Source of the DNA: Boudabousia liubingyangii | GTDB taxonomy: Bacteria > Actinomycetota > Actinomycetes > Actinomycetales > Actinomycetaceae | NCBI RefSeq assembly: GCF_001907245.1 | Contig: NZ_MQSU01000001.1 | Coordinates: 456,224-520,223 of the forward strand | Length of the DNA: 64,000 nt | Reading direction: 5' to 3' | Part shown: piece after piece, positions 1 to 64,000 of the stretch | Numbering within the stretch: position 1 is the stretch's first letter | How the letters are laid out: every line of letters begins with the position of its first letter | Program-made: the position numbers and the translations under genes | The notes under the pieces: generated by a model | Seen by the model: only the letters and a program-made list of their open reading frames with translations | What the model was told of the DNA's origin: nothing | Database searches by the model: none

Positions 1-261
1 GCCCTTCAGGCCATTGAGGATGACAGCGTTTCTGATGAAGATACCGAGGCTGCTCGCTTGGCTGCCCGGGAAGCTGCCAGCGTAGCCGTAGAGACCGCTC
101 AGGCGGCCCGTGCGATTACCGAGGCCGCTGACGATGAGACCGGTATGGTCCCCGAGGAGCACCCGGTTGATCCGCTACAGGCTGGTCACGCGACCGAACC
201 TTCTGTCGGTAACGATGACGAGGAAGCTGAAACCGAAGAATCGGTCCAGCAACAGGCCTGA
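1..261 (+). CDS. C-terminal end of an acidic, Ala/Glu-rich protein (5' end outside window)
   Basis: Reading frame 1 is open from the first base to a TGA at 259-261, so this is the last 86 codons of a gene that starts upstream. The visible part is low complexity: an alanine/glutamate stretch that probably forms helix (residues about 17-45 of the fragment) and then an acidic, glutamine-ending tail. No catalytic motif is visible and I do not recognise the family. A gene upstream of this type of MFS transporter is sometimes a DUF3027 protein in actinobacteria, but nothing in these residues confirms that. Confidence 0.6.
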   Translation, partial: ALQAIEDDSVSDEDTEAARLAAREAASVAVETAQAARAITEAADDETGMVPEEHPVDPLQAGHATEPSVGNDDEEAETEESVQQQA

Positions 262-369
262 GGCGTAGTTAAGCAGGACTGAAGGATAGTCCAGCAGGCT
301 GGAAACCCTTCCTAGTGGACTAGTGTATTAATCAACTTGACCAAAGTTTTGAGTAATACCTCAAAGTTG

Positions 370-399
370 TTGACCAATACGCCTAAAGTCCTGTAATCT
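370..399 (+). promoter_or_regulatory. Putative promoter of the MFS gene
   Basis: TTGACC (370-375), an 18-base spacer and TAATCT (394-399) make a plausible sigma-70-type promoter. Transcription would start near 406, giving a leader of about 95 bases that holds the hairpin at 426-473. The octamer TTGACCAA occurs at 337-344 and again at 370-377, 33 bases apart (about three helical turns), which would suit a regulator that binds one face of the DNA. Inferred only. Confidence 0.4.
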
Positions 400-425
400 A
401 CGGGATTCGAAGCCAATAATTTTGC

Positions 426-473
426 CTTTGCCGCCCTCGGGTGGGGAATCTGACCCCGCCCAGGGCGGCAAAG
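426..473 (+). promoter_or_regulatory. Strong hairpin in the MFS leader
   Basis: CTTTGCCGCCCT (426-437) pairs perfectly with AGGGCGGCAAAG (462-473), and the inner GGG-T-GGGG / CCCC-G-CCC extends the stem, leaving a 7-base loop. It ends 27 bases before the GTG start and has no following T-tract, so it is not a standard terminator. It may protect the mRNA or attenuate expression. Confidence 0.5.
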
Positions 474-500
474 TTGTTCAGAAACTGGGAATATAAGTAA

Positions 501-1958
501 GTGTTCGAAACCTATGCCAAGCTTTATCGCCTTCCGGGAGCGTTCCTTTTCTCGCTAGCCGGATTCATTGCGCGATTCCCCATGTCGTTCATCGGGCTAT
601 CCACCCTGATGCTGATTCGGCATACTCACGGCCAGTACTGGATTGCCGGTCTAGTTGACGCGGCCAGCATCATTGGCTTCGCCGGCGCCGCCCCCTGGTT
701 GGCCCGCCTAGTGGACCGTCACGGCCAGGCACAGGTCATGCGTCCCTCACTGACCGTTTCGATTCTGGCCAATATTGCCCTGATTACGGTTGCCCTGCAG
801 ACCGGACCGGTATGGCTACTGTGTATCTTGGCCGCTATCGCCGGCGCTTTTTCTGGCTCTATTGGCGCCATGGTTCGTTCCCGCTGGTCTCACCTACTGG
901 AAGACCCCAAGAAGCTAAAGTCTGCCTTCGCCCTTGAATCCGCCCTTGATGAGCTGGTCTTCATGCTGGGCCCGGTACTAGCTACCGCCCTGACCGCTTC
1001 GGTTCACCCCGCCAGTGGCCTAGTGTTGGCAATCCTCTTTGCCCTATTCGGTGGCATGTGGTTCTTCTCTTTGAAGTCCACCCAGCCAGTCCCCTCTAAG
1101 ACCCTTCCGGTCGACCCGCAGGTAGCTGAGCGCGGCTCCGTAATGCGTTACCCGGCCCTGTGGGCCATTGGCGCCACCTTCGTTGGTGCCGGTACCCTAT
1201 TCGGCGCCCTGGACGTCTCCATTCTGGAATTCACTAAGGTTTTGGGACACCCGGCCACCTCTGGTATCCAGTTGGGCATTATGGCCGGCGGCTCCCTAGT
1301 GGGTGCGCTGATTTATGGTTCACGCGATTGGCCCCTACCCCTGTGGGCCATGTATCTAGCGGGTATGGCCCTGCTTTCCATTGGTGTTACGGGCTTCCTT
1401 TTCGCTCACACGCAGATCACCATGGGCATCATCATGTTCGTGGCCGGCCTGGTGGTCGCCCCGATTATCACGATCGCCTATTCGATTGTCGAGTTTGCCA
1501 TCCCCCGCCAGCAGATCACTGAGGGCCTGACCTGGATGAACACCTTCATGAACCTGGGTGTGGCCCTAGGGTCCTTCACCGGTGGCGTGTTCGTGGACCA
1601 CTTCAGTTACACCGGTGGCCTGTGGGTGACCGCGATTGCTTCTTGGTTCATGTTCTGGATTGCGCTGGCTACCTCGCGTCTGATCCGTTCTGCACTTGGT
1701 TCTTCCGGTACGTTGCGTGAGCTGGCTACCCGCCGCGCTAAGGCTTGGAAGGATGCGCGTGCGTCCCGTCCGGCCACGAAGCCGGCTAAGGGTAAGCCGA
1801 AGCGCGTTTTGAAGCCTTCTGATCATGATTACAAGCTGACCCCGGCCGAGTTTGAGGCCGAGATTGGTCTGGCTAACCCGACCGAGGACGTGCGTCGCTT
1901 CCCGCCTTCTACGATTGGTGATATTTCGGGTCAGGAAACCCAGCCGGACGTTCAGTAA
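501..1958 (+). CDS. Major facilitator superfamily transporter
   Basis: This 485-residue integral membrane protein has about twelve hydrophobic segments over residues 1-395. A conserved-looking cytoplasmic loop between TM2 and TM3 (LARLVDRHGQ) resembles the MFS loop motif. The last 90 residues are a basic, proline-containing cytoplasmic tail that is longer than in most MFS proteins. The fold and tail resemble the actinobacterial MFS family of unknown substrate that includes Rv0876c. The start is GTG at 501, preceded by a weak GGGA. It is transcribed alone between a leader hairpin and the bidirectional terminator at 2062. The substrate cannot be told from the sequence. Confidence 0.85.
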   Translation: MFETYAKLYRLPGAFLFSLAGFIARFPMSFIGLSTLMLIRHTHGQYWIAGLVDAASIIGFAGAAPWLARLVDRHGQAQVMRPSLTVSILANIALITVALQTGPVWLLCILAAIAGAFSGSIGAMVRSRWSHLLEDPKKLKSAFALESALDELVFMLGPVLATALTASVHPASGLVLAILFALFGGMWFFSLKSTQPVPSKTLPVDPQVAERGSVMRYPALWAIGATFVGAGTLFGALDVSILEFTKVLGHPATSGIQLGIMAGGSLVGALIYGSRDWPLPLWAMYLAGMALLSIGVTGFLFAHTQITMGIIMFVAGLVVAPIITIAYSIVEFAIPRQQITEGLTWMNTFMNLGVALGSFTGGVFVDHFSYTGGLWVTAIASWFMFWIALATSRLIRSALGSSGTLRELATRRAKAWKDARASRPATKPAKGKPKRVLKPSDHDYKLTPAEFEAEIGLANPTEDVRRFPPSTIGDISGQETQPDVQ

Positions 1959-2061
1959 GGTTTCTGGGCAAGTCGTAAAGGTGGCCGCTGAACCCACTCA
2001 CACTCGGCTAGGTTCTTAATAGCTCGGCTTGTCGCCGCTACCTTAACAAAAGCTTTTAAAT

Positions 2062-2103
2062 AAAAGTTCTCCCCGATGGTGACCCATCGGGGAGAACTTT
2101 TTA
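2062..2103. terminator. Bidirectional intrinsic terminator
   Basis: GTTCTCCCCGATGG (2066-2079) pairs perfectly with CCATCGGGGAGAAC (2084-2097) around a TGAC loop, flanked by AAAA on the left and TTTTT on the right. It serves the MFS gene (+) and rclA (-), which converge here. Confidence 0.9.
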
Positions 2104-2131
2104 AATCTGATCTAGTTGCTTAAGTGATGAC

Positions 2132-3520
2132 TCACTTAGCAGCAGCGATAACCTCGGCAATGCCTTCGGTAGCTGACGGGTGGGTGTAGATGCCGTCACG
2201 CAGGTCAGAGGCGGTGATGCCGTAGCGCATGGCTACTGCCACTAGGTTGATGACCTCGGCAGCTTCCGGCATGAGTAGCTGAGCACCCAGTACCTGGTCG
2301 CTGTCAGCGTCGATCACGAACTTCATGATGCCCTTGGGCTGCTTGACGATCTTGGCCCACGGCATGGTGGCCACGGCGGCTACCGGCTTGACGCCCACCT
2401 TAATGTTCTTACCGGCTTCGCGAGCGGCATCCTCGGTTAGACCGACGGAGGCTAGCGGCGGGGTGATGAAGATGGTGTTGGGGACGGCCACGCGGTCCTT
2501 GACGGAGCGCTTGCCTTCGCCGAATAGCTGGTCCTTGACGACGCGGTAGTCGTCTAGGGAGATGTAGGTGAACTGGAGGCCACCGTTTACGTCGCCAACG
2601 GCGAAGATGTGGTCCTGGTTGGTGCGGCAGTATTCGTCCACGACGACCTCGCCGCGCTTGCCTAGTTCTAGGCCGGCAGCCTCGACGTTTAGGCCTTCGG
2701 TGGCGGGCTTACGGCCGGTGGCGGCTAGGACGCGGTCACCGGACCAGACCTTTTCGTTGCCTTCAGCATCCTGGTAGTGCAGTTCAACGCCGTTTTCGGT
2801 GTCGACAACCTTGTTGATGCGGACGCCAGCGAATAGTTCCATGCCCTGGTCCTTGAGCAGTTCTAGGGCCACGTCAGCGACGTCCTGATCGCTGCGGCCG
2901 AAGAGCTTGGGGGCGGCTTCGAAGACGGTTACCTGGGCGCCGAAGTTGGCGGCTAGGGACGCAAATTCGATACCGATGGGGCCACCGCCGATAACGGCTA
3001 GGCGGCCGGGAAGTTCGGGGTTCTTCTGGAAGTCTGTGGAGTCGACGACGTACTTAGATTCGCGTAGGCCTTCGATGGGTAGCATGACCGGGACGGCACC
3101 GGTGTTGATGACGATGGTGTCAGCGGTTAGTTCTAGGGTGTCGTTGCCGGCACTGACCTTTACAGTGTGAGCGTCAACGAATTCGGCCTTGCCGGTGATG
3201 ACGGTCGCGGTTTCGTTGGAGTCCACCATTTCGAAGTTCTTGGCACGCATGGCGCCGGTGAGCTTGTCGCGGAAAGCAACGGCCTTTGAGAAGGCTTCTG
3301 CGCCCTGCTGGGCAGCGTCGTTGCCGGCGGCGGTGAATACGTCAGCAGAGTGGACTAGGGCTTTGGTGGGCACGCAGCCAATGTTGATGCAGGTACCACC
3401 GTACATCTGGTCTGACTGTTCCACTAGGGCGACGGTCTTACCCTGACGGGCAGCGTCTCCAGCTAGAGTCTTGCCTGCTTTACCGAAACCAATTACTAAA
3501 AGATCAAATTTGTTTTCCAT
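2132..3520 (-). CDS. rclA: RclA-type FAD-dependent disulfide oxidoreductase
   Basis: Class I pyridine nucleotide-disulfide oxidoreductase of 462 residues. Visible features are an N-terminal FAD-binding GFGKAG (11-16), the redox pair in GGTCINIGC (Cys44, Cys49), a second Rossmann glycine motif GGGPIG (178-183), the FAD-closing GDV motif and a C-terminal HPSATE (447-452). Several stretches, such as LQFTYISLDDYR and GEGKRS, match E. coli RclA as I remember it. RclA reduces hypothiocyanous acid and protects against reactive chlorine made by host peroxidases. It is the last gene of the dha operon, 28 bases after the MazG-like gene. ATG 3520 aligns with the family start; ATG 3535 is an alternative five codons longer. 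Mercuric reductase is less likely because the N-terminal metal domain and C-terminal Cys pair are absent. Confidence 0.85.
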   Translation of the reverse strand: MENKFDLLVIGFGKAGKTLAGDAARQGKTVALVEQSDQMYGGTCINIGCVPTKALVHSADVFTAAGNDAAQQGAEAFSKAVAFRDKLTGAMRAKNFEMVDSNETATVITGKAEFVDAHTVKVSAGNDTLELTADTIVINTGAVPVMLPIEGLRESKYVVDSTDFQKNPELPGRLAVIGGGPIGIEFASLAANFGAQVTVFEAAPKLFGRSDQDVADVALELLKDQGMELFAGVRINKVVDTENGVELHYQDAEGNEKVWSGDRVLAATGRKPATEGLNVEAAGLELGKRGEVVVDEYCRTNQDHIFAVGDVNGGLQFTYISLDDYRVVKDQLFGEGKRSVKDRVAVPNTIFITPPLASVGLTEDAAREAGKNIKVGVKPVAAVATMPWAKIVKQPKGIMKFVIDADSDQVLGAQLLMPEAAEVINLVAVAMRYGITASDLRDGIYTHPSATEGIAEVIAAAK

Positions 3521-3548
3521 GCTCAGTACAACCATTCTGGGTCGGGTT

Positions 3549-4010
3549 TTATTCCAAAGTGGAAGATTTGGGGGCAGAAAGTTTGGTGCCCTGCTGGGCG
3601 AACTTGTCTTGCCCAGCTAAAGCAGAATGCTCGGCGGCCAGGGCGCCGGCGCTTTCGCGGGCGGCCTCGACGGGATACTTGGCCGCATTTTTGGCGATTT
3701 TTGCGTTCGTGGCGGCCGCTAGGTCAATGCCGCACTGGTTGCATAGTTGCAGCAGGTAGAGGAAGACGTCGGCAACCTCGTCCCGGATTGCTTCCGCGCG
3801 GGGTTCTTGGGTGGCCAAATAGGCGGCTTGGTCTGCGGGGAGCCACTGGAAGCATTCGGCCAGTTCGCCCAATTCACCAGTTAAAGCCAGGAGCAGGGAC
3901 TTGGGATCGTTGAAACGTTCCCAGTCCCGCTCCTGGCAAAACTGTCGCATAAGTTCTGCGAAGTCATTCACTGACTGCGCGGCCGGCTGCTGACCTAGCT
4001 GTTCAGGCAC
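3549..4010 (-). CDS. MazG-like nucleoside triphosphate pyrophosphohydrolase
   Basis: A 153-residue all-alpha NTP pyrophosphatase of the MazG/DCTPP1 superfamily. Metal-binding acids are visible as GELGE (Glu46, Glu49) and DEVAD (Glu78, Asp81), and QERDWERF (26-33) before them is typical of the dCTP pyrophosphatase branch. It probably hydrolyses non-canonical or excess (d)NTPs to NMP and PPi in the cytoplasm. The GTG start overlaps the dhaM stop by 8 bases, so translation is probably coupled. The tail after residue 115 is Ala/Ser-rich and probably unstructured. Its presence in a dihydroxyacetone kinase operon has no obvious metabolic reason. Confidence 0.85.
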   Translation of the reverse strand: MPEQLGQQPAAQSVNDFAELMRQFCQERDWERFNDPKSLLLALTGELGELAECFQWLPADQAAYLATQEPRAEAIRDEVADVFLYLLQLCNQCGIDLAAATNAKIAKNAAKYPVEAARESAGALAAEHSALAGQDKFAQQGTKLSAPKSSTLE

Positions 4011-4851
4011 GCTCGAAGGCTCCAGGGTTGCATTCGACGGCGGCCTTGAATACCTCTGGGGCTTCTGCCGGGTCAGAAACTACTAGGCGTAGGATCTGTT
4101 CGTACTTGGCCCCTAGGGAAACCAGCATCATCATGGATTGGGCATCTACCGGGCCGGCTTCAGCTTCCTGACCGGACTGGGCGGCTTCTAGGGTCGGGTA
4201 GACATAGGCTTCGATATCTGAATCGAAACCGCCTAGAGCGGCCGCCAGTAGGGCAGCTGGACGGGCGTGTAGACCCACCTGGTCTAGGATGCGCAGGTCA
4301 ATGATATTTTCGGACTGTCCATCAGTTTCCGGGTCGCCGGTTCTCGCTTCGGCTCCGGTCGCTTTGGATAGGTCCGTATCGGTACTCTCAGGGCCTTTTT
4401 CTGCGTTCCCGGAATCCGGGATTTCCGCAGCGTATTCACCTAGGGAGCTGACTTCTGAGCGTTTCCCCTGGTAGGCGGCCTCGGCTGCGGCAGCAACCGC
4501 TTTGAGGTCGGCACCGCCCGCGGCACGGACGGCGGCCCCGGTGAGGCCTTCTACTAGTGGGGCCGCAGAGACGCGCACCCGGGAGGCAACATCCGGGTCC
4601 ACGAACTCTAGGGCCATTTCGGTACTCATTACGGCGGAGCCCAGGTCAATCATGACTAGGACACCGTCGCCCTGATCAGCTTCGGTGATGGCTTCTGAGA
4701 TGACGGCAGCGTCGGTACCGAAGTCGGTGCCCCCGTCGGCGCCGGCCGCGTTAATTAGCGGCACGTTCGCGTCGGGAAGCATTTGTCCGACTAGGTCGAT
4801 CGCTGCTTCTGCCAGTGCGTGCGAGTGTGAAACTACGACGATTCCGATCAT
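4003..4851 (-). CDS. dhaM: PTS-dependent dihydroxyacetone kinase, phosphotransferase subunit DhaM
   Basis: Two-domain DhaM of 282 residues. Residues 1-130 form the EIIA-mannose-like domain with the phosphorylatable His9 in VVSHSH. A flexible Ser/Thr/Glu linker (about 135-182) follows, then an HPr domain with GLHARPA (193-199, active His195). The partial enzyme I domain of E. coli DhaM is absent, as in other Gram-positive forms. It relays phosphate from PEP via enzyme I to ADP bound on DhaL. The start overlaps dhaL by 4 bases (ATGA), and the downstream MazG-like gene overlaps by 8. Confidence 0.93.
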   Translation of the reverse strand: MIGIVVVSHSHALAEAAIDLVGQMLPDANVPLINAAGADGGTDFGTDAAVISEAITEADQGDGVLVMIDLGSAVMSTEMALEFVDPDVASRVRVSAAPLVEGLTGAAVRAAGGADLKAVAAAAEAAYQGKRSEVSSLGEYAAEIPDSGNAEKGPESTDTDLSKATGAEARTGDPETDGQSENIIDLRILDQVGLHARPAALLAAALGGFDSDIEAYVYPTLEAAQSGQEAEAGPVDAQSMMMLVSLGAKYEQILRLVVSDPAEAPEVFKAAVECNPGAFERA

Positions 4852-5495
4852 GCGTCAGCCCCGAAAGTCTCTACTGCGGCCTGCAGAAGCAGAGCAGAAG
4901 AGGCCGCACCGGGATCTTTCACACCAGCGGAACGATTACCAAGGTAGGAAGCACGTCCCTTGTGGGCGATCATCGGGATGGTAGCTTCAGCGGCGGCATC
5001 TGCTGCTTCCGAGGCAGCTACTAGGCACTCGTGAAGTTCCTTCCCTTCCGCGACGGCGGCATCGTAGGCGTCTAGGGCGGGGTACCACACGTCAAGCATG
5101 GTCTTGTCCCCTAGCTGGGCCTTACCGCGGGCGGCGATTCCATCGGCACCGTCACGCAATGCCTTACCGAAGGTGGCGGCATCGACTACGTGGTTTTCAT
5201 CCTCGTTACCGGCAATGGCAGTGGCCATGCGAATAAAGAAGGTTCCGTAGAGCGGGCCAGAGGACCCGCCCACGGCAGACACCATGGTCATACCGGCACG
5301 CTTCAGCAGAGCGGCAGAATCAGCGAAATCACCGGCGTTGAGCTTCTGTACGCGTTCCATGCCGCGCTGCATATTAGCGCCATGGTCAGCGTCGCCAATG
5401 AGGCGGTCCAACTCGGTCAAGTCAGCCGCGTTTCGGCGAATCAACACCGCGTAGTTATCTAGCCAATTCTTGATCTGATCTGAAGTTGCGGTCAT
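4848..5495 (-). CDS. dhaL: Dihydroxyacetone kinase ADP-binding subunit DhaL
   Basis: This 215-residue helical subunit holds ADP as a cofactor. The Mg-binding acids appear as Asp30, Asp35 and Asp37 in LDRLIGDADHG, with the usual GGSSGPLYG nucleotide loop further on. It accepts phosphate from DhaM and passes it to dihydroxyacetone bound on DhaK. It follows dhaK by 6 bases and overlaps dhaM by 4. The family often has GDGDHG where this protein has GDADHG. Confidence 0.94.
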   Translation of the reverse strand: MTATSDQIKNWLDNYAVLIRRNAADLTELDRLIGDADHGANMQRGMERVQKLNAGDFADSAALLKRAGMTMVSAVGGSSGPLYGTFFIRMATAIAGNEDENHVVDAATFGKALRDGADGIAARGKAQLGDKTMLDVWYPALDAYDAAVAEGKELHECLVAASEAADAAAEATIPMIAHKGRASYLGNRSAGVKDPGAASSALLLQAAVETFGADA

Positions 5496-5501
5496 TTTTC
5501 T

Positions 5502-6500
5502 TTACTCTTCCCAATTAAGTGCTGGTGTGTGAACTGGGGCATCCCACAGTTGCAGCATTTCTTCATCTGCCCGCAGTAGGGACAGGGCACAACCGGCCAT
5601 GTCCAAACTGGTCACGTAGTTACCAACTAGGCTCCGGGCTACCCGGACACCCTTTTCTTCTAGAATCTGCTGAACTTCACCGTACATTAGGTACAGTTCG
5701 TGGAGCGGGGTGGCCCCCATTCCGCCCAGCAGTGCTACTACCGGCGAGCCGGTAAAATCTAGGTCCTCTAGGATCGGTTCAACCAATTCTAGAGCTAGTT
5801 CATGAGCGGACTTCATTTCTGAGCGCTCACGTCCTGGTTCACCGTGAATACCGATTCCTAGTTCAATCTCATTGTCGCCCAAGTCGAAGGTGGGGCGACC
5901 AGCGGCGGGCACGGTGCAAGAGGTCAGTGCCATGCCGAAGGAACGGGTATTGTCGATGACTTTCTGTGCCGTATTCTTTACGGTTTCAAGGTCAGCGCCG
6001 GATTCTGCCTTAGCACCGGCGATCTTTTCAACGAACAGGGTGCCGCCTACGCCGCGACGACCGGCGGTGTAGAGGGAGTCCTGGACGGCAACGTCATCGT
6101 TCACGACGACGGTGGCGACCTCAGTGCCGCTCATGTCAGCGGCTAGTTCGGCGGCCATTTCGAAGTTCATGACGTCACCGGTGTAGTTCTTTACGATGTG
6201 CAGTACGCCGGCACCGGAATCTACCTTGCTGGTAGCTTCCATAATCTGGTCGGGTACCGGGGAGGTGAAGACTTCACCGCAGCAGGCAGCGTCAAGCATG
6301 CCGGCACCAACAAAGCCACCGTGTAGTGGTTCGTGGCCGGAGCCGCCGCCGGATAGTAGGGCTACCTTCCCCTGCTTGGGGGTGGCACGGTAAATGTTGT
6401 GTTGCTCTAGGTCAACATCAAGTAGTTCGGGGTGGGCTAGGGCCATACCACGAAGGGATTCAGTGACAACGTCGTTGGGGTCATTGATTAGTTTTTTCAT
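5502..6500 (-). CDS. dhaK: Dihydroxyacetone kinase substrate-binding subunit DhaK
   Basis: DhaK of 332 residues. It carries GGGSGHEPLHGGF with His56, TGDVMNFE with Asp109, and GIGIHGEPG with His219, the residue that forms the covalent hemiaminal with dihydroxyacetone. It makes dihydroxyacetone phosphate and feeds it into lower glycolysis. ATG 6500 (MKKLINDP) matches the usual family start; a GTG at 6521 would add seven residues. It is the first gene of the dhaKLM-mazG-rclA operon. No DhaR/DhaS regulator or glycerol dehydrogenase is in view. Confidence 0.95.
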   Translation of the reverse strand: MKKLINDPNDVVTESLRGMALAHPELLDVDLEQHNIYRATPKQGKVALLSGGGSGHEPLHGGFVGAGMLDAACCGEVFTSPVPDQIMEATSKVDSGAGVLHIVKNYTGDVMNFEMAAELAADMSGTEVATVVVNDDVAVQDSLYTAGRRGVGGTLFVEKIAGAKAESGADLETVKNTAQKVIDNTRSFGMALTSCTVPAAGRPTFDLGDNEIELGIGIHGEPGRERSEMKSAHELALELVEPILEDLDFTGSPVVALLGGMGATPLHELYLMYGEVQQILEEKGVRVARSLVGNYVTSLDMAGCALSLLRADEEMLQLWDAPVHTPALNWEE

Positions 6501-6542
6501 GCAATAAGATAACCACGTCACATAGTTTCATGCAAGTATTCT

Positions 6543-6580
6543 GTTACCTGTAACTCAATTTGTGGCGTAATGTGCAAATT
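6543..6580. promoter_or_regulatory. Inverted repeats upstream of dhaK
   Basis: GTTAC-CT-GTAAC (6543-6554) is a perfect 5-2-5 inverted repeat. AATTTG (6557-6562) and CAAATT (6575-6580) form a second, wider one. Both lie between divergent genes, 45-80 bases upstream of dhaK, where an operator would sit. The regulator is unknown. Confidence 0.35.
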
Positions 6581-6690
6581 GGCGCCTTTCAGAATGCAAC
6601 TGTGTGCAAAAAGTTTTCACAGTTTTCGCTTTCCCCAACTTAAACGTCATAGGCTATCCATTTGGGTTGTAAACCTGCTACTTTTAAGAC

Positions 6691-7287
6691 ATGTTCAACA
6701 ACGACTCGGACCCTCAGGCCCACGGCGCAAAGCCGGCATCTAAAGCCACTTCCGAATACCGAAAACCAGAAGATCAGGAACTGGTTCCTCCAAATCCAGA
6801 GGAACTGGAAGTTTTCTGGGAAACTGCTCGCCGTTCTGCGGGCTTTGAACGTCTTAACGTGATCATTGGACAGGGTGAACTTGCATCCGTCCGCCCGCCC
6901 GCATTCCAGTTCGCTAACACTCGTCATGTTTCTGACCAACTGGCTCAGGCGGTCCTTGATGGGGTTAAAACCGCAACCGCTTCCCTAGTTGCTGAATATG
7001 AAGCTGAAGAACTGCCTCTCCCAGAGGTCGGAGAGCTCTCCATCCTTTGTGATGGCGGCGGCCAACCGGTCGCACTGCTAGTCAACACTGGGATTGAGGT
7101 CTGCGCCTTCAACGATGTCAACAGTGAACATGCTGCCGCCGAGGGCGAGGGCGACCGTTCCCTTCCCCACTGGCGGGCCGTTCATCGCGCTTTCTGGGCC
7201 ACCCATTCAGCCCCCTTCTGGAAGGGTGACGGGACGGACCAGGTAGTTTGCGAAAGCTTTGAGGTCATCTACCAGGTCGGCCAGTAA
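6691..7287 (+). CDS. ASCH domain protein
   Basis: A 198-residue cytoplasmic protein. After a polar N-terminus (1-40), residues about 85-195 form an ASCH (PUA-like) domain with the characteristic GVKTATASL, a central acidic segment and a terminal FEVIY strand. ASCH domains bind RNA or act on modified nucleosides (YqfB, for example, is an amidohydrolase), but the role here cannot be fixed. No Shine-Dalgarno is visible. TACTTT ends six bases before the ATG, which suggests a leaderless transcript. It is transcribed away from dhaK. Confidence 0.8.
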   Translation: MFNNDSDPQAHGAKPASKATSEYRKPEDQELVPPNPEELEVFWETARRSAGFERLNVIIGQGELASVRPPAFQFANTRHVSDQLAQAVLDGVKTATASLVAEYEAEELPLPEVGELSILCDGGGQPVALLVNTGIEVCAFNDVNSEHAAAEGEGDRSLPHWRAVHRAFWATHSAPFWKGDGTDQVVCESFEVIYQVGQ

Positions 7288-7462
7288 GCCAAGGTTGGGC
7301 TTTAGTCCACAGTTTTAGCCAATTCAAGGTTACAACTAGGTTGCTTACTTTCTTAGTGCCTTGGGTTTGGGATAGTGGGGATGTTAAGATTTCCCCTTAG
7401 ACAAACAGCGGGTTTTCGCGCCTAAAATGCGACCCGCAACCAAACAAATGAGGTCAAACACC

Positions 7463-7792
7463 GTGGGAAAGAAATTACGTTTCATTACCGGCGCACTACT
7501 AGGTTACGTCCTTGGCGCTAGGGCTGGTCGCGGCCGCTACGAACAGATCAAACGTGCCGCCAACAACTTCTCCAAGAACCCCATGGTTGCCAAGCCCTTT
7601 AACGCCCTCAGCAACCAGGTTTCACAAACCGTGAAGAACACGGGCCAGGTGCTCACCGATAAAGCTGCCGAGGCGCTAAAGAACCAGCTCTTCGGCGGTA
7701 ATCAGAACCAGTCCAACCAGAACCACAACGCCAACTACAACGCTAACGGCGCTAACCCGACTGAACTGAACCTACCTAACGAAAACCACTAA
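7463..7792 (+). CDS. Small YtxH-like protein
   Basis: Chosen as a 109-residue protein from GTG 7463 because AGG at 7451-7453 gives a suitable ribosome site and GKKLRFITG is a typical start; ATG 7427 would add twelve residues. Residues 3-25 form one glycine/alanine-rich hydrophobic segment (ITGALLGYVLGARAGRGRYE), the signature of short actinobacterial YtxH-domain proteins. A helical middle and an Asn/Gln-rich tail with repeated NQN/NAN units follow. It is probably membrane-associated with a cytoplasmic helix. Function unknown. Confidence 0.7.
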   Translation: MGKKLRFITGALLGYVLGARAGRGRYEQIKRAANNFSKNPMVAKPFNALSNQVSQTVKNTGQVLTDKAAEALKNQLFGGNQNQSNQNHNANYNANGANPTELNLPNENH

Positions 7793-7808
7793 GACCCAGA
7801 CTTCGATT

Positions 7809-8894
7809 ATGACTAACCCTCAGGACGCCTCCCCCACCCCGGAGCAGATTCGCCGCTGGCGCCGCTACCTAGCGGAAGAACGCCACGAGGCGGACACCTA
7901 CCGGGCACTGGCGCGCACCCGCGACGGGGAAGAACGCGAAATCCTGAACCGGCTAGTCGAAGCTGAAGGTCGCCACGAAGCCTACTGGCTCAACCTCCTG
8001 GGCGAACACGCCCTACCCGCCCCCAAGGTACCCTGGCGTTCCCGTCTACTATCCGCCTTCGCGCTGACCTTCGGTTCCATCTTCGTCCTAGCGATGATGC
8101 AGCGTACCGAACAGCGTAGCGCCTACGATATCGACCAAGACGTCCCCGCCCAGATGGCCGCCGACGAACACGTCCACGGCGAGGTCGTACGCGCCCTCGC
8201 CGCAAAGGGACGCTCCCAGCTTTCAGGCATGTTCCGCGCCGGGGTATTTGGGATCAATGACGGCCTCGTCTCAAACCTGGCCCTGATTCTAGGTATTGCT
8301 GCGGCCGGCGCCGCCCAAAACATGGTGATCCTAGCGGGCGTTTCCGGCCTCCTAGCCGGGGCCCTATCCATGGCCGCAGGCGAATACATTTCCGTTAAAT
8401 CCCAACGCGAACTACTAGAGGCCTCAGCCCCAGACCCCGCCGCTAGTACGCACCTGCCCGAACTGGATGTGGACGCTAACGAACTGGCACTGATCTTCCG
8501 GGCCCGCGGCATTCCTGAACAGGAAGCCCAAGCTAAAGCTGACGCCCTACTAGCATCCTTTGAATCCGCCCAATTAGAACCCGTCCCGCACGAAGTTAGC
8601 CCCGATTTTGAAGAGGTCGGTTCCGCGCGCACCGCCGCCATGACCTCTTTTGTCTTCTTCGCTTTAGGGGCCCTGCTACCGCTACTGCCCTTCCTGTTTG
8701 GGCTCACCGGACTAACCGGGGTCGTAGTCGCTTTAACCGTAGTGGGCATGGCGTTACTATTTACCGGTGGAGTCGTTGGGATCCTCTCTGGGCAACCACC
8801 CTTCTGGCGGGGTATCCGACAACTCTTAATCGGCTTCGGGGCCGCCGGCGCCACCTACGCCCTAGGCTGGCTATTTGGAACCAGCGGCATCTGA
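7809..8894 (+). CDS. Ferritin-like/VIT1 fusion metal exporter (MbfA type)
   Basis: A 361-residue fusion. Residues 1-130 are a rubrerythrin/ferritin-like four-helix domain with metal-binding Glu/His pairs (EERHEAD, EAEGRHEA, DEHVHGE). Residues 135-361 are a VIT1/CCC1 transporter domain with five membrane segments, including the conserved FGINDGLVSN and MAAGEYISVKSQ motifs. Characterised members (MbfA) export iron or manganese using the ferritin part as sensor or ferroxidase. The likely role is protection from excess iron. The gene starts 16 bases after the YtxH-like gene, with which it may be co-transcribed. Confidence 0.88.
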   Translation: MTNPQDASPTPEQIRRWRRYLAEERHEADTYRALARTRDGEEREILNRLVEAEGRHEAYWLNLLGEHALPAPKVPWRSRLLSAFALTFGSIFVLAMMQRTEQRSAYDIDQDVPAQMAADEHVHGEVVRALAAKGRSQLSGMFRAGVFGINDGLVSNLALILGIAAAGAAQNMVILAGVSGLLAGALSMAAGEYISVKSQRELLEASAPDPAASTHLPELDVDANELALIFRARGIPEQEAQAKADALLASFESAQLEPVPHEVSPDFEEVGSARTAAMTSFVFFALGALLPLLPFLFGLTGLTGVVVALTVVGMALLFTGGVVGILSGQPPFWRGIRQLLIGFGAAGATYALGWLFGTSGI

Positions 8895-8977
8895 ACAGAA
8901 CCAATAACGACTGACAGCACACCAAGTTAATACCTACACCAGACCACAGATCGAAACGCAGGAAGGAACACTAACTG

Positions 8978-9913
8978 ATGCTAAGCACGCTTTATAGCAC
9001 CAGCTGGGGCTCAGAGAATATCAACATTTCTCTTGAGCAAGCTTTCCGTGCCCTAGACCTGATTGGCGTCTTCCTAAACGGCATTATTGGTGGGCGAATC
9101 GCCCGCGCGAAACGCTTCGACGCGGTGGGCTTCATCGTGCTGGCCATCATGTCCGCCATGGGTGGCGGCATTATCCGTGACGTCATGTTGGACGCCGGCC
9201 CGCCCTTCGCGATCACTGACCCGTACTACCTGTACACGGCCATCGCCGGTGCGACCGTAGCCCTGATGTTCCGCTTTGACTCGAAGTGGTCTAACCGTTT
9301 CATCACCGTGGCCGACGGGATCGTCCTAGGTGTCTGGTCGGCAACCGGCGTTATTAAAGCCATGAACCTGGGGTTCCAGCCCATGCCGGCCCTACTTATG
9401 GGTATGCTCACCGCCATTGGTGGCGGCATGATTCGCGATATTGCCGCCGGTTCGGTTCCCATGGTCTTCGGTGGTAACTACCTCTACGCCACCCCCGCAG
9501 CGATCTCTTCCCTAACCACCCTGGGCTTCTGGTACATGGGTGAACAGCGCCTAGGTATGGCTGCCTCTACCGTGGTAGGTGCCAGCATCACCGTGCTGGC
9601 GCAGTGGCGTAAATGGACCCTTCCCCAGGCGAATGACTGGACCCTGACCGTGACGGCCACGCAGCTTAAACGCATGCTGAAACGTCAACGTGAAGTCACC
9701 ATTGAGCAGGCCATTGAACAGGCCGTGACCGCGGCAACCGAAGCGGCCACCACTGCCGCGACCGAGGCTGCCTCGGAAGCCGCCGCGGAAGCCATTGCCG
9801 AGGCCGCAGAAAACGCCGCCCGCGAAGCCGCTACTGAAAGCCTGACCCACTCCACTGCCCAGGCCCTAGACGGAGCTAAACTTGAGCCCCCGCAGACACC
9901 GCCGAATAGCTGA
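8978..9913 (+). CDS. TRIC/UPF0126 family membrane protein with an Ala/Glu-rich tail
   Basis: A 311-residue protein with two copies of the TRIC (UPF0126, YadS-like) three-helix repeat over residues about 20-205. Each repeat carries the glycine hallmark: AMGGGIIRDV and AIGGGMIRDIAAGS. Bacterial TRIC homologues are trimeric cation channels. The C-terminal 80 residues are unusual for the family: an alanine/glutamate repeat of roughly 4-residue periodicity (EAA, EAT units) that should form a long helix or coiled coil. AAGGAA lies upstream of ATG 8978. The last 32 bases overlap the following nuclease gene. Confidence 0.85.
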   Translation: MLSTLYSTSWGSENINISLEQAFRALDLIGVFLNGIIGGRIARAKRFDAVGFIVLAIMSAMGGGIIRDVMLDAGPPFAITDPYYLYTAIAGATVALMFRFDSKWSNRFITVADGIVLGVWSATGVIKAMNLGFQPMPALLMGMLTAIGGGMIRDIAAGSVPMVFGGNYLYATPAAISSLTTLGFWYMGEQRLGMAASTVVGASITVLAQWRKWTLPQANDWTLTVTATQLKRMLKRQREVTIEQAIEQAVTAATEAATTAATEAASEAAAEAIAEAAENAAREAATESLTHSTAQALDGAKLEPPQTPPNS

Positions 9914-10652
9914 CCTGCTAAGCCTGCTGCTGACCTTAGCGCTCTCAGCCTACCTGCTGGTTCCCGGACTGGGACTGGACCTGCTGAAGCTAGAAAAACG
10001 CTTCGGGTGGAGTGTCCCAACGCCGTGGAGCGAACCAGCGAAACCGGTCGGTAATGACCTGGCCCAAGCCGTTGAGTCCCTGCGCGTGCGCGGTGGGAAG
10101 TACGAATCCACTCACCCCTACCATCGGGACGTTTTCGGACAGGCGTGGGCTGATGAGGACCATAACGGCTGCGATACTCGCAATGACATCCTGGCCCGGG
10201 ACCTAAAGGAAGTTACCTATAAAAATCCGGCCCGTCCCTGCAAGGTCATGTCCGGAACTCTAGCTGAACCCTACACCGGCCAAATCATGCACTTTCAGCG
10301 GGGCCCGAAGACCTCTCCCCTAGTGCAGATCGACCATGTTGTGGCCCTAGGTGATGCTTGGCGTTCCGGGGCTGAAACCTGGGACCTGGCGAGGCGACAA
10401 AAGTTTGCTAACGACCCACTGAACCTACTGGCCACGGAAGGCCAAGCTAATGAGGATAAAGGCTCACTGTCCGCAGATCAGTGGCTACCCCCAGAAACCA
10501 ACTACCACTGCGCTTATGTAGCCCGGCAGGTGGCCGTGAAGAGTAAGTGGAATCTTTCAGTAACCAAACCGGAACTCAATACCTTCCGCAAGGTCCTGCG
10601 GGGCTGCCCGGGGCAGCACCTACCCCAAGACCTGAATCAGGTTCACCCCTGA
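9882..10652 (+). CDS. Secreted or membrane-anchored HNH (DUF1524-type) nuclease
   Basis: A 256-residue protein with a TTG start at 9882, supported by GGAG eight bases upstream. Basic residues and a hydrophobic segment (9-30) form a signal peptide or anchor, followed by a nuclease domain. The HNH elements are QIDHVVALGDAW (catalytic Asp-His) and NDPLNLLATEGQANEDKG (Asn and downstream acid). Cysteine pairs (CDTR...PCKVM and NYHCAY...GCPG) suit an oxidising extracellular place. Related proteins are extracellular nucleases of actinobacteria that may release nucleotides or degrade foreign DNA. It overlaps the TRIC gene, so the two are probably co-translated. Confidence 0.83.
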   Translation: MSPRRHRRIADLLSLLLTLALSAYLLVPGLGLDLLKLEKRFGWSVPTPWSEPAKPVGNDLAQAVESLRVRGGKYESTHPYHRDVFGQAWADEDHNGCDTRNDILARDLKEVTYKNPARPCKVMSGTLAEPYTGQIMHFQRGPKTSPLVQIDHVVALGDAWRSGAETWDLARRQKFANDPLNLLATEGQANEDKGSLSADQWLPPETNYHCAYVARQVAVKSKWNLSVTKPELNTFRKVLRGCPGQHLPQDLNQVHP

Positions 10653-10679
10653 GGAAGCCAGACGCCAAGCCAGTACAAC

Positions 10680-10700
10680 ACCCTCGAAAGTGAGGGTTTT
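10680..10700 (+). terminator. Intrinsic terminator after the HNH nuclease gene
   Basis: ACCCTC (10680-10685) and GAGGGT (10692-10697) form a six-pair stem with a GAAAGT loop, followed by a short T run. Confidence 0.6.
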
Positions 10701-10752
10701 CGCCTAAATCGACCGGACAGAAGCGCCGGCCATGGTTCTCAGCTCGGGCTGT

Positions 10753-12066
10753 TTAGCGGCTCAGATCCAGTAGGTGCGACAGGATCCCCGGACCGTTCGT
10801 ACCAATCCCGGAATGCTGGTATTCATTCGTAATGTAGGGGCGCAAGCCAATCATTTCAGCAGTCACCAGTGAGGGCTCTACCGGGACGAAAATGTCCTCA
10901 TAGTAGATCGCGGCGGCACCTGGAATATCCACGTCCTTTAGCACCTCGGGTAGGTACAGGGGTGGCCAGTCGGTTTCTTCCGCTAGGGCGTTCGCCAATC
11001 CCTTTAGGGGACGCAGGGCGGGGTCTTCCTCGAACTGCCAGGGGTAAATGTGTTCGCCGGTCAGGTAGAAGGGTTCGCTGCGGTCGAGGGGGTTCGCGTC
11101 CTCGGCAAAACCGGGAACCTCTGCGCGCATGCGGTGAGCGGACCAGCTAGTGGGTTGGCCCTGAAGTTCCGGGGTGGCGCCCGCGTAAATCGTTTCATGC
11201 ATGAGGCCGTATAGGGGGCTGCCCTCGTAGGAAAGTTGCGCACCCACCGCGGACAGGAACTCGCCGCGTAGGCGACGCTGTCCACCAATCGTGGTGAAGG
11301 GGTCTGCGAAGTGGTAGTGCAAGAAGGTGAAGCCGCGGTCGCGACCTAGGTTGACGCCCAGCATCCGCAGGCGGCGGGAAGTGAGGCGCTCGCCGGTGGG
11401 AAGGAACTCTTCGACCTCGTTTAGGTGGGCGCAGACCTCACGGATAGTGGCCTCGTCTTGGGGGAAGTCGCGGTAGTACTGCTGGGAGCGCATCGCGACC
11501 TTCGAGTAGGTCAGGCGGTACAGGTCGTCCGCATCGCGGTCCAGGGCGGGCGTGCCGCCGGTGTAGAGGACTCGGTTGAGGGCCTGCGGGTAGTGAGACA
11601 GGTAGGCGGTGATGCAGAAGCCGCCATAGGACTGGCCGAAGGCCGCCCAAGGTTTGCCGTTGTTGAGTTCGGCTCGGAAGGCTTCCGCGTCGGCTACGAT
11701 CTGGTCGGCGCGTAGGAGTTTCGCGTACTGCAGCTGGGTCTGCTCATCCCCTAGGGCGGCTAGGGAGCGGGCGTCCATGCGGGTGGAGCGGCCCACGCCG
11801 CGCTGCTCTAGTAGTAGGACGCGATATTCCTTTAGTAGGCGTCCTAGCCAGCCGCCGGAAGGGTCTAGTGGCTGGGGGACGGCACCGCCGGGGCCGCCCT
11901 GGAAGAAGACCAGCATGGGTTTGTTTTCCCCGCCCTCGGGGACAATCTGACGACCGAAGACCTCTAGGGTGCCAAGGGGGCCATTAGGCTGGTTGTGGTT
12001 CCAGGGTAGGTCCATGGTGTGGTCATGGATGGTATATGAGTCAATCTTCCAAGTTTCTGTGCGCAT
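10753..12066 (-). CDS. Alpha/beta-hydrolase, proline iminopeptidase family (S33)
   Basis: A 437-residue cytoplasmic hydrolase. The oxyanion loop is FFQGGPGG (about residue 54), the nucleophile elbow GQSYGG (about 144), and LEQRGVGRS follows the conserved S33 strand. The catalytic His is probably in EYQHSGIG near the C-terminus. Length and architecture match the long prolyl aminopeptidase branch, which removes N-terminal proline from peptides. ATG 12066 is the only sensible start. It stands alone, downstream of the ThiD-like gene on the same strand with 73 bases between. Confidence 0.85.
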   Translation of the reverse strand: MRTETWKIDSYTIHDHTMDLPWNHNQPNGPLGTLEVFGRQIVPEGGENKPMLVFFQGGPGGAVPQPLDPSGGWLGRLLKEYRVLLLEQRGVGRSTRMDARSLAALGDEQTQLQYAKLLRADQIVADAEAFRAELNNGKPWAAFGQSYGGFCITAYLSHYPQALNRVLYTGGTPALDRDADDLYRLTYSKVAMRSQQYYRDFPQDEATIREVCAHLNEVEEFLPTGERLTSRRLRMLGVNLGRDRGFTFLHYHFADPFTTIGGQRRLRGEFLSAVGAQLSYEGSPLYGLMHETIYAGATPELQGQPTSWSAHRMRAEVPGFAEDANPLDRSEPFYLTGEHIYPWQFEEDPALRPLKGLANALAEETDWPPLYLPEVLKDVDIPGAAAIYYEDIFVPVEPSLVTAEMIGLRPYITNEYQHSGIGTNGPGILSHLLDLSR

Positions 12067-12099
12067 GCATTTAGTCTATCTGAAGGCTGCGTCACAGGG

Positions 12100-12145
12100 C
12101 AGTGGGGCGCCAAAGCAGTGGGCGCCAGAGCAGTGGGCGTCAGGG
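12100..12145. repeat. Three tandem copies of a 15-16 base unit
   Basis: CAGTGGGGCGCCAAAG, CAGTGGGCGCCAGAG and CAGTGGGCGTCAGGG follow each other directly and run into the last codons and stop of the ThiD-like gene. It may be slippage-prone. No function is apparent. Confidence 0.7.
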
Positions 12146-12952
12146 CAGCAGGCTAATGGTGTCGAACTCAAGCCCGGTGGGGCGTGGGCAGGCCAGTGCT
12201 GCACGCACTTGAGCCCGGGCCTGCTCTACGGCGGCTAAGGGTTCTTGTCCCTTCGCTAGGCCCACGGTAATCAGGGAAGCTAAGGTGCAGCCGGTGCCGT
12301 TAACGGGCTGATCCCCGATCTTCGGGTCGCTGAGGACGTGCAGGTCGCCCCCCTCGTAATAGACGTCAGCGGCTTCCGGCCCGCTTAGCCGCATTCCGCC
12401 CTTGACCAGGACGCCCCGGCCGGTTTCTTCACCAAGTTGGCGGGCCAGTTCTTTAAGTTCGTTGAGGTCCGCTTGGCCGGTAACTTCGCGGCCGGCTAGA
12501 AGTTGGGCTTCAGAGAGGTTCGGGGTGATGATCCGTCCCAGTGGTAGCAGTTCGGTCTTCAGGTCACGAATGGTTTTTTCGTTCTCTTTGGGGGCAGAAC
12601 CGGATTTAAAGAACAGGACTGGGTCGATGACGATATTTTTTGTCCCGCCGGTCTGCTCACTCTGGGCGCGCAGGAAGTCCGCGGTGGCGTGTAGGTTTTC
12701 GGCACTGCCTAGCAGCCCCGTCTGGATTGCATCTAACTGTCCGGCAGCGGCAAAAGAGGCCCACATTTGTGCGCTCAGGTGCTGGGCGGGAACTACGAGC
12801 TTTTGCACCTCTCCCTTTGGGGGTAGGGCAATACTGCAGGTGAGGATCGGGAAGGCGCGGACTTGGCGGGCGGTATGGGCGGCGAAGTCTACGCTTAGGC
12901 CGCCGGCGCCCGAAGCGGTCAGGCCGGCGATGATCATACTGGTGGGGCTCAT
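12140..12952 (-). CDS. thiD: Hydroxymethylpyrimidine/phosphomethylpyrimidine kinase-like protein (ThiD family)
   Basis: A ribokinase-fold kinase of 270 residues. The N-terminal substrate motif reads AGLTASGAGGLSVD in place of the usual SDSSGGAGIQAD. The C-terminal ATP/anion-hole motif PVNGTGCTLAS (216-226) is intact and contains the catalytic region. KGG (about 184-186) and DPVLF (110-114) also match the family. ThiD phosphorylates HMP and then HMP-P for thiamine synthesis. The divergent N-terminus leaves room for a pyridoxal-kinase-like specificity. No other thiamine genes and no TPP riboswitch were seen nearby. Confidence 0.78.
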   Translation of the reverse strand: MSPTSMIIAGLTASGAGGLSVDFAAHTARQVRAFPILTCSIALPPKGEVQKLVVPAQHLSAQMWASFAAAGQLDAIQTGLLGSAENLHATADFLRAQSEQTGGTKNIVIDPVLFFKSGSAPKENEKTIRDLKTELLPLGRIITPNLSEAQLLAGREVTGQADLNELKELARQLGEETGRGVLVKGGMRLSGPEAADVYYEGGDLHVLSDPKIGDQPVNGTGCTLASLITVGLAKGQEPLAAVEQARAQVRAALACPRPTGLEFDTISLLP

Positions 12953-13100
12953 AATCCCCGAATTCTACCCCCGTTTGGTGGGCCTACTACTGCTGACTTA
13001 CCAGCGGCGGCGGAAATCCAGGAGCCTAAAATGCGCTAATACAACAGTGCAAAGCCTACGCTCTAAGAGTGTTTTAATAGCGTTTACCCCCGCGGGCAGT

Positions 13101-13106
13101 TAGTAT
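13101..13106 (+). promoter_or_regulatory. Possible -10 box for a leaderless transcript
   Basis: TAGTAT ends six bases before the ATG at 13113 and no Shine-Dalgarno is present, so transcription could begin at the start codon. No good -35 is seen. Confidence 0.35.
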
Positions 13107-13112
13107 TCGAAT

Positions 13113-13919
13113 ATGACTAATACAACTAAAGCAGTGATTCTTGCCCGTGGTTTGGGGACGCGCATGCGCGCCGCCGCCGATGATGCTCAGCTCAGCGAAG
13201 AGCAGGCGAAAGCCGCCGACGCTGGCGTAAAGGGAATGATCAACGTTGGTCGCCCCTTCCTAGACTACGTAATTTCCGCCCTGGCCGATGCTGGCGTCAC
13301 CGACGTCTGCCTAGTAATCGGTCCGGAACACGACATGATGCGCGAATACTACGGTAGCCCCGACATTAAGCGCGTTAAGATGCACTTTGCCGTTCAGGAA
13401 GAGCCCCTGGGTACCGCCAACGCGGTCCTAGCCGCTGAAGAGTTCGCTGGCGAGGATGCTTTCATCGTCGTCAACTCTGATAACTACTACTCTGCCGGAA
13501 GCCTCACCAAGCTGGCCGCCGCTGAAGGTGCCGCCATGCTGGGTTACGAACGCGAAGCCCTAATCTCTGGCTCCAATATTCCCGAGGATCGCGTTGCCGC
13601 CTTCGCGATCATCGATCAGGACGGTAACCAACTGGTTGACATGCTGGAAAAGCCGGCCCCTGAGGTGCTAGCTTCCCGCCCGAATGCTCGTATCTCCATG
13701 AACGCTTTCCGTTTCACCAAGCCTGTCTTCGAGGCTTGCAAGAACATTGACAAGTCCATTCGCGGTGAGTACGAACTAGCTGACTCCCTACGTTACCTGC
13801 TATCTCACGGCACCCCGATTGAGGTTGTCCCGGTAGCCGAGGGCGTGCTGGACATGTCCCGCCGCACCGACATTGCCGCCGTTAAGGACGCCCTGTCCGG
13901 CATTGAGGTTTCCCTCTGA
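13113..13919 (+). CDS. Sugar-1-phosphate nucleotidyltransferase
   Basis: A 268-residue NTP_transferase (GT-A-like Rossmann) protein. The nucleotide loop LARGLGTRMR (10-19) replaces the canonical LAGGxGTRL, with Arg in place of the first Gly. VQEEPLGTANAV (about 105-116) and NSDNYY (about 128-133) mark the sugar and metal sites. It should couple a sugar-1-phosphate to an NTP, releasing PPi. It overlaps the following sugar kinase by one base (TGATG), so the pair probably forms a two-step salvage route from free sugar to NDP-sugar. The sugar is not known. GlmU is unlikely: there is no left-handed beta-helix domain. Confidence 0.8.
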   Translation: MTNTTKAVILARGLGTRMRAAADDAQLSEEQAKAADAGVKGMINVGRPFLDYVISALADAGVTDVCLVIGPEHDMMREYYGSPDIKRVKMHFAVQEEPLGTANAVLAAEEFAGEDAFIVVNSDNYYSAGSLTKLAAAEGAAMLGYEREALISGSNIPEDRVAAFAIIDQDGNQLVDMLEKPAPEVLASRPNARISMNAFRFTKPVFEACKNIDKSIRGEYELADSLRYLLSHGTPIEVVPVAEGVLDMSRRTDIAAVKDALSGIEVSL

Positions 13920-15187
13920 TGTCTGAGGTTCCAGCCGAGTTGGTAAACGGGGCACTACCGCGTCCCGCCCAGTCCGTGACTTGGTTCGTGCCCGGCCGCA
14001 TTGAGGTCCTAGGTAAACACACCGACTATGCGGGTGGCCGGTCACTACTGGCCGCCGCGAACCGCGGGATTACCTTCAAGGCCCGCCGCAATGGCGAACA
14101 GGTCGTGCGCGTCACCTCTGATGCGACCGAGGGCGTAGCCGAACTACCCCTAGAAACCCAGATTGACGGGTTTGGTGGGGGTCACTGGGCTGGCTATGCG
14201 GCCGCGGTCGTCACCCGACTGGTGAAGAACTTCGGTGACCAGGTAGTGGGTGCTGATATTGAAATGAGCACCGACCTGCCTTTGGCTTCGGGGATGTCTT
14301 CTTCCTCGGCCATGGTGGTGGGTTTGGCCCGCTGCCTAATGGACCTGTCCGGGATCGAATCTGAGGACCTGTTCCGCCGTAACGTGGGTAGCCCCGAAGA
14401 GATGGCCGCCTACTTGGCCTGCATTGAAAACGGCATGAGCTTCAAGGAACTTGAAGGTCACCGTGGCGTGGGCACTTTCGGTGGTTCAGAAGACCATACG
14501 GCCATGCTCTGCGGTGAAGCTGATGCCCTAGTGCAGTACAGTTTCTGCCCGGTCCGTCGTGAGGATGTGGTGCCCTTCCCGACCGATCATTCCTTCGTGA
14601 TTGCGGTCAGTGGCGTACTGGCTGAAAAGACCGGTGCTGCCCTGGAACTTTACAACCGCACATCCCGGACCGTCAGTGACATCCTGTCCCTGTGGAATGA
14701 GCACACCGGCCGTCAGGACCTATTCCTAGCTGATGCCGTAGCGTCCAGTCCGGAAGCTGCTGATCAGTTACGTGAACTGGTTGAGGAAGGTTCTTACCAG
14801 CAGGCCCGCCTAGAGCAGTTCCTACTGGAGAGTTACGAGTTGGTTCCGCAGGCGGCTGCGGCCCTGGCTGAAGGGGATCTTGATTCCTTTGGCGAGGTCG
14901 TGGACATGTCCCAGAAGTGGACTGACGAGGCCCTGGGTAACCAGGTCCCTGAGACTCGTTCTTTGGCTGCTTCGGCCCGTAAGTTGGGGGCGGTTGCCGC
15001 TTCTGCTTTCGGCGCTGGTTTTGGCGGTTCGGTTTGGGCCTTGGTACCGACCGAACAGGTTGATTCCTTCACTGAGGCTTGGCGGGAAGCTTACCTTTCT
15101 GAGTTCCCCGAGGTCGCAGAGCGCGTCAGTTTCGTAACTACCCGCCCGGGTGGTCGCCTACGTCGCCTAGAACTAGACCTAGGCTAA
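13919..15187 (+). CDS. Galactokinase-like GHMP sugar kinase
   Basis: A GHMP-family kinase of 422 residues. The galactokinase-type N-terminal signature is present but altered: GRIEVLGKHTDYAGG has Lys33 where galactokinases have the sugar-contacting Glu. The ATP loop PLASGMSSSSA (121-131) is intact and the catalytic Asp is in FGGSEDHTAM instead of the usual MDQ context. The C-terminal GAGFGGSVWAL matches GHMP motif 3. It probably phosphorylates the anomeric hydroxyl of an unidentified hexose or uronic acid. It forms a pair with the overlapping nucleotidyltransferase, unlike Leloir operons, where galT would be expected. Confidence 0.82.
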   Translation: MSEVPAELVNGALPRPAQSVTWFVPGRIEVLGKHTDYAGGRSLLAAANRGITFKARRNGEQVVRVTSDATEGVAELPLETQIDGFGGGHWAGYAAAVVTRLVKNFGDQVVGADIEMSTDLPLASGMSSSSAMVVGLARCLMDLSGIESEDLFRRNVGSPEEMAAYLACIENGMSFKELEGHRGVGTFGGSEDHTAMLCGEADALVQYSFCPVRREDVVPFPTDHSFVIAVSGVLAEKTGAALELYNRTSRTVSDILSLWNEHTGRQDLFLADAVASSPEAADQLRELVEEGSYQQARLEQFLLESYELVPQAAAALAEGDLDSFGEVVDMSQKWTDEALGNQVPETRSLAASARKLGAVAASAFGAGFGGSVWALVPTEQVDSFTEAWREAYLSEFPEVAERVSFVTTRPGGRLRRLELDLG

Positions 15188-15247
15188 GCGAAAGGGCAAA
15201 GTTTTAGCGCCCCATACTGATCGGGTTCACCGATCTTAAAAGCAAAT

Positions 15248-15296
15248 ACCCCCGTTTTCACACCTTTATTGGTGTCGGAAACGGGGGTGCTTTTTG
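15248..15296. terminator. Intrinsic terminator between convergent genes
   Basis: ACCCCCGTTT pairs with AAACGGGGGT around an inner CACACC/GGTGT stem, followed by TTTTT. It ends the sugar kinase transcript and probably also that of dnaB from the other strand. Confidence 0.88.
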
Positions 15297-15375
15297 TAGT
15301 TTTATGTGGTCTTAGCACCTTTAAACCAAGGCCAGCTAAGCCGGGTCAGAAGAACCCAGGCCGGAATAAACTAGG

Positions 15376-16731
15376 TCAGAAGCTGGCGCCCTCGGAAACA
15401 GTTTCCTTAGCTTTATTACCGAAACGGGAACGGTGACCCTGGAAGACAACCGCGATGGTGGCGGTTTCACCGTTACGGTGCTTAGCGACGTGGATGTCGG
15501 CCTCGCCCGGACGGTCTTCCTTGTTGTAGTAGTCGGGGCGGTGCAGCAGCATAATCACGTCCGCGTCCTGTTCCAGTGAGCCCGATTCACGCAGGTCAGC
15601 CATCATCGGTTTACGGTCGGTTCGCTGTTCGGGGCCACGGTTTAGCTGGGCGGCGGCAATCACCGGGATCTGTAGTTCCTTAGCTAGAAGCTTCAGTGAA
15701 CGTGAGAACTCGGAGACTTCCTGCTGACGGGATTCCACGCGCTTACCCGAGGACATTAGCTGCAAGTAGTCCACGGCGATCAGCTGCAGGTTGTGCTGCT
15801 GCTTGAGGCGGCGGGCTTTGGCGCGGATTTCACCCATGGTCAGGTTGGGGGAATCGTCAATGAACAGGGGGGCCTCATTGAGGCGGTCCATGTTTTTGGC
15901 GATCTTCTTCCAGTCTTCTTCCTCTAGGTTGCCTTTGTTTAGGCGGGAGAGCAGCACGTTGGTTTCGGCGGCTAGCATGCGTCGGGCGATTTCTTCGCGG
16001 GACATTTCTAGGGAGAAGATCGCGGCGGGCATATTGTTGTGGATGGCGGCTGAGCGGCAGAAGTCCAGGGCCAGCGTGGATTTACCCATGGCGGGACGAC
16101 CGGCGACGATGATCATCTGGCCGGGGTGGAGTCCGCCGGTTAGTTCGTCGAGGTCGCTAAAGCCGGTTGGGACAGAGCCTTCCACTTTGCCTTGGGCGGC
16201 GGCGACGATGGAGTCGACGGTGGCCGGCAGGATGTCTTTTAGGGGCGCGTAGTCGTTACTGGTGGCGTCCTCGCTGATGGACATGACTTCGCGCTGGGCC
16301 GCGTCTACTAGGGCGGAGGTTTCCCCGCCGTCGTCGGCGTAGCCCAGCTGGGCGATTCGGGTGCCGGCGTTGACTAGGCGACGCAGGATGGAGCGTTCGC
16401 GGACGATTTCGGCGTAGTACACGGCCGAGGCTGCCGTGGGTACCACGTTGATGAGGGTGTGGATATATTCGGGTCCGCCCACCTGGTTTAGTTTGCCTTC
16501 ACGTTTGAGGACATCCGCGATGGTGATGGCGTCGGCGGGGTGGCCAGAGGCGAAGGTTTGCACAATGGCAGTGAAGGTGAGGGCGTTGCGAAGTTCGTAG
16601 AAGTCGTCCGGTTTGAGGATGCGTTCGACCTCGGCAATGGCGTCTTTGGAGAGCAGCATGGACCCTAGGACCGACTGTTCGGCCTCTAGGTCTTGTGGTG
16701 GAACGCGATCAAACTGCGTATTTTCAGCCAT
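15376..16731 (-). CDS. dnaB: Replicative DNA helicase DnaB
   Basis: DnaB of 451 residues, normal length and without an intein. The N-terminal helical domain (8-115) begins with PPQDLEAEQSVLG. The RecA-like motor follows a linker (about 165-185). Walker A is GRPAMGKST (211-219), the Walker B strand is LQLIAVDYLQLM, and QLNRGPEQR with RESGSLEQDAD forms the DNA-binding region. It unwinds DNA at the fork as a hexamer. The usual rpsF-ssb-rpsR-rplI genes would lie upstream, but here a DnaA-box-rich spacer and a divergent MATE gene do. Confidence 0.97.
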   Translation of the reverse strand: MAENTQFDRVPPQDLEAEQSVLGSMLLSKDAIAEVERILKPDDFYELRNALTFTAIVQTFASGHPADAITIADVLKREGKLNQVGGPEYIHTLINVVPTAASAVYYAEIVRERSILRRLVNAGTRIAQLGYADDGGETSALVDAAQREVMSISEDATSNDYAPLKDILPATVDSIVAAAQGKVEGSVPTGFSDLDELTGGLHPGQMIIVAGRPAMGKSTLALDFCRSAAIHNNMPAAIFSLEMSREEIARRMLAAETNVLLSRLNKGNLEEEDWKKIAKNMDRLNEAPLFIDDSPNLTMGEIRAKARRLKQQHNLQLIAVDYLQLMSSGKRVESRQQEVSEFSRSLKLLAKELQIPVIAAAQLNRGPEQRTDRKPMMADLRESGSLEQDADVIMLLHRPDYYNKEDRPGEADIHVAKHRNGETATIAVVFQGHRSRFGNKAKETVSEGASF

Positions 16732-17149
16732 TTATCCTGCTTCCTTCAGTGTCTGTTTGCCCCTTATTATGCCCCGCGCAGGCAGGCGCGATACGTCACT
16801 TTACCGCAATTTTTCTATTCAGTTGGGGGCAGAATTGTGGATATTTTCCACAGACTTGTGGACAGGGTGTGTATGACACGCCTAGGGCCTGTGGATGGTC
16901 TGTGAATGCATTTTTCGTGCTAGCGGTGGTCCAGTTAACATAATCGGCTCAGATTGGCGAAATGCCTTAATTCTTCTTCCACAGTTTTTCCCCAATCTGT
17001 GGAAAAGTATTGGTGGTCTATTTTCGTGGAAAACTTTGGTGGCAAATCCGTCAATATGAGAAATCAAACTGACATTGCACTCGTGCTTGATAACCTTGGG
17101 GGAAGAAAAAGAACTAAGTTTTAGATTTTTGAATTATTTTGAGGTTTAA
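16732..17149. promoter_or_regulatory. dnaB upstream region with a cluster of DnaA-box-like nonamers
   Basis: This 418-base spacer holds no gene. Matches to the actinobacterial DnaA box TTGTCCACA (or TTATCCACA) on either strand occur at 16836-16844, 16844-16852 (sharing one base with the first), 16857-16865, 16890-16898, 16975-16983 and 16998-17006, with 7 or 8 of 9 bases matching. An AT-rich, purine-biased tract (17101-17149) lies just before the MATE gene. This resembles a DnaA-controlled promoter or a small origin-like region. dnaA itself is not in the window, so it is not called oriC. Confidence 0.55.
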
Positions 17150-18559
17150 ATGAGCGAGCGCCCCACTGCGGATCAAAGTCAGTCAGAGCAGACCGCGCCA
17201 GAAGCAACAGCGGCCGACCCCACGGACCCGCAGGTCTCTCCCGCCCGCTCCAAAAAAGACGTCGACCGGCAGATCCTGACCCTAGCGGCCCCGGCCTTCG
17301 CGGCCCTAATTGCCGAACCCCTCATGGTCATGGTGGATTCCGCCATGGTCGGTCACCTAGGTACTGACCAGCTGGCCGGCCTAGCCCTAGGTTCCACCCT
17401 GCTAAACACCATCGTTTACCTGTTCGTCTTCCTGACCTACACCACCACCGCCAGCGCCTCCCGAGCCCTAGGGGCAGGTGATACTAAAGGCGCGATCCGA
17501 GGTGGCATTGACGGACTCTGGTTCGCCGGCCTACTGGGTATTATCTTGGCTCCCCTGACTTGGCTCATGGCCCCCACCCTAGTTTCTTGGTTTGGGGCTA
17601 GCGGGATGGTCGCCCAGTCCGCGGTGGACTACCTGCGGGCTTGCGCCCCGGGGCTGCTGGCCATGTTCCTAGTTCTAGCGGCCACCGGCGCCCTACGTGG
17701 ACTACTGGACACTAAGACCCCCATGTGGGTTTCCGTCTTCGGGGCCCTATTCAACGTGGTTGCCAATGCGACCCTAATCTGGGGCCTGCACTTTGGAATC
17801 AAGGGTTCCGGCTGGGGTACCTCCTTGGCGCAGAGCCTCATGGCTCTGACCCTGATTGTGATCGTCCTGCGCGGTGCTAAACGCTTTGGCGTTTCGGTCC
17901 GCCCGTCTCTAGCGGGGGTTCGCTCCGTGGGTCTGGCCGGCGCTCCCCTACTGGTCCGAACCGTGAACCTACGGATTGCCTTCCTACTGCTAATCTGGGC
18001 GGCCACCGCCCTAGGCGCACAGGTCCTAGCCGCCCACCAAATCACGCAAACCCTATGGGGTCTGGGGGCCTACGCCCTAGACGCCCTAGCCATTGCCTCC
18101 CAGGCCCTAATCGGTCACGGCATGGGCACCGGGGAAGCTAAACGCGTGGCTCTAGTGCTACGCCGCTGCCTGTACTGGGGTGTTGGGATCGGTTTCGTCC
18201 TGGCTGCTATCTTTGGCCTGGGCGCCTGGTGGTTCCCCCTAGCTTTCGGGGCCACCCCCACCGTCCGGGTCCTAGCTTTCGGGGCGCTGTTAGTGGCGGC
18301 CCTAGCCCAGCCGGTGGCCAGCATTGCCTTCATCCTCGACGGGGTCCTAATCGGGGCCGGTAAGGCCGCCTACCTCGCTTGGGCATCACTAGTGAACCTA
18401 CTGGTCTTTGCACCCCTAGCCGGAATCGTTGGCTACTGGGGACCGGGCTGGTCTGAACTGTGGGGTACAGTCGCCCTGTGGATCGCCTTTGCCTTTGGCT
18501 TCCTAGGGGCCCGCACAGTTACCAACCTCTACGGGGCCAAGCCGCTACTGCAGGCCTAA
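17150..18559 (+). CDS. MATE family multidrug/sodium antiporter
   Basis: A 469-residue inner-membrane protein with twelve membrane segments in two six-helix halves. The N-terminal half has EPLMVMVDSAMVGHLG, the usual DinF/NorM first-helix region. The N-terminal 35 residues are polar (Gln/Ser/Pro) and cytoplasmic. It resembles the DinF-like MATE proteins that commonly sit beside dnaB in actinobacteria. It is expected to export cationic drugs or metabolites in exchange for H+ or Na+. The start is ATG 17150 after a purine-rich stretch. Confidence 0.9.
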   Translation: MSERPTADQSQSEQTAPEATAADPTDPQVSPARSKKDVDRQILTLAAPAFAALIAEPLMVMVDSAMVGHLGTDQLAGLALGSTLLNTIVYLFVFLTYTTTASASRALGAGDTKGAIRGGIDGLWFAGLLGIILAPLTWLMAPTLVSWFGASGMVAQSAVDYLRACAPGLLAMFLVLAATGALRGLLDTKTPMWVSVFGALFNVVANATLIWGLHFGIKGSGWGTSLAQSLMALTLIVIVLRGAKRFGVSVRPSLAGVRSVGLAGAPLLVRTVNLRIAFLLLIWAATALGAQVLAAHQITQTLWGLGAYALDALAIASQALIGHGMGTGEAKRVALVLRRCLYWGVGIGFVLAAIFGLGAWWFPLAFGATPTVRVLAFGALLVAALAQPVASIAFILDGVLIGAGKAAYLAWASLVNLLVFAPLAGIVGYWGPGWSELWGTVALWIAFAFGFLGARTVTNLYGAKPLLQA

Positions 18560-18598
18560 TTCCCAAACGCGCATCCCGGTAGCGCAGCACGCAGAACA

Positions 18599-18615
18599 CC
18601 TATCACCCTGATAGG
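18599..18615. terminator. Possible short hairpin between converging MATE and kup genes
   Basis: CCTATCA-CCC-TGATAGG is a perfect seven-pair stem with a three-base loop, but there is no T run. It may stop or protect transcripts. Confidence 0.35.
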
Positions 18616-18657
18616 CAAAGGAAAATCTGAGCGCGCCCGCAAAACCGGCAGCGGAAA

Positions 18658-20601
18658 TCAGATCCGGACCGTAGTCAGGTACTCACAAGAGTGCGAGGAC
18701 GGCACGTGGAACTTACGGGTCGGGGACTCGGCCGTACGGCACAGCTCCCCATAGAAGCCCGCCGCGGCGCTACGCCACCAAGTCCCATCCTTCGGGGCAA
18801 AACGGAAGTGCGTGAGGTGCCAAGCGGTCTTCTCATCAACTAGGTTCGCGCCCTCGGGACCAAGAAGCTGCCACAGGTTACAAGAATCCATGAAGCCAAT
18901 CCGGACAGTCACCATAGTCGCGCCCGGGAACTCTTCAAGGCCGTTAATACGCATGGGCTCGTAGCTGACGCGCTCGGCATGCGGAATATGCGGATTACGG
19001 GTGCGAACCACGTGCACAAACAGCATCTTTTCGCGGACCGAGTCGTTCAGTTCCACGCTGGCGCGCAGAGCATAAGGCATGACGCCACGGTAACGCTGCA
19101 GGTAAACGGCCGTGCCGGGCATGCGCGGGACCCCATCGAGTAGTTCGGGAAGGTCCATGAATAGGTAGCCTTCCTTTTCGATCAGGGCGACCTTCGCGCG
19201 GGCCGACCAGACTCGCCAGAACATCATTAGGCTCAAGAGGACGGCAGCGACCAACAGCGGCAACCAACCGCCAGAGGCAATCTTCGTAATATTCGCACTA
19301 AAGAACGCGACTTCGAGGGAGCCAATGGTGATCAGGAACAGGACAATCTTCCAAGTAGCCACATGCTCTGCCTGATGTAGGTAGATCGAGTACAGGGTGG
19401 AGGTAATCAGGAAGGTCATAGTGACCGCAATACCGTAGGCCGTGGCCAGACGGGTGGAATCCTGAAAGCCAATCACGACCAGCAGCACCAAACCCAAAAG
19501 CAGGTAGTTAACAAAGGGGATGTAAATCTGGCCGTGGTCAGTACGGGAAGTGTAAACGGTCCGGAAGTTCTGCAAGAAGCCCAGGCGGGAAGCCTGCTTC
19601 GCAGTCGAGTAGGAACCGGAAATCACGGCCTGGCTGGCAATAATGGTGGCCAGAGCGGCCAGAATGATCAGGGGGATCCGGGCCCAGCTGGGGACCATCA
19701 GGAAGAAGGGGTTAGAGATTGCCTTCGGGTCAGTGAGCAGTAGTCCGCCCTGCCCCAGGTAGTTCAGGACCAGCGCCGGGTAAGCCACTAGGAACCAGGC
19801 GCGGCGAATAGCCGGAGCCCCGAAGTGGCCCATATCGGCATACAGGGCTTCCACGCCGGTTACGGTTAGCACGACCGCCCCTAGGGCTAGGAAGAATAGA
19901 CGAGGTTGCGTCAGGGCGAACTGGACCGCGTGGTGCGGGCTCAGGGCCTGGATGATTTCCGGGTGCTGGCTAATGTGAGGAATACCGGCCACAGCTAGAC
20001 AGGTAAACCAGAGCAGCATGATCGGGCCGAAGGCTGAACCGACCTTGCTGGTCCCAAAACGCTGCACTAGGAACAGGGCCGTGAGGATCGCGATTGCGAT
20101 TGGCACCACCACGGTTTCTAGGCTGGGGGCAATCACCTCTAGGCCCTCAATCGCGGAAAGCACACTAATCGCGGGGGTAATAACTGAGTCACCGAAGAAG
20201 ACGGTGGCCCCCACAACGCCCGCAATAATCGCGGCCCGGCGGCCCTTAGGGCTTTTTAGTTTGCGCGCTACCAAGGAGGCTAGGACGAGGACGCCGCCTT
20301 CGCCCTCGTCGTCTGCGTGCATGACCAGCACGCAATACTTAAGAGCCACGATTAGGGTCAGTGACCAAAAGATCATGGAGATGATGCCCATGATATTGGT
20401 CGGGGTGGGGTGGATCGCGCCTTCTGCTAACGCAAAGGCGGTCTGAACTGAATAGAGCGGTGAGGTACCAATATCTCCAAAAACCACGCCCAGAGCGGCC
20501 ACGGTAAGTAGCAGTTTCCGGGCTTTTGCCGGATCCTGGCGGACTTTAGCTACTTGGTTTTCTGGTTTTTCAGAGGTCTCAAAATCAGCTTTGTTTTCCA
20601 C
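18658..20601 (-). CDS. kup: Low-affinity potassium transporter Kup
   Basis: KUP/HAK/KT transporter of 647 residues. The family signature GVVFGDIGTSPLYS (about 38-51) opens the first of about twelve membrane segments, and the cytoplasmic C-terminal domain starts near residue 480. It takes up K+ by H+ symport. The start is GTG 20601, only six bases after the metS stop, with no clear ribosome site, so it is probably translated by coupling within a metP-metS-kup transcript. Confidence 0.93.
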   Translation of the reverse strand: MENKADFETSEKPENQVAKVRQDPAKARKLLLTVAALGVVFGDIGTSPLYSVQTAFALAEGAIHPTPTNIMGIISMIFWSLTLIVALKYCVLVMHADDEGEGGVLVLASLVARKLKSPKGRRAAIIAGVVGATVFFGDSVITPAISVLSAIEGLEVIAPSLETVVVPIAIAILTALFLVQRFGTSKVGSAFGPIMLLWFTCLAVAGIPHISQHPEIIQALSPHHAVQFALTQPRLFFLALGAVVLTVTGVEALYADMGHFGAPAIRRAWFLVAYPALVLNYLGQGGLLLTDPKAISNPFFLMVPSWARIPLIILAALATIIASQAVISGSYSTAKQASRLGFLQNFRTVYTSRTDHGQIYIPFVNYLLLGLVLLVVIGFQDSTRLATAYGIAVTMTFLITSTLYSIYLHQAEHVATWKIVLFLITIGSLEVAFFSANITKIASGGWLPLLVAAVLLSLMMFWRVWSARAKVALIEKEGYLFMDLPELLDGVPRMPGTAVYLQRYRGVMPYALRASVELNDSVREKMLFVHVVRTRNPHIPHAERVSYEPMRINGLEEFPGATMVTVRIGFMDSCNLWQLLGPEGANLVDEKTAWHLTHFRFAPKDGTWWRSAAAGFYGELCRTAESPTRKFHVPSSHSCEYLTTVRI

Positions 20602-20607
20602 AAGGTA

Positions 20608-20784
20608 CTAATCTACACCTTGCTTTTTCGCGTTGCTGGGTAGGGCATCCTCATTGAGGTACTCTTCCAGTTCCTTAGGAGTCTGGGGTTGATTCTTGAA
20701 CCTTAGACTCCAGGCCCAGAAGATTAGCCCTCCCCAGATGACGCTCATGGAGATGACCATCATGATGATCGCAGGGGTGCTCAT
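20608..20784 (-). CDS. metS: Methionine/alanine importer small subunit MetS
   Basis: This short gene encodes 58 residues beginning MSTPAIIMMVISM. A single hydrophobic helix (4-26, with paired tryptophans in VIWGGLIFWAW) is followed by a short polar, acidic tail. This is the MetS pattern: a one-helix partner needed by the NSS transporter MetP in Corynebacterium glutamicum. The start codon overlaps the metP stop (ATGA). The position immediately after metP is diagnostic. Confidence 0.88.
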   Translation of the reverse strand: MSTPAIIMMVISMSVIWGGLIFWAWSLRFKNQPQTPKELEEYLNEDALPSNAKKQGVD

Positions 20785-22391
20785 TTGCGGCCTCCTTTGG
20801 CAGCTTTCTGGTTATCGTGCGCTTTAGGTAGGGGCATGGTCTTGAAATCGTCGACGTCAGTGCGCCAACTGGTCAGGGTCATGACGTAGCCAATCAAGGC
20901 CGCCAAGATGATCGAACCCCAACCGAAGCCGGTGGTATACCAGCCTGGATATTCGCCATAACCATTCTTGATCAGGTCAATGACAGTCTGGGCGAACATG
21001 CCAGCCAGGGCGGCAGGCACCACGAAGCCGACCATCAAGTCCCACCACTTGCCAATCTTGATGGTGGACAGGACGTTCAGGTGACGACGTAGGTGACCCA
21101 AACGCGGGTGCAGGACGGTTACGAGGACGGCGGTGCTGATCGCGCAGAGGACCACGCCGACCTCGTTAATGTACTTGTCGACCACGTCTAGCGTGTTCAG
21201 GCCGGAGTTGGTGGCAAACAGCATGGTGGAGATAACCGCAGACGGGATACCCACCACTAGGGCAGAGAAGCGGCCGCTCCAGCCGAACTTGTCTTGGAAG
21301 CCGGCGGAAACCACCTGCAGTAGTGACATGAGGGAGGTCAAGCCGGCCAACACTAGGGAGGTGAAGAACAGAAAGCCGAACAGGTGACCGCCGGGCATCA
21401 TGCTGATGATGGTGGGGAAGGAAATGAAGGACAGGGACACGCCGGTGATGCCCTGTAGTTCCGCGACAGGCACGCCCTGCGTGTGGGCCATGAAGCCCAG
21501 GGCGGCGAATACGCCAATGCCGGCCAGTAGTTCGAAGCTGGAGTTCGCGAAGGCAGCCACGAAACCGGAGCCACCTAGGTCAGCTTTCTTAGGTAGGTAG
21601 GAGGCGTAGGTGACCATAATGCCGAAGGCAATGGACAGTGAGTAGAAGATTTGGCTGAATGCGGCAATCCAGACCTTACCGTCGGTTAGTGAGCCCCATT
21701 CGGGGGTAAAGAAGGCGTTGAGGCCCTCGGCCGCACCGGGTAGCGTGACGGCGCGGATCACGACCGCCCCGAACAGGACCGTGAGCAGCGGGATGAAGAT
21801 CTTATTGGCGCGCTCTAGACCCTTTTGGACACCCAGAGCCAGAATCGCAATTACGACTACCCAGAGTAGGGCAAGGGGCAGGAAGACGCCCCAAACGACC
21901 TTAAAGGAAAGTTCGTTTGCGGAGGCGGGGTTGCCGCCGCCCAGGAAGTCCTTGACGAAGAAGTCGGCGGTATTGTCGCCCCATGCAAAGTTCAGTGAGA
22001 ACAGGGCGTAGCGGGCGGCCCAGGCCACGATGACCGCGTAGTAGGTGAGGATGACGAAGCTGACGCCCACTTTGAACCAGCCAAGGATTTCAGCGCGGCG
22101 GCTGATGCGGCGGAAGACGGTGGGGGCGGCACCACGGTAGCGGTGGCCAAGGGCGTAGTCCAGGAGCAGGAAGGAAACGCCGGCGGCTAGTAGAGCCACG
22201 ATGTAGGGGATCAGGAAGGCGCCGCCGCCGTTTTGGTAGGCGACACCGGGGAAACGCCAGATATTACCTAGGCCAATGGCGGAGCCGATCGCGGCTAGTA
22301 GGAAGCCCGCCTGGGAGGACCAGGTTTCACGTTGGGCACCTGGTTGGGGGCTGGTTTTCGGACTGCTGGGTGGTGCGCTCGAGTCAGTCAT
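20781..22391 (-). CDS. metP: Sodium-dependent methionine/alanine transporter MetP (NSS family)
   Basis: A neurotransmitter:sodium symporter family protein of 536 residues with about twelve membrane segments. The LeuT-type first helix AAIGSAIGLGNIWRFP is present, as is the Na+-site region in TM6-TM8. MetP with MetS imports methionine and alanine. ATG 22391 is chosen because GGGAG lies five bases upstream; a longer frame to 22421 has no such support. The Shine-Dalgarno is part of an inverted repeat (22399-22450). Confidence 0.9.
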   Translation of the reverse strand: MTDSSAPPSSPKTSPQPGAQRETWSSQAGFLLAAIGSAIGLGNIWRFPGVAYQNGGGAFLIPYIVALLAAGVSFLLLDYALGHRYRGAAPTVFRRISRRAEILGWFKVGVSFVILTYYAVIVAWAARYALFSLNFAWGDNTADFFVKDFLGGGNPASANELSFKVVWGVFLPLALLWVVVIAILALGVQKGLERANKIFIPLLTVLFGAVVIRAVTLPGAAEGLNAFFTPEWGSLTDGKVWIAAFSQIFYSLSIAFGIMVTYASYLPKKADLGGSGFVAAFANSSFELLAGIGVFAALGFMAHTQGVPVAELQGITGVSLSFISFPTIISMMPGGHLFGFLFFTSLVLAGLTSLMSLLQVVSAGFQDKFGWSGRFSALVVGIPSAVISTMLFATNSGLNTLDVVDKYINEVGVVLCAISTAVLVTVLHPRLGHLRRHLNVLSTIKIGKWWDLMVGFVVPAALAGMFAQTVIDLIKNGYGEYPGWYTTGFGWGSIILAALIGYVMTLTSWRTDVDDFKTMPLPKAHDNQKAAKGGRK

Positions 22392-22398
22392 TTTTACT

Positions 22399-22450
22399 CC
22401 CTGATTAACTTTTAGGGTCAAAAACCTTAAAGTTTCTTACTAAATCAGGG
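22399..22450 (-). promoter_or_regulatory. Leader hairpin that would hide the metP ribosome site
   Basis: In the metP mRNA, CCCTGATT (complement of 22443-22450) can pair perfectly with AATCAGGG (complement of 22399-22406). The second arm includes part of the GGGAG Shine-Dalgarno. An inner CTTTAAGG/CCCTAAAG pair with one mismatch extends the fold. TAATAT (complement of 22454-22459) just upstream could be the -10. This suggests translational control of methionine import. Confidence 0.45.
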
Positions 22451-22503
22451 TTAATATTACCTAAACTTTACTTAAGCTGACCACCTAGAGGCCAAAATGT
22501 GAC

Positions 22504-23457
22504 CTAGGAAACTTTCTGCTTTTTGTCGCGGCGGCGCCGAAGAAACGCAAAAAATGGCGAAAATACGACAATAAAAGCGTAGATTATCGCCAATCCGGCC
22601 ACCACACTCAGGGCCTTCATCCATAGTGGGCCAGATAAAATATTCTTAAAGAAACCGATGAGTCCGCCCGGCTCGGCAGCCTGCTGCGCTAAAGCCTGCA
22701 CCTGATCCGCCCCAGCTGGCACCCGCTCTGCCGTCACCAACAGGCGATGTGTATTGACCCCAAAAGGCGTACAGGTAATCAAGGTAATTAGGTCTTTCCC
22801 TGCCTGCGGCCCTAGGGCCTCAGTTTCATGCGGCAGCACCACTTGGGTCCCCGTCACCGCGTAAACCAGGGACTTACCCGCCACCTGCAGGTGAATCTTA
22901 TCCCCCACCTGCAACTGCGGTAGATCATCAAAGAGGGTGGCCGTACCCAAAGCGGAATGACCGGTCAGGACCGAGTGCGTGCCCTTCCCGCCCACCGGTA
23001 AGGAAGTACCAAAGAGGTGCCCCACCCCGCGCTCTAGCGTCTGGGTGGAAGTGCCATGAAAAATGGGCAGGTCAACCTTGATTTTAGGGATTTCTAGACG
23101 CCCCATCACCGAACTCAGGTTCAGCTGCTGCAAGTACTGACGGTAGGGCCCCGAATCCGGGGTCACCCTTGAAAGCCACGGGTCTAGAATCGGGGCCGAA
23201 TCTAGCCCCGCATTGTACTGTTGCGCTTCCTGCCAGCTCTTTTCTAGCCGGTCCGGGGCTAACTGAGCCACCTCAAGCCCATAACTCTGGGCCACTTCCC
23301 GCTGACGAGCATCGTTCAAAACCGTGGAAACCACCGGGTAAAGCATGACCAGCGCCCCCAGAAAAACCAAGAGGGCCGGTAAGAAACGCCGTAGCGGCCC
23401 GGCAGGGGTTAGTGAGGTTTCCTGCCGGACCGTACGTTGAGGAGATCCTTGAATCAT
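22504..23457 (-). CDS. Class C (pilin-polymerising) sortase
   Basis: A membrane-anchored transpeptidase of 317 residues. There is a basic N-terminus, a first membrane helix (about 26-47), the class C lid motif DPW (92-94), the catalytic domain with His167 (TGHSAL), Cys229 (TLITC) and Arg238, and a second C-terminal helix (about 280-303) followed by Lys/Arg. All three catalytic residues are present. It cross-links the major pilin just upstream through its LPVTG and YPKN motifs. ATG 23457 is used; TTG 23460 is adjacent. Confidence 0.95.
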   Translation of the reverse strand: MIQGSPQRTVRQETSLTPAGPLRRFLPALLVFLGALVMLYPVVSTVLNDARQREVAQSYGLEVAQLAPDRLEKSWQEAQQYNAGLDSAPILDPWLSRVTPDSGPYRQYLQQLNLSSVMGRLEIPKIKVDLPIFHGTSTQTLERGVGHLFGTSLPVGGKGTHSVLTGHSALGTATLFDDLPQLQVGDKIHLQVAGKSLVYAVTGTQVVLPHETEALGPQAGKDLITLITCTPFGVNTHRLLVTAERVPAGADQVQALAQQAAEPGGLIGFFKNILSGPLWMKALSVVAGLAIIYAFIVVFSPFFAFLRRRRDKKQKVS

Positions 23458-23477
23458 CAAGAAAGGGGATCCAATCC

Positions 23478-25280
23478 CTAGTTGTGGGCGTTATCGCGAC
23501 GTCGACGCCACGCGACCAAGGCTCCACCAGCCATTAGCAAACCACCGGCGGTGGCAGCAATGGTGATGCCATTGCCACCGGTGACGGGAAGCTCGAACCC
23601 GCCCCGCTTGGGGATGTCCTTAATGGTGACCGGTAGAGTCGCGTTCTGGGTACCCGCCATGGTCTGCTCAGTGACCAGGAACGGGATGGGCTGCGGTAGG
23701 AGTTCATACCCTTCCGGAGCCTGAGTTTCCACTAGGCAGTAAGCGTTGAACTGGCCGTAAGACTTCGGATCGGTCAGGTCTACCTGGCCGTTCTTCGCAG
23801 CGCTATCATTCTTCCAGTCGTTGTACTTCAGGCCATCAATAGTTACCTGGCCGTTCTTTCCGGTCGCGAATTCAGTGGCGCGTGGCGTATCCTCAGGTGC
23901 CATCCCGACCGGGATTGCGGTCTTGCTAAGTTCTTCGACTTCCTCGTGAACACCAAAAGCAGAGGCGGTGTTGACGTTTAGGCGAGCTACGGCCTGCGCC
24001 GAAATGCGGCAGGCGTGAACCTCAAACTTGGCGTTTTCGAGGCGGGCGGCCTCATCCACGGTGGAACCCTTCGTGAGGGCAATGCGGCCAAACTTGGAGA
24101 TTACGGTATTGGTGGGCACGCCGGGCTTCCAGGGGTCACCGGGAGGCGGGTTGGGGCCTTCGGGATCCTTCGGATCGGGGTCCTTCGGGGTACTGGGACC
24201 GGAATCCTTATTCCACGGAACGCTGGGTTCGTTGGGGATTAGTCGGGCTTCGTTTTCGATCTTGCCGTCTTCACCTAGGGAGGTCACTTGGGCGCTGATG
24301 ACGACGCGGACCTTGGTGTTCTGGTCGCCGGCTTTGCGGGCGGCAGCTAGCTTGGCGCGGCCGCTTTCGGTGAACTCGATGGTCACGTAGGTTTTGCCGT
24401 CGGTCTCACGCTTGAAGGAGCCGATGGTGTAGTCACCGTCAGCTAGGGCCTGGTTGCTGCCTTCTAGGGTGACCTTGGTTTGGTCGGCCAGGTAGTTTAG
24501 GCGCTTATCTAGCGGGTCGATGATCTGGTAGTTGCGTAGTTTCTCCACTCGCGGGATGGCTGCGTCAACGGTGTACTTGAGGGTGTCACCAACGGCGGTG
24601 GTGCCTTCATCGGTGACGGCCTTAGTGGCCTCGGTGAGGGCGTTCTTGGGGTAGACGTGGGCCTGGTAGACCCAGCGGTCGCGGGTTTGGGTATTGGTTA
24701 GCGGTAGGGTCACGAAGAAGGGGGCCGAGGGGGTGACGCCACCCTTTTTCGCGCTGCTCGAACGGTCTAGGTCTTCTTCTACGTAGTACAGGCCTAGGGG
24801 CAGGTCGGTGAAGTTGACGGTACCGTCCTCGCCGGTTTCCTGTGCGCCCTTCCATTCGAGGTCGAGGTTCTTGGCTACGGCCTCGGCACCTTCAGTTTTG
24901 ACGCGCTGCTGGATTTGGGCGGTGGCTTCCCAGCCGGCTAGGGTTTTGAGGTCCACGTTGGGGACGCGCTTTAGTTTGAAACGGATTCCGGGTAGGGGCT
25001 GGAGCTGTTTTCCGGCTAGGGCGTCGGCATTTAGTTCCATCCCGTCTGCGGGCAGGTTAGTGTCCTGCTCGGGCTGCTGGTACTTGTGGACGGTCAGGGC
25101 GGCCTTGCCGTCTTGTTGGGCGTCGACGGTGCTGACCGCGGGACCCGAGGGGGTGCTGACTGCGGGGGCATAGTCTTCTGCGTGGGCGGGGGCAACGGCT
25201 GCCCCTAGGGTTAGGGCCGCTAAGGCTAGGCTGGTGCCCAGTACTTGGGGGCGGCGGTTGTGTGTTGTCATGCGACGCAT
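23478..25280 (-). CDS. Major fimbrial pilin, LPXTG-anchored
   Basis: A 600-residue pilus shaft protein. The signal peptide ends near AHA (32-34). The pilin motif YPKN (210-213) provides the lysine for sortase linkage. Ig-like/Cna_B domains follow, including an E-box with Glu518 (LVETQAPEGY) for an internal isopeptide bond. The sorting signal is LPVTG (564-568), then a hydrophobic helix and RRRR. A Pro-rich segment (about 370-390) joins domains. The fold matches FimA/FimP of oral Actinomyces and SpaA of corynebacteria. AGGAGG lies before ATG 25280. The sortase gene follows by about 20 bases. Confidence 0.94.
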   Translation of the reverse strand: MRRMTTHNRRPQVLGTSLALAALTLGAAVAPAHAEDYAPAVSTPSGPAVSTVDAQQDGKAALTVHKYQQPEQDTNLPADGMELNADALAGKQLQPLPGIRFKLKRVPNVDLKTLAGWEATAQIQQRVKTEGAEAVAKNLDLEWKGAQETGEDGTVNFTDLPLGLYYVEEDLDRSSSAKKGGVTPSAPFFVTLPLTNTQTRDRWVYQAHVYPKNALTEATKAVTDEGTTAVGDTLKYTVDAAIPRVEKLRNYQIIDPLDKRLNYLADQTKVTLEGSNQALADGDYTIGSFKRETDGKTYVTIEFTESGRAKLAAARKAGDQNTKVRVVISAQVTSLGEDGKIENEARLIPNEPSVPWNKDSGPSTPKDPDPKDPEGPNPPPGDPWKPGVPTNTVISKFGRIALTKGSTVDEAARLENAKFEVHACRISAQAVARLNVNTASAFGVHEEVEELSKTAIPVGMAPEDTPRATEFATGKNGQVTIDGLKYNDWKNDSAAKNGQVDLTDPKSYGQFNAYCLVETQAPEGYELLPQPIPFLVTEQTMAGTQNATLPVTIKDIPKRGGFELPVTGGNGITIAATAGGLLMAGGALVAWRRRRDNAHN

Positions 25281-25347
25281 GAATCCTCCTGGGGTTTATT
25301 TCCTGTTTTCCCGGTTTTCCGGGGTTGATTTCGGCAAATCGCCTAGG

Positions 25348-27549
25348 TTATTGGTGGTTTTTCGGTTGGGTTTTCTTTTGGTTTTTCTGCACTATCAGGG
25401 CACTTAGGGCTAGGCCTAGGGCGGCCATGGCGTAGGGCCAGTTGCCCAGGGCGCCAGCCTTGGGTAGCTCCCCGATTTCAGAGTCAGTGACCTGAATCTG
25501 GAAGGGATTCTTGGGGTTGACTTTGACGCTTTGGAAGCTGTCGATTTGAAGCGTGTTGCCGGCCGCAGGGGCGGGCTTGGGGGCATCGATTTTGATCCCA
25601 CTCTGGGTGACTTCGAATCGGACTGCTTGGGCTAGTAGTCGGTGACCGAAGGGCGCTTGGGTTTCTTTGAGCCAGTAGTGCTGTTCGCTTGGTAGTGGTT
25701 CAGAGATGAAGGTGGCGCCATTGGCTTGGACCTGCAGTTGGGCTTTGAGGGGTTCGCCGATTTTGCCGTTTTGGTCGGCATGGATGGTGAACTGGGCACC
25801 TTTTAGGGGTCCTTGACTGCCTAGTTTTTGGATTTGGATGGGGAACGAGGGCGGGATGGGCTTTTCGTAACGGATTCGGTTATTTACCGTGACTGTTACG
25901 GTTTTGCCGGCGGCTACCTGGACCTGCTGGGGAGTGATTTGAGGGGCTTCCCAGTGGTAGTTTTCGTCTTTTAGCCATTCCGCCCGGGGTTCGCTTTCAT
26001 TGAAGCTGCAGTTGGCCCCGGCTGGTAGGTGCTCGATAAGGGCCGGTTTTTGGGTGGTGATTTTGACGCTACCACTGAGGGGCACTGCCGGTTGGGGCAT
26101 GACTAGCCCGGGGGTGGCGGTGGTTTCACACCGGTAGTTGACGGTGAATTCCTGGTTGGGATTCTTTAGGCCCTGGTTTTCATCGTTGAGGGTTTTTTGG
26201 ATCTTTAGGGTCCCTTCTGCCAGTTTCGGTGGCGCCGCTAGGTGGTTGTGGAAGGTACAGGTGAGCTCCTGTTCGGCCCCGGTTTTGGCTGCTCCTAGGG
26301 CGTTTAGGTCTAGTCGTCGGGCGGCTAGGTCTTTGGCCTCCTGCGGGATGGGCACGTTCTTTCCGTCCCGGTCGGTGCAGGTGATGTCGGTTAGTTGCCA
26401 GCTTCCGAATCGACTTGTGGGTAGCTTGTCTTCGGTCGCGTAGCTTTCGCCCATGCCGACGGTGTAGGTGAAACGGTCGTTATCGGGTGAGGTGACCGTG
26501 CCGGCCGGACCGTAGCTTTGGGGGCGCAGGCGCCAGGTTTTATAACTATCGAAGACGGTGTTTTCTGCTTCCGCGCTGAGGTTAAAATTGGGGATTTCCG
26601 TTTGGTCGCTGATTCCGGGGCCGTGGGTGACGGTTTTAGCTAGGCGGATACTGCGCTGCTGGTTGAAGGAGGCGTAAATGCAGGCATTGGTATCTTTCCG
26701 TTCACTGGTAATAAATTTAGTCCGAGGACGCGTCAAGCCCGGGTCTGTAGGGCAAGTTCCGTCTGCTAGGGCGGGGACGAAACCCCAGATGTTCAGGAAG
26801 TAGCGGACTCCGTTTTGGTCAACAAAGATTCGTTCAGAGTGGTTCTTCTTGATCTTCAGGATGTCGTCGGAGCAGCGATTTTGATCAGGGTCAACATTTA
26901 CGTCGCAAGTGTTAAAGGTTTCCCACTGATCCCAGGGGAAAGTGTCGGTTTTCCCACCAATGCTGATTTGAAAGTCGCCGTGGAACCAGAGTAGGTAGTC
27001 TCCAGTGGGCCCGTAAGTAGCCCAGAGGTCATTGTTACGGTGGCGGATCTTCCCTAGCAAAAAGGTCTCGCCTAGCGAGACGCTGCCCGGGTTATTTGGT
27101 TGCACGCCTACTGCGGACTGATTTTCGACGTGCATTTGTGGCGGACAGTGAGCGTAGGCTGAAGATCCAGCACCGTAGATTCCGTAGACAGGTTTACCGT
27201 GACTGACATAGGACCAGCTATTGGTTTTTTGTCCGGTTTTTACTTTTACCCAGCTTTCGTCAGCTGGGGTCCAGGTTTCTCTTGAACCATCAAAGTTGGA
27301 GCTAATGGTCGTGTCATCGGTGCCTAATCCGCCAAAGATGCAGTCATAATTGGTATATCGTGGGCTGTTTTCTTTTTGGCTAATAGTGGGGTTAGACATG
27401 GCCATGCCTACCTCTCCAATTTGGATCCTGGGTAGTTCACCTTCTGCCCGCGCGGGGGTACCACCGGGCAGGGCGATAGCCATACCGAAGGCGGCAATCA
27501 GAGCCGTGGCCCAGAGGCTAAAAGTTCGTCGTTTCGGGGTGATTTTCAC
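25348..27549 (-). CDS. Pilus tip/minor pilin with variant sorting signal LPKAG
   Basis: A 733-residue surface protein. A signal peptide (1-35) is followed by an adhesin-like region (about 40-430) with scattered cysteines (CIFGG, AHCPPQ, FNTCDV, NRCSD), a DUF5979-like segment (about 440-560), and a Cna_B/SpaA-like domain (about 565-660) containing LKETQAPFGH. The sorting signal is LPKAG (695-699), with Ala in place of Thr, then a helix and KKTQPK. GTG 27549 has AGGAG upstream. It is the first gene of the pilus operon, as for FimQ-type tip adhesins. Its ligand is unknown. Confidence 0.88.
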   Translation of the reverse strand: MKITPKRRTFSLWATALIAAFGMAIALPGGTPARAEGELPRIQIGEVGMAMSNPTISQKENSPRYTNYDCIFGGLGTDDTTISSNFDGSRETWTPADESWVKVKTGQKTNSWSYVSHGKPVYGIYGAGSSAYAHCPPQMHVENQSAVGVQPNNPGSVSLGETFLLGKIRHRNNDLWATYGPTGDYLLWFHGDFQISIGGKTDTFPWDQWETFNTCDVNVDPDQNRCSDDILKIKKNHSERIFVDQNGVRYFLNIWGFVPALADGTCPTDPGLTRPRTKFITSERKDTNACIYASFNQQRSIRLAKTVTHGPGISDQTEIPNFNLSAEAENTVFDSYKTWRLRPQSYGPAGTVTSPDNDRFTYTVGMGESYATEDKLPTSRFGSWQLTDITCTDRDGKNVPIPQEAKDLAARRLDLNALGAAKTGAEQELTCTFHNHLAAPPKLAEGTLKIQKTLNDENQGLKNPNQEFTVNYRCETTATPGLVMPQPAVPLSGSVKITTQKPALIEHLPAGANCSFNESEPRAEWLKDENYHWEAPQITPQQVQVAAGKTVTVTVNNRIRYEKPIPPSFPIQIQKLGSQGPLKGAQFTIHADQNGKIGEPLKAQLQVQANGATFISEPLPSEQHYWLKETQAPFGHRLLAQAVRFEVTQSGIKIDAPKPAPAAGNTLQIDSFQSVKVNPKNPFQIQVTDSEIGELPKAGALGNWPYAMAALGLALSALIVQKNQKKTQPKNHQ

Positions 27550-27791
27550 CGGTGTCTCCTGGTTTATGGGGTTTTGAGCGCCAGTGATCGCACTGGATGA
27601 TTGTCATAACCTAGCGGTGACGTTCGAATGTCAATCCAGATGAGACGGTGAAAATTTCGGGTTTTGTGAGTTATTGTTCAGAAAAACAAACAACAGATGT
27701 AAAATAAAGCACAATTATTGAGATGGAGCCGTGCCGAAACCGCATTTTCATTAAATATTTTGTAAGAAAATACAAGGTTTTGCGCTTGACG

Positions 27792-27805
27792 TGCAAACGT
27801 TTACA
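27792..27805. promoter_or_regulatory. LacI/CRE-type operator
   Basis: TGCAAACGTTTACA fits the LacI-family pattern TGNNANCGNTNNCA and has a perfect AAACGTTT core. It lies between the pilus and LacI-family genes, so the adjacent regulator is a natural candidate for binding it. Confidence 0.55.
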
Positions 27806-27920
27806 TCCCCTGCGCTGTGGCTATTTTTTCACCAAATATGAGTGAAAACAATCATTTTATAATCAATCATTCACCGTCCTTTAGGACCTTAACACCCACT
27901 TGTGCAGCAATACCTAAAAA

Positions 27921-27968
27921 GGTTAATATCCATTCATTTTCTATTGGAACGATTGGTTCCTATTAACC
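27921..27968. promoter_or_regulatory. Nested inverted repeats at the lacI-1 promoter
   Basis: GGTTAATA (27921-27928) and TATTAACC (27961-27968) are perfect inverse copies. Between them GGAAC (27946-27950) and GTTCC (27956-27960) form another pair. The first arm covers the putative -10, so binding would block transcription of the downstream regulator. Confidence 0.45.
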
Positions 27969-28043
27969 ACTAGTCACTTCCGATAGAGCATCTTCCAGAT
28001 AAGGAGTAAGTACTTGCTCTAGTTAGAAAGGGCGTCAGGTTAC

Positions 28044-29084
28044 ATGGATGTAAAAGAAGAGTTTAGAGACATTTTCGACGGTCACCGCGCACCCACTATT
28101 GGTGACGTGGCAAAACTGGCCGGCGTTTCAATCACGACTATCTCTCGCGTGCTAAATGATCGCGGAGCGGTTAGTGCTACAACTCGAACTGCGGTGACCG
28201 ACGCGATGCGGATCCTAGGCTACCGTCCTAACAGTGTCGCTCGTTCCTTACGTCAGCAGAAGACTAATAGTGTCGCCCTGGTCTTCCCCACCATGTGCGA
28301 CGCCTACTATGTAGATCTTTCAGCAGCCGTAGAAATGTTCGTCCTGGAAGCCGGCATGCAGCCACTAACCTTTAATACCTGCTTGGACGAAGAGCACGAT
28401 AAGCGGGTCATTGATACGCTACTCAACGCCCGAGTGGACGGTGTCATCTCTGGTGCGCCCCTTGACTTCCTGCCCGATTTCCCCTTCGGTAAGCTGCCCT
28501 TGGTCACCATGTCGCAGCCCCAAATGGACCCCGGAATCCCAAATATTCAGTGTGACAACACGGAATCTGGCGCCCGGGCAGCGAAGCACTTTGCCCAAAC
28601 TGGCAGTAAACAAGCCCTGATTCTTCGTCCTATCGGAACTGACCAAGATCCCCGCCGGAAGGGTTTCCAGCTGGGTGCCAAACTAGAGGATTTACCAATC
28701 CGAGAACTGGTTATTGCCCATAACATCAGTCCGCAAGACCTAGAAAAAGAGATTGCCCAGCAGTTGGATCGACTGCACGAAGAAACCCCTATCGATGCAA
28801 TCTTTACCACGGCGGACTTCTTTGCCCCCATGATCCTCAAGTGGGCAAAGGACCGGAACCTAGAAGTCCCCGAAGATCTACAGGTCATTGGCTTTGATGG
28901 GGCGTCTTTTACCCAGCAGATGATGCCACAGCTTAGTACCTTCCGTCAGCCCTATGAAGAGCTAGCCAAGCGTGCAGTTAAAGCACTAACGCAACTAATT
29001 CAGGGGGAAGAAGTAAGTGTAGATACGGCACCGGCAGCGGTTTTTGTCCCGCGCAAAACCACCCGCGAAGTACCCGAAAAGTAA
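28044..29084 (+). CDS. LacI-family transcriptional regulator (copy 1)
   Basis: A 346-residue regulator. The helix-turn-helix (about 17-37) and hinge read VAKLAGVSITTISRVLND and AMRILGYRPNSVARSL. A periplasmic-binding-like effector domain (75-346) follows with an intact ribose/galactose-type fold. The effector is not evident and no sugar uptake genes are adjacent. ATG 28044 lies inside the palindrome TTACATGGATGTAA (28040-28053), so binding there could also affect its own translation start. It resembles the regulator at 40320, and the two flank the exporter region. Confidence 0.9.
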   Translation: MDVKEEFRDIFDGHRAPTIGDVAKLAGVSITTISRVLNDRGAVSATTRTAVTDAMRILGYRPNSVARSLRQQKTNSVALVFPTMCDAYYVDLSAAVEMFVLEAGMQPLTFNTCLDEEHDKRVIDTLLNARVDGVISGAPLDFLPDFPFGKLPLVTMSQPQMDPGIPNIQCDNTESGARAAKHFAQTGSKQALILRPIGTDQDPRRKGFQLGAKLEDLPIRELVIAHNISPQDLEKEIAQQLDRLHEETPIDAIFTTADFFAPMILKWAKDRNLEVPEDLQVIGFDGASFTQQMMPQLSTFRQPYEELAKRAVKALTQLIQGEEVSVDTAPAAVFVPRKTTREVPEK

Positions 29085-29172
29085 GCGCTAAACTGGGCCC
29101 CACAGGACAACCACGTCCCCTAAAGGTATACGTAACAGCCACCAAAAAGTGACGTTTCCGGATAGGTTGCGG

Positions 29173-29592
29173 CTAAGCGTCCTCGGGAAAATCCCAGGGC
29201 ATCTCTAGGGCAGCGGCCCGCTGGGCGGCCATAAAGCGCTCCAACTCGCGGCGCTCCTTCTTAGTGGGGCGGCCGGTTCCGCGCGCCCGGATAATCGGGG
29301 CCGGGGCGGTCAGCTTCGTCGGCCTAGGCGGCGAATGGTCGATATAGCAGGCCTGCGCGTTCGGGGCCGAGGTACGTTTCTGGATTAGACCCGTCACCTC
29401 AAGGATCCGGTCAAAACCTTGGAAGCGGTAGCGAACCTCGTCCCCCACCTTGATCTTTTGGGCGGGTTTAGCAGTATCCCCGTTGACGCGGACGTGCCCA
29501 GCCTTGCATTCGGTGGTGGCCAGGGAGCGGGTTTTTATCTGTCGGACAGCCCAAAGCCAGACATCCACCCGGACGCTACCTTCAGTCTGCAT
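29173..29592 (-). CDS. S4-domain RNA-binding protein (Hsp15-like)
   Basis: A 139-residue basic protein. An S4 domain occupies residues about 6-65: VDVWLWAVRQIKTRSLA, then AGHVRVNG and KVGDEV, as in Hsp15/RlbA. A basic C-terminal extension with GRPTKKERRELE follows. Hsp15 binds 50S subunits carrying stranded nascent chains and helps recycle them. ATG 29592 with GGGAG six bases upstream is preferred to GTG 29595. It is oriented against both neighbours. Confidence 0.85.
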   Translation of the reverse strand: MQTEGSVRVDVWLWAVRQIKTRSLATTECKAGHVRVNGDTAKPAQKIKVGDEVRYRFQGFDRILEVTGLIQKRTSAPNAQACYIDHSPPRPTKLTAPAPIIRARGTGRPTKKERRELERFMAAQRAAALEMPWDFPEDA

Positions 29593-29836
29593 CACCGCTC
29601 CCTTCCTTTTCGGATTGTAGACCTGATTTTACCTTATCTTTTAAGTTCAACTTGCAGGGCACTTTAGACACTAATAGCCTGTAAACATGATGACGATCCT
29701 TTTCTACTAAAAACGCGCGCCACCGGCTGTCAATAACAGTCAAAGTGGCCAAAGGGCTAGCGCCCCAAGCGAGCGGCTCATGTTCCCTAAAACCTAGCCG
29801 CCTGAACAAACAGCTTTAAAACGTAGAAAAGAAATC

Positions 29837-31900
29837 ATGTTTAACTCTAAGAATTCCTCCACCCCACAGCCTACTTCCGCAGGCGCACTGGCTGGAAACT
29901 TTTTGGCTGAAAACTATTCGGCTGACAACAATTTGGGTGACAACTATTCGGCTGCCAACTATTTAACGGACGGCTACCTAGCGCCCGAATCCGCGCAGGC
30001 CATCAAGTCCAGCTCTACCTATTACGAGGAAGCTCAGGCCCTAAATATTCCCGTCCCCCCGGTAGCGGGCGAACCTAACTGGGGCCCGCTTTACTCGCAG
30101 ACCTTCGACCTGACGGACCCGGGCACCCTGGATACCCGGAAGAAAGTACTGGTCCACACCGGTAAGCAAAGCTGGAAACGCTTCCTCGGCAACCTGCTCT
30201 ACGGGTTCGTCCAGTACGGCTCCACCAGCCTGCTGCCGATTACTGCCGGGTACCTGCTGGATCAGCTGATCATTCACGGCCTCAGTAAGGCCCTGTGGTT
30301 ACCGACCCTGTACCTGCTGCTCAATATTTTGGTGGCCAGTACGCTTTACGGTTTCATGCAGATGATCACGCTGATTACTTCAGAGCGGGCCTGCTTTGAC
30401 GATATTGACCGGACTGCCTCCCGTTCGGTCACTAACGGGCATGCCATCAGCCAAGAGATCAGTTCCGGTGACGTGGTCCAAACTGTCGAAACCGATGCTT
30501 ATAACCTGGCGATGTTCTATGAGAGTAGCGCCCATACCCTCTCGGCCCTGCTAGTGGCCCTTGGGGTTTGTTGGTACATGTTCTCTATCAACATCCCTAT
30601 GGGCCTGGCGGTCCTGCTTTCAATCCCACTATTCTCTGGGATTTCCAGCCTGATCTCTAAGCCGCTACATAAGCGCATCGATGCCCGCCGAACCGAAAGT
30701 GGCACCCTGACCACCGTCGCTAATGACGCGGTCATGGGCCTACGCATCCTGCGCGGCCTAGGGGCAGAAAGTCGCTACCTGGCCCGCTACGAAAAGCAGT
30801 CTGAGCGCCTGCGCGATACCGGCATTGCCATGGCCACTTTAAACTCGCTAAGCGCGGTAATGCGTCAGGCCTCCCCCGCGATCGTCACCGCGATCATCCT
30901 GGGGATCGGTAGTGCCGAAATCTACGCTGGCCGCCTAGAACCCGGCCAACTGGTCGCCTTCTTTGGGCTCACCGGCATTATCAACACCTTCATGATGCGC
31001 CTAAGCTGGCTCATCATCATTGGCCCCAAGGCGTGGGTCTCAGCCCGGAAGATTGCCGCCCTAAATGCGGTCCCCCGCAAACTGAACGATAACGCGGACT
31101 CGGAAGCCCCCTCGGAACCCTATGGGGAACTGGCCGACCCGATCTCTGGCGCCCAGGCGCCCGCCGGGAAACTAACCGCCCTGGTCTGTGCCGAACCGGA
31201 CCACAGCGCGCAGGTAGCTAAACGTTTCGCCCGCCTAGACGAGCACACTCCCGCCACCCTAAACGGGCAGCCGCTAACGGAAATGCCACTCAAGTGGGTG
31301 CGCACCAACCTCCTGTACTCACACGGGGAAGCCGGGCTTTTCGCCGGAACCCTGCGGGAAGGCCTACTGGGACGCAAAGCCAGAGCCGCTAAGCCGCTCA
31401 GCCCGGGTGAACTGCTGGCCTGGAATACCCTGCAAAACCGGCTGGATGACAATCAGTTCAAACTCCAAGACCAGCAGCGGAAGGACCTGGACGATAAGCT
31501 CCTAGGCGCCCTAAAAGCTGCGGCCTGCGCGGACGTCATGGGCTCCCTACAACTGGGCCTAGACGGCCTGATCACCGAAAAGGGACGTAATCTTTCTGGT
31601 GGCCAACGCCAACGCGTCTCCCTAGCGCGCGCCCTGGCCCAGCAGAGCCCCAACCTGATCCTGGTGGAGCCCACCAGCGCCCTCGATGCGAATACCGAAA
31701 ACCAGGTCGCCGAGGACCTTAAAGCGCACCGAAACGGCAAAACCACCATTATTGCGACCGCCTCCCCGCTGGTCTTGCACCACACGGACCACGTGATCTT
31801 CCTAGGCCCCGACGGGCAGGTTCAAGACACGGGCACGCACCATGAACTATTCCAACGAAACTCCGCCTACCGGGCCCTAACCGGAAGGGGAAACGCATGA
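29837..31900 (+). CDS. ABC exporter half-transporter A1 with degenerate nucleotide site
   Basis: A 687-residue membrane-ABC fusion. A long polar N-terminus (1-110) includes a five-residue repeat, six membrane helices follow (about 115-400), and an ATPase domain ends the protein. In that domain LSGGQRQR is perfect (586-593), but Walker A is absent (a VCAEPDHSAQ stretch lies where GxxGxGKS should be), the Q-loop Gln is missing (SHGEAGLF), the Walker B Asp is Val610 (LILVEP, Glu611 kept) and the H-loop His is Ser643. It cannot bind ATP normally and must pair with the overlapping B1 subunit (ATGA at 31897-31900). Substrate unknown. It is paralogous to the gene at 36497. Confidence 0.88.
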   Translation: MFNSKNSSTPQPTSAGALAGNFLAENYSADNNLGDNYSAANYLTDGYLAPESAQAIKSSSTYYEEAQALNIPVPPVAGEPNWGPLYSQTFDLTDPGTLDTRKKVLVHTGKQSWKRFLGNLLYGFVQYGSTSLLPITAGYLLDQLIIHGLSKALWLPTLYLLLNILVASTLYGFMQMITLITSERACFDDIDRTASRSVTNGHAISQEISSGDVVQTVETDAYNLAMFYESSAHTLSALLVALGVCWYMFSINIPMGLAVLLSIPLFSGISSLISKPLHKRIDARRTESGTLTTVANDAVMGLRILRGLGAESRYLARYEKQSERLRDTGIAMATLNSLSAVMRQASPAIVTAIILGIGSAEIYAGRLEPGQLVAFFGLTGIINTFMMRLSWLIIIGPKAWVSARKIAALNAVPRKLNDNADSEAPSEPYGELADPISGAQAPAGKLTALVCAEPDHSAQVAKRFARLDEHTPATLNGQPLTEMPLKWVRTNLLYSHGEAGLFAGTLREGLLGRKARAAKPLSPGELLAWNTLQNRLDDNQFKLQDQQRKDLDDKLLGALKAAACADVMGSLQLGLDGLITEKGRNLSGGQRQRVSLARALAQQSPNLILVEPTSALDANTENQVAEDLKAHRNGKTTIIATASPLVLHHTDHVIFLGPDGQVQDTGTHHELFQRNSAYRALTGRGNA
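29890..29964 (+). repeat. Five tandem 15-base repeats inside exporter A1
   Basis: Five units beginning GGCTG(G/A/C)(A/C)AACT (the fourth begins GGGTG) lie end to end at 29890, 29905, 29920, 29935 and 29950. They encode a five-residue repeat of the pattern A-x-N-(Y/F/N)-x near the N-terminus. The period is a multiple of three, so copy-number changes would keep the frame. Confidence 0.85.
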
Positions 31901-33627
31901 AACTCCCACTAGCTAACACTCGCGATACGTGGCGCGGCGCCGCGAAGATCGCCAAAACCAACTGGAAAATCCTCTCCGTCACCACCGTGGCGCAACTGGC
32001 CGCCGCCGGGGCGGCCGTCGCCATCCCCTTCCTGGTCGGTAAGCTCCTAGACCAGATCACTCACGGGACTAACAGTGCACAGGTGACCACCTATATTTGG
32101 GCCTTCGCGGCCCTAGTGCTGATTCAACTGGTCTGTACTTTTGTGGGCGAGTACGCCGGGCAGATTTTCGGCGAGCGCTCCTTCCATACGCTGCGCACCA
32201 ACCTGATGCGTGACCTGCTCAAACTGCCCCTAGGCACGGTTGAAAACGCGGGCACCGGTGACATGCTGGGACGCATCACGAAGGATATTGACCGGATTGA
32301 CTTCTTCTTCCGCCGCGGCCTAGGGGCCATGCTGTCCCTGCTGGCCACGGTGATCGTCACCTACGTGCTGGCCTTCTGGACCTCACCCCTGCTGGCGCCG
32401 GTCCTGTTCCTGCCGCTGCTGGGGATGTGGCCACTGGGACGCTGGTACTTCCCCAAGGCGATTCCTGCCTACCAGGCGGGCAGTGCCATGTGGGCGGAAG
32501 TAAACGGGCAGATCTCAGAGAACGCCGAACAGGCCGAGCACTTAGAATCCCTGGGCCTAGTGCCCCTGCGGAATCGCCGTCTACGCCATAGCCTGACCAC
32601 TATTTTCAATAACGAGCGTTACACGGCTTGGCTACGCTTTTGGCTGCTGGGCGTCACCCAGTTGAACGTGCTGTTCCCGCTGTTGGCGGTGATTGGCTGG
32701 GGTGGCTACCTGAAGAGTCACGGGCTGGTCAGCACCGGGGAACTGACCACGATCTTCCTGTACGTGTTGACCCTGCGTTACCCGATTGACGAGTCCACCT
32801 TTTGGATTGACCAAATCCAGTACGCGCAGACTTCCCTCTCCCGCATTTTGGGGGTGGGGACGGTCCCCGCGGACCGCGCTCCCAGCGTTACTTCCGTGAC
32901 TGGGAAAGCCTGGGAGATGCAAGATTTGCGCTTCCGGTACGGTAACGGCCCGGAGGTCTTAAAGGGTCTGGACCTGCGCCTGGAACCGGGTGAGACCCTG
33001 GCGATTGTGGGTACTTCCGGGGCGGGTAAGTCCACCTTGGCGCGCCTGCTGGCGGGCATTGACCTGCCCACGGGCGGCACCTTGACGGTTGGGGATGTGG
33101 CAATTGGCGATTTGGCCGAGGACGCCCTGCACAAGCAGGTGGCCCTACTGACCCAGGAGCACCACATTTTTGACGCAACCCTAGCGCAGAACCTCCAGTT
33201 GGCTGCCCCGGATGCCACCGAGGAGGAGCTAATGTCAGCCTTGGAAGCAGTGGGAGCGACCTGGGTGCGGGATCTGCCTGACGGTTTAGAAACGAACCTG
33301 GGGGCTTCCCAGGTGCACTTGTCTCCCAGTCAGGCCCAGCAGGTCGCTTTAGCGCGCCTAGTGTTGATGGATCCACATACGCTGATTTTGGATGAGGCGA
33401 CCTCCATGATGGACCCGAATAGTGCACGCGATATTGAACACGCTCTAGGGCAGGTACTGCAGGGACGGACCGTAGTGATGATCGCGCACCGCCTATTTAC
33501 CGCCCAGGACGCGGACCGGATTTGTGTCATGGAGGATGGGCAGATTGCCGAACTAGGCACCCATGATGAGCTGGTCGCCGCCGGAGGCCGCTACGCGCAC
33601 CTGTGGGAAGCGTGGACCGCACAGTAA
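31897..33627 (+). CDS. ABC exporter half-transporter B1 with degenerate signature
   Basis: A membrane-ABC fusion of 576 residues with six helices (about 25-320) and an ATPase domain (about 335-576). Walker A GTSGAGKST (372-380), Q-loop Gln420, Walker B LILDE (Asp499, Glu500) and H-loop His531 are intact. The signature is LSPSQAQQ (475-482) in place of LSGGQ. Together with A1 it can form one composite ATPase site (its own Walker motifs plus the LSGGQ of A1), while the opposite site is dead. The start overlaps A1 by four bases. Confidence 0.9.
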   Translation: MKLPLANTRDTWRGAAKIAKTNWKILSVTTVAQLAAAGAAVAIPFLVGKLLDQITHGTNSAQVTTYIWAFAALVLIQLVCTFVGEYAGQIFGERSFHTLRTNLMRDLLKLPLGTVENAGTGDMLGRITKDIDRIDFFFRRGLGAMLSLLATVIVTYVLAFWTSPLLAPVLFLPLLGMWPLGRWYFPKAIPAYQAGSAMWAEVNGQISENAEQAEHLESLGLVPLRNRRLRHSLTTIFNNERYTAWLRFWLLGVTQLNVLFPLLAVIGWGGYLKSHGLVSTGELTTIFLYVLTLRYPIDESTFWIDQIQYAQTSLSRILGVGTVPADRAPSVTSVTGKAWEMQDLRFRYGNGPEVLKGLDLRLEPGETLAIVGTSGAGKSTLARLLAGIDLPTGGTLTVGDVAIGDLAEDALHKQVALLTQEHHIFDATLAQNLQLAAPDATEEELMSALEAVGATWVRDLPDGLETNLGASQVHLSPSQAQQVALARLVLMDPHTLILDEATSMMDPNSARDIEHALGQVLQGRTVVMIAHRLFTAQDADRICVMEDGQIAELGTHDELVAAGGRYAHLWEAWTAQ

Positions 33628-33628
33628 T

Positions 33629-33657
33629 TTGACATTAAAACCTGCCGGAAGTATTTT
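33629..33657 (+). promoter_or_regulatory. Promoter of the peptide-ABC cassette
   Basis: TTGACA (33629-33634, perfect -35), a 17-base spacer and TATTTT (33652-33657) lie immediately after the B1 stop. Transcription would begin near 33664, before GGAGG (33672-33676) and ATG 33683. This gives the cassette its own start, independent of the exporter operon. Confidence 0.7.
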
Positions 33658-33682
33658 CCCCTTATCCGCCTGGAGGTCAAAG

Positions 33683-33865
33683 ATGACATTGAAAAAAGTT
33701 AGGAATTCAAATTCCTATAGAGGTCCAATAGAGTCTAGATCCGCCAGAATGCTTCGAAGAATTATTCTCGCGATACTATCGCTAGGTTTTATAGTTGCAA
33801 TACCATCAGCTTTTGCCGGAACAACTGTAAGGCCTGATAACCGCAATTCAATCTCAAAGAAATGA
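33683..33865 (+). CDS. Small secreted peptide precursor
   Basis: A 60-residue protein with GGAGG seven bases before ATG 33683. Residues 1-26 are polar and basic with RR at 25-26, residues 27-42 form a hydrophobic core, and SAFA followed by Gly fits signal peptidase I cleavage after Ala45. That would release a 15-residue basic peptide (46-60, starting GTTVR and ending SKK) with no cysteine. Such a peptide could be a signal, bacteriocin or pilus/wall ligand; I do not recognise it. Its stop overlaps an upstream ATG of the ABC ATPase gene. Base composition is AT-richer than the exporters. Confidence 0.6.
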   Translation: MTLKKVRNSNSYRGPIESRSARMLRRIILAILSLGFIVAIPSAFAGTTVRPDNRNSISKK

Positions 33866-33873
33866 GGTTCGTG

Positions 33874-34650
33874 ATGACCTCAAAGCTAACATTATCTGAG
33901 GTTTCCTTCGCGTACGGACGCAACCAACCAGCCTTAAAATCCATCTCTTTCAAAAGCGATCAAGAATTTATTGGCATACTGGGACCGAATGGGTCAGGTA
34001 AAACCACCCTTTTACGTTTACTAGCTGGAATCACCCAACCCACTTCAGGGGAAATCCGTTACCTAGATAAACCACTAAAAACCAGACAAGACCGTTCTGA
34101 CTATCAACAACATGTTGGCTACCTACCCCAAAACCCCTATTGGCCCGGGGAAACCACAGTCAAAACATTCCTTACCTATTTTGCTGCACTTAGAGACGTA
34201 CCTAAAACCTCCCAAACTGAACGCGTAACCCAAGTACTATCCCAAACAAACTGTCTGAACTTAATCACGCGGCCCCTAAAATCACTGTCCGGTGGGGAAC
34301 AAAAAAGAATCTTTCTAGCCCAATCACTACTCACAAACCCAGAAATCCTAATTTTAGATGAACCCACCGTAGCTTTAGACCCCCAACAACGAATTGCCTT
34401 CCGGGACCTAATAAAAACCCACGCAAACGGAAAAACCATCTTCTGGTCCACCCATATAGTCGAAGACTTACGCTACCTAGCCGATCGCATACTGATCATC
34501 CAAAACGGCCAAATAATCTGGCACAACACTACCCAAGAGTTAATCAATTTGGGTCAAAAAGCTGAAAACCTGAATCCTGACGCCTCTGACTTAGAAAGAG
34601 GCTTCCTTCACGTCATTGAAAGTAACCACCCCCATGCCCCGCAGCGTTAA
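33874..34650 (+). CDS. ABC transporter ATP-binding protein
   Basis: A 258-residue stand-alone ATPase with complete motifs: Walker A GPNGSGKTT, Q-loop YLPQNP, signature LSGGEQKR, Walker B LILDEPT and H-loop STH. It resembles the ATPases of ABC-2-type peptide or bacteriocin self-protection transporters. ATG 33874 has GAGG six bases upstream; ATG 33862 overlaps the peptide stop and is an alternative. Codon choice (many AAA, ACC, CAA) and visibly lower GC set it apart from the flanking exporters. It works with the two membrane proteins that follow. Confidence 0.88.
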   Translation: MTSKLTLSEVSFAYGRNQPALKSISFKSDQEFIGILGPNGSGKTTLLRLLAGITQPTSGEIRYLDKPLKTRQDRSDYQQHVGYLPQNPYWPGETTVKTFLTYFAALRDVPKTSQTERVTQVLSQTNCLNLITRPLKSLSGGEQKRIFLAQSLLTNPEILILDEPTVALDPQQRIAFRDLIKTHANGKTIFWSTHIVEDLRYLADRILIIQNGQIIWHNTTQELINLGQKAENLNPDASDLERGFLHVIESNHPHAPQR

Positions 34651-35845
34651 CTACCTAGGGGCCCTAATTTTTGGAATCTGGGTCGCTTTCACCGTTTTCT
34701 TTTTAATCAACGACGCCCCCATAAGTTTTGAATCCGTTGCCACCGCGACCAGCAATGTCAACACCACCACCCTAATCCCCGGGTCACTAGTGGGAGGCCT
34801 AGCAAGCTTCTACACGCTGCGACTCTGGCAGAACCCCAGTCAAGAACTAATCAAAACCCTACGCCCACAAAAACAGTTAAAAGTCCTAACCCAACCAGGA
34901 TTCCAACTGGCCACTTGAGCAATAGCAGGCTACCTGACCTCACTGGCCATCTCACTAATAATCCCCCTCTACAAAGGTTCCACACCCAGCATCAACCTGC
35001 TTAGCACCCTGATTCCCACGCTACTAATCCCCTACACGTTTGCCTGCTTTGGAAGTGCCGTAGCCACCCTAGTACCAAAACTCTTCACCCCACCACTGGT
35101 AATCGTGGCCATCTGGTACCTACACGTTCAAAAACCCCCACTTTTTCAAGGCATATTTGCCTACACAAACATTGGTCACACAATGTTAATTGACCACCAA
35201 ACCACCTACTTTAAAGTCCTACACGTTCTGGCACTATGTATTTCTGTCAGCCTAACTAGCTGCTGGCTCATTGCCGCTCTGACTGAAGTTCCCCTAAAAA
35301 ATAATCTACCCATCGGGGTAATAGCAATCGCCCTAGGAATCTTTACCATCACTACCGAACCGGAAGAATACCTTGAGCCTATGCCGCCCACGGCGTGGGC
35401 ATGCCTTAACGCCACAGACCAAACCACCAAAATCTGCACCCCGGCTGAACAAAAATACCAGCTACCCCAACTTACAACCGAACTAAACCCCCTAATTGAA
35501 CGACTCAAACCCCTAAGCCTACCCACGAAGCAACTAATCCTGGGGCCAACTAAAAACCAGCCTGATGTCCTGCTTATACCCAGCTATTTTAACCCCACTG
35601 AAGATCCAGTCGTGGCCGCCGCCCAATCCATTTCCGCTGCACTTACTTTCTGCTCCCCCTACTTCCGGGAACTGGAAACCACAGAAATGTCGGCAGAAAA
35701 AGTTGACCTCTACTACCGCTTAACTGCCTACCTAAGCAATAAAACCACGCCCGGGGCACTACACGCTACCTACCGGCCACCAGCAGTCAACGAAATCAAA
35801 ACTGAACTCCATGATTACTTTAAACACTATTGCCACGTTCGTTAA
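34634..35845 (+). pseudogene. ABC transporter membrane protein interrupted by an in-frame TGA
   Basis: One continuous frame from ATG 34634 to the stop at 35843-35845 is broken only by TGA at 34916-34918, after LAT and before AIAGYLTS. Reading through restores a membrane protein of about 403 residues with helices on both sides of the stop, so a TGG (Trp) to TGA change is the simplest cause. The C-terminal half (from about residue 230) has one helix pair and then a long soluble region of unknown fold. The start overlaps the ATPase gene by 17 bases. It is either a recent pseudogene, two pieces, or a sequence error. Confidence 0.7.
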
Positions 35846-36419
35846 AGCTCGACAAATAAAATACCTGCCACTCGCTTCCCTACTGGCCACCCTAGTGCTA
35901 TTTTCTGCCCCTAACTGGCCCACCGCCCTAACATTTCTACCCCAACGCAGCATCATCTACGCCAACCTACTGTCATTTATTTGCGGAAGCTTAATCACCC
36001 CCTACTTTCAACCCCTAAATCCAGAGTTAGAGAATCTGGCACCCATTCGCAGTTACCGAAAACTCAAACTTTCTTGGTTTTTCCTAGCCAACCTGATTTT
36101 TATTAGCCTGACCGCAAGCTTAAGTATTTTCTACTATCAATCACCGGAACTCTTATGGGTCTTTAGCAGAAACCTGCTTTTAGGAACTAGCCTCACAATC
36201 CTCTGGGCCACCCTATTTTGGCCCCGTTTTGCCTGGTTTCCAAATATCCTGCTAGGCATCCTAATGTGGCTAGGTGGCACCTATAATCAAGAAGCTAACG
36301 CGCACATTTGGGCAATCCCACTGCTACCAGCTGACAGTCTATGGGCGCTACTAGTATTTACCGTAATCCTCATGGTTTCCCTGAACGTCTACGTTTTTAC
36401 TGAACCCAAAAATGACTAA
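35811..36419 (+). CDS. Polytopic membrane protein, probable second ABC permease
   Basis: A 202-residue protein with about six hydrophobic helices and no recognised motif. It overlaps the interrupted permease by 35 bases and belongs to the same AT-richer cassette, so it is probably a second membrane component or an immunity-type protein. Start ATG 35811 lacks a strong ribosome site and is probably coupled. Function not known. Confidence 0.65.
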   Translation: MITLNTIATFVKARQIKYLPLASLLATLVLFSAPNWPTALTFLPQRSIIYANLLSFICGSLITPYFQPLNPELENLAPIRSYRKLKLSWFFLANLIFISLTASLSIFYYQSPELLWVFSRNLLLGTSLTILWATLFWPRFAWFPNILLGILMWLGGTYNQEANAHIWAIPLLPADSLWALLVFTVILMVSLNVYVFTEPKND

Positions 36420-36483
36420 TTCAGGTTCCTCACTATCCACAATTAACCCCGAAGCGGTCACCAAAGAGCCCCAAACCAGCCGG

Positions 36484-36489
36484 TAGAAT
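36484..36489 (+). promoter_or_regulatory. Possible -10 of exporter pair 2 (leaderless)
   Basis: TAGAAT ends seven bases before GTG 36497, and no Shine-Dalgarno precedes that codon. Transcription could therefore start at the GTG itself. No clear -35 is seen. Confidence 0.4.
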
Positions 36490-36496
36490 ACTATGC

Positions 36497-38467
36497 GTGA
36501 GTCCTGAACAGTCTGTTGGTCGTGAAAAACCCATCTTCCCCGCCCCCGCCGGGTCCCCGTATATTGCCCAAGCTCAGCGTTTAAAGCTAGAGGTTCCGCC
36601 AGTGGTCCCCCAGCCACGCTTTGCCCCCAAGATTCTGGACACCCCGGAACTGGTTGAAGAGATCGGGGATAGCCCCAAGGGCATCCTGTGGCATCTGGTG
36701 AAGAAGAACCGAAAAGCCCTAGCCCTGTCCTTCATTACTGCCCTGGGTTTGCGCCTTTCTGGCCTAGCCATGCCGATTATTGTCGGTAAGATCATCGACT
36801 CCGGAATCGAAAAAGGCCTAGGCCCGCACCTGATTCCCTGGTCAGTGGCACTACTGGTAGCGATTATCCTGACCGGCATTTTCTGGTCCGTGGACCAGCT
36901 GGGTAACGTGGCCCTGAACTTCCGCAATAGCACCTACATCGGTAATGCGGTGGGTCAAAAAGCCCTCACGAACGGGATTGCCACCAGCCGCAAGGTAGGC
37001 ACCGGTGACGTGCTAACCGCCGCCACTGATGACGCCTCCAATATTGCGGGCCTGTTCGTGTTCCTGCCGGCTTTCTTTGCGGCCTGCGTGACCATTGTGA
37101 TCATCGGCTGGATTATGATCCGCTCTTCCCTGATGCTGGGGCTAATCGTCATGATCGGCATGCCCCTAGTGATCTTCTTAATCACCCGCCTAGCGGTACC
37201 CCTGAGCCGAAAAATGAAAACCGCCCAGAACTCCAGGGCCCAGCTCAACACCACCGCCAATGACGCCATCCTGGGCCTGCGCATCCTACGCGGCCTGGGC
37301 GGTGAAGATCGCTTCTGTGACACCTATCGGGAAGCCTCACAGGCCACCCGCGATAAAGGCGTCAAGGTAGTACCCCTGAACGCCACCATGCTCACGCTGC
37401 GGATCTCTGCCCCCGCAGTGTTCCAAACCCTCATCATTGCGATCGGCGCCTGGCAGGTCTACGCCGGGAACCTAAGTGCCGGCACCCTGATTGCCTTCTT
37501 CGGCATGACCACCTACCTACAGGCTGCGACCAACACGATTATTAGCGCCACCATGAACTATGTGAGCGCCAAGGTCTCTGCCGGACGCATCAGCAAGATC
37601 CTTGAAATTCCGCCCATGTTCCCCAACCCGCAGGCGGGACAGGCAGCACCAGCAGGAATCGCCGGTACCACCCTAGAGATTCCCAATACGCAAGTGAGCG
37701 TAGCCCCGGGAACCTACACGGCAATTACCGGCCCAGACCTTTCCGCAGCTGACGTACACGCCCAAAACCTAGCACGACTACACCCCGGCACCACCGCCAC
37801 CCTAGGTTCAGTACCGCTAGCATCCCTACCCTTAAAGACTGTACGAAACCTAGTGACCTACAGTCATGGTGAGGCCGAAATCTTCGCCGGCTCCCTACGA
37901 CAAAACCTCCTGGGTGCAAAAGCCCAAACCCCACCCGTAATGACCGCCCAGGAAGTCATGGCTGACTACACGCTCCAAATGAGCCCCCAAAGTGAGCAGG
38001 TCCGACTACCTGACTGGCAAAACCACGATCACGACCCGCAACTATGGAAGGCCCTAGAGGCCGCCGCCTGCGCGGATATTACTTCATCCCTAGGGGACGA
38101 CCTAGATGGGATGCTGCTAGAAAAGGGACGTAACCTCTCTGGTGGGCAACGCCAGCGCCTCGCCCTCGCACGCGCCCTCGCCACCGGCGCCCCCATCCTG
38201 ATCCTAGTAGAGCCCACCAGCGCCCTGGACGCGAATACTGAAAACCGGATCGGGGAAAACCTAGCTGAATGCCGAAAAGGTAAAACCACGGTCCTCATCA
38301 GTTCCTCCCCGCTCCTGCTGCAACACGCAGACCGGGTGATTGTCCTAGACCGGGAAGGTAAGTACCTAGGTGCCGGCACGCACCACGAACTAATGGCAGC
38401 CCCGGCAGGTGATGCCGCTGGCGACACTTACCGTCAGCTAATGGCACGGGCAGGTGAAAACGTATGA
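36497..38467 (+). CDS. ABC exporter half-transporter A2 with degenerate nucleotide site
   Basis: A 656-residue paralogue of A1. It shares the six-helix membrane domain, including near-identical stretches such as LGLRILRGLG and AFFG. The ATPase domain keeps LSGGQRQR (547-554) but lacks Walker A (TGPDLSAADVHAQ in its place), the Q-loop Gln (SHGEAEIF), the Walker B Asp (Val571 before Glu572) and the H-loop His (ISSSPL). It lacks the long repeat-bearing N-terminus of A1. It overlaps B2 by four bases. The same set of losses in both A subunits means they predate the duplication. Confidence 0.88.
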   Translation: MSPEQSVGREKPIFPAPAGSPYIAQAQRLKLEVPPVVPQPRFAPKILDTPELVEEIGDSPKGILWHLVKKNRKALALSFITALGLRLSGLAMPIIVGKIIDSGIEKGLGPHLIPWSVALLVAIILTGIFWSVDQLGNVALNFRNSTYIGNAVGQKALTNGIATSRKVGTGDVLTAATDDASNIAGLFVFLPAFFAACVTIVIIGWIMIRSSLMLGLIVMIGMPLVIFLITRLAVPLSRKMKTAQNSRAQLNTTANDAILGLRILRGLGGEDRFCDTYREASQATRDKGVKVVPLNATMLTLRISAPAVFQTLIIAIGAWQVYAGNLSAGTLIAFFGMTTYLQAATNTIISATMNYVSAKVSAGRISKILEIPPMFPNPQAGQAAPAGIAGTTLEIPNTQVSVAPGTYTAITGPDLSAADVHAQNLARLHPGTTATLGSVPLASLPLKTVRNLVTYSHGEAEIFAGSLRQNLLGAKAQTPPVMTAQEVMADYTLQMSPQSEQVRLPDWQNHDHDPQLWKALEAAACADITSSLGDDLDGMLLEKGRNLSGGQRQRLALARALATGAPILILVEPTSALDANTENRIGENLAECRKGKTTVLISSSPLLLQHADRVIVLDREGKYLGAGTHHELMAAPAGDAAGDTYRQLMARAGENV

Positions 38468-40194
38468 AACTCCCCGTCGCCTCAAATACCGAAACCCGCA
38501 AAGCCTTCGGACGCCTCATCTACCAGCACCGGAAGCTCATGGGGGCCTCATTTGCGACCCAGCTTTTGGGCATTGTCTTTGCCACCGCCCTGCCGTGGCT
38601 GACCGGTAAAACCCTAGACTGGATTGCCGCCGGGCGGGATACACGCATTATCTCTTGGGCCATCACCGCCATGGTGATCCTGGTGATCATCCGAATAATC
38701 TTCAACTACATTGCCGAACTCCTTGGCGGGATCGTCGCGGAAGATATGTTCCAAACCCTACGGGACCAGGTCATCACTCAGGCCACGCACCTACCCCTAT
38801 CGGTAGTGGAAAGCTCCGGTTCGGGCGACCTACTGGGGCGCGTCACCTACGATGTGCGCCGCATCCAAGGCTTCATGACCCAGGGGTTAGTCTCCATTAT
38901 TCAGCTACTACTCACCGCGATCGTCACCTATGTGACAGCACTGCTAGTGGCGCCCTCACTAGGGTGGACGCTACTGGTCGCACTGGTTCCAATCCTGTAC
39001 ACCATGCGCTGGCACTTCTCCCACATGAGCGCCATCATCCAAGCCAATGCGGGCATGGTCGCCAATGTTTCCGGTCAGATCAGTGAAAACGCCGGCGGGG
39101 CGCGCATTATCGAAGCCCAGGGGCTAGTGCCCACGCGCGTAAAGCGGCTGCACCAAATTGGGCGCTCCATGTGGAACCTGCAGGCCACCACCGGTTACAC
39201 TCGGGCCCGCTCCATGGGTGCCGTCAACACCCTAGTGATGCTGCCACTACTGTTCACCGTGATCCTTGGGGCTCTGTTCATTCCCCGCGGTTGGGCCACC
39301 ATTGGTACGGTCACTACCGTCACCATGTTGACCCTACAGCTGCGCGCACCCCTGACCAGTGCCATGTACTGGATTACCAATATGCAGGTAGCGTGGGCGT
39401 CCATGCAGCGTATTGCCGGTATTGGGCTAGTCCCCAATGACCGGGTGACCAAAAATATTGCCCCCGCCAATAGCCAGATTGACCTAGCGGATGTCACCTT
39501 CGCTTACCGCGCTGATCATGAGGTCCTGCACGGGCTAAACCTAAGTATTAAACCCGGCGAGCGCCTAGCGATCGTGGGTACTTCCGGGGCGGGTAAATCC
39601 ACCCTGGCGCGCCTGATCGCCGGTATTGATGCCCCCACTGGTGGCTCGGTACAGATCGGCCAGGCGGAAGTTACCGAACTGCCCGAAGCGGAACTGCACC
39701 GGCAGGTCATCCTGCTCACCCAGGAGCACCATATCTTTACCACCACCCTACGGGAGAATCTGCGGCTGGCCGACCCGGCGGCCTCGGACGAAAAACTGTG
39801 GGAGGCCCTAGACCAGATCGGGGCGGAATGGGCCCACCAGCTAGCCGAGGGGCTAGATACCAAACTGGGGACCTCGGCCATGGAGCTGACCAGTGCGCAG
39901 GCGCAGCAGTTGGCCCTAGCGCGAATCCTGCTGGCCGACCCATCCACGCTGATCCTAGATGAGGCCACCTCCATGCTGGACCCGACCTCTGCCCGGACGC
40001 TAGAACGTGCCCTAGGGAAGGTGTTGGAAGGACGGACGGTCATTATGATTGCGCACCGGTTATTTACCGCTCAGGACGCGGATCGGATCTGTGTGATGGA
40101 AGATGGCCGGATCATTGAACTCGGTTCGCATGAGGAACTTCTATCCCAAAATGGGACCTATTCGGATCTATGGTCCGCTTGGCAACAAAAATAG
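38464..40194 (+). CDS. ABC exporter half-transporter B2 with degenerate signature
   Basis: This 576-residue subunit is exactly the length of B1. Walker A GTSGAGKST, Q-loop LLTQEHHIF, Walker B LILDEATSMLD and H-loop IAHRL are intact. The signature is LTSAQAQQ where LSGGQ is expected. With A2 it should form a heterodimer with one working ATPase site. The C-terminal segment HRLFTAQDADRICVMEDG is nearly identical to B1, which supports tandem duplication of the A-B pair. Confidence 0.9.
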   Translation: MKLPVASNTETRKAFGRLIYQHRKLMGASFATQLLGIVFATALPWLTGKTLDWIAAGRDTRIISWAITAMVILVIIRIIFNYIAELLGGIVAEDMFQTLRDQVITQATHLPLSVVESSGSGDLLGRVTYDVRRIQGFMTQGLVSIIQLLLTAIVTYVTALLVAPSLGWTLLVALVPILYTMRWHFSHMSAIIQANAGMVANVSGQISENAGGARIIEAQGLVPTRVKRLHQIGRSMWNLQATTGYTRARSMGAVNTLVMLPLLFTVILGALFIPRGWATIGTVTTVTMLTLQLRAPLTSAMYWITNMQVAWASMQRIAGIGLVPNDRVTKNIAPANSQIDLADVTFAYRADHEVLHGLNLSIKPGERLAIVGTSGAGKSTLARLIAGIDAPTGGSVQIGQAEVTELPEAELHRQVILLTQEHHIFTTTLRENLRLADPAASDEKLWEALDQIGAEWAHQLAEGLDTKLGTSAMELTSAQAQQLALARILLADPSTLILDEATSMLDPTSARTLERALGKVLEGRTVIMIAHRLFTAQDADRICVMEDGRIIELGSHEELLSQNGTYSDLWSAWQQK

Positions 40195-40319
40195 TAAACC
40201 ACGCCACCCTAAGATATTGTGTTTTGCGCCTCATTAATGTAACCTCATACAAGAATGTGTTCGTGATTTACGCATGAACTCAGTACCCTCAATTCAGTAA
40301 CACAGGCATATAGAACTCT

Positions 40320-41357
40320 ATGGACAAAAACGGAAAAAGTTCCTCTAGGAACTCCGATGGGCAATTAACCATTACGGACGTAGCTAAACTAGCCGGAGTT
40401 TCGCCTACCACTGTGTCTCGGGTTCTTAATAACCGGGGTTACATTTCACTGCGCACTAAAGAAGCCGTTCACGACGCAATGACGCAATTGGGGTATCGTC
40501 CGAACGCACAAGCTCGTGCTTTACGAATCAAGCAAACTAACCTGATTGGGGTTCTGTTCCCCACGCTTTCTGATCCATACTATGCGGAACTCGCCAGCCA
40601 GCTGGAAGAGCGTCTAGCTGCCGCCGGCCTCAGAATGCTACTGTGCACAACCCAGAAGAACTACGACCGAGAAAAGTACTACCTAGACCTACTGGCTTCC
40701 TCTCGGGTGGATGGGATTATTACCTGTTCGCATAGTGATGCAATCTATGAGTACCAAAACTCAGCACGCGCGATTATTACGATCCAGCATCCGGTCACTA
40801 TCCCAGATATTCCCAACATTACCTGTAACAATGTTGACGCTGGCAAACAGGCTGCTAGGGCGCTACTAGCTGGTGGGGTCAAAGAAGCTCTAGTAATACA
40901 CTCATCGTTCTCGGCTAAGAATCCTCGGCACCAAGCTTTCCACGATGTGTTTAAAGAGGCTGGAATCCCTTCTCACTGCGAAGAAATCGATTTTGATGCC
41001 ACTCCAGATGAGCAACGAAATCGCATTGAAATGATTATGGAAAGCCCGATCTACCGTCAGGTCGACTCGGTCTTTGCTACCAATGACACCTATGCTTCTA
41101 TGGTTACGTCTTGGGCGATTTCGAACGGCAAAAACGTACCCGAAGACCTACAGGTAATTGGTTACGACGGTGCGCCTGCTAGCCGCAACCTGATTCCAGC
41201 TCTAACCACTCTGGTTCAGCCGTACAACGAGATTGCTTCTAACGCAGTCTTTGCTTTGATCGCGATTATGAACGATACTCCGGCGCCTTCGCAGGCTATC
41301 CCCCGAGTTACGTTCCACCCGGGCAATACCATTCGCGCCAAGGACTACTACCTGTAA
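40320..41357 (+). CDS. LacI-family transcriptional regulator (copy 2)
   Basis: A 345-residue regulator with helix-turn-helix VAKLAGVSPTTVSRVLNN, hinge LGYRPNAQARALR and a complete effector-binding domain. It belongs to the same subfamily as the regulator at 28044. No Shine-Dalgarno is visible, and TATAGA ends five bases before ATG 40320, so the mRNA may be leaderless. Neither sugar transporters nor glycosidases are nearby. Regulation of the upstream exporters is an inference from position. Confidence 0.9.
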   Translation: MDKNGKSSSRNSDGQLTITDVAKLAGVSPTTVSRVLNNRGYISLRTKEAVHDAMTQLGYRPNAQARALRIKQTNLIGVLFPTLSDPYYAELASQLEERLAAAGLRMLLCTTQKNYDREKYYLDLLASSRVDGIITCSHSDAIYEYQNSARAIITIQHPVTIPDIPNITCNNVDAGKQAARALLAGGVKEALVIHSSFSAKNPRHQAFHDVFKEAGIPSHCEEIDFDATPDEQRNRIEMIMESPIYRQVDSVFATNDTYASMVTSWAISNGKNVPEDLQVIGYDGAPASRNLIPALTTLVQPYNEIASNAVFALIAIMNDTPAPSQAIPRVTFHPGNTIRAKDYYL

Positions 41358-41438
41358 AATAGGTTGTAGCTCACACGCTGGCTGTGACGGGTATTGCTGC
41401 CCAGTAAAATACGTGTCTTTTTAGAAGATTGACTTTAT

Positions 41439-41451
41439 ACCTGTCACAGGT
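41439..41451. promoter_or_regulatory. Palindromic operator-like site before the lipoprotein gene
   Basis: ACCTGT-C-ACAGGT is a perfect 6-1-6 palindrome that begins within a possible -10 (TTATAC, 41435-41440), 33 bases before the start codon. The regulator is unknown. Confidence 0.4.
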
Positions 41452-41483
41452 CCTTAGTAGTCAACCCTGAAAGGACTATCAAA

Positions 41484-41891
41484 ATGAAAACCAAGGCTAC
41501 CGCTCTTTCCCTTGCTGTCCTACTGTCGTTTCCGTTTCTAGCTGCCTGTAGTGGGGCGGAAAAATCTGATGTGAAAGCTTGTCAGACTCTACAAGAGTCC
41601 TTTGAGAAGAGTAATAAGAAGTCGACTGAATCCAAGAGTGATATTACTGAACCTGCCGGCATGAAGAAACTGGCGGCTATTATGGGCGAGTTCCAGAGCG
41701 AGGTTCAAAAAGCTTCCACGCAGGCAAAATCTGATGATCTTCGGGCTGAGTTCGAGGATGCTTCTGACTACTTAAAGAAGGTCACGAAGTCTTTGGAAGA
41801 TAATGACCTTGATGCCTTCATGAAGTTGACCGAGACTGATGCGATTAAGGTCAAGAAACTGCTTGATAAATGCCAGGCGATCAATAAGTGA
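41484..41891 (+). CDS. Small lipoprotein of unknown function
   Basis: A 135-residue protein with a type II signal peptide. The lipobox is FLAAC with the lipidated Cys22, followed by Ser/Gly. The mature part is charged, lysine-rich and helical, with only two more cysteines (KAC and DKC) that could form a disulfide. GAAAGG precedes ATG 41484. It is transcribed alone between lacI-2 and a terminator. No family was recognised. Confidence 0.8.
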   Translation: MKTKATALSLAVLLSFPFLAACSGAEKSDVKACQTLQESFEKSNKKSTESKSDITEPAGMKKLAAIMGEFQSEVQKASTQAKSDDLRAEFEDASDYLKKVTKSLEDNDLDAFMKLTETDAIKVKKLLDKCQAINK

Positions 41892-41909
41892 TTTGGTTTG
41901 AGCATGTGC

Positions 41910-41950
41910 GAACCCCCGGCGGATGAGTTCCACCGGGGGTTCTACTTTCT
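41910..41950. terminator. Intrinsic terminator between the lipoprotein gene and nrdE
   Basis: GAACCCCCGG (41910-41919) pairs perfectly with CCGGGGGTTC (41933-41942), followed by a pyrimidine-rich tract. The genes converge here. Confidence 0.75.
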
Positions 41951-41962
41951 ACTCTACTCTTT

Positions 41963-44119
41963 TTAGAGCATGCAGGAAACGCAGCCTTCTACTTCCGTTC
42001 CCGAAAGTGCCATCTGACGTAGGCGGATGTAGTACAGGGTCTTGATACCCTTACGCCATGCGTAGATTTGCGCCTTGTTTAGGTCACGGGTGGTGATGTT
42101 ATCCGGGAAGAACAGGGTCAGTGACAGGCCCTGATCCACGTGCTGGGTGGCAGCGGCGTAGGTGTCGATAATGGCCTCCGGGCCAATCTCGTACGCATCC
42201 CGGTAGTACTCCAAATTGTCGTTGGTCAGGTAGGGAGCCGGGTAGTAGACGCGGCCAATCTTGCCTTCCTTACGGATTTCGATCTTCGAAGCGATCGGGT
42301 GGATCGAAGAGGTGGAGTTGTTGATGTAGCTGATGGAACCGGTGGGCGGGATGGCCTGTAGGTTCTGGTTGTACATGCCGTGATCGTGCACGTCCTGGGC
42401 CAGCTGCTTCCAGTTCTCCGGGGTGGGTAGTTCCACGCCGAAACGATCGAACAGTTCAGCTACCTCAGGGGTCTTGGGGGTGAAGTCACCGTCAATGTAC
42501 TTCTCGAAGTACTCGCCTGAGTAGTAGGCAGAGCGCTCGAAGCCTTCGAAGGATTCGCCACGCTCGCGGGCAATCTTATTGGATGCCTTAATGCAGTGGT
42601 AGGCGATTGCATAGAAGTACAGGTTAGTGAAGTCTAGGGCCTCTGGGGAGCCGTAGTGGATGCGCTCGCGGGCTAGGAATCCATGCAGGTTCATCTGGCC
42701 CAAGCCGATGGCGTGGCTCATGGAGTTACCACGGGCAATGGAGGGGACCGCCTGGATATTGGACTGGTCAGAAACCGCAGTGAGGGCGCGAATGGCAACC
42801 TCCACGGATTCACCTAGGTTGCCACCGTCCATCGCCTTGGCGATATTCATGGAGCCCAGGTTGCAGGAGATATCCTTGCCGACCTCACTGTAGGTTAGGT
42901 CCTCGTTGAAGGTCGAGGGGGTAGAGACCTGCAGGATTTCACTGCACAGGTTCGACATAGTGATGCGACCGTCAATGGGGTTAGCGCGGTTTACGGTGTC
43001 TTCGAAGACCACGTAGGGGTAGCCGGATTCGAATTGGATTTCGGCAATGGTCTGGAAGAACTTACGGGCCTTGATCTTCTTCTTGCGGATGCGGCCGTCA
43101 TCAACCATTTCATGGTACTTCTCAGTGACGGAAATATCGCTGAAGGGGACCCCGTAGACGCGTTCGACATCGTAGGGGCTGAAGAGGTACATGTCCTCAT
43201 TCTTCTTGGCCAGTTCGAAGGTGATGTCGGGGATGACCACACCTAGGGACAGGGACTTAATACGGATCTTTTCGTCCGCGTTTTCACGCTTGGTGTCTAG
43301 GAAGCCCATGATGTCCGGGTGGTGTGCGTGTAGGTAAACGGCACCGGCGCCCTGACGGGCGCCCAGCTGGTTAGCGTAGCTGAAGGCGTCTTCTAGGAGC
43401 TTCATAACGGGGATGACACCGGAAGACTGGTTTTCGATCTTCTTGATCGGGGCGCCGGATTCACGCAGGTTGGTGAGCTGTAGCGCCACGCCGCCGCCAC
43501 GCTTGGAAAGCTGCAGGGCCGCGTTGATGCCGCGCGAAATCGATTCCATGTTGTCCTCAATGCGGACCAGGAAGCAGGAGATCAGTTCACCACGCTGGGC
43601 CTTACCGGCGTTCAGGAAGGTGGGGGTGGCGGGCTGGAAGCGGCCGGCTAGGATTTCGTCAACTAGCTGTTCTGCGAGCTGCTTGTCACCGTCAGCTAGG
43701 GTCAGCGCGACCATGCAGACGCGGTCTTCGAAACGCTCTAGGTAACGTTTTCCGTCGAAGGTTTTGAGGGTGTAGCTGGTGTAGTACTTGAAGGCACCTA
43801 GGAAGGTCTGGAAGCGGAACTTCTTACCGTAGGCGCGCTTGAATAGGGACTTGATGAATTCGAATTCGTACTTTTCTAGGACCTGGGGTTCGTAGTACTT
43901 TTCTTCGACTAGGTAGTCCAGCTTCTCCCGTAGGTTGTGGAAGAAAACGGTGTTTTGGTTAACGTGCTGAAGGAAGTACTGACGGGCGGCCATGCGGTCA
44001 GCTTCGAACTGGATATGACCGTCGGCATCGTAGAGGTTCAGCTGTGCGTTCAGTGCGTGGTAATCCAGGTCTGCTGAACGTACGGGTTCTAGGCCGGTGT
44101 CTGTGAGGTTTTCTGCCAA
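41963..44119 (-). CDS. nrdE: Class Ib ribonucleoside-diphosphate reductase alpha subunit NrdE
   Basis: NrdE of 718 residues. It has [12 protein letters not shown] with the active-site Cys, NLCSEIL, the radical-transfer tyrosines near the C-terminus (TLYYIRLRQ) and the redox tail ending CVSCML. It reduces NDPs to dNDPs with NrdF, using electrons from NrdH. The start overlaps nrdI by 31 bases. The nrdF gene is not downstream: the next gene converges from the other strand, so nrdF must be elsewhere. Confidence 0.97.
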
Positions 44120-44505
44120 AACTCTGTTAACCCTTCTTGGACTTTGCGAACATCCTCAGGGGTTCCGAGGAGTTCAAATTGATACATGTGCGGTACGCCG
44201 AGTTTCGCGGCGATGATTCTGCCGGCTAGACAGTAGGCGGTCCCAAAGTTCGTGTTTCCACTTGAGATTACGCCCCGGCATAGACGACGGTTAGGTTCGT
44301 GATTTAGGAACTTAATGACCTGTTTAGGCACGGCTCCCTTTTGGTTTCCACCGCCATAGGTGGGAACGATGAGGACGTATTCGTCCGTGACTTCAAGGAA
44401 GGGGTCGTTGGCCCGCAAACCGATGCGGTGCGATGGGAAACCCAATCGACTTACGAATCGGTGTGTATTGTTCGTCGCAGAGGAAAAATAGACGATGCTA
44501 CCCAC
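44089..44505 (-). CDS. nrdI: Flavodoxin-like NrdI
   Basis: A 138-residue flavodoxin-fold protein with the FMN phosphate loop [11 protein letters not shown] and the flavin-contacting PTYGGG and SSGNTNFG segments. NrdI supplies the oxidant that builds the Mn(III)-tyrosyl cofactor of NrdF. It sits between nrdH and nrdE, overlapping nrdE, in the standard nrdHIE order. Confidence 0.95.
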
Positions 44506-44518
44506 CGGATTACCCTTT

Positions 44519-44764
44519 TCAGCCGTTGACTACCTGAGCCTGAGCGACGACCTTACGGATTAGGTCGGGACGGAAGCCGGCCCAGTTGAGGTCACCGGCG
44601 ACAACGACGGGGGCCTGAGCGTGACCGAGGGAGCGCACGAACTCCATTGCGGAATCGTCCTGGGTGAGGTCGACGACCTGGTACTGAGCGCCCTGCTTGT
44701 CTAGAGCTCGGTAGGTGGCGGTGCACTGAACGCAGTTGGGCTTTGAGTAAACAGTGATCGTCAT
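44519..44764 (-). CDS. nrdH: Glutaredoxin-like NrdH
   Basis: An 81-residue thioredoxin-fold protein with the redox motif CVQC (Cys11, Cys14) and the NrdH hallmark WAGFRPD near the end. It is the electron donor for the NrdEF reductase. It is the first gene of nrdHIE, with GGAG seven bases before ATG 44764. Confidence 0.95.
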
Positions 44765-45245
44765 GTGCGAGTCTCCTTTGGGTTCCAGTTTCCCCGGTGG
44801 CTGGTGTTTGGTTCCGAGGTTTTTTCTTCAGGTTTTGGCTTTTTAAGAGCCGGTGCAGTAAACACTACAACTAGTGGTCGCTTAACGCCACTACCCCAAG
44901 ATGTCGTGTCGCTGGGGAATCTGTGGACGTATATGTACACAGCCTGTGGACAACTACGTCAATGAAACTACATTGATGTAATTTTGAAAAGTTTTGGATC
45001 CAGAGTATTCCCCGGAAGAACGTCAGATTCTTTTTTCTGAGCCGATTAACGCAACAATTCCACACCTGTGGAAAACTTTTTTTGATTCCACACAGCCTGT
45101 GAATAACACGCTTGTAACTCTATTTTTTTGTGAGCCATTTCACTAATATTTGAGTGTCGTGTCAACCTTGCAAACTAGTCCAGCACCCTACATCTAGAGG
45201 TCCAAAAATTCGGCCACCCACGACCAGCGGTATGGACCAGGGAGC
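44765..45245. promoter_or_regulatory. nrdHIE control region with DnaA-box-like sites and palindromes
   Basis: A 481-base spacer without a gene. TGTGGACAA (44945-44953) is the exact complement of the actinobacterial DnaA box TTGTCCACA; weaker copies lie at 44922-44930, 45067-45075 and near 45098. On the minus strand a TTGACG (complement of 44957-44962) could be the nrd -35, placing the perfect box between -35 and -10. TACATTGATGTA (44969-44980) is a palindrome. DnaA control of a reductase operon is known in E. coli; here it is inferred. Confidence 0.55.
44862..44877. promoter_or_regulatory. NrdR box-like site
   Basis: ACACTACAACTAGTGG matches the NrdR consensus ACACTATATATAGTGT at 12 of 16 positions and lies 97 bases upstream of nrdH. 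NrdR boxes usually come in pairs; I saw no convincing second copy at the expected spacing. Confidence 0.5.
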
Positions 45246-46946
45246 TCAGCACTCCACCACGTTAACGGCCAGACCACCCATCGAAGTTTCCTTGTACTTA
45301 CTCATCATGTCCTTACCGGTCTGCCACATGGTCTCAATCGCCGCATCCAAAGACACGGTATGCCGCCCATCGCCCCACATGGCCATCCGGGCAGCATTAA
45401 TCGCCTTCACCGCGGCAATCGCATTACGTTCAATACAGGGCACCTGCACCAGGCCACCCACCGGGTCACAGGTCAAGCCCAGGTTGTGTTCCATGGCGAT
45501 CTCTGCCGCGTTTTCAACCTGCTGTGGGGTCCCACCTAGGGCCTGAGCCAAGCCAGCCGCCGCCATCGCCGAGGCCGAACCGACCTCACCCTGACAGCCC
45601 ACCTCGGCCCCCGCAATCGAAGCATTCGTCTTAATCAAGGCACCCACCGCCGTGGCCGCCAACAAGAAATCGCGGATCGCCGGCACGTTCACGTGACCAC
45701 GACAGTCAGCACGCTTCACCCGCTGCATGGTCAAAGAGGCGTCCTCCATCGGGGTTGGACCTAGGGAATCCACGCCCTCGGCCGGAGCGGGAGCCACCAC
45801 CTGCTTATCGCTACGCGCCTGCTCCGTACAGGCTGGGCAGGCCGGATCATCACAGTAGACACGACCCTCCGGGCAAAAGTACTCCAGATAGCAGAGCACT
45901 GCCGGGATCACGCCCGCCGCCCCATTAGTCGGAGCCGTAACCACGCGATGTCCCGCGGCATTTTCTTCATTAACTGCCAAAGCGTAAAGGTTCACCCAGT
46001 CCATGGCGCGCATCGGGTCATCCGAGGTGGCCGCCCAGCGCGTCCCCTCACGATGCTTCCCCATACGACGCGAAAGTCTATCCGCCATATAAGAGGCCCG
46101 ACGACGCACTCGCAAACCACCCGGTAGCTCACCGTCAGCATTACAGCCCGCGTCCACACAGTCACTCATCGCCTGGTGGATATAGTCCAAATACTCATCA
46201 ACCTCGGCCTCGGTGCGGGCCGAAACCTCATTTGCACGAACAACTTCAGCAATCGACAACTTCGCATCTAAGCAGTGCGCCAACAGTTCCCGGGCGGTAC
46301 TGAAGGGGTAGGGGGCAGGGACGCCCGCGACCTCGGCCGCGGCGGCTACCGCCAGACCCTCAACCTCAGGCTCTTGGGGGTCCTCATTGACCTGCTTCAT
46401 GACGAAACCGCCACCCACCGAATAGTAAATCCGGGATAGTAACGGCTGCTGATCCGCACCAAAAACCGTAATCTTCAAGCCGTTAACGTGGTACGGCAAA
46501 ACGGTAGACGGAAGGAACTTTAAGTCCTCGGCATAGGTAAACGGCACCTGCTGCTCACCCAACAACGGCTGAACCCCAGACTCCAAAATCTGCCCAAACA
46601 GGTCCGTAACCACACTAGCCGGCACAGTCTGCGGGTCATAACCTGCCAAACCCATCAGCACGGCCCGATCCGTGGAGTGCCCCCGGCCCGTCGCCGCCAA
46701 AGAACCATACAGTTCAACCTCCAGCTTCGAAAGCTCCCCCGGCTGCTCAGACAGGAGCCCTTCAAGTTCCTGCGCAAAAGCCAAACCGGCACGCATCGGA
46801 CCGACGGTATGCGAAGAAGAGGGGCCAATCCCCACCCGGAACATATCGAAAACTGAAAGCGGCCGAGCATCCGCATCCGGGGCGGCCTCGCCCGAAATCA
46901 GGTCTGCAGGCAACGTAAACTGGCTAGTCTTGATATCCATACTCAC
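45246..46946 (-). CDS. sdaA: L-serine ammonia-lyase (single-chain, iron-sulfur)
   Basis: A 566-residue serine dehydratase. The N-terminal beta domain carries [16 protein letters not shown]. The alpha domain carries the cluster cysteines in [15 protein letters not shown] and PCIERNA. It converts L-serine to pyruvate and ammonia. Compared with E. coli SdaA it has an insertion of about 60 residues after the AVLCYLEYF segment, containing [10 protein letters not shown] and a proline-rich stretch, which may bind a metal. The start is ATG 46946, and the promoter lies in the 63-base gap shared with luxS. Confidence 0.93.
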
Positions 46947-46996
46947 TATTGCACCACAGTCCCCGCTCGCCTGCCCGAAAATCCAGCCGGAGTCGC

Positions 46997-47002
46997 TACA
47001 CT
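46997..47002 (+). promoter_or_regulatory. Possible -10 box of luxS
   Basis: TACACT ends seven bases before ATG 47010, the spacing expected for a leaderless message. Confidence 0.35.
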
Positions 47003-47009
47003 GGGAAGC

Positions 47010-47474
47010 ATGGAAAAGCAGAAAATGAACACCGAATCATTCAATCTTGATCACCGGCTAGTCGCCGCCCCGTACGTGCGCGTCGCCGACCGAAAAGAAC
47101 TACCCGGCGGGGACGTCTTGGTGAAATACGATGTGCGTTTCTGCCAGCCCAACCAGGAACACCTAGAAATGCCGGCCGTCCACTCCATTGAGCACCTCAC
47201 TGCCGAGCTCATGCGTAATCACACGGACCGCCTAATCGACTTCTCCCCCATGGGCTGCCAAACCGGCTTCTACTGCCTCACCTTGGGCCTAGAAACCGCG
47301 GACTTCCTGCCCATCCTGGCCGCCACCTGCGAAGACATCCTGGCCGCCAACGAAGTACCCGCAGCCAACGAAGTCCAGTGCGGCTGGGGTGCCAACCACT
47401 CCCTCGAGGCCGCCCAGGCAGCCGTCCGCCCCTTCCTGGCAGCCCGTGACCAGTGGGAACAGGTGATGGCATGA
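47010..47474 (+). CDS. luxS: S-ribosylhomocysteine lyase LuxS
   Basis: LuxS of 154 residues with the metal site HSIEH (His58, His62) and Cys124, and catalytic Cys83 in GCQTGFY. It splits S-ribosylhomocysteine into homocysteine and DPD, the precursor of autoinducer-2. The start overlaps nothing upstream. The stop overlaps the pfs start (ATGA), so the two steps of SAH recycling are coupled. ATG 47025 is a possible shorter start. Confidence 0.96.
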
Positions 47475-48259
47475 GCCCCAAAGACACCACCCCGAAAACT
47501 GAAGGCGAACTGGAAAGCGGCGTCGCGCCCTCGGCAAACCTGCCCGCTGCGGAAAAATCCCCGATCTCTGCGATCGTCCTAGCGGCCATGGACCCCGAAG
47601 TCCAGGCCCTGCTGGACCTGCAAGACGTGCACCGCGCCGGTCGTAGCCTGTCACTGGCTGATCCCGACCTGAAACTAGGGCCGGCTGACGCCTGGGCGGT
47701 CGCCCTCGAAGGTGCCTCCCTGCTGGTAGTCAGGACCGGAATTGGCCTGGCCAATGCCGCCGCCGCTACCGCCCTGGCGCTCAACCTAACCAATGCTCCG
47801 CTAGTGATTTCTTCCGGCTCAGCCGGGGGCCTAGGCAAAGACGTCGAGGTGGGGGACGTCATCGTCTCTACCTTCAGCCGTTACGGACAGGTTGATGCCA
47901 CCGCTTTCGGTTATGAACTGGGTCAGGTGCCCGGACAGCCCGTCAAGTTTGCCTCCCCAGAGGAACTAGTTTCCCGGGCCGAGGAAGCCGGCGCGATTGC
48001 CGGTCAAGTCATCTCTAACGACGTCTTCGTCATGTCCGATACGGTTGAGACTTTCCGTGAGCGCTTCCCGAAGGCTCTAGCGACCGATATGGAAACCGCC
48101 GCTGCCGCCCAGATTTCCCAGGCGATGGGCGCTGATTTCCTTGCGATTCGGGGCATTTCGGATCTTTGCGGACCGCGGGCCGATCAGGAAAATCACCGCG
48201 ATGCGGGGGTCGTTTCGGCGGCGGCCGCGCAGGTGATCGCCCAGGTTGTGGCCGGCTAA
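47471..48259 (+). CDS. mtnN: 5'-methylthioadenosine/S-adenosylhomocysteine nucleosidase (Pfs)
   Basis: A 262-residue nucleosidase. It shows the catalytic GSAGGL region, the ATDMETAA segment with the purine-contacting Met-Glu, and RGISD with the catalytic Asp. The N-terminal 25 residues are polar and not part of the family fold. It removes adenine from SAH, giving the LuxS substrate. ATG 47471 overlaps the luxS stop. The pair completes the two-step LuxS route of the methyl cycle. Confidence 0.92.
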
Positions 48260-48289
48260 GCACGTTCTTCCAACCTAGGTTTTAACCTT

Positions 48290-49414
48290 TTGACGACTGC
48301 TATGCCTTTAGATTTACCACCCGCGGTGCTTTTGGACCGGGCGGGTGGCGCCCTGCTGGGTTTAGCCTGCGGGGACGCCTTGGGCGTGCCGTATGAGCTG
48401 GCGCCCAGGCCGGCAGTGGATCAGCCGTTGAGCATGTCCGGCGGGGGTTTAGGTAATTATCAGCCGGGCGAGTGGTCTGATGAAACCCAGTTAGCGGTCT
48501 GTCTGGCCGAGGTCACCGCGGCCGGTGGGGACCTGCGGCAAGATTCCGGTTTAAACGCCTTCGCCAGCCGCCTTTTTGCTTGGTACCGGACCCGCAAGGG
48601 CCGCGATTTAGGCCTATTTATGTCCCCGCTTTTGGCTTGGGCTTGTGGGGATGGGCGGGATACTCCGGATCCGACCTTACCGGCATCGCAACGGTTGGCT
48701 ATGTCTGCGGCTCACCTGGGTCCCATGCGCCGGCACTCCCCCGGGGGTGAGGTTTTGGCTTTGGCCCCGGTTTTAGCTTTGGCTTATTTGGGTGACGAGG
48801 GCGCGGCGGCAGATGCCGCGGCCGAGGTCGGCACGCTCCTGACAGCAGACACTGATTCAGTTTCGGGTTTGGTTTATTTTACGGCTTTGATTCGACGGGC
48901 AGTGTTGGCTGATCCGTCCGAACCGTGGTTTTCTAGGCTTGATTTTTCGGGGGCTTTGGAGGCTTTGCCGGTTGAGAACCGGACGGTTTGGCAGGGTTTG
49001 GCCTCTGATGCTTTGGCGCGTTATTTTCAGCCGCCTCGCGATAATTCGGCACTTCCGGCCGCTCTGTCTGCGGCTTTGGGGGCGGTTGGTGCTGCACGTT
49101 GGGAAACCCAGTCTGATCCGCTCCTTAATCCTTTTAAGGTGGCTTTAGAGGCGGCGGTTCGTAATGGTGGGGACACGGATACGGTTGCGGCCTTGACGGG
49201 AGCTTTGATGGGGGCAGCCTGTGGGCAGGCGCAGATTCCGGCGGCTTGGCTGCGTGAGGTTCATGGTTGGCCCGGTTTGGATTCAGAGGGGCTAGCGGAT
49301 TTAGGGCGAGCCACTGCCCTGATTGCTTTTACGGAGGGTGGCCCGGCCCAGGCCTTGAGGGCTTTAGAGACCCTGGAGGCCCTGGCTCAGGTGCAGCAGT
49401 TGACGGCTGATTGA
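48290..49414 (+). CDS. ADP-ribosylglycohydrolase family protein
   Basis: A 374-residue all-helical hydrolase. Residues about 17-36 (AGGALLGLACGDALGVPYE) and WSDETQL contain the first metal ligands. GGDTDTVAALTGALMGA near residue 295 is the second Asp-rich metal motif. Family members remove ADP-ribose from proteins or nucleic acids. TTG 48290 is listed; ATG 48302 is an alternative. It follows pfs by 30 bases and could share its transcript. The target is not known. Confidence 0.85.
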   Translation: MTTAMPLDLPPAVLLDRAGGALLGLACGDALGVPYELAPRPAVDQPLSMSGGGLGNYQPGEWSDETQLAVCLAEVTAAGGDLRQDSGLNAFASRLFAWYRTRKGRDLGLFMSPLLAWACGDGRDTPDPTLPASQRLAMSAAHLGPMRRHSPGGEVLALAPVLALAYLGDEGAAADAAAEVGTLLTADTDSVSGLVYFTALIRRAVLADPSEPWFSRLDFSGALEALPVENRTVWQGLASDALARYFQPPRDNSALPAALSAALGAVGAARWETQSDPLLNPFKVALEAAVRNGGDTDTVAALTGALMGAACGQAQIPAAWLREVHGWPGLDSEGLADLGRATALIAFTEGGPAQALRALETLEALAQVQQLTAD

Positions 49415-49477
49415 GGCGCTTGAGCTATCCCCAATTTGCGTGAACTCAATGCGAAAGATTATGATTGTCAGGCACTA

Positions 49478-49561
49478 GCGCGAGTGGCGGAATAGGCAGA
49501 CGCGCACGGTTCAGGTCCGTGTGCCCGAAAGGGCGTGGGGGTTCAACTCCCCCCTCGCGCA
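49478..49561 (+). tRNA. tRNA-Leu (anticodon CAG)
   Basis: The acceptor stem GCGCGAG (49478-49484) pairs with CTCGCGC (49554-49560). The anticodon arm is CACGG-TTCAGGT-CCGTG with CAG at 49512-49514, and a long variable arm and GGTTCAACTCC T-loop are present. The 3' CCA is not encoded. It reads CUG; the very frequent CUA codons need another tRNA. Synteny with leuT beside fhaA in mycobacteria fits. Confidence 0.96.
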
Positions 49562-49568
49562 CGCTAGC

Positions 49569-49602
49569 AAAATAGGCTTCCCAGTTTGGGAAGCCTATTT
49601 TT
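49569..49602 (+). terminator. Terminator after tRNA-Leu
   Basis: AAAATAGGCTTCCCA (49569-49583) pairs with TGGGAAGCCTATTTT around a three-base loop and ends in a T run. Confidence 0.9.
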
Positions 49603-49640
49603 GTTCTTATGTCTGTCTGGTTTTTCCGTTTTAAAACTTA

Positions 49641-49676
49641 GGGGGACCCAAGCGGTAAAGCTTGGATCCCCCTCTT
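49641..49676. terminator. Terminator after the amidase gene
   Basis: GGGGGACCCAAGC (49641-49653) and GCTTGGATCCCCC (49660-49672) form a long stem with one mismatch, just beyond the amidase stop, with CTCTTTT on the plus side. Confidence 0.75.
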
Positions 49677-49691
49677 TTAGCGTTGGATTGT

Positions 49692-51875
49692 TCAGCGTTT
49701 GATGCGGATGGTGCCGCCTTCGAAGTCTTGGCTCCAGCCGTATGACTCACGCTTTTCGTCGCTAATGGGGTAGCCGTACTTGCCCTTCTCTAGACCGTTA
49801 CGAGCCCACTCAGCACGAATCGCACCACGATGGTTCACAAAGTGAGTACCAATACCAGCCTTGGAATAAATATCCCAACGATCAAAATACTGGTAAACCC
49901 CACCATTAGAAGAAACCTGAGAACCAACCGGAATACCAGCAGAACTCTTAGCACCACCAAGAGACAACCAACGATCCCGAATCGGACCATAAAGCGCTAC
50001 CGTACGACCATTCGCAAAGAAAATCGTACCGCCCTCAAAATCCTGGTTCCAAACACCATTACGCACACGACGCTCATCACTCAACGGGTAACCAAACTTA
50101 CCCTTCTCCAAACCATGACGAGCCCACTCAGCACGAATCGCACCACCACGGTTTACGAAGTGAGCGCCAGCTCCGGATTTATAGAAGATATCCCACCGAT
50201 CGAAGCTTTGAAGTACACCGCCCGCAGAGGAACGCTGCGGAGCAATCGGAGAACCGACTGCGGCCCGCTCTCCGCCCAGTGCTAGCCACTTGTCGCGGAT
50301 CGGACCCGAGATCCTGATACCCCGCACGACGCTGGTATTCGGATCTGGTTTAGGTGACGGCTTCGGGCTAACCGGCGGCTTAGGTAGGCTGGGTCGTTTA
50401 TTTAGTTCTTCGTTAAAAGTAAAGACCACCGTGCCCCTGCTCTGACGTTCAGCTACACCATTGGTGAAACGCTGGGTTAGTCGCATTCCCGAACGGTCTA
50501 GACCGCCCACAGGAGCGCCCCAAGCGCCTTGAGCACCCTTAGCTTCAACCCATGCCTGGTAAATATCGGGGTCGGCCACGACCATAAACTTAGGATCGAG
50601 CTTAGGGTTCTTTCGAATGTAATCGCCTAGCGTATGTCCGGTATTGATCCAAGGGGCAACGCCATTCTTAAGGTTGTTCTGGTACTGGGCGGCTAGGTTG
50701 CGGACCTCAGGTAGCTTCGCAAAGAAGGCATCGCCGGGACAGTCAGTTGCGCCGACTTGACGGTGACCAGAGATCACGTCGGTAGTCAGCGGAGTTTTAT
50801 AGCCGCGTAGCGTACCGGTGAGGACCATCTTGCCGTGGGGGTCCAAGTTATTCTGGGTTAGTTTCCAGCCGGCAATCTGGGCTACGGTCCTTAAAACTTC
50901 GGGTCGCGGAGCTTGCTTGTCGTAGTTTCCGATTACCGAAATCCCGAAGGTCTGCATGTTTGCACCGTAGGCGTGAGCACCCTGTGGGAGTTTGGTAACG
51001 TCACCATTACGGCCCTGCCAAGCATTACCGTATTTATCAACGAGGACGTTGTAACCGATATCGCCCCAGTGGCGGCCGTGCGCATGGAAACGGTAAATGC
51101 CACGAATTACGTCCGGCACCTGAGCGGCGGTGTAGTCGTTGGAGCTGGCAGTGTGGTGGATGATGACACCCTTGACCTTGCCGTACTCTACCGGGTCCCA
51201 ATCGTAGTAGCGGGCTTCCGGTTTCCATTCGTCACGACTGTGGATTAAAGGGAAAACACCATTACTCAAGTTGGTGCTGTTTTCGAAAGTAGCCCGTCGG
51301 GAACGTCCTCGGGTCTTAGGCTTATCCGTATTATCGAAGGTGAGGATCTTCAGATTCTTAGGAAGCTCTTGGCCGTCCTTTAGGGTCACGCGAACCTGCG
51401 CACGGGTGGCGTCGGTGACGAGGACGGGCTCAGTACCCGGGGTAGCCTGGGTTCCTTCGGGGCTTTCGGTATCCAGTTCGAAGGCTTCCCATTCGCCCCA
51501 GTTGCCGCCCTTTTCGATTCGGTATTCGGCTTTAAAGGCATCCTCGCCTAATTCTTTGGGTTCGGTCCAAGTTAGGCCGAGGATGTTCACGTCACCTTTA
51601 AGAGTGAGTTCCGCCTTATAGGTATTGGGGATCATCGGTTCAAGGACCAGCTGGCCTTCCTGCGAGGCGGTGTCCTCTACGGTCTGGGCCGGGGCCTCTA
51701 CGGTCGGGGCCACGGCTTCGACGGTTTTGCCTGGGGCTTCAGTGGTTTTTTCGACTACCACGCTGGGGTTCGGGGTGGGATCATTTGGCTCAGCCTGAGC
51801 TAGGGGAGCGATAGTTCCTGCGGTTAGCGCGAGGGTGCTGACGGTTCCCATGGTTAACCATTTAGTCTTTTTCAT
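49692..51875 (-). CDS. Secreted N-acetylmuramoyl-L-alanine amidase with LGFP repeats
   Basis: A 727-residue exported protein from ATG 51875 (AGAGGAA upstream; the frame extends to 51950 without support). The signal peptide (1-28) ends near LAQA. A Pro/Val/Glu linker leads to a beta domain. The PGRP/amidase_2 domain (about 230-400) carries the zinc ligands in VIIHHTAS, HWGDIGYN and ISGHRQVGATDCPG. A Pro-rich linker (SPKPSPKPDPN) and several LGFP wall-binding repeats follow, with GYP(I/L)SDE and WDI(F/Y). Members attach to mycolate-type or other actinobacterial walls and cleave peptidoglycan. It interrupts the usual tRNA-Leu/fhaA adjacency. Confidence 0.92.
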   Translation of the reverse strand: MKKTKWLTMGTVSTLALTAGTIAPLAQAEPNDPTPNPSVVVEKTTEAPGKTVEAVAPTVEAPAQTVEDTASQEGQLVLEPMIPNTYKAELTLKGDVNILGLTWTEPKELGEDAFKAEYRIEKGGNWGEWEAFELDTESPEGTQATPGTEPVLVTDATRAQVRVTLKDGQELPKNLKILTFDNTDKPKTRGRSRRATFENSTNLSNGVFPLIHSRDEWKPEARYYDWDPVEYGKVKGVIIHHTASSNDYTAAQVPDVIRGIYRFHAHGRHWGDIGYNVLVDKYGNAWQGRNGDVTKLPQGAHAYGANMQTFGISVIGNYDKQAPRPEVLRTVAQIAGWKLTQNNLDPHGKMVLTGTLRGYKTPLTTDVISGHRQVGATDCPGDAFFAKLPEVRNLAAQYQNNLKNGVAPWINTGHTLGDYIRKNPKLDPKFMVVADPDIYQAWVEAKGAQGAWGAPVGGLDRSGMRLTQRFTNGVAERQSRGTVVFTFNEELNKRPSLPKPPVSPKPSPKPDPNTSVVRGIRISGPIRDKWLALGGERAAVGSPIAPQRSSAGGVLQSFDRWDIFYKSGAGAHFVNRGGAIRAEWARHGLEKGKFGYPLSDERRVRNGVWNQDFEGGTIFFANGRTVALYGPIRDRWLSLGGAKSSAGIPVGSQVSSNGGVYQYFDRWDIYSKAGIGTHFVNHRGAIRAEWARNGLEKGKYGYPISDEKRESYGWSQDFEGGTIRIKR

Positions 51876-52272
51876 GGTTCCTCTTTTGGTCGTTCGGGTT
51901 TGCAGGCTGATTGCCCATCCAAGCCCGATACTCTCATAGATTTGGGCCAATTTTCACTAGTCCACCCTTGATTGTTATGGTTTCTCAATTAAAAACTGGG
52001 GTTTTTGTGGCCCCTTTTACTGTCATGAGACCCTTTTGAGATAAAAACACAATTATTCTGTAATCAAAGGTGGGGATTTTTACCCTCTAGGTTGCGCAAA
52101 TCGTGAAAATGAGATGAATTTACCGTTAAACAGAGGTGCTGGACGCTAGGATTAGTGTCATCATTATAGATTTGTGTTAGCTTGAGGGTTCTTTAGGTTC
52201 ATTCCTAAAAGGGTAAAACCAAACCAGTTTTACCTGAGTATCCTCATAAAGATTTTGAAAGGAGGCGCCAGA
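51876..52272. promoter_or_regulatory. Divergent promoter region between the amidase gene and fhaA
   Basis: A 397-base AT-rich spacer without a gene. TATAGA (52165-52170) may be the -10 for the fhaA-pknB operon, though its -35 is poor. GGTAAAAC (52212-52219) and GTTTTACC (52227-52234) form a perfect 8-7-8 hairpin in the leader, 39 bases before the start codon. I see nothing else I can name. Confidence 0.4.
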
Positions 52273-52977
52273 ATGGGACTCTTTGATCGCGTTGAACGAA
52301 TCGTGGAAGATTCTGTCAATGGCGCTTTCTCAAAGGTATTCCGCTCCACCTTGAAAGCCGTTGACCTGACCGCCTCGGTTAACCGGGCCATGGATGATGG
52401 AATCCAAGAGTTTGAAGCCAACCGAATCGTCTGCCCTAACGAGTTCACGGTTCACCTCTCCCCCGCCGATTTTGAACGCTTCGAAAAAGCGGGCCTCCAG
52501 GTAATCGCCTCCGAATTGGCCTCTGCGGCCCTAGCTCACGCAGAATCTGAACAGTATGTTTTAGCGGGCAAAATCTTGGTGACCGTTACCGAAGACCAGT
52601 CGGTCGCACCCTCGGAAGTACGTACCACCGCGCGCGCCATGAACTCCGGGGCCGCCCCCGCATTCGACCGCGTAGCCAGTTCCAGCCACCCCCTACTACA
52701 AGTTGGGGATCACCTGTGGCGACTTATCAATGACGTAACCGTGATTGGCCGTGGAGCTGAAGCTGATGTCATCTTGGATGATTCTTCAGTGTCCCGTAAG
52801 CATGCGGAAATCCGCATCACCCCGGGTGCGATCCTCTTAACTGACCTTTCGTCCACGAATGGCACCTTCGTTGAAGGGCACCGGATTACGGCCTGTCAGC
52901 TGGTGGACGGTAATGAAATCACCTTTGGTCGGACGGTAGTGACCTTCTGGTCTGAATCAGAAAGTGGCACTGCATGA
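52273..52977 (+). CDS. fhaA: FhaA: DUF3662 and FHA domain protein
   Basis: A 234-residue cytoplasmic protein. Residues 1-115 are the DUF3662 domain (MGLFDRVERIVEDSVNGAF at the start). Residues about 145-230 are a forkhead-associated domain with the phosphothreonine-binding GRG, SSVSRKHAEI and DLSSTNGTFVEG motifs. It is shorter than mycobacterial FhaA because the middle Pro/Gly-rich linker is short. It binds phosphorylated partners of the PknA/PknB kinases in cell-wall control. ATG 52273 follows AAAGGAGG with seven bases. First gene of the operon. Confidence 0.95.
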   Translation: MGLFDRVERIVEDSVNGAFSKVFRSTLKAVDLTASVNRAMDDGIQEFEANRIVCPNEFTVHLSPADFERFEKAGLQVIASELASAALAHAESEQYVLAGKILVTVTEDQSVAPSEVRTTARAMNSGAAPAFDRVASSSHPLLQVGDHLWRLINDVTVIGRGAEADVILDDSSVSRKHAEIRITPGAILLTDLSSTNGTFVEGHRITACQLVDGNEITFGRTVVTFWSESESGTA

Positions 52978-53537
52978 ACGATGAACTGCTCTTAACGATC
53001 TTCCGGATTGGTTACCTAGTACTGCTTTGGTTAATGGTTTTAGGTTGCCTTTCCGTGCTTCGTCGCGATATTTTCGGCACCGTCGTTACTCCTCGAGGAA
53101 AAGGACGTGCCGCCCGAACCAGCGCCCGAGCCGTCCGGAAGGCCGAAAAGGCAGCTCAAGCAGAGGCAAAACGTCGCGCTAAAGACGCGAAACGTGAATC
53201 TACTGTCCTTCCCGGCATGCCCGGTTCATTCCCAGTTCCCGAATCTGATCAGCCGCTACGTTTGATCGTCACCGGTGGGCCGCTTGCTGGTACTTCCCTA
53301 CCATTGGGATCTGCGCCGATCCTGATTGGTCGTTCGCCTTCTTGTACGTTGGTACTTGACGATAACTATGCTTCTGGGCGTCACGCACGCCTCTTCCCGG
53401 ATGAGACTTCTTGGTGGCTAGAAGATCTAGACTCCACCAATGGCACGTTCATGGACGATGAACGCGTGGTTGAAGCTCGTCCCTTGCATCCTGGAGTTCG
53501 ATTCCGTGTGGGTCAAACTACCATGGAGATCGGCTAG
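52974..53537 (+). CDS. fhaB: FhaB: membrane-anchored FHA protein
   Basis: A 187-residue protein with one N-terminal membrane helix (7-27), a basic Ala/Lys/Arg linker (about 40-75) and a C-terminal FHA domain with GRSPSC, YASGRHARL and DLDSTNGTFMDD. In mycobacteria the equivalent (FipA) links PknA phosphorylation to FtsZ and the septum. It overlaps fhaA by four bases. Confidence 0.94.
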   Translation: MNDELLLTIFRIGYLVLLWLMVLGCLSVLRRDIFGTVVTPRGKGRAARTSARAVRKAEKAAQAEAKRRAKDAKRESTVLPGMPGSFPVPESDQPLRLIVTGGPLAGTSLPLGSAPILIGRSPSCTLVLDDNYASGRHARLFPDETSWWLEDLDSTNGTFMDDERVVEARPLHPGVRFRVGQTTMEIG

Positions 53538-53544
53538 GTAGACC

Positions 53545-55023
53545 GTGCCCGTAGAGATTCGTTATGCCGCCCGCTCTGATGTGGGGCTGATGCGAAAGAA
53601 TAACCAGGACTCTGGTTACGCCGGACAACACCTGCTGGTCCTTGCTGACGGCATGGGTGGCCCGGCCGGTGGCGATATCGCCTCTTCCATCGCGGTAGCC
53701 CACCTAGCACCCCTAGACTCTGACGCCGTACCGGGCGATCAGCTACTACCCGTCCTCACCGAGGCCCTCGAATCTGCGCACGCAGAACTCATTTCCCGTT
53801 CCGAGGCGGACCCTGACCTAGCCGGCTTGGGCACCACCTGCATTGCCATGCTCCGTTCGGGCAATAAAATCGCCATGCTGCATATTGGCGACTCCCGGGC
53901 CTACCTACTGCGCGAAAATAAGCTGATTCAAGTCACCAAGGATCACTCTTTCGTCCAGTACCTAGTTGATACCGGCCAGCTTGATCCGGAAGCGGCCGCC
54001 TCCCACCCGCAAAAAAACGTTGTTTTACGCGTCCTAGGCGACCAGGATGAAGTGCTTTATCCGGATGAATCACTACGTGAAGCGGTCCCCGGTGACCGTT
54101 GGCTTCTGTGTTCAGATGGTCTCTCTGGGGTCGTCAGTGAAGACACAATTGCCCAGGTCTTAACGGAAGAAAAAGACCTCAATGAGTGTGCAGACCTACT
54201 AATCCAGTTGGCGCTCAAAGGTGGCGGCCCCGATAACGTCACCGTGGTTTTGGCTGATGTCCAAGAATCTTCCTCTGAAGACCAACAGACCACCCCGCAG
54301 GTAGTCGGAGCAGCTGCCACCGATCGTTTAGCACAGTCACGTGCCGCTAGTTCTTCTGCTGCGAAAGCTGCTGCCCTAGGCGGTAAAGGTCTCAAGGACG
54401 GAGTCGATCCGGCGGCGGATGAGGATGAGCTTTCTGAAGCACGATCCGAACGCCGTTCAGCACTCCGGAAGCGTTTAGCTTGGACCCTGGGTAGTTTACT
54501 GTTCGTCCTTGCGATTGCCGGTGGCCTATTCGCTGGTTATCGCTGGACTCAAACCCAGTACTATGCGATCGCCGAAGGTAACCAGATCGTCGTCTATCAG
54601 GGAATTCCGCAAAAACTGGGCTTCATTGAGCTTTCACGTCCACTAGAGGTCAAACCCTACAAGCTTTCTGATCTTTCTCCGGCGGTCCGAAATCGTCTAG
54701 AAGAACCGGTTACGCGCGGCTCCCGGCAAGAACTCGATCATTACTTAGATTCGCTAGTAAACGAGGATGGTTGGCGTAATCCTAGTCAAGGCAGCTTTGA
54801 TACTAAGGTAATCCTGCCGGGCCAGAAGACACCTTCTCCAACCCCGGCGCCAACTCCCGGTAAGCAGCCGGCCCCTAGTAAGCAGCTGGCCCCAAAGCCA
54901 ACCCCGGCTCCCAAGCCAGCCCCCAAGCCAGCTCCCTCGCCCGCACCTAGGCCAGAATCAGCGCCGAAACCCTCCGCCGCCCCCGCTCAGAGCTCTGGAG
55001 GTGACCATCTGTGGCAACAGTGA
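53545..55023 (+). CDS. pstP: PP2C-type Ser/Thr protein phosphatase PstP
   Basis: A 492-residue phosphatase. The PP2C domain (1-235) shows RSDVGLMRKNNQDSG, LADGMGG, HIGDSRAYLLR and SDGLSG with the metal-binding aspartates. A linker leads to one membrane helix (about 325-345). The extracellular part is 145 residues and ends in a Pro/Ala/Lys-rich tail of about 60 residues with PAPKP-type units, much longer than usual. It reverses PknA/PknB phosphorylation. The start is GTG 53545, seven bases after fhaB. Confidence 0.95.
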   Translation: MPVEIRYAARSDVGLMRKNNQDSGYAGQHLLVLADGMGGPAGGDIASSIAVAHLAPLDSDAVPGDQLLPVLTEALESAHAELISRSEADPDLAGLGTTCIAMLRSGNKIAMLHIGDSRAYLLRENKLIQVTKDHSFVQYLVDTGQLDPEAAASHPQKNVVLRVLGDQDEVLYPDESLREAVPGDRWLLCSDGLSGVVSEDTIAQVLTEEKDLNECADLLIQLALKGGGPDNVTVVLADVQESSSEDQQTTPQVVGAAATDRLAQSRAASSSAAKAAALGGKGLKDGVDPAADEDELSEARSERRSALRKRLAWTLGSLLFVLAIAGGLFAGYRWTQTQYYAIAEGNQIVVYQGIPQKLGFIELSRPLEVKPYKLSDLSPAVRNRLEEPVTRGSRQELDHYLDSLVNEDGWRNPSQGSFDTKVILPGQKTPSPTPAPTPGKQPAPSKQLAPKPTPAPKPAPKPAPSPAPRPESAPKPSAAPAQSSGGDHLWQQ

Positions 55024-56420
55024 GTGTTAAAGCTGCTCGCCCGGGTCGTCTTTCCGAACTTCTACTGATGCTGCTGGCCGTAGCTCTAGGAGTGGGCGGC
55101 TATGCCGCGACGGCCTACTCTAGGTCCGGGAGCCTACCGGAAAACTTCGCCCTCCATATTGGGGTACTAGTGGCGGTCGCCATCGCGGCCACGCTAATTG
55201 TGCGTTGGCTAGTACCCTACGCTGACCCCGTGATTCTGCCGGTAACCGTGGCTTTAAACGGGATTGGTCTGGCCATGATTTACCGCATTGACCAGTCCTA
55301 TATCGCCAAGGGTGGCGGGGCCCTAAAGTTTGTGGTGGGAACCCGCCAACTCTTGTGGACCGGGCTGGGCCTGCTGACCATGATGGCCCTGCTCTTCTTT
55401 ATCCCTTCACACCGGCGTTTGCGTTCAACCCCCATGCTGTGGATGCTGTTTTCACTAATTTTGCTGGTGTCTCCGGCAATTCCAGGGCTGGGCAGGTCCG
55501 TTAATGGCGCGCGCATCTGGATTGGCTTTGGGCCCATTCGAATCCAACCCGCGGAACTGGTAAAAGTTACGCTAGCTATCGCCTTTGCCGCCTACCTGGT
55601 CGCTTACCGAGATCGCCTAAAACTGGGTGGGACCAAGATCTTGGGACTACGTTTCCCGCGTGCTAAAGACATGGGTCCCCTGCTTTCAATCTGGGTCCTT
55701 TCCCTGGGCGTTTTGGTCTTCCAGCGCGACCTGGGCACCTCGCTACTATTCTTCGGCCTATTCGTTGCCATGCTGTACGTGGCCACTGATCAGGTTTCTT
55801 GGATCATCATTGGTTTTTCCCTCTTCGCTGTAGGGGCTGCCAGTGCCACCCGGATTTTCCCGCACGTACAGTACCGTTTTGATGTTTGGCTCCATACCTT
55901 TGACCCTGAGGTTTACTCCCGAGCCGCAGGCGGTTCTTGGCAGTTAGCTCAAGCGCAGTTCGGCATGGCTTTCGGAGGTCTTTTTGGTACCGGCTGGGGT
56001 AAGGGGTATCCGGCTGAGGTTTATGCCGCTAACTCTGACATGATCCTCGCTTCCCTAGGCGAAGAGCTAGGTTTGACCGGTCTTTTGGCAATCTTGTTAC
56101 TGTACTTAATCTTGGTGGAGCGTGGAATTCGAGCTGCCGTTTCAGTCCGCGATGGCTTCGGCAAACTCCTAGCCACGGGTCTTTCCTTCTCGATTGCCCT
56201 ACAGCTGTTCGTGGTCGGTGGCGGAATCTTCCGGATCATCCCCCTAACTGGTCTGACCGCCCCATTCCTAGCTGCCGGCGGATCCTCACTGATTTCCTCT
56301 TGGATTGTGATTGCGCTACTACTGCGCGTTTCGGATGCCGCCCGTCGGCCTGCTTCAGACCCGTCTTCGGCACTGGATTCCATGAAGGGAGGCGCAGCAG
56401 TTGAACCAGCAAATTCGTAG
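55011..56420 (+). CDS. FtsW/RodA/SpoVE family peptidoglycan polymerase
   Basis: A 469-residue SEDS protein with about twelve hydrophobic segments. Conserved features include NGARIWIGFGPIRIQPAEL, the catalytic-region QRDLGTSLLFFG, and AAGGSWQLAQAQFGM followed by ANSDMILASLGEELG. It polymerises lipid II with the partner transpeptidase encoded next. In this locus the homologue is named RodA in mycobacteria, while others call it FtsW. GTG 55011 overlaps pstP by 13 bases. Confidence 0.95.
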   Translation: MATVSVKAARPGRLSELLLMLLAVALGVGGYAATAYSRSGSLPENFALHIGVLVAVAIAATLIVRWLVPYADPVILPVTVALNGIGLAMIYRIDQSYIAKGGGALKFVVGTRQLLWTGLGLLTMMALLFFIPSHRRLRSTPMLWMLFSLILLVSPAIPGLGRSVNGARIWIGFGPIRIQPAELVKVTLAIAFAAYLVAYRDRLKLGGTKILGLRFPRAKDMGPLLSIWVLSLGVLVFQRDLGTSLLFFGLFVAMLYVATDQVSWIIIGFSLFAVGAASATRIFPHVQYRFDVWLHTFDPEVYSRAAGGSWQLAQAQFGMAFGGLFGTGWGKGYPAEVYAANSDMILASLGEELGLTGLLAILLLYLILVERGIRAAVSVRDGFGKLLATGLSFSIALQLFVVGGGIFRIIPLTGLTAPFLAAGGSSLISSWIVIALLLRVSDAARRPASDPSSALDSMKGGAAVEPANS

Positions 56421-57855
56421 ACTGATGAGCGCCATGGCGCTAATGGTGCTTTCCCTTCTGGTAGCGGCCACCTACCTGCAAATGTTTGCGGCTCCCAAAC
56501 TGGTCGCGGACTCACGCAATCCTCGTCCGATCTTTGAATCTTGGAAACGCGATCGCGGCCCCATTATTGTGGCCGGTAATGAGATTGCCATGTCCGAAAA
56601 AGAAGACGGCGCGCAACAGATTGAATACCAGCGGGTTTACCCAGAGGGTCGCATATTTGCCCCTATTACCGGCTACGCAGCTGTTCGCCTAGGCCAATAC
56701 ACCGGCTTGGAACTAACTGATAGTGCTGAACTTGACGGTACTTCCGACTCCCTGTGGACCCAGCGGATTGAAGACTTACTGACCGGTCGCCAACCCCGCG
56801 GTGGTGCGATTCGACTAACGATCGACCCGAAGATCCAGCAGGCAGCCTTCGATGCCTTAGAGGGTCGCCGCGGTGCAGTTGTGGTCCTAGATGTCAACAG
56901 TGGTGAGATTAAAGCCCTGGTTTCTCAACCTACTTTTGACCCGAACCAGATTGTTCAGAAGGACGCTAAGGAAGCCCGTAAGGTACTGGCGGCACTGCAG
57001 GAAGACCCGGACCAGCCCCTCATTAACCGTGCAATTGCCGGTAACCGCTATCCCCCGGGTTCCGTTTTTAAGATCGTGACTACGGCGGCAGCGCTTAAGC
57101 AGGGCTTGGTAACACCGGATCAGAATATTGACGCCCCCGTTTCAATCCCGCTACCGGGTACCAATGTCAAACTGCAGAACTACGGTGGTGAAAGCTGCGG
57201 CAACGGGCACCCCACCTTCAAGTTTGCCTTTGCTGACTCCTGCAATACGCCGTTTGCAAAGCTAGGTATGGACCTAGGTTGGGATGCGCTTTCCGAACAG
57301 GCTAAAGCTTTCGGTTTTGAAAAAGACCTGGCCATTCCGTTAAAGGTAACCCAGTCAGTGGTCCCGGAAACTAACTCCAAAGCCCAGGTGGCACAGTCAG
57401 CGATTGGCCAGTTCAATGTCCAGGTGACGCCCCTTCAGGTGGCGATGATCTCTGCGGCGGTCGCCAATAAGGGTGTCATCATGAAGCCCTTCCTGATTGA
57501 GTCCACCTTGAACCGTGACCTGGTGGTGCAGAAAACGACCGAACCAAAGGTCTTCTCAAAGGCTATGGATGCCAAAACTGCCTCGCAGATTAAAGACATG
57601 ATGGTCGAGGTCGTAAATAACGGTACCGGCACTTCTGCCCGCATTCCGGGCGTTCAGGTAGCCGGTAAGACCGGCACGGCCCAGAGTGGCCGAGGCAGTT
57701 CGCACGCGTGGTTTACCGGTTTCGCCCCGGCTGACGCCCCGCAGTTGGCAGTAGCTGTCGTCCTGGAAGCTAAAGACAACGAATACCTAACCGGTGGTCC
57801 GGATGCTGGTCCGATTGCCGCAAAGATCTTGAAAGCAGGCTTAAATGAAAATTGA
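56401..57855 (+). CDS. pbpA: Class B penicillin-binding protein PbpA
   Basis: A 484-residue transpeptidase. A short cytoplasmic start and membrane helix (9-30) lead to the dimerisation domain and then the transpeptidase domain with SxxK at Ser221-Lys224 (PPGSVFKI), SxN at Ser280-Asn282 (DSCNTPF) and KTG (GKTGTAQ near residue 423). It cross-links septal peptidoglycan with its SEDS partner. TTG 56401 is preceded by GGGAGG and overlaps the SEDS gene by 20 bases. Confidence 0.96.
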   Translation: MNQQIRRLMSAMALMVLSLLVAATYLQMFAAPKLVADSRNPRPIFESWKRDRGPIIVAGNEIAMSEKEDGAQQIEYQRVYPEGRIFAPITGYAAVRLGQYTGLELTDSAELDGTSDSLWTQRIEDLLTGRQPRGGAIRLTIDPKIQQAAFDALEGRRGAVVVLDVNSGEIKALVSQPTFDPNQIVQKDAKEARKVLAALQEDPDQPLINRAIAGNRYPPGSVFKIVTTAAALKQGLVTPDQNIDAPVSIPLPGTNVKLQNYGGESCGNGHPTFKFAFADSCNTPFAKLGMDLGWDALSEQAKAFGFEKDLAIPLKVTQSVVPETNSKAQVAQSAIGQFNVQVTPLQVAMISAAVANKGVIMKPFLIESTLNRDLVVQKTTEPKVFSKAMDAKTASQIKDMMVEVVNNGTGTSARIPGVQVAGKTGTAQSGRGSSHAWFTGFAPADAPQLAVAVVLEAKDNEYLTGGPDAGPIAAKILKAGLNEN

Positions 57856-59569
57856 GCAAGGCCGGATTTTTGGCGGTAAATACCGACTTGAGTCACTGAT
57901 TGCGATCGGTGGCATGGGCGAAGTCTGGGAAGCTAGGAATCTTGAAACTAAAGAACGGGTAGCCATTAAGGTCCTACGTGATGACCTTGCCGGCCAGTCC
58001 CAATTCCTTGAGCGGCTAGAAATTGAGGCCGCTAACGCCCGCAAGATGGAACACCCGAACCTGGCTGCAGTACTTGATTCGGGCACTGACGGTCAGACCG
58101 GCTGGTTGGTCATGGAACTGGTTCCGGGCTTCCCCCTCACTGACTATCTTGAGGGCGGCCAGACCCTAGAAGTCGGCCAACTATTGCCGATCCTCTACCA
58201 GTGCGCCTTGGCTCTAACGGCCGTGCATTCAGCGAATGTGGTGCACCGGGATATTAAGCCGGGCAATATCCTGATTCGTCCTGACGGGGTTGTGAAACTT
58301 ACCGATTTTGGAATTTCTAGGTCCGATTCTCAGGTGGATCTGACGGCCGCCGGAATGGTAATGGGCACGGCCCAGTACCTACCCCCGGAACAGGCTAAGG
58401 GTAATATTGCTACCCCCTCGGGGGATCTATACGGCTTGGGCATCATTGCCTATGAGGCTCTGGTGGGGAAGCGTCCCTTTACTGGTTCCACCCAGGTTGA
58501 TATTGCAATTGCGCACGTGAACCAGAAGGTTCCGCCACTGCCGGATTCCATTCCGCCGCTCATGCGCACCCTGGTTATGTCACTGCTGAATAAGGAACCG
58601 GTGAACCGTCCCCCGGATGCGGCTGCTTTTGCCCGCCAGGTTGCCTACGTAGCTGACCAATTGCAGTTCCCCATTGAACCTTTGCCGCTGGGCAAGCCGC
58701 GTCCCAGTGAGTCCGCTAAGCTCACGCCTACCGATATGGTGCCCCAGGTTTCGGGGGAACCCGCCGCTAAGGCGGAGCCTACCGCTACCAGTTTGCCGAT
58801 CGTGCAGGCGCAGGTGGCCGCGGCGGATGAAATCCCCAGTCGGGTTCGTCTGCGGGAAGAAGCAGAACAAAATGCGGATCCCGAAAATACCGTTGCTGAG
58901 CCGCTGACAGACGCTAGCTCCCAGTCGGAAGCTGCGGACCTTGCAGAGGCGATTAATGAGAGCCAGATTGAGGCGCTCTCGGCAGCGGCGGCAGTAGCGA
59001 ACGAGGTAGAACCCGAACTTCCGATTGAAGTCTCACCTCCACCGCTACCTCCTACCGCCCAAGCCCAAACCGAGCCAACCGCAGGCGCTCCCACCCAGGC
59101 TGGTCACCCGCTAACCGAACCGGAAGTAACCGTCACCGATACTGACCCCCAGGGCCCTGTCGCGGTACCGGAATCGGCAAGCGAAGCGCCCTCGGAACCT
59201 GAAGCTGACACCCAGAAAGCCCAGCCGGTCGACCATTTCGGTCCGGCCTTGGATATTTCCCAGTGGGATAGCTATTCGGCGACCTTCACCCAGGCGATCG
59301 CCATTCCGGAAGCGAACAGCGTCGATGAAAGCGGGGCTACCTCGTATCATCAGCGTGAAAACTGGGAGTGGTCGGACCTCTTTAAACGTGCTGGGAAGCC
59401 CGAAGTTTCCCTTTTCCAGCAGGCTCCCGTCTGGGTGCTGCTAGTCTTGTTGTTAGCCTTAGTAGTGCTTTCTGTACTAATTCAGGGCGTAATCTGGAAG
59501 GCGACCGGTAGTCCGGTTACCCAAGGAATGGAAGGAACATCATGGTTGATGCAAACTCTCGTCGTCTAG
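57845..59569 (+). CDS. pknA: PknA-like membrane Ser/Thr protein kinase
   Basis: A 574-residue Hanks-type kinase. The catalytic domain (10-275) has ATP Lys42, HRDIKPGN with Asp136, and DFG Asp154. A Pro/Glu/Ala-rich cytoplasmic linker of about 230 residues follows (about 285-515), then one membrane helix (about 528-550) and a very short outer tail, so there are no PASTA domains. It overlaps pbpA by 11 bases and pknB by 28. With PknB it governs wall growth and division. Confidence 0.94.
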   Translation: MKIEQGRIFGGKYRLESLIAIGGMGEVWEARNLETKERVAIKVLRDDLAGQSQFLERLEIEAANARKMEHPNLAAVLDSGTDGQTGWLVMELVPGFPLTDYLEGGQTLEVGQLLPILYQCALALTAVHSANVVHRDIKPGNILIRPDGVVKLTDFGISRSDSQVDLTAAGMVMGTAQYLPPEQAKGNIATPSGDLYGLGIIAYEALVGKRPFTGSTQVDIAIAHVNQKVPPLPDSIPPLMRTLVMSLLNKEPVNRPPDAAAFARQVAYVADQLQFPIEPLPLGKPRPSESAKLTPTDMVPQVSGEPAAKAEPTATSLPIVQAQVAAADEIPSRVRLREEAEQNADPENTVAEPLTDASSQSEAADLAEAINESQIEALSAAAAVANEVEPELPIEVSPPPLPPTAQAQTEPTAGAPTQAGHPLTEPEVTVTDTDPQGPVAVPESASEAPSEPEADTQKAQPVDHFGPALDISQWDSYSATFTQAIAIPEANSVDESGATSYHQRENWEWSDLFKRAGKPEVSLFQQAPVWVLLVLLLALVVLSVLIQGVIWKATGSPVTQGMEGTSWLMQTLVV

Positions 59570-61407
59570 CGGGCCGGTATGAGCTCCGCGGCCTGATTGG
59601 TCGTGGTGGCATGGCTGAAGTGCGACTAGGTTACGACACGCGTCTGTCTCGGGTCGTGGCAATTAAGATGCTGCGTACGGACCTGGCACGTGACCCGATC
59701 TTCCAGGAGCGTTTCCGTCGCGAAGCCCAGTCCGCGGCCTCGCTGAACCACCCCGCGATCGTTGCCGTCTATGACACTGGCGAAGAGTCCCTGACCGTAC
59801 CTGATGGTTCCTCTGTCTCAGTTCCCTACATTGTCATGGAGTACGTCGAGGGCCATACCGTCCGCGACCTGCTACAAAGCGAAGAGCCCGTCCAGATTGA
59901 CGAGGCCGTAGAGATCGTCGCGGGGGTACTTTCCGCCCTTGAATACTCTCACCATGAAGGTCTAGTTCACCGCGATATTAAGCCCGGTAACATCATGCTC
60001 ACCAACACGGGCAAGATTAAGGTGATGGACTTTGGGATTGCGCGGGCCCTGACTGATTCGCAGGCCACCATGACTCAGACTGATGCTGTGGTCGGCACTG
60101 CCCAGTACCTTTCCCCGGAGCAGGCTCAGGGTGAGCAGGTTGATGCTCGTTCCGATCTGTACTCAACCGGTTGTGTGCTCTTTGAACTTTTGACTGGTCG
60201 CCCGCCCTTCCGGGGGGATTCGGCCGTGGCGGTCGCCTACCAGCACGTTTCTGAACCACCGCCGGTGCCCTCTTCCTTGGCCAGTGATATTCCGGCCGCG
60301 CTAGATCATGTGGTTCTGCGTTCTTTAGCGAAGCGTCGCGATGATCGTTATTCTTCCGCGGCAGAAATGCGTGCAGATTTGATGCGTGCCGTTTCTGGTG
60401 GAGATGTGCCACCGGTGCCCGCAACTGCTTTTATTTCGACTCAGCGCGTTGATCCTTCTACCCAGACCACGACCCTGCCGCCGCTTCCCCCGGTGAATAC
60501 TACTTCGACTTTGCCGGTACAGAATTCGGTGCAGGGAACTGCAAGTACCGCTCAGTCTTTTGCACCGTCCACTAATACTGGGGGGCTGCCGACCATTGAT
60601 ACCACTGATGAGAAACATGGTGTTGGTCCTTGGATTTACTTCCTGTTCGGTTCCTTAGTGGTGATCGCGTTGAGTATCGCGGCTTTCGTTTACTTCTCGA
60701 AGCCAGCTGATACTCCCCCGCCGACGGTGGCTACTGAAGAGGTAACTAAGCCGGTTCCGGATGTGGTTGGTAAGACCCAAGCCCAGGCGCGTTCAATCCT
60801 TAAGAATGCCGGTTTTGAGATGCGCTTGAATCCAGAAAGCGTCAACTCTGATGATATTCCGTCGGATTCGGTGGTTTCGATGGAACCTAAGTCGGGTTCA
60901 GAGCTCCAGCCGGGCGCAGTGGTCATGGTGACCCTTTCTAAGGGTCCGAAGCTCTTTGCTTTGCCGAATGTGGCCGGCCAGACTGCTCAGGATGCTGCTA
61001 ACCTGCTGAAGTCTCAGGGCTTGAAGGTTTCCACTAAGACCCAGGATGATCCGACCGTAGAGAAGGGCAATGTCATTGGGACGGAGCCGGCGATTGGCAC
61101 AGAGCTAAAGGCTGGGGATACCGTCACCCTGCTGGTGGCTTCTGGTTATGTCACCATCCCGACCGATCTGGTTGGTCGTCCTGCTGCGGAAGCAGCTCAG
61201 ATGCTGCAGGAGTTGGGACTGTCCGTTAATCAGGCTGAAGTTGAGACCGCTGACGCGCAAGCTGGAACGGTGGTTTCAGTGAATCCGGTTGGTTCGGTTC
61301 CGATTCGTTCCGGGGTCACCCTCACGGTAGCTAAGGCTCCGCCGGTGCTTGATCCCACCCCGCAGCCGGAAGAACCGCAGCCGGAAACTCCCGAGGGCGG
61401 TAACTAG
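59542..61407 (+). CDS. pknB: PASTA-domain Ser/Thr protein kinase PknB
   Basis: A 621-residue receptor kinase. The kinase domain (12-275) has GRGGMAEV, Lys42, HRDIKPGN (Asp145) and DFG (Asp163), with activation-loop threonines in TMTQTDAVVGT. After a Ser/Thr/Pro linker and one membrane helix (about 372-393) come three PASTA domains (VPDVVGKTQ, LPNVAGQTA and IPTDLVGRP) and a Pro/Glu tail. Mycobacterial PknB has four PASTA repeats. The outer repeats sense muropeptides or lipid II. GGAAGGA lies five bases before ATG 59542. Confidence 0.96.
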   Translation: MVDANSRRLAGRYELRGLIGRGGMAEVRLGYDTRLSRVVAIKMLRTDLARDPIFQERFRREAQSAASLNHPAIVAVYDTGEESLTVPDGSSVSVPYIVMEYVEGHTVRDLLQSEEPVQIDEAVEIVAGVLSALEYSHHEGLVHRDIKPGNIMLTNTGKIKVMDFGIARALTDSQATMTQTDAVVGTAQYLSPEQAQGEQVDARSDLYSTGCVLFELLTGRPPFRGDSAVAVAYQHVSEPPPVPSSLASDIPAALDHVVLRSLAKRRDDRYSSAAEMRADLMRAVSGGDVPPVPATAFISTQRVDPSTQTTTLPPLPPVNTTSTLPVQNSVQGTASTAQSFAPSTNTGGLPTIDTTDEKHGVGPWIYFLFGSLVVIALSIAAFVYFSKPADTPPPTVATEEVTKPVPDVVGKTQAQARSILKNAGFEMRLNPESVNSDDIPSDSVVSMEPKSGSELQPGAVVMVTLSKGPKLFALPNVAGQTAQDAANLLKSQGLKVSTKTQDDPTVEKGNVIGTEPAIGTELKAGDTVTLLVASGYVTIPTDLVGRPAAEAAQMLQELGLSVNQAEVETADAQAGTVVSVNPVGSVPIRSGVTLTVAKAPPVLDPTPQPEEPQPETPEGGN

Positions 61408-61413
61408 GCCTTT

Positions 61414-61456
61414 AAGTTGTGGCCCCCAGTAGTGTTACTGGGGGCCACAACTTTTT
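61414..61456 (+). terminator. Terminator of the fhaA-pknB operon
   Basis: GTTGTGGCCCCCAGTA (61416-61431) pairs perfectly with TACTGGGGGCCACAAC, then TTTTT. It is one of the strongest stems in the window. Confidence 0.93.
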
Positions 61457-61569
61457 AGTGCCTGGCTCTTGCTTCACTTAGTGTCTTTGTCCCCCGATAG
61501 AAAGTTTTCCACAGCCCTGTACACAACTGTGGAGAGTTACATGGATGTAACTTTCTTTCCAGAATAGAA
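61457..61569. promoter_or_regulatory. Palindrome- and DnaA-box-like element between two terminators
   Basis: This short segment codes for nothing. TTTTCCACA (61505-61513) and TGTGGAGAG (61528-61536) are DnaA-box-like. CCACAG/CTGTGG and GAAAGTT (61500-61506)/AACTTTC (61549-61555) form nested inverted repeats around GTAC. TTACATGGATGTAA (61537-61550) is a perfect palindrome apart from its centre. It sits between the terminators of converging genes, where no promoter is required. Confidence 0.55.
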
Positions 61570-61612
61570 AAATCCCCGTAACCACAGGTAATTCCTGTAC
61601 TTACGGGGATTT
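61570..61612 (-). terminator. Terminator of the cyclophilin-rhomboid transcript
   Basis: AAATCCCCGTAA (61570-61581) pairs with TTACGGGGATTT (61601-61612), with an inner ACAGG/CCTGT stem. On the minus strand it is followed by a short T-containing tract. Confidence 0.8.
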
Positions 61613-61658
61613 CCACAAATTGTTTATAAGCGGGCGGTTCCAAAACCGTAGCTGGGCC

Positions 61659-62411
61659 TCAAATAATGAAGCTCTGATACATGTACCAGTGTCCAAAAAT
61701 CAAGAGCGCAGTCAGGACCGTCGTGGCCGCAATCTGGTAGGTACGACGGACATTGGTTTGTTTCCATCGTGGCCACAGAACTACCGCCGTGTACAAAATG
61801 CCCGCCAGCGCCCCACCTAGGTGACCTTCCCATGAGATTCCAGGATAAATAATGCCGGAGACCACGTTAATGATCAGCAGTACTAGGATGGGTAGGACCT
61901 GGGTGTCTAGACGTCGATAAATGACCAAGAGGGCACCGAATAGGCCCATGATGGCGCCGGAGGCACCAGCGGTGTAGCTGGGTTGACTCCAGTGGTGCAA
62001 CTGAGCGAATTCGACGAATACCGATGCACCTAGCGAGCAAAAGAGATAGAGCGCCAAGAAGTGGGTTGAACCCAGCATTTTTTCCAGCACGGTACCAACC
62101 AGGTAGAGGCAGTACATATTGAGCAGGATATGGGCTAACCCGAAGTGCATGAAGGCACTGGTTAATAGCCGCCAGGGTTCTAAGTAGGCCACGCCCGGGG
62201 CTAGCCAGAAAGGTTCTAGTGTATTAGGGGCAATGGCGTAAATAACCGCGAAAAAGAGGCAGATTCCCATAATGACCGTAGTCACGGGGGTCTCCCAAAG
62301 CTGGGTCAAAGCCGGGTGTCGCAGGCTATTGGGACGTCGAAAGTTCCCCTGCTGGTTAGCACCGGCAGGGGAACTTTCGTGATTAAAACTCGGATTATAC
62401 GGAGTAGTCAA
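61659..62411 (-). CDS. Rhomboid family intramembrane serine protease
   Basis: A 250-residue protein with a polar N-terminus and six to seven membrane helices. The catalytic Ser151 is in AGASGAIMG and His197 in EGHLGGALAG. HFGLAHILLNMY matches the conserved first-half motif. It cleaves membrane proteins within the bilayer. The start is TTG 62411, eight bases after the cyclophilin stop, as in the ppiA-rhomboid pair of mycobacteria. Confidence 0.93.
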   Translation of the reverse strand: MTTPYNPSFNHESSPAGANQQGNFRRPNSLRHPALTQLWETPVTTVIMGICLFFAVIYAIAPNTLEPFWLAPGVAYLEPWRLLTSAFMHFGLAHILLNMYCLYLVGTVLEKMLGSTHFLALYLFCSLGASVFVEFAQLHHWSQPSYTAGASGAIMGLFGALLVIYRRLDTQVLPILVLLIINVVSGIIYPGISWEGHLGGALAGILYTAVVLWPRWKQTNVRRTYQIAATTVLTALLIFGHWYMYQSFII

Positions 62412-62419
62412 GATTGGTT

Positions 62420-62938
62420 TCAGTCTTCGACTACAACGGTCTCGATGACTACATCCTCTAGGGGACGATCGCGACCATCGGTGGGGGTGGTAGCAATCTT
62501 ATCGACTACTGCCTTGGATTCTTCATCAGCTACGCGACCGAAAATCGTGTGACGACGGTTTAGGTGCGGGGTGGGTACCACGGTAATGAAGAACTGGGAA
62601 CCGTTGGTGCCGGGGCCAGCGTTAGCCATGGCTAGTAGGTAGGGCTCACCGAAGGACAGTTCCGGGTGGAATTCGTCTTCGAAGCGGTATCCGGGGCCAC
62701 CAATACCGACGCCTAGGGGGTCGCCGCCCTGGATCATGAAGCCGTCGATGACACGGTGGAAGATGACGCCGTCGTATAGCGGAGCGGTGGTCTTTTCACC
62801 GGTGCCCGGGTGGGTCCATTCGCGCTTGCCAGTAGCTAGTTCCGTAAAGTTACGGACGGTTACCGGAGCGTGGTTTTCGAATAGTTCGAGGTTGATGTCG
62901 CCAAAATTGGTTTTTAGTGTTGCTTTCATACCTTCCAT
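62420..62938 (-). CDS. ppiA: Cyclophilin-type peptidyl-prolyl isomerase
   Basis: A 172-residue cyclophilin without a signal peptide. Active-site residues lie in [15 protein letters not shown] and [15 protein letters not shown]. It speeds prolyl cis-trans isomerisation. ATG 62938 (MEGMKAT) is listed; ATG 62929 (MKAT) matches many relatives but has GGAAGG too close to serve as a ribosome site. The frame extends to 63010 without support. Confidence 0.93.
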
Positions 62939-63059
62939 AATGACAGTTTTATGTATTCTCTGCGCGGAAGTAAGGGAGAAAATCATGCGAAGCGAACATT
63001 TTAAAGGCACAATAGTGACATATCAGCTAAATTCAGAGCTGAATCGCAAAGGAGTGAAG

Positions 63060-63809
63060 ATGCTGAAAGAACTTTTGAAGTCAGTACGTAAGAATGACTT
63101 GGTTAAATCTGCCGAAAAGGCCGCCAAGCAGACCGCCCAGCAAGCTAAGCAGCTAGATACTGAAGCGCTAACTGAAAATGTTTCAGCTCTTGCTTCTCAG
63201 TTTGCCTCCAAGGCTACCGAGCTAGCCAGCCAGACCCGTGACTGGGCCGCTCCTCGTGCAGAGCAGGCTTGGAAAGAAACCGTTAAGGTTGCCGCCCCGA
63301 AGATTGAAGCCGCTTCCAAGGCTGTTAAGCCCAAGGTTGATGCCGCTCATGAAAAGCTAGTCTCTGACTACCTACCTCGCGTCCAGAAGGCCATGGCTGA
63401 TGCCGCTGCTGCCGCTCAGACCGACGCTCCCCTACGTGAGCGCGCTTCTGATGTTGCCGCTGCCGCTCAGAAGGCACTATCTGAGCCCGTCAAGAAGGGC
63501 CACCCGGTTCTCAAGGGCCTAGGCCTAAGCCTACTAGCTGGCCTAGTTGGCGCTGCCGGTTACGTCCTCTGGCGTCGTAGCCAGCCCGTTGAAGATCCCT
63601 GGGCTGAAGAGTACTGGGCTGACCTAGAAGCTAAGACCGAAAACGTCGACTTCGCTGCCGCAGCTGAAAAGGCTGAAGAGGCTGCCGAAGAAGCAGTTGC
63701 CAACATGGAACTTGACGATCCGAAGGAAGCTGTCAAGGACGCTGCTGAAGCTGTCGAAGACAAGGTCGAGGACGCTAAGGAAGCCGTTAAGGACGCTGTC
63801 GAAAAGTGA
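63060..63809 (+). CDS. Alanine-rich coiled-coil protein with one membrane helix
   Basis: A 249-residue protein. AAAGGAG lies five bases before ATG 63060; the open frame upstream overlaps ppiA and is not real. Residues 10-150 are long amphipathic helices with an apolipoprotein-like Ala/Lys/Glu periodicity. One membrane helix (about 157-173, LGLSLLAGLVGAAGYVLW) follows, then RR and an acidic helix ending in three imperfect repeats of (E/D)AVKDA. It resembles actinobacterial proteins of unknown function placed beside crgA. It may be a division or envelope scaffold. Confidence 0.8.
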   Translation: MLKELLKSVRKNDLVKSAEKAAKQTAQQAKQLDTEALTENVSALASQFASKATELASQTRDWAAPRAEQAWKETVKVAAPKIEAASKAVKPKVDAAHEKLVSDYLPRVQKAMADAAAAAQTDAPLRERASDVAAAAQKALSEPVKKGHPVLKGLGLSLLAGLVGAAGYVLWRRSQPVEDPWAEEYWADLEAKTENVDFAAAAEKAEEAAEEAVANMELDDPKEAVKDAAEAVEDKVEDAKEAVKDAVEK

Positions 63810-63841
63810 GTCCACACTTAGTCGACAAAAAGTAGTTACTT

Positions 63842-63884
63842 AAAGTTTTCCCCGCAACCAACATGGTTGCGGGGAAAACTTTTT
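63842..63884. terminator. Bidirectional terminator
   Basis: AAGTTTTCCCCGCAACC (63843-63859) pairs perfectly with GGTTGCGGGGAAAACTT (63865-63881), with TTTT after it and AAA before it. It serves the coiled-coil gene and probably crgA from the other strand. Confidence 0.92.
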
Positions 63885-63955
63885 ATCAAAATAAGGGGCG
63901 CAGGCTTCCTCGTCCTAAAACCTAAGGTTTAGGGGTGGGGCCTAAAAGCTAGCGT

Positions 63956-64000
63956 CTAGCGCCAACGTAGGACCATCATGAAGCCGGCCATCATGAAACC
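63956..64000 (-). CDS. crgA: C-terminus of cell division protein CrgA (5' end outside window)
   Basis: The minus strand ends in an open frame of 14 codons and a TAG: GFMMAGFMMVLRWR. CrgA proteins end with a second membrane helix and a RW(R/H) tail of this form. The place after pknB and ppiA matches the mycobacterial order. CrgA helps recruit FtsI and other divisome proteins. Only the last helix is visible, so the call depends on synteny. Confidence 0.7.
   Translation of the reverse strand, partial: GFMMAGFMMVLRWR

What the first reader, a model, noticed from the sequence alone, without database searches (positions are those of the whole stretch)
33629..36419. AT-richer secreted-peptide/ABC cassette inserted between the exporter copies
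A promoter with a perfect -35 directly follows the B1 stop and drives a 60-residue peptide precursor, a complete ATPase, an interrupted permease and a second membrane protein, all overlapping. Hand-counted 60-base rows in the cassette give 28-29 G+C, against 34 in an exporter row. Layout recalls bacteriocin or signalling-peptide loci with a self-protection transporter. The flanking exporters could process or export the same molecule. I know of no described system with this set.
Basis: partly seen in the sequence, partly recalled or inferred. Interest (0 to 1): 0.7.

Follow-up and report, generated by a model that had tools for sequence, protein, structure and literature searches.

The report
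Decayed secreted-protein and ABC-transporter cassette
This stretch is a worn-out copy of a four-gene cassette, found across actinobacteria, that pairs a small secreted protein with its own ABC transporter; it looks like a toxin with self-protection, a kind I could not find described, and here the secreted protein is cut short and the transporter carries a stop codon.

Summary
33629-36419 carries a 60-aa signal-peptide ORF, an intact ABC ATPase, a permease interrupted by one in-frame TGA, and a second membrane protein, all overlapping. G+C is 46.9%, the window minimum (window mean 56.6%). Among the four species held of the genus only this one has the cassette; one has the same exporter tandem with 65 bp at that site.

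The ABC trio is not unique. A profile of its permease finds relatives in 41 of 213 genomes of the family and 60 of 395 of the class. In many relatives, and on two Streptomyces plasmids, an unannotated signal-peptide protein of about 110-178 aa sits directly upstream of the ATPase. The cargo is repeatedly gutted or lost while the ABC genes stay under purifying selection, as in lactococcin-972-type loci where the bacteriocin gene is lost and the ABC genes remain. The most likely reading is a Sec-secreted, bacteriocin-like protein with a dedicated ABC self-protection transporter, present here as a decaying remnant: a 15-residue mature part plus the permease stop.

No antimicrobial activity has been shown. 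The 60-aa peptide has no detectable homologue. The flanking exporters have no peptidase domain, so processing by them is not supported.

The parts
33629..33657 (+). Putative promoter: TTGACA, 17 nt, TATTTT
   Evidence: 10 of 12 consensus matches, but the number of such hits in the region is at chance level
33672..33677 (+). Shine-Dalgarno site GGAGGT for the peptide ORF
   Evidence: sequence; used in the shuffle test
33683..33865 (+). 60-aa secreted peptide ORF: long n-region, Sec signal peptide ending IPSAFA (33683-33817), 15-residue mature part GTTVRPDNRNSISKK; probably a gutted precursor
   Evidence: no homologue by sequence
33862..34650 (+). ABC ATPase, intact motifs; true start is perhaps the ATG at 33874 behind GAGG
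   Evidence: Pfam ABC_tran 3.9e-33; motifs; 33-40% identity to G030/G194/G150
34634..35845 (+). ABC permease of an unnamed family: N-terminal hydrophobic segments, then a C-terminal cysteine-bearing domain from about residue 245; interrupted by a TGA at 34916-34918
34916..34918 (+). In-frame TGA at residue 95; several homologues have Trp in this column
35811..36419 (+). Second membrane protein (MP2), the third gene of the ABC module
   Evidence: family-wide profile hits with the same gene order
31897..33627 (+). Upstream flank: exporter subunit B1, not part of the cassette
   Evidence: orthologue directly next to A2 in G002
36497..38467 (+). Downstream flank: exporter subunit A2, not part of the cassette

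Best explanation
The insert is a decaying copy of a four-gene actinomycete cassette: secreted protein, ABC ATPase, permease with a cysteine-bearing C-terminal domain, small membrane protein. In working copies a signal-peptide protein of about 110-178 aa leaves by Sec and most likely acts as a bacteriocin-like toxin on neighbouring actinobacteria. The three-part ABC transporter sits in the producer's membrane and removes or keeps off the toxin (self-protection). Shown here: the gene order, the signal peptides (simple heuristic), two recurrent cargo types, repeated loss or gutting of the cargo with the ABC genes kept under purifying selection, and absence of the cassette from congeners. Inferred: toxin activity, immunity function, and that the window's 60-aa ORF descends from a full-length precursor. 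In this genome the mature part is only 15 residues and the permease has a nonsense codon, so I expect no toxin and little or no transporter activity.
For: Same ATPase-permease-MP2 order in relatives and on two Streptomyces linear plasmids, each behind a signal-peptide ORF annotated hypothetical protein. Type I cargo is one family by profile (A7); 8 of 9 full-length copies in the family lie directly before the ATPase. Type II cargo (..GCYxQWWNTAWxxKC..WVxYRG) lies before related ABC modules. On the ATPase tree the cargo-less state needs at least 5 separate changes, and the window groups with a type I, a type-I-like and a type I remnant locus plus one cargo-less locus (99/97). G137 keeps the start region and the last codons (FDY stop) of the type I gene but has lost about 375 bp in between, compared with G115. 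G105's 48-aa ORF reads as a type II gene with its middle missing (AYTDSAPTN + TYVGYRG). ABC genes between two cargo-less or gutted sister loci have dN/dS 0.24-0.36 (L100-L102) and 0.16-0.30 (L099-L095). Precedent: 27.5% of pneumococcal genomes keep scbBC without the lactococcin-972-like bacteriocin gene (PMC11796350).
Against: No activity data. G145 keeps a full-length type I gene with a collapsed ATPase/permease, which should be harmful if the transporter is the only immunity. The window peptide's mature part shows no significant similarity to the type I tail (14512 of 20000 shuffles score as high), so its descent rests on position and signal peptide only. In Streptomyces-like genomes related ABC modules lie behind a multi-membrane-span gene instead, so the ABC core is not tied to one cargo. 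The TGA could be an assembly error.
Confidence: 0.5

Rival explanations
1. The 60-aa ORF is a complete short peptide (signal or bacteriocin, 15-residue mature part) and the ABC trio its exporter or sensor.
For: Shine-Dalgarno site, signal peptide and overlap with the ATPase are not chance. A 48-aa ORF with a signal peptide and 15 mature residues lies at the same place in G105.
Against: No homologue among 213 family genomes. The G105 ORF is explained as an internal deletion of a type II gene. The transporter meant to serve the peptide is itself interrupted. The peptide gene has the most deviant codon use and lowest G+C of the genes compared. No two-component or peptide-receptor gene was seen next to it.
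Confidence: 0.12
2. The ABC trio exports or matures the secreted protein, or the two work together in envelope construction; no toxin is involved.
For: Tight operon order and frequent co-occurrence; cysteine-bearing proteins on both sides.
Against: The cargo carries its own Sec signal peptide. The ABC genes remain under purifying selection where the cargo is gone. Two unrelated-looking cargo types precede related ABC modules.
Confidence: 0.2
3. The ABC trio is a general envelope-stress or drug efflux module and the upstream secreted gene is a loosely linked neighbour.
For: Cargo-less copies are common, and Streptomyces-like copies sit behind multi-span membrane ORFs, in one case next to a sigma-70 gene.
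Against: 8 of 9 full-length type I genes in the family are immediately followed by the ATPase, and the same four-gene block recurs on plasmids of another order.
Confidence: 0.13
4. The permease is not broken: the TGA is read through as Trp or is an assembly error, and the cassette is functional.
For: The frame is open for 308 codons after the TGA and homologues have Trp at this column.
Against: TGA is the commonest stop codon of the 21 window genes checked, so there is no sign of recoding. No reads were available. The precursor would still have only a 15-residue mature part.
Confidence: 0.15

Closest known systems
Lactococcin 972-type loci (lcn972-orf2-orf3; pneumococcal scbABC)
   Same: A small secreted structural gene directly followed by genes for a putative ABC transporter proposed as immunity; loci that lost the structural gene but kept the transporter genes (27.5% of pneumococcal genomes; PMC11796350, PMC4055356).
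   Different: No Lactococcin_972 (Pfam) or NCBIfam match in the cargo proteins scanned; three ABC genes in the order ATPase-permease-MP2; actinomycete distribution; two-cysteine tail in type I.
Lantibiotic protection transporters LanFEG
   Same: One ATPase and two membrane subunits dedicated to self-protection.
   Different: The ATPase scores 118.5 bits against a cut-off of 309.75 for the LanF-type model; the permeases match no model; the long permease has a cysteine-bearing C-terminal domain; no lanthionine enzymes were seen next to it.
Actinomyces defensin-type bacteriocins (actinomycesin, actifensin)
   Same: Secreted cysteine-bearing small proteins of actinomycetes.
   Different: Not compared by sequence here; type I and type II cargo match no Pfam family.

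Membership tests
Lactococcin 972 bacteriocin family | Lactococcin_972 domain in the structural protein (Pfam / NCBIfam models) | tested here: not met
   No match at E<=1 (Pfam) or at the limits used for NCBIfam for the type I and II proteins scanned
Lactococcin 972 bacteriocin family | Sec-type signal peptide on the structural protein | tested here: met
   Hydrophobic core, basic n-region and A-x-A-like site found by a simple heuristic; not run with a trained predictor
Lactococcin 972 bacteriocin family | Downstream integral membrane protein plus ATPase typical of the family | tested here: not met
   Order is ATPase-permease-MP2, and P0002 and P0004 match no Pfam or NCBIfam model above cut-off
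Lactococcin 972 bacteriocin family | Antimicrobial activity (lipid II binding, septum block) | not testable with these tools
   needs purified protein
LanFEG lantibiotic protection ABC transporter | ATPase reaches the curated cut-off of TIGR03740 | tested here: not met
   118.5 bits against a cut-off of 309.75
LanFEG lantibiotic protection ABC transporter | Linked lantibiotic biosynthesis genes | tested here: inconclusive
   Not seen among the ORFs next to the cassette; the neighbourhood was not scanned gene by gene with profiles
Double-glycine peptide export (C39) ABC systems | C39 peptidase domain in the exporter | tested here: not met
   A1, B1, A2, B2 show only ABC_membrane and ABC_tran as full-length family matches
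Type I cargo family defined here (profile A7) | Profile match of the window peptide | tested here: not met
   No A7 match in the window's genome at E<=0.01; tail similarity not above shuffles
ABC trio family defined here (ATPase-permease-MP2) | Homologous permease and MP2 in the same order | tested here: met
ABC trio family defined here (ATPase-permease-MP2) | Three cysteines of the permease C-terminal domain, invariant in 15 members | tested here: met
   C257, C268, C340

The most novel reading that the evidence does not exclude
A widespread, unnamed class of Sec-secreted actinomycete bacteriocins (type I with a C..PVPDxC tail, type II with GCYxQWWNTAWxxKC), each guarded by a three-part ABC transporter whose permease has a cysteine-bearing outer domain. 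Loci that lose the toxin keep the transporter as immunity against neighbours, and the window holds the last stage of this decay.
Probability: 0.42. Interest if true: 0.72.

Novelty: new variant of a known kind. Interest (0 to 1): 0.52.

Why it matters
If the secreted proteins are toxins, the cassette would be a large, unannotated source of narrow-spectrum antibacterial proteins in actinobacteria, with the immunity transporter encoded next to each. The cargo-less loci would then be natural immunity-only strains, which makes the prediction easy to test. Neither the two cargo families nor the permease and MP2 reach the cut-off of any Pfam or NCBIfam model scanned, and on the plasmids they are labelled hypothetical protein.

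Tried and rejected
(1) RPDNRNSIS of the window peptide as a relic of the PDxC tail: a position-specific score against shuffles gave no support, so I dropped it. (2) Homologues of the 60-aa peptide: best hit E 0.0026 in G227 lies antisense to real ORFs and none of the weak-hit loci carries the ABC genes. (3) Scan of genome contigs with the ATPase returned only generic ABC ATPases. (4) Phage records, viral contigs and plasmids: no cargo match in phages or viral contigs (the profile version of the viral scan could not be run), none for the window permease in plasmids, none for a type II protein in plasmids. (5) Solved structures: no relative of type I. (6) PADLOC: nothing credible. (7) Rfam: nothing in the window. 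(9) Direct repeats at the two ends of the insert as a mobility footprint: none of 7 nt or more between the end regions.

Full report
What is in the sequence. The window is G000:C1:456224-520223 of a 2.03-Mb, 10-contig genome. Between exporter genes B1 (ends 33627) and A2 (starts 36497) lie four overlapping ORFs on the + strand: a 60-aa signal-peptide ORF (33683-33865), an ABC ATPase (33862-34650), a permease frame of 403 codons with one internal TGA (34634-35845) and a 202-aa membrane protein, MP2 (35811-36419). The combination of Shine-Dalgarno site, 60-codon ORF and hydrophobic N-terminus did not arise in 5000 dinucleotide shuffles. The promoter-like TTGACA-17-TATTTT is well placed, but such hits are at chance frequency in the region.

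Composition. The cassette has 46.9% G+C against 56.6% for the window and is its lowest 2.8-kb stretch. Its ABC genes use AGA, ATA, AAA and CAA far more than the rest, and the peptide gene is lower still (38%) and lacks the strong C-over-G skew of the ABC genes.

Presence and absence. The permease occurs only in this species among the four held of the genus. G002 has orthologues of A1, B1, A2 and B2 in the same order beside the same nrdE and S4-domain genes (41, 55, 49 and 59% identity for the four exporters), with 65 bp instead of 2869 bp between B1 and A2. Insertion in this lineage is the simplest reading. In other genomes the cassette sits elsewhere: in G150 between rpoC and rpsL, in G030 behind a helicase gene whose C-terminus looks PcrA-like.

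Relatives. Single-sequence search found three distant relatives in the family, all with ATPase, permease and MP2 in the same order. Profiles built from them reached further. A 15-member permease profile matches 41 of 213 family genomes and 60 of 395 class genomes at E<=0.001. The permease has three cysteines invariant in all 15 members, in the C-terminal region that lies beyond the last hydrophobic segment. No Pfam, NCBIfam or PADLOC model fits the permease or MP2 above its cut-off.

The cargo. Directly upstream of the ATPase many relatives encode a signal-peptide protein. Type I (about 150-178 aa) shares WGxLxxxYxG, DxxxDGNxVYG and a tail CxQxGxPVPDSCS...Y (alignment A7). A profile finds nine full-length copies in the family; eight are followed at once by the ATPase and the ninth, in G145, by a collapsed remnant of it. 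Type II (about 108-113 aa) has a GCYxQWWNTAWxxKC motif and, in the family members, a WVxYRG end. Two Streptomyces linear plasmids (NZ_CP085174.1, NZ_CP070262.1) carry the complete type I four-gene block, three of the genes annotated as hypothetical proteins and one as an ATP-binding cassette protein. Some loci, mostly in Streptomyces-like genomes, have a multi-span membrane ORF there instead.

Decay of the cargo. In several loci the cargo gene is missing or gutted. On the ATPase tree the cargo-less state requires at least five changes and gutted type II genes at least two. DNA alignment of G115 and G137 shows an internal deletion of roughly 375 bp in G137 that leaves the start region and the last codons of the gene. 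G105 has a 48-aa ORF whose sequence joins the first and last residues of a type II mature protein. Between sister loci that both lack an intact cargo the ABC genes still show dN/dS of 0.24-0.36 (L100-L102) and 0.16-0.30 (L099-L095). So the transporter is useful without the cargo, as expected for immunity and less so for a dedicated exporter.

The window copy. Its ATPase groups with those of G194 (type I), G290 (type-I-like), G150 (type I remnant) and G030 (no cargo) with support 99/97. Its own peptide has a signal peptide and then 15 residues. It fits the gutted class by layout, but its sequence shows no significant link to the type I tail and has no homologue, so this step is inferred. The TGA falls in a column where several relatives have Trp; with a single lesion and 308 open codons behind it, the permease was probably broken recently, unless it is an assembly error.

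Mechanism. I propose that the secreted protein is exported by Sec and acts on related bacteria, and that the ABC trio protects the producer. The organisation and the loss of the structural gene with retention of the transporter genes match what is reported for lactococcin-972-type loci (PMC11796350, PMC4055356), but the defining domain of that family is not found, so this works like, and is not a member of, that family. Toxicity and immunity are untested. The main point against is G145, where a type I gene persists without an intact transporter.

Verdict. The window copy itself is a relic; the interest lies in the intact relatives.

Noticed in passing
window 29837-33627 and 36497-40194: Both flanking exporter pairs have an A subunit without Walker A and with VE in place of DE at Walker B, and a B subunit without LSGGQ, so each heterodimer keeps a single composite ATP site. 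A LacI-type regulator gene lies near each pair (28044-29084, 40320-41357).
   Followed up: partly
L024 4505-7560 (G150): The ABC cassette is inserted between rpoC and rpsL.
   Followed up: no
L126 1007-1075 and 2540-2610 (G145): Near-identical palindromic repeats flank the type I gene whose ABC genes have collapsed.
   Followed up: no
L058, L063, L065, L066, L067: The same ABC core occurs behind a multi-span membrane ORF, in L058 next to a sigma-70-like gene; a separate regulated variant.
   Followed up: no
G226 (L115) and G131 (L117): Other permease copies with in-frame stops (1 TAG and 2 TAG), so decay of the transporter also recurs.
   Followed up: no
L025 8640-8704 (G002): The 65-bp B1-A2 gap of G002 holds an inverted repeat CGGGAGGAA...TTCCTCCCG.
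   Followed up: no
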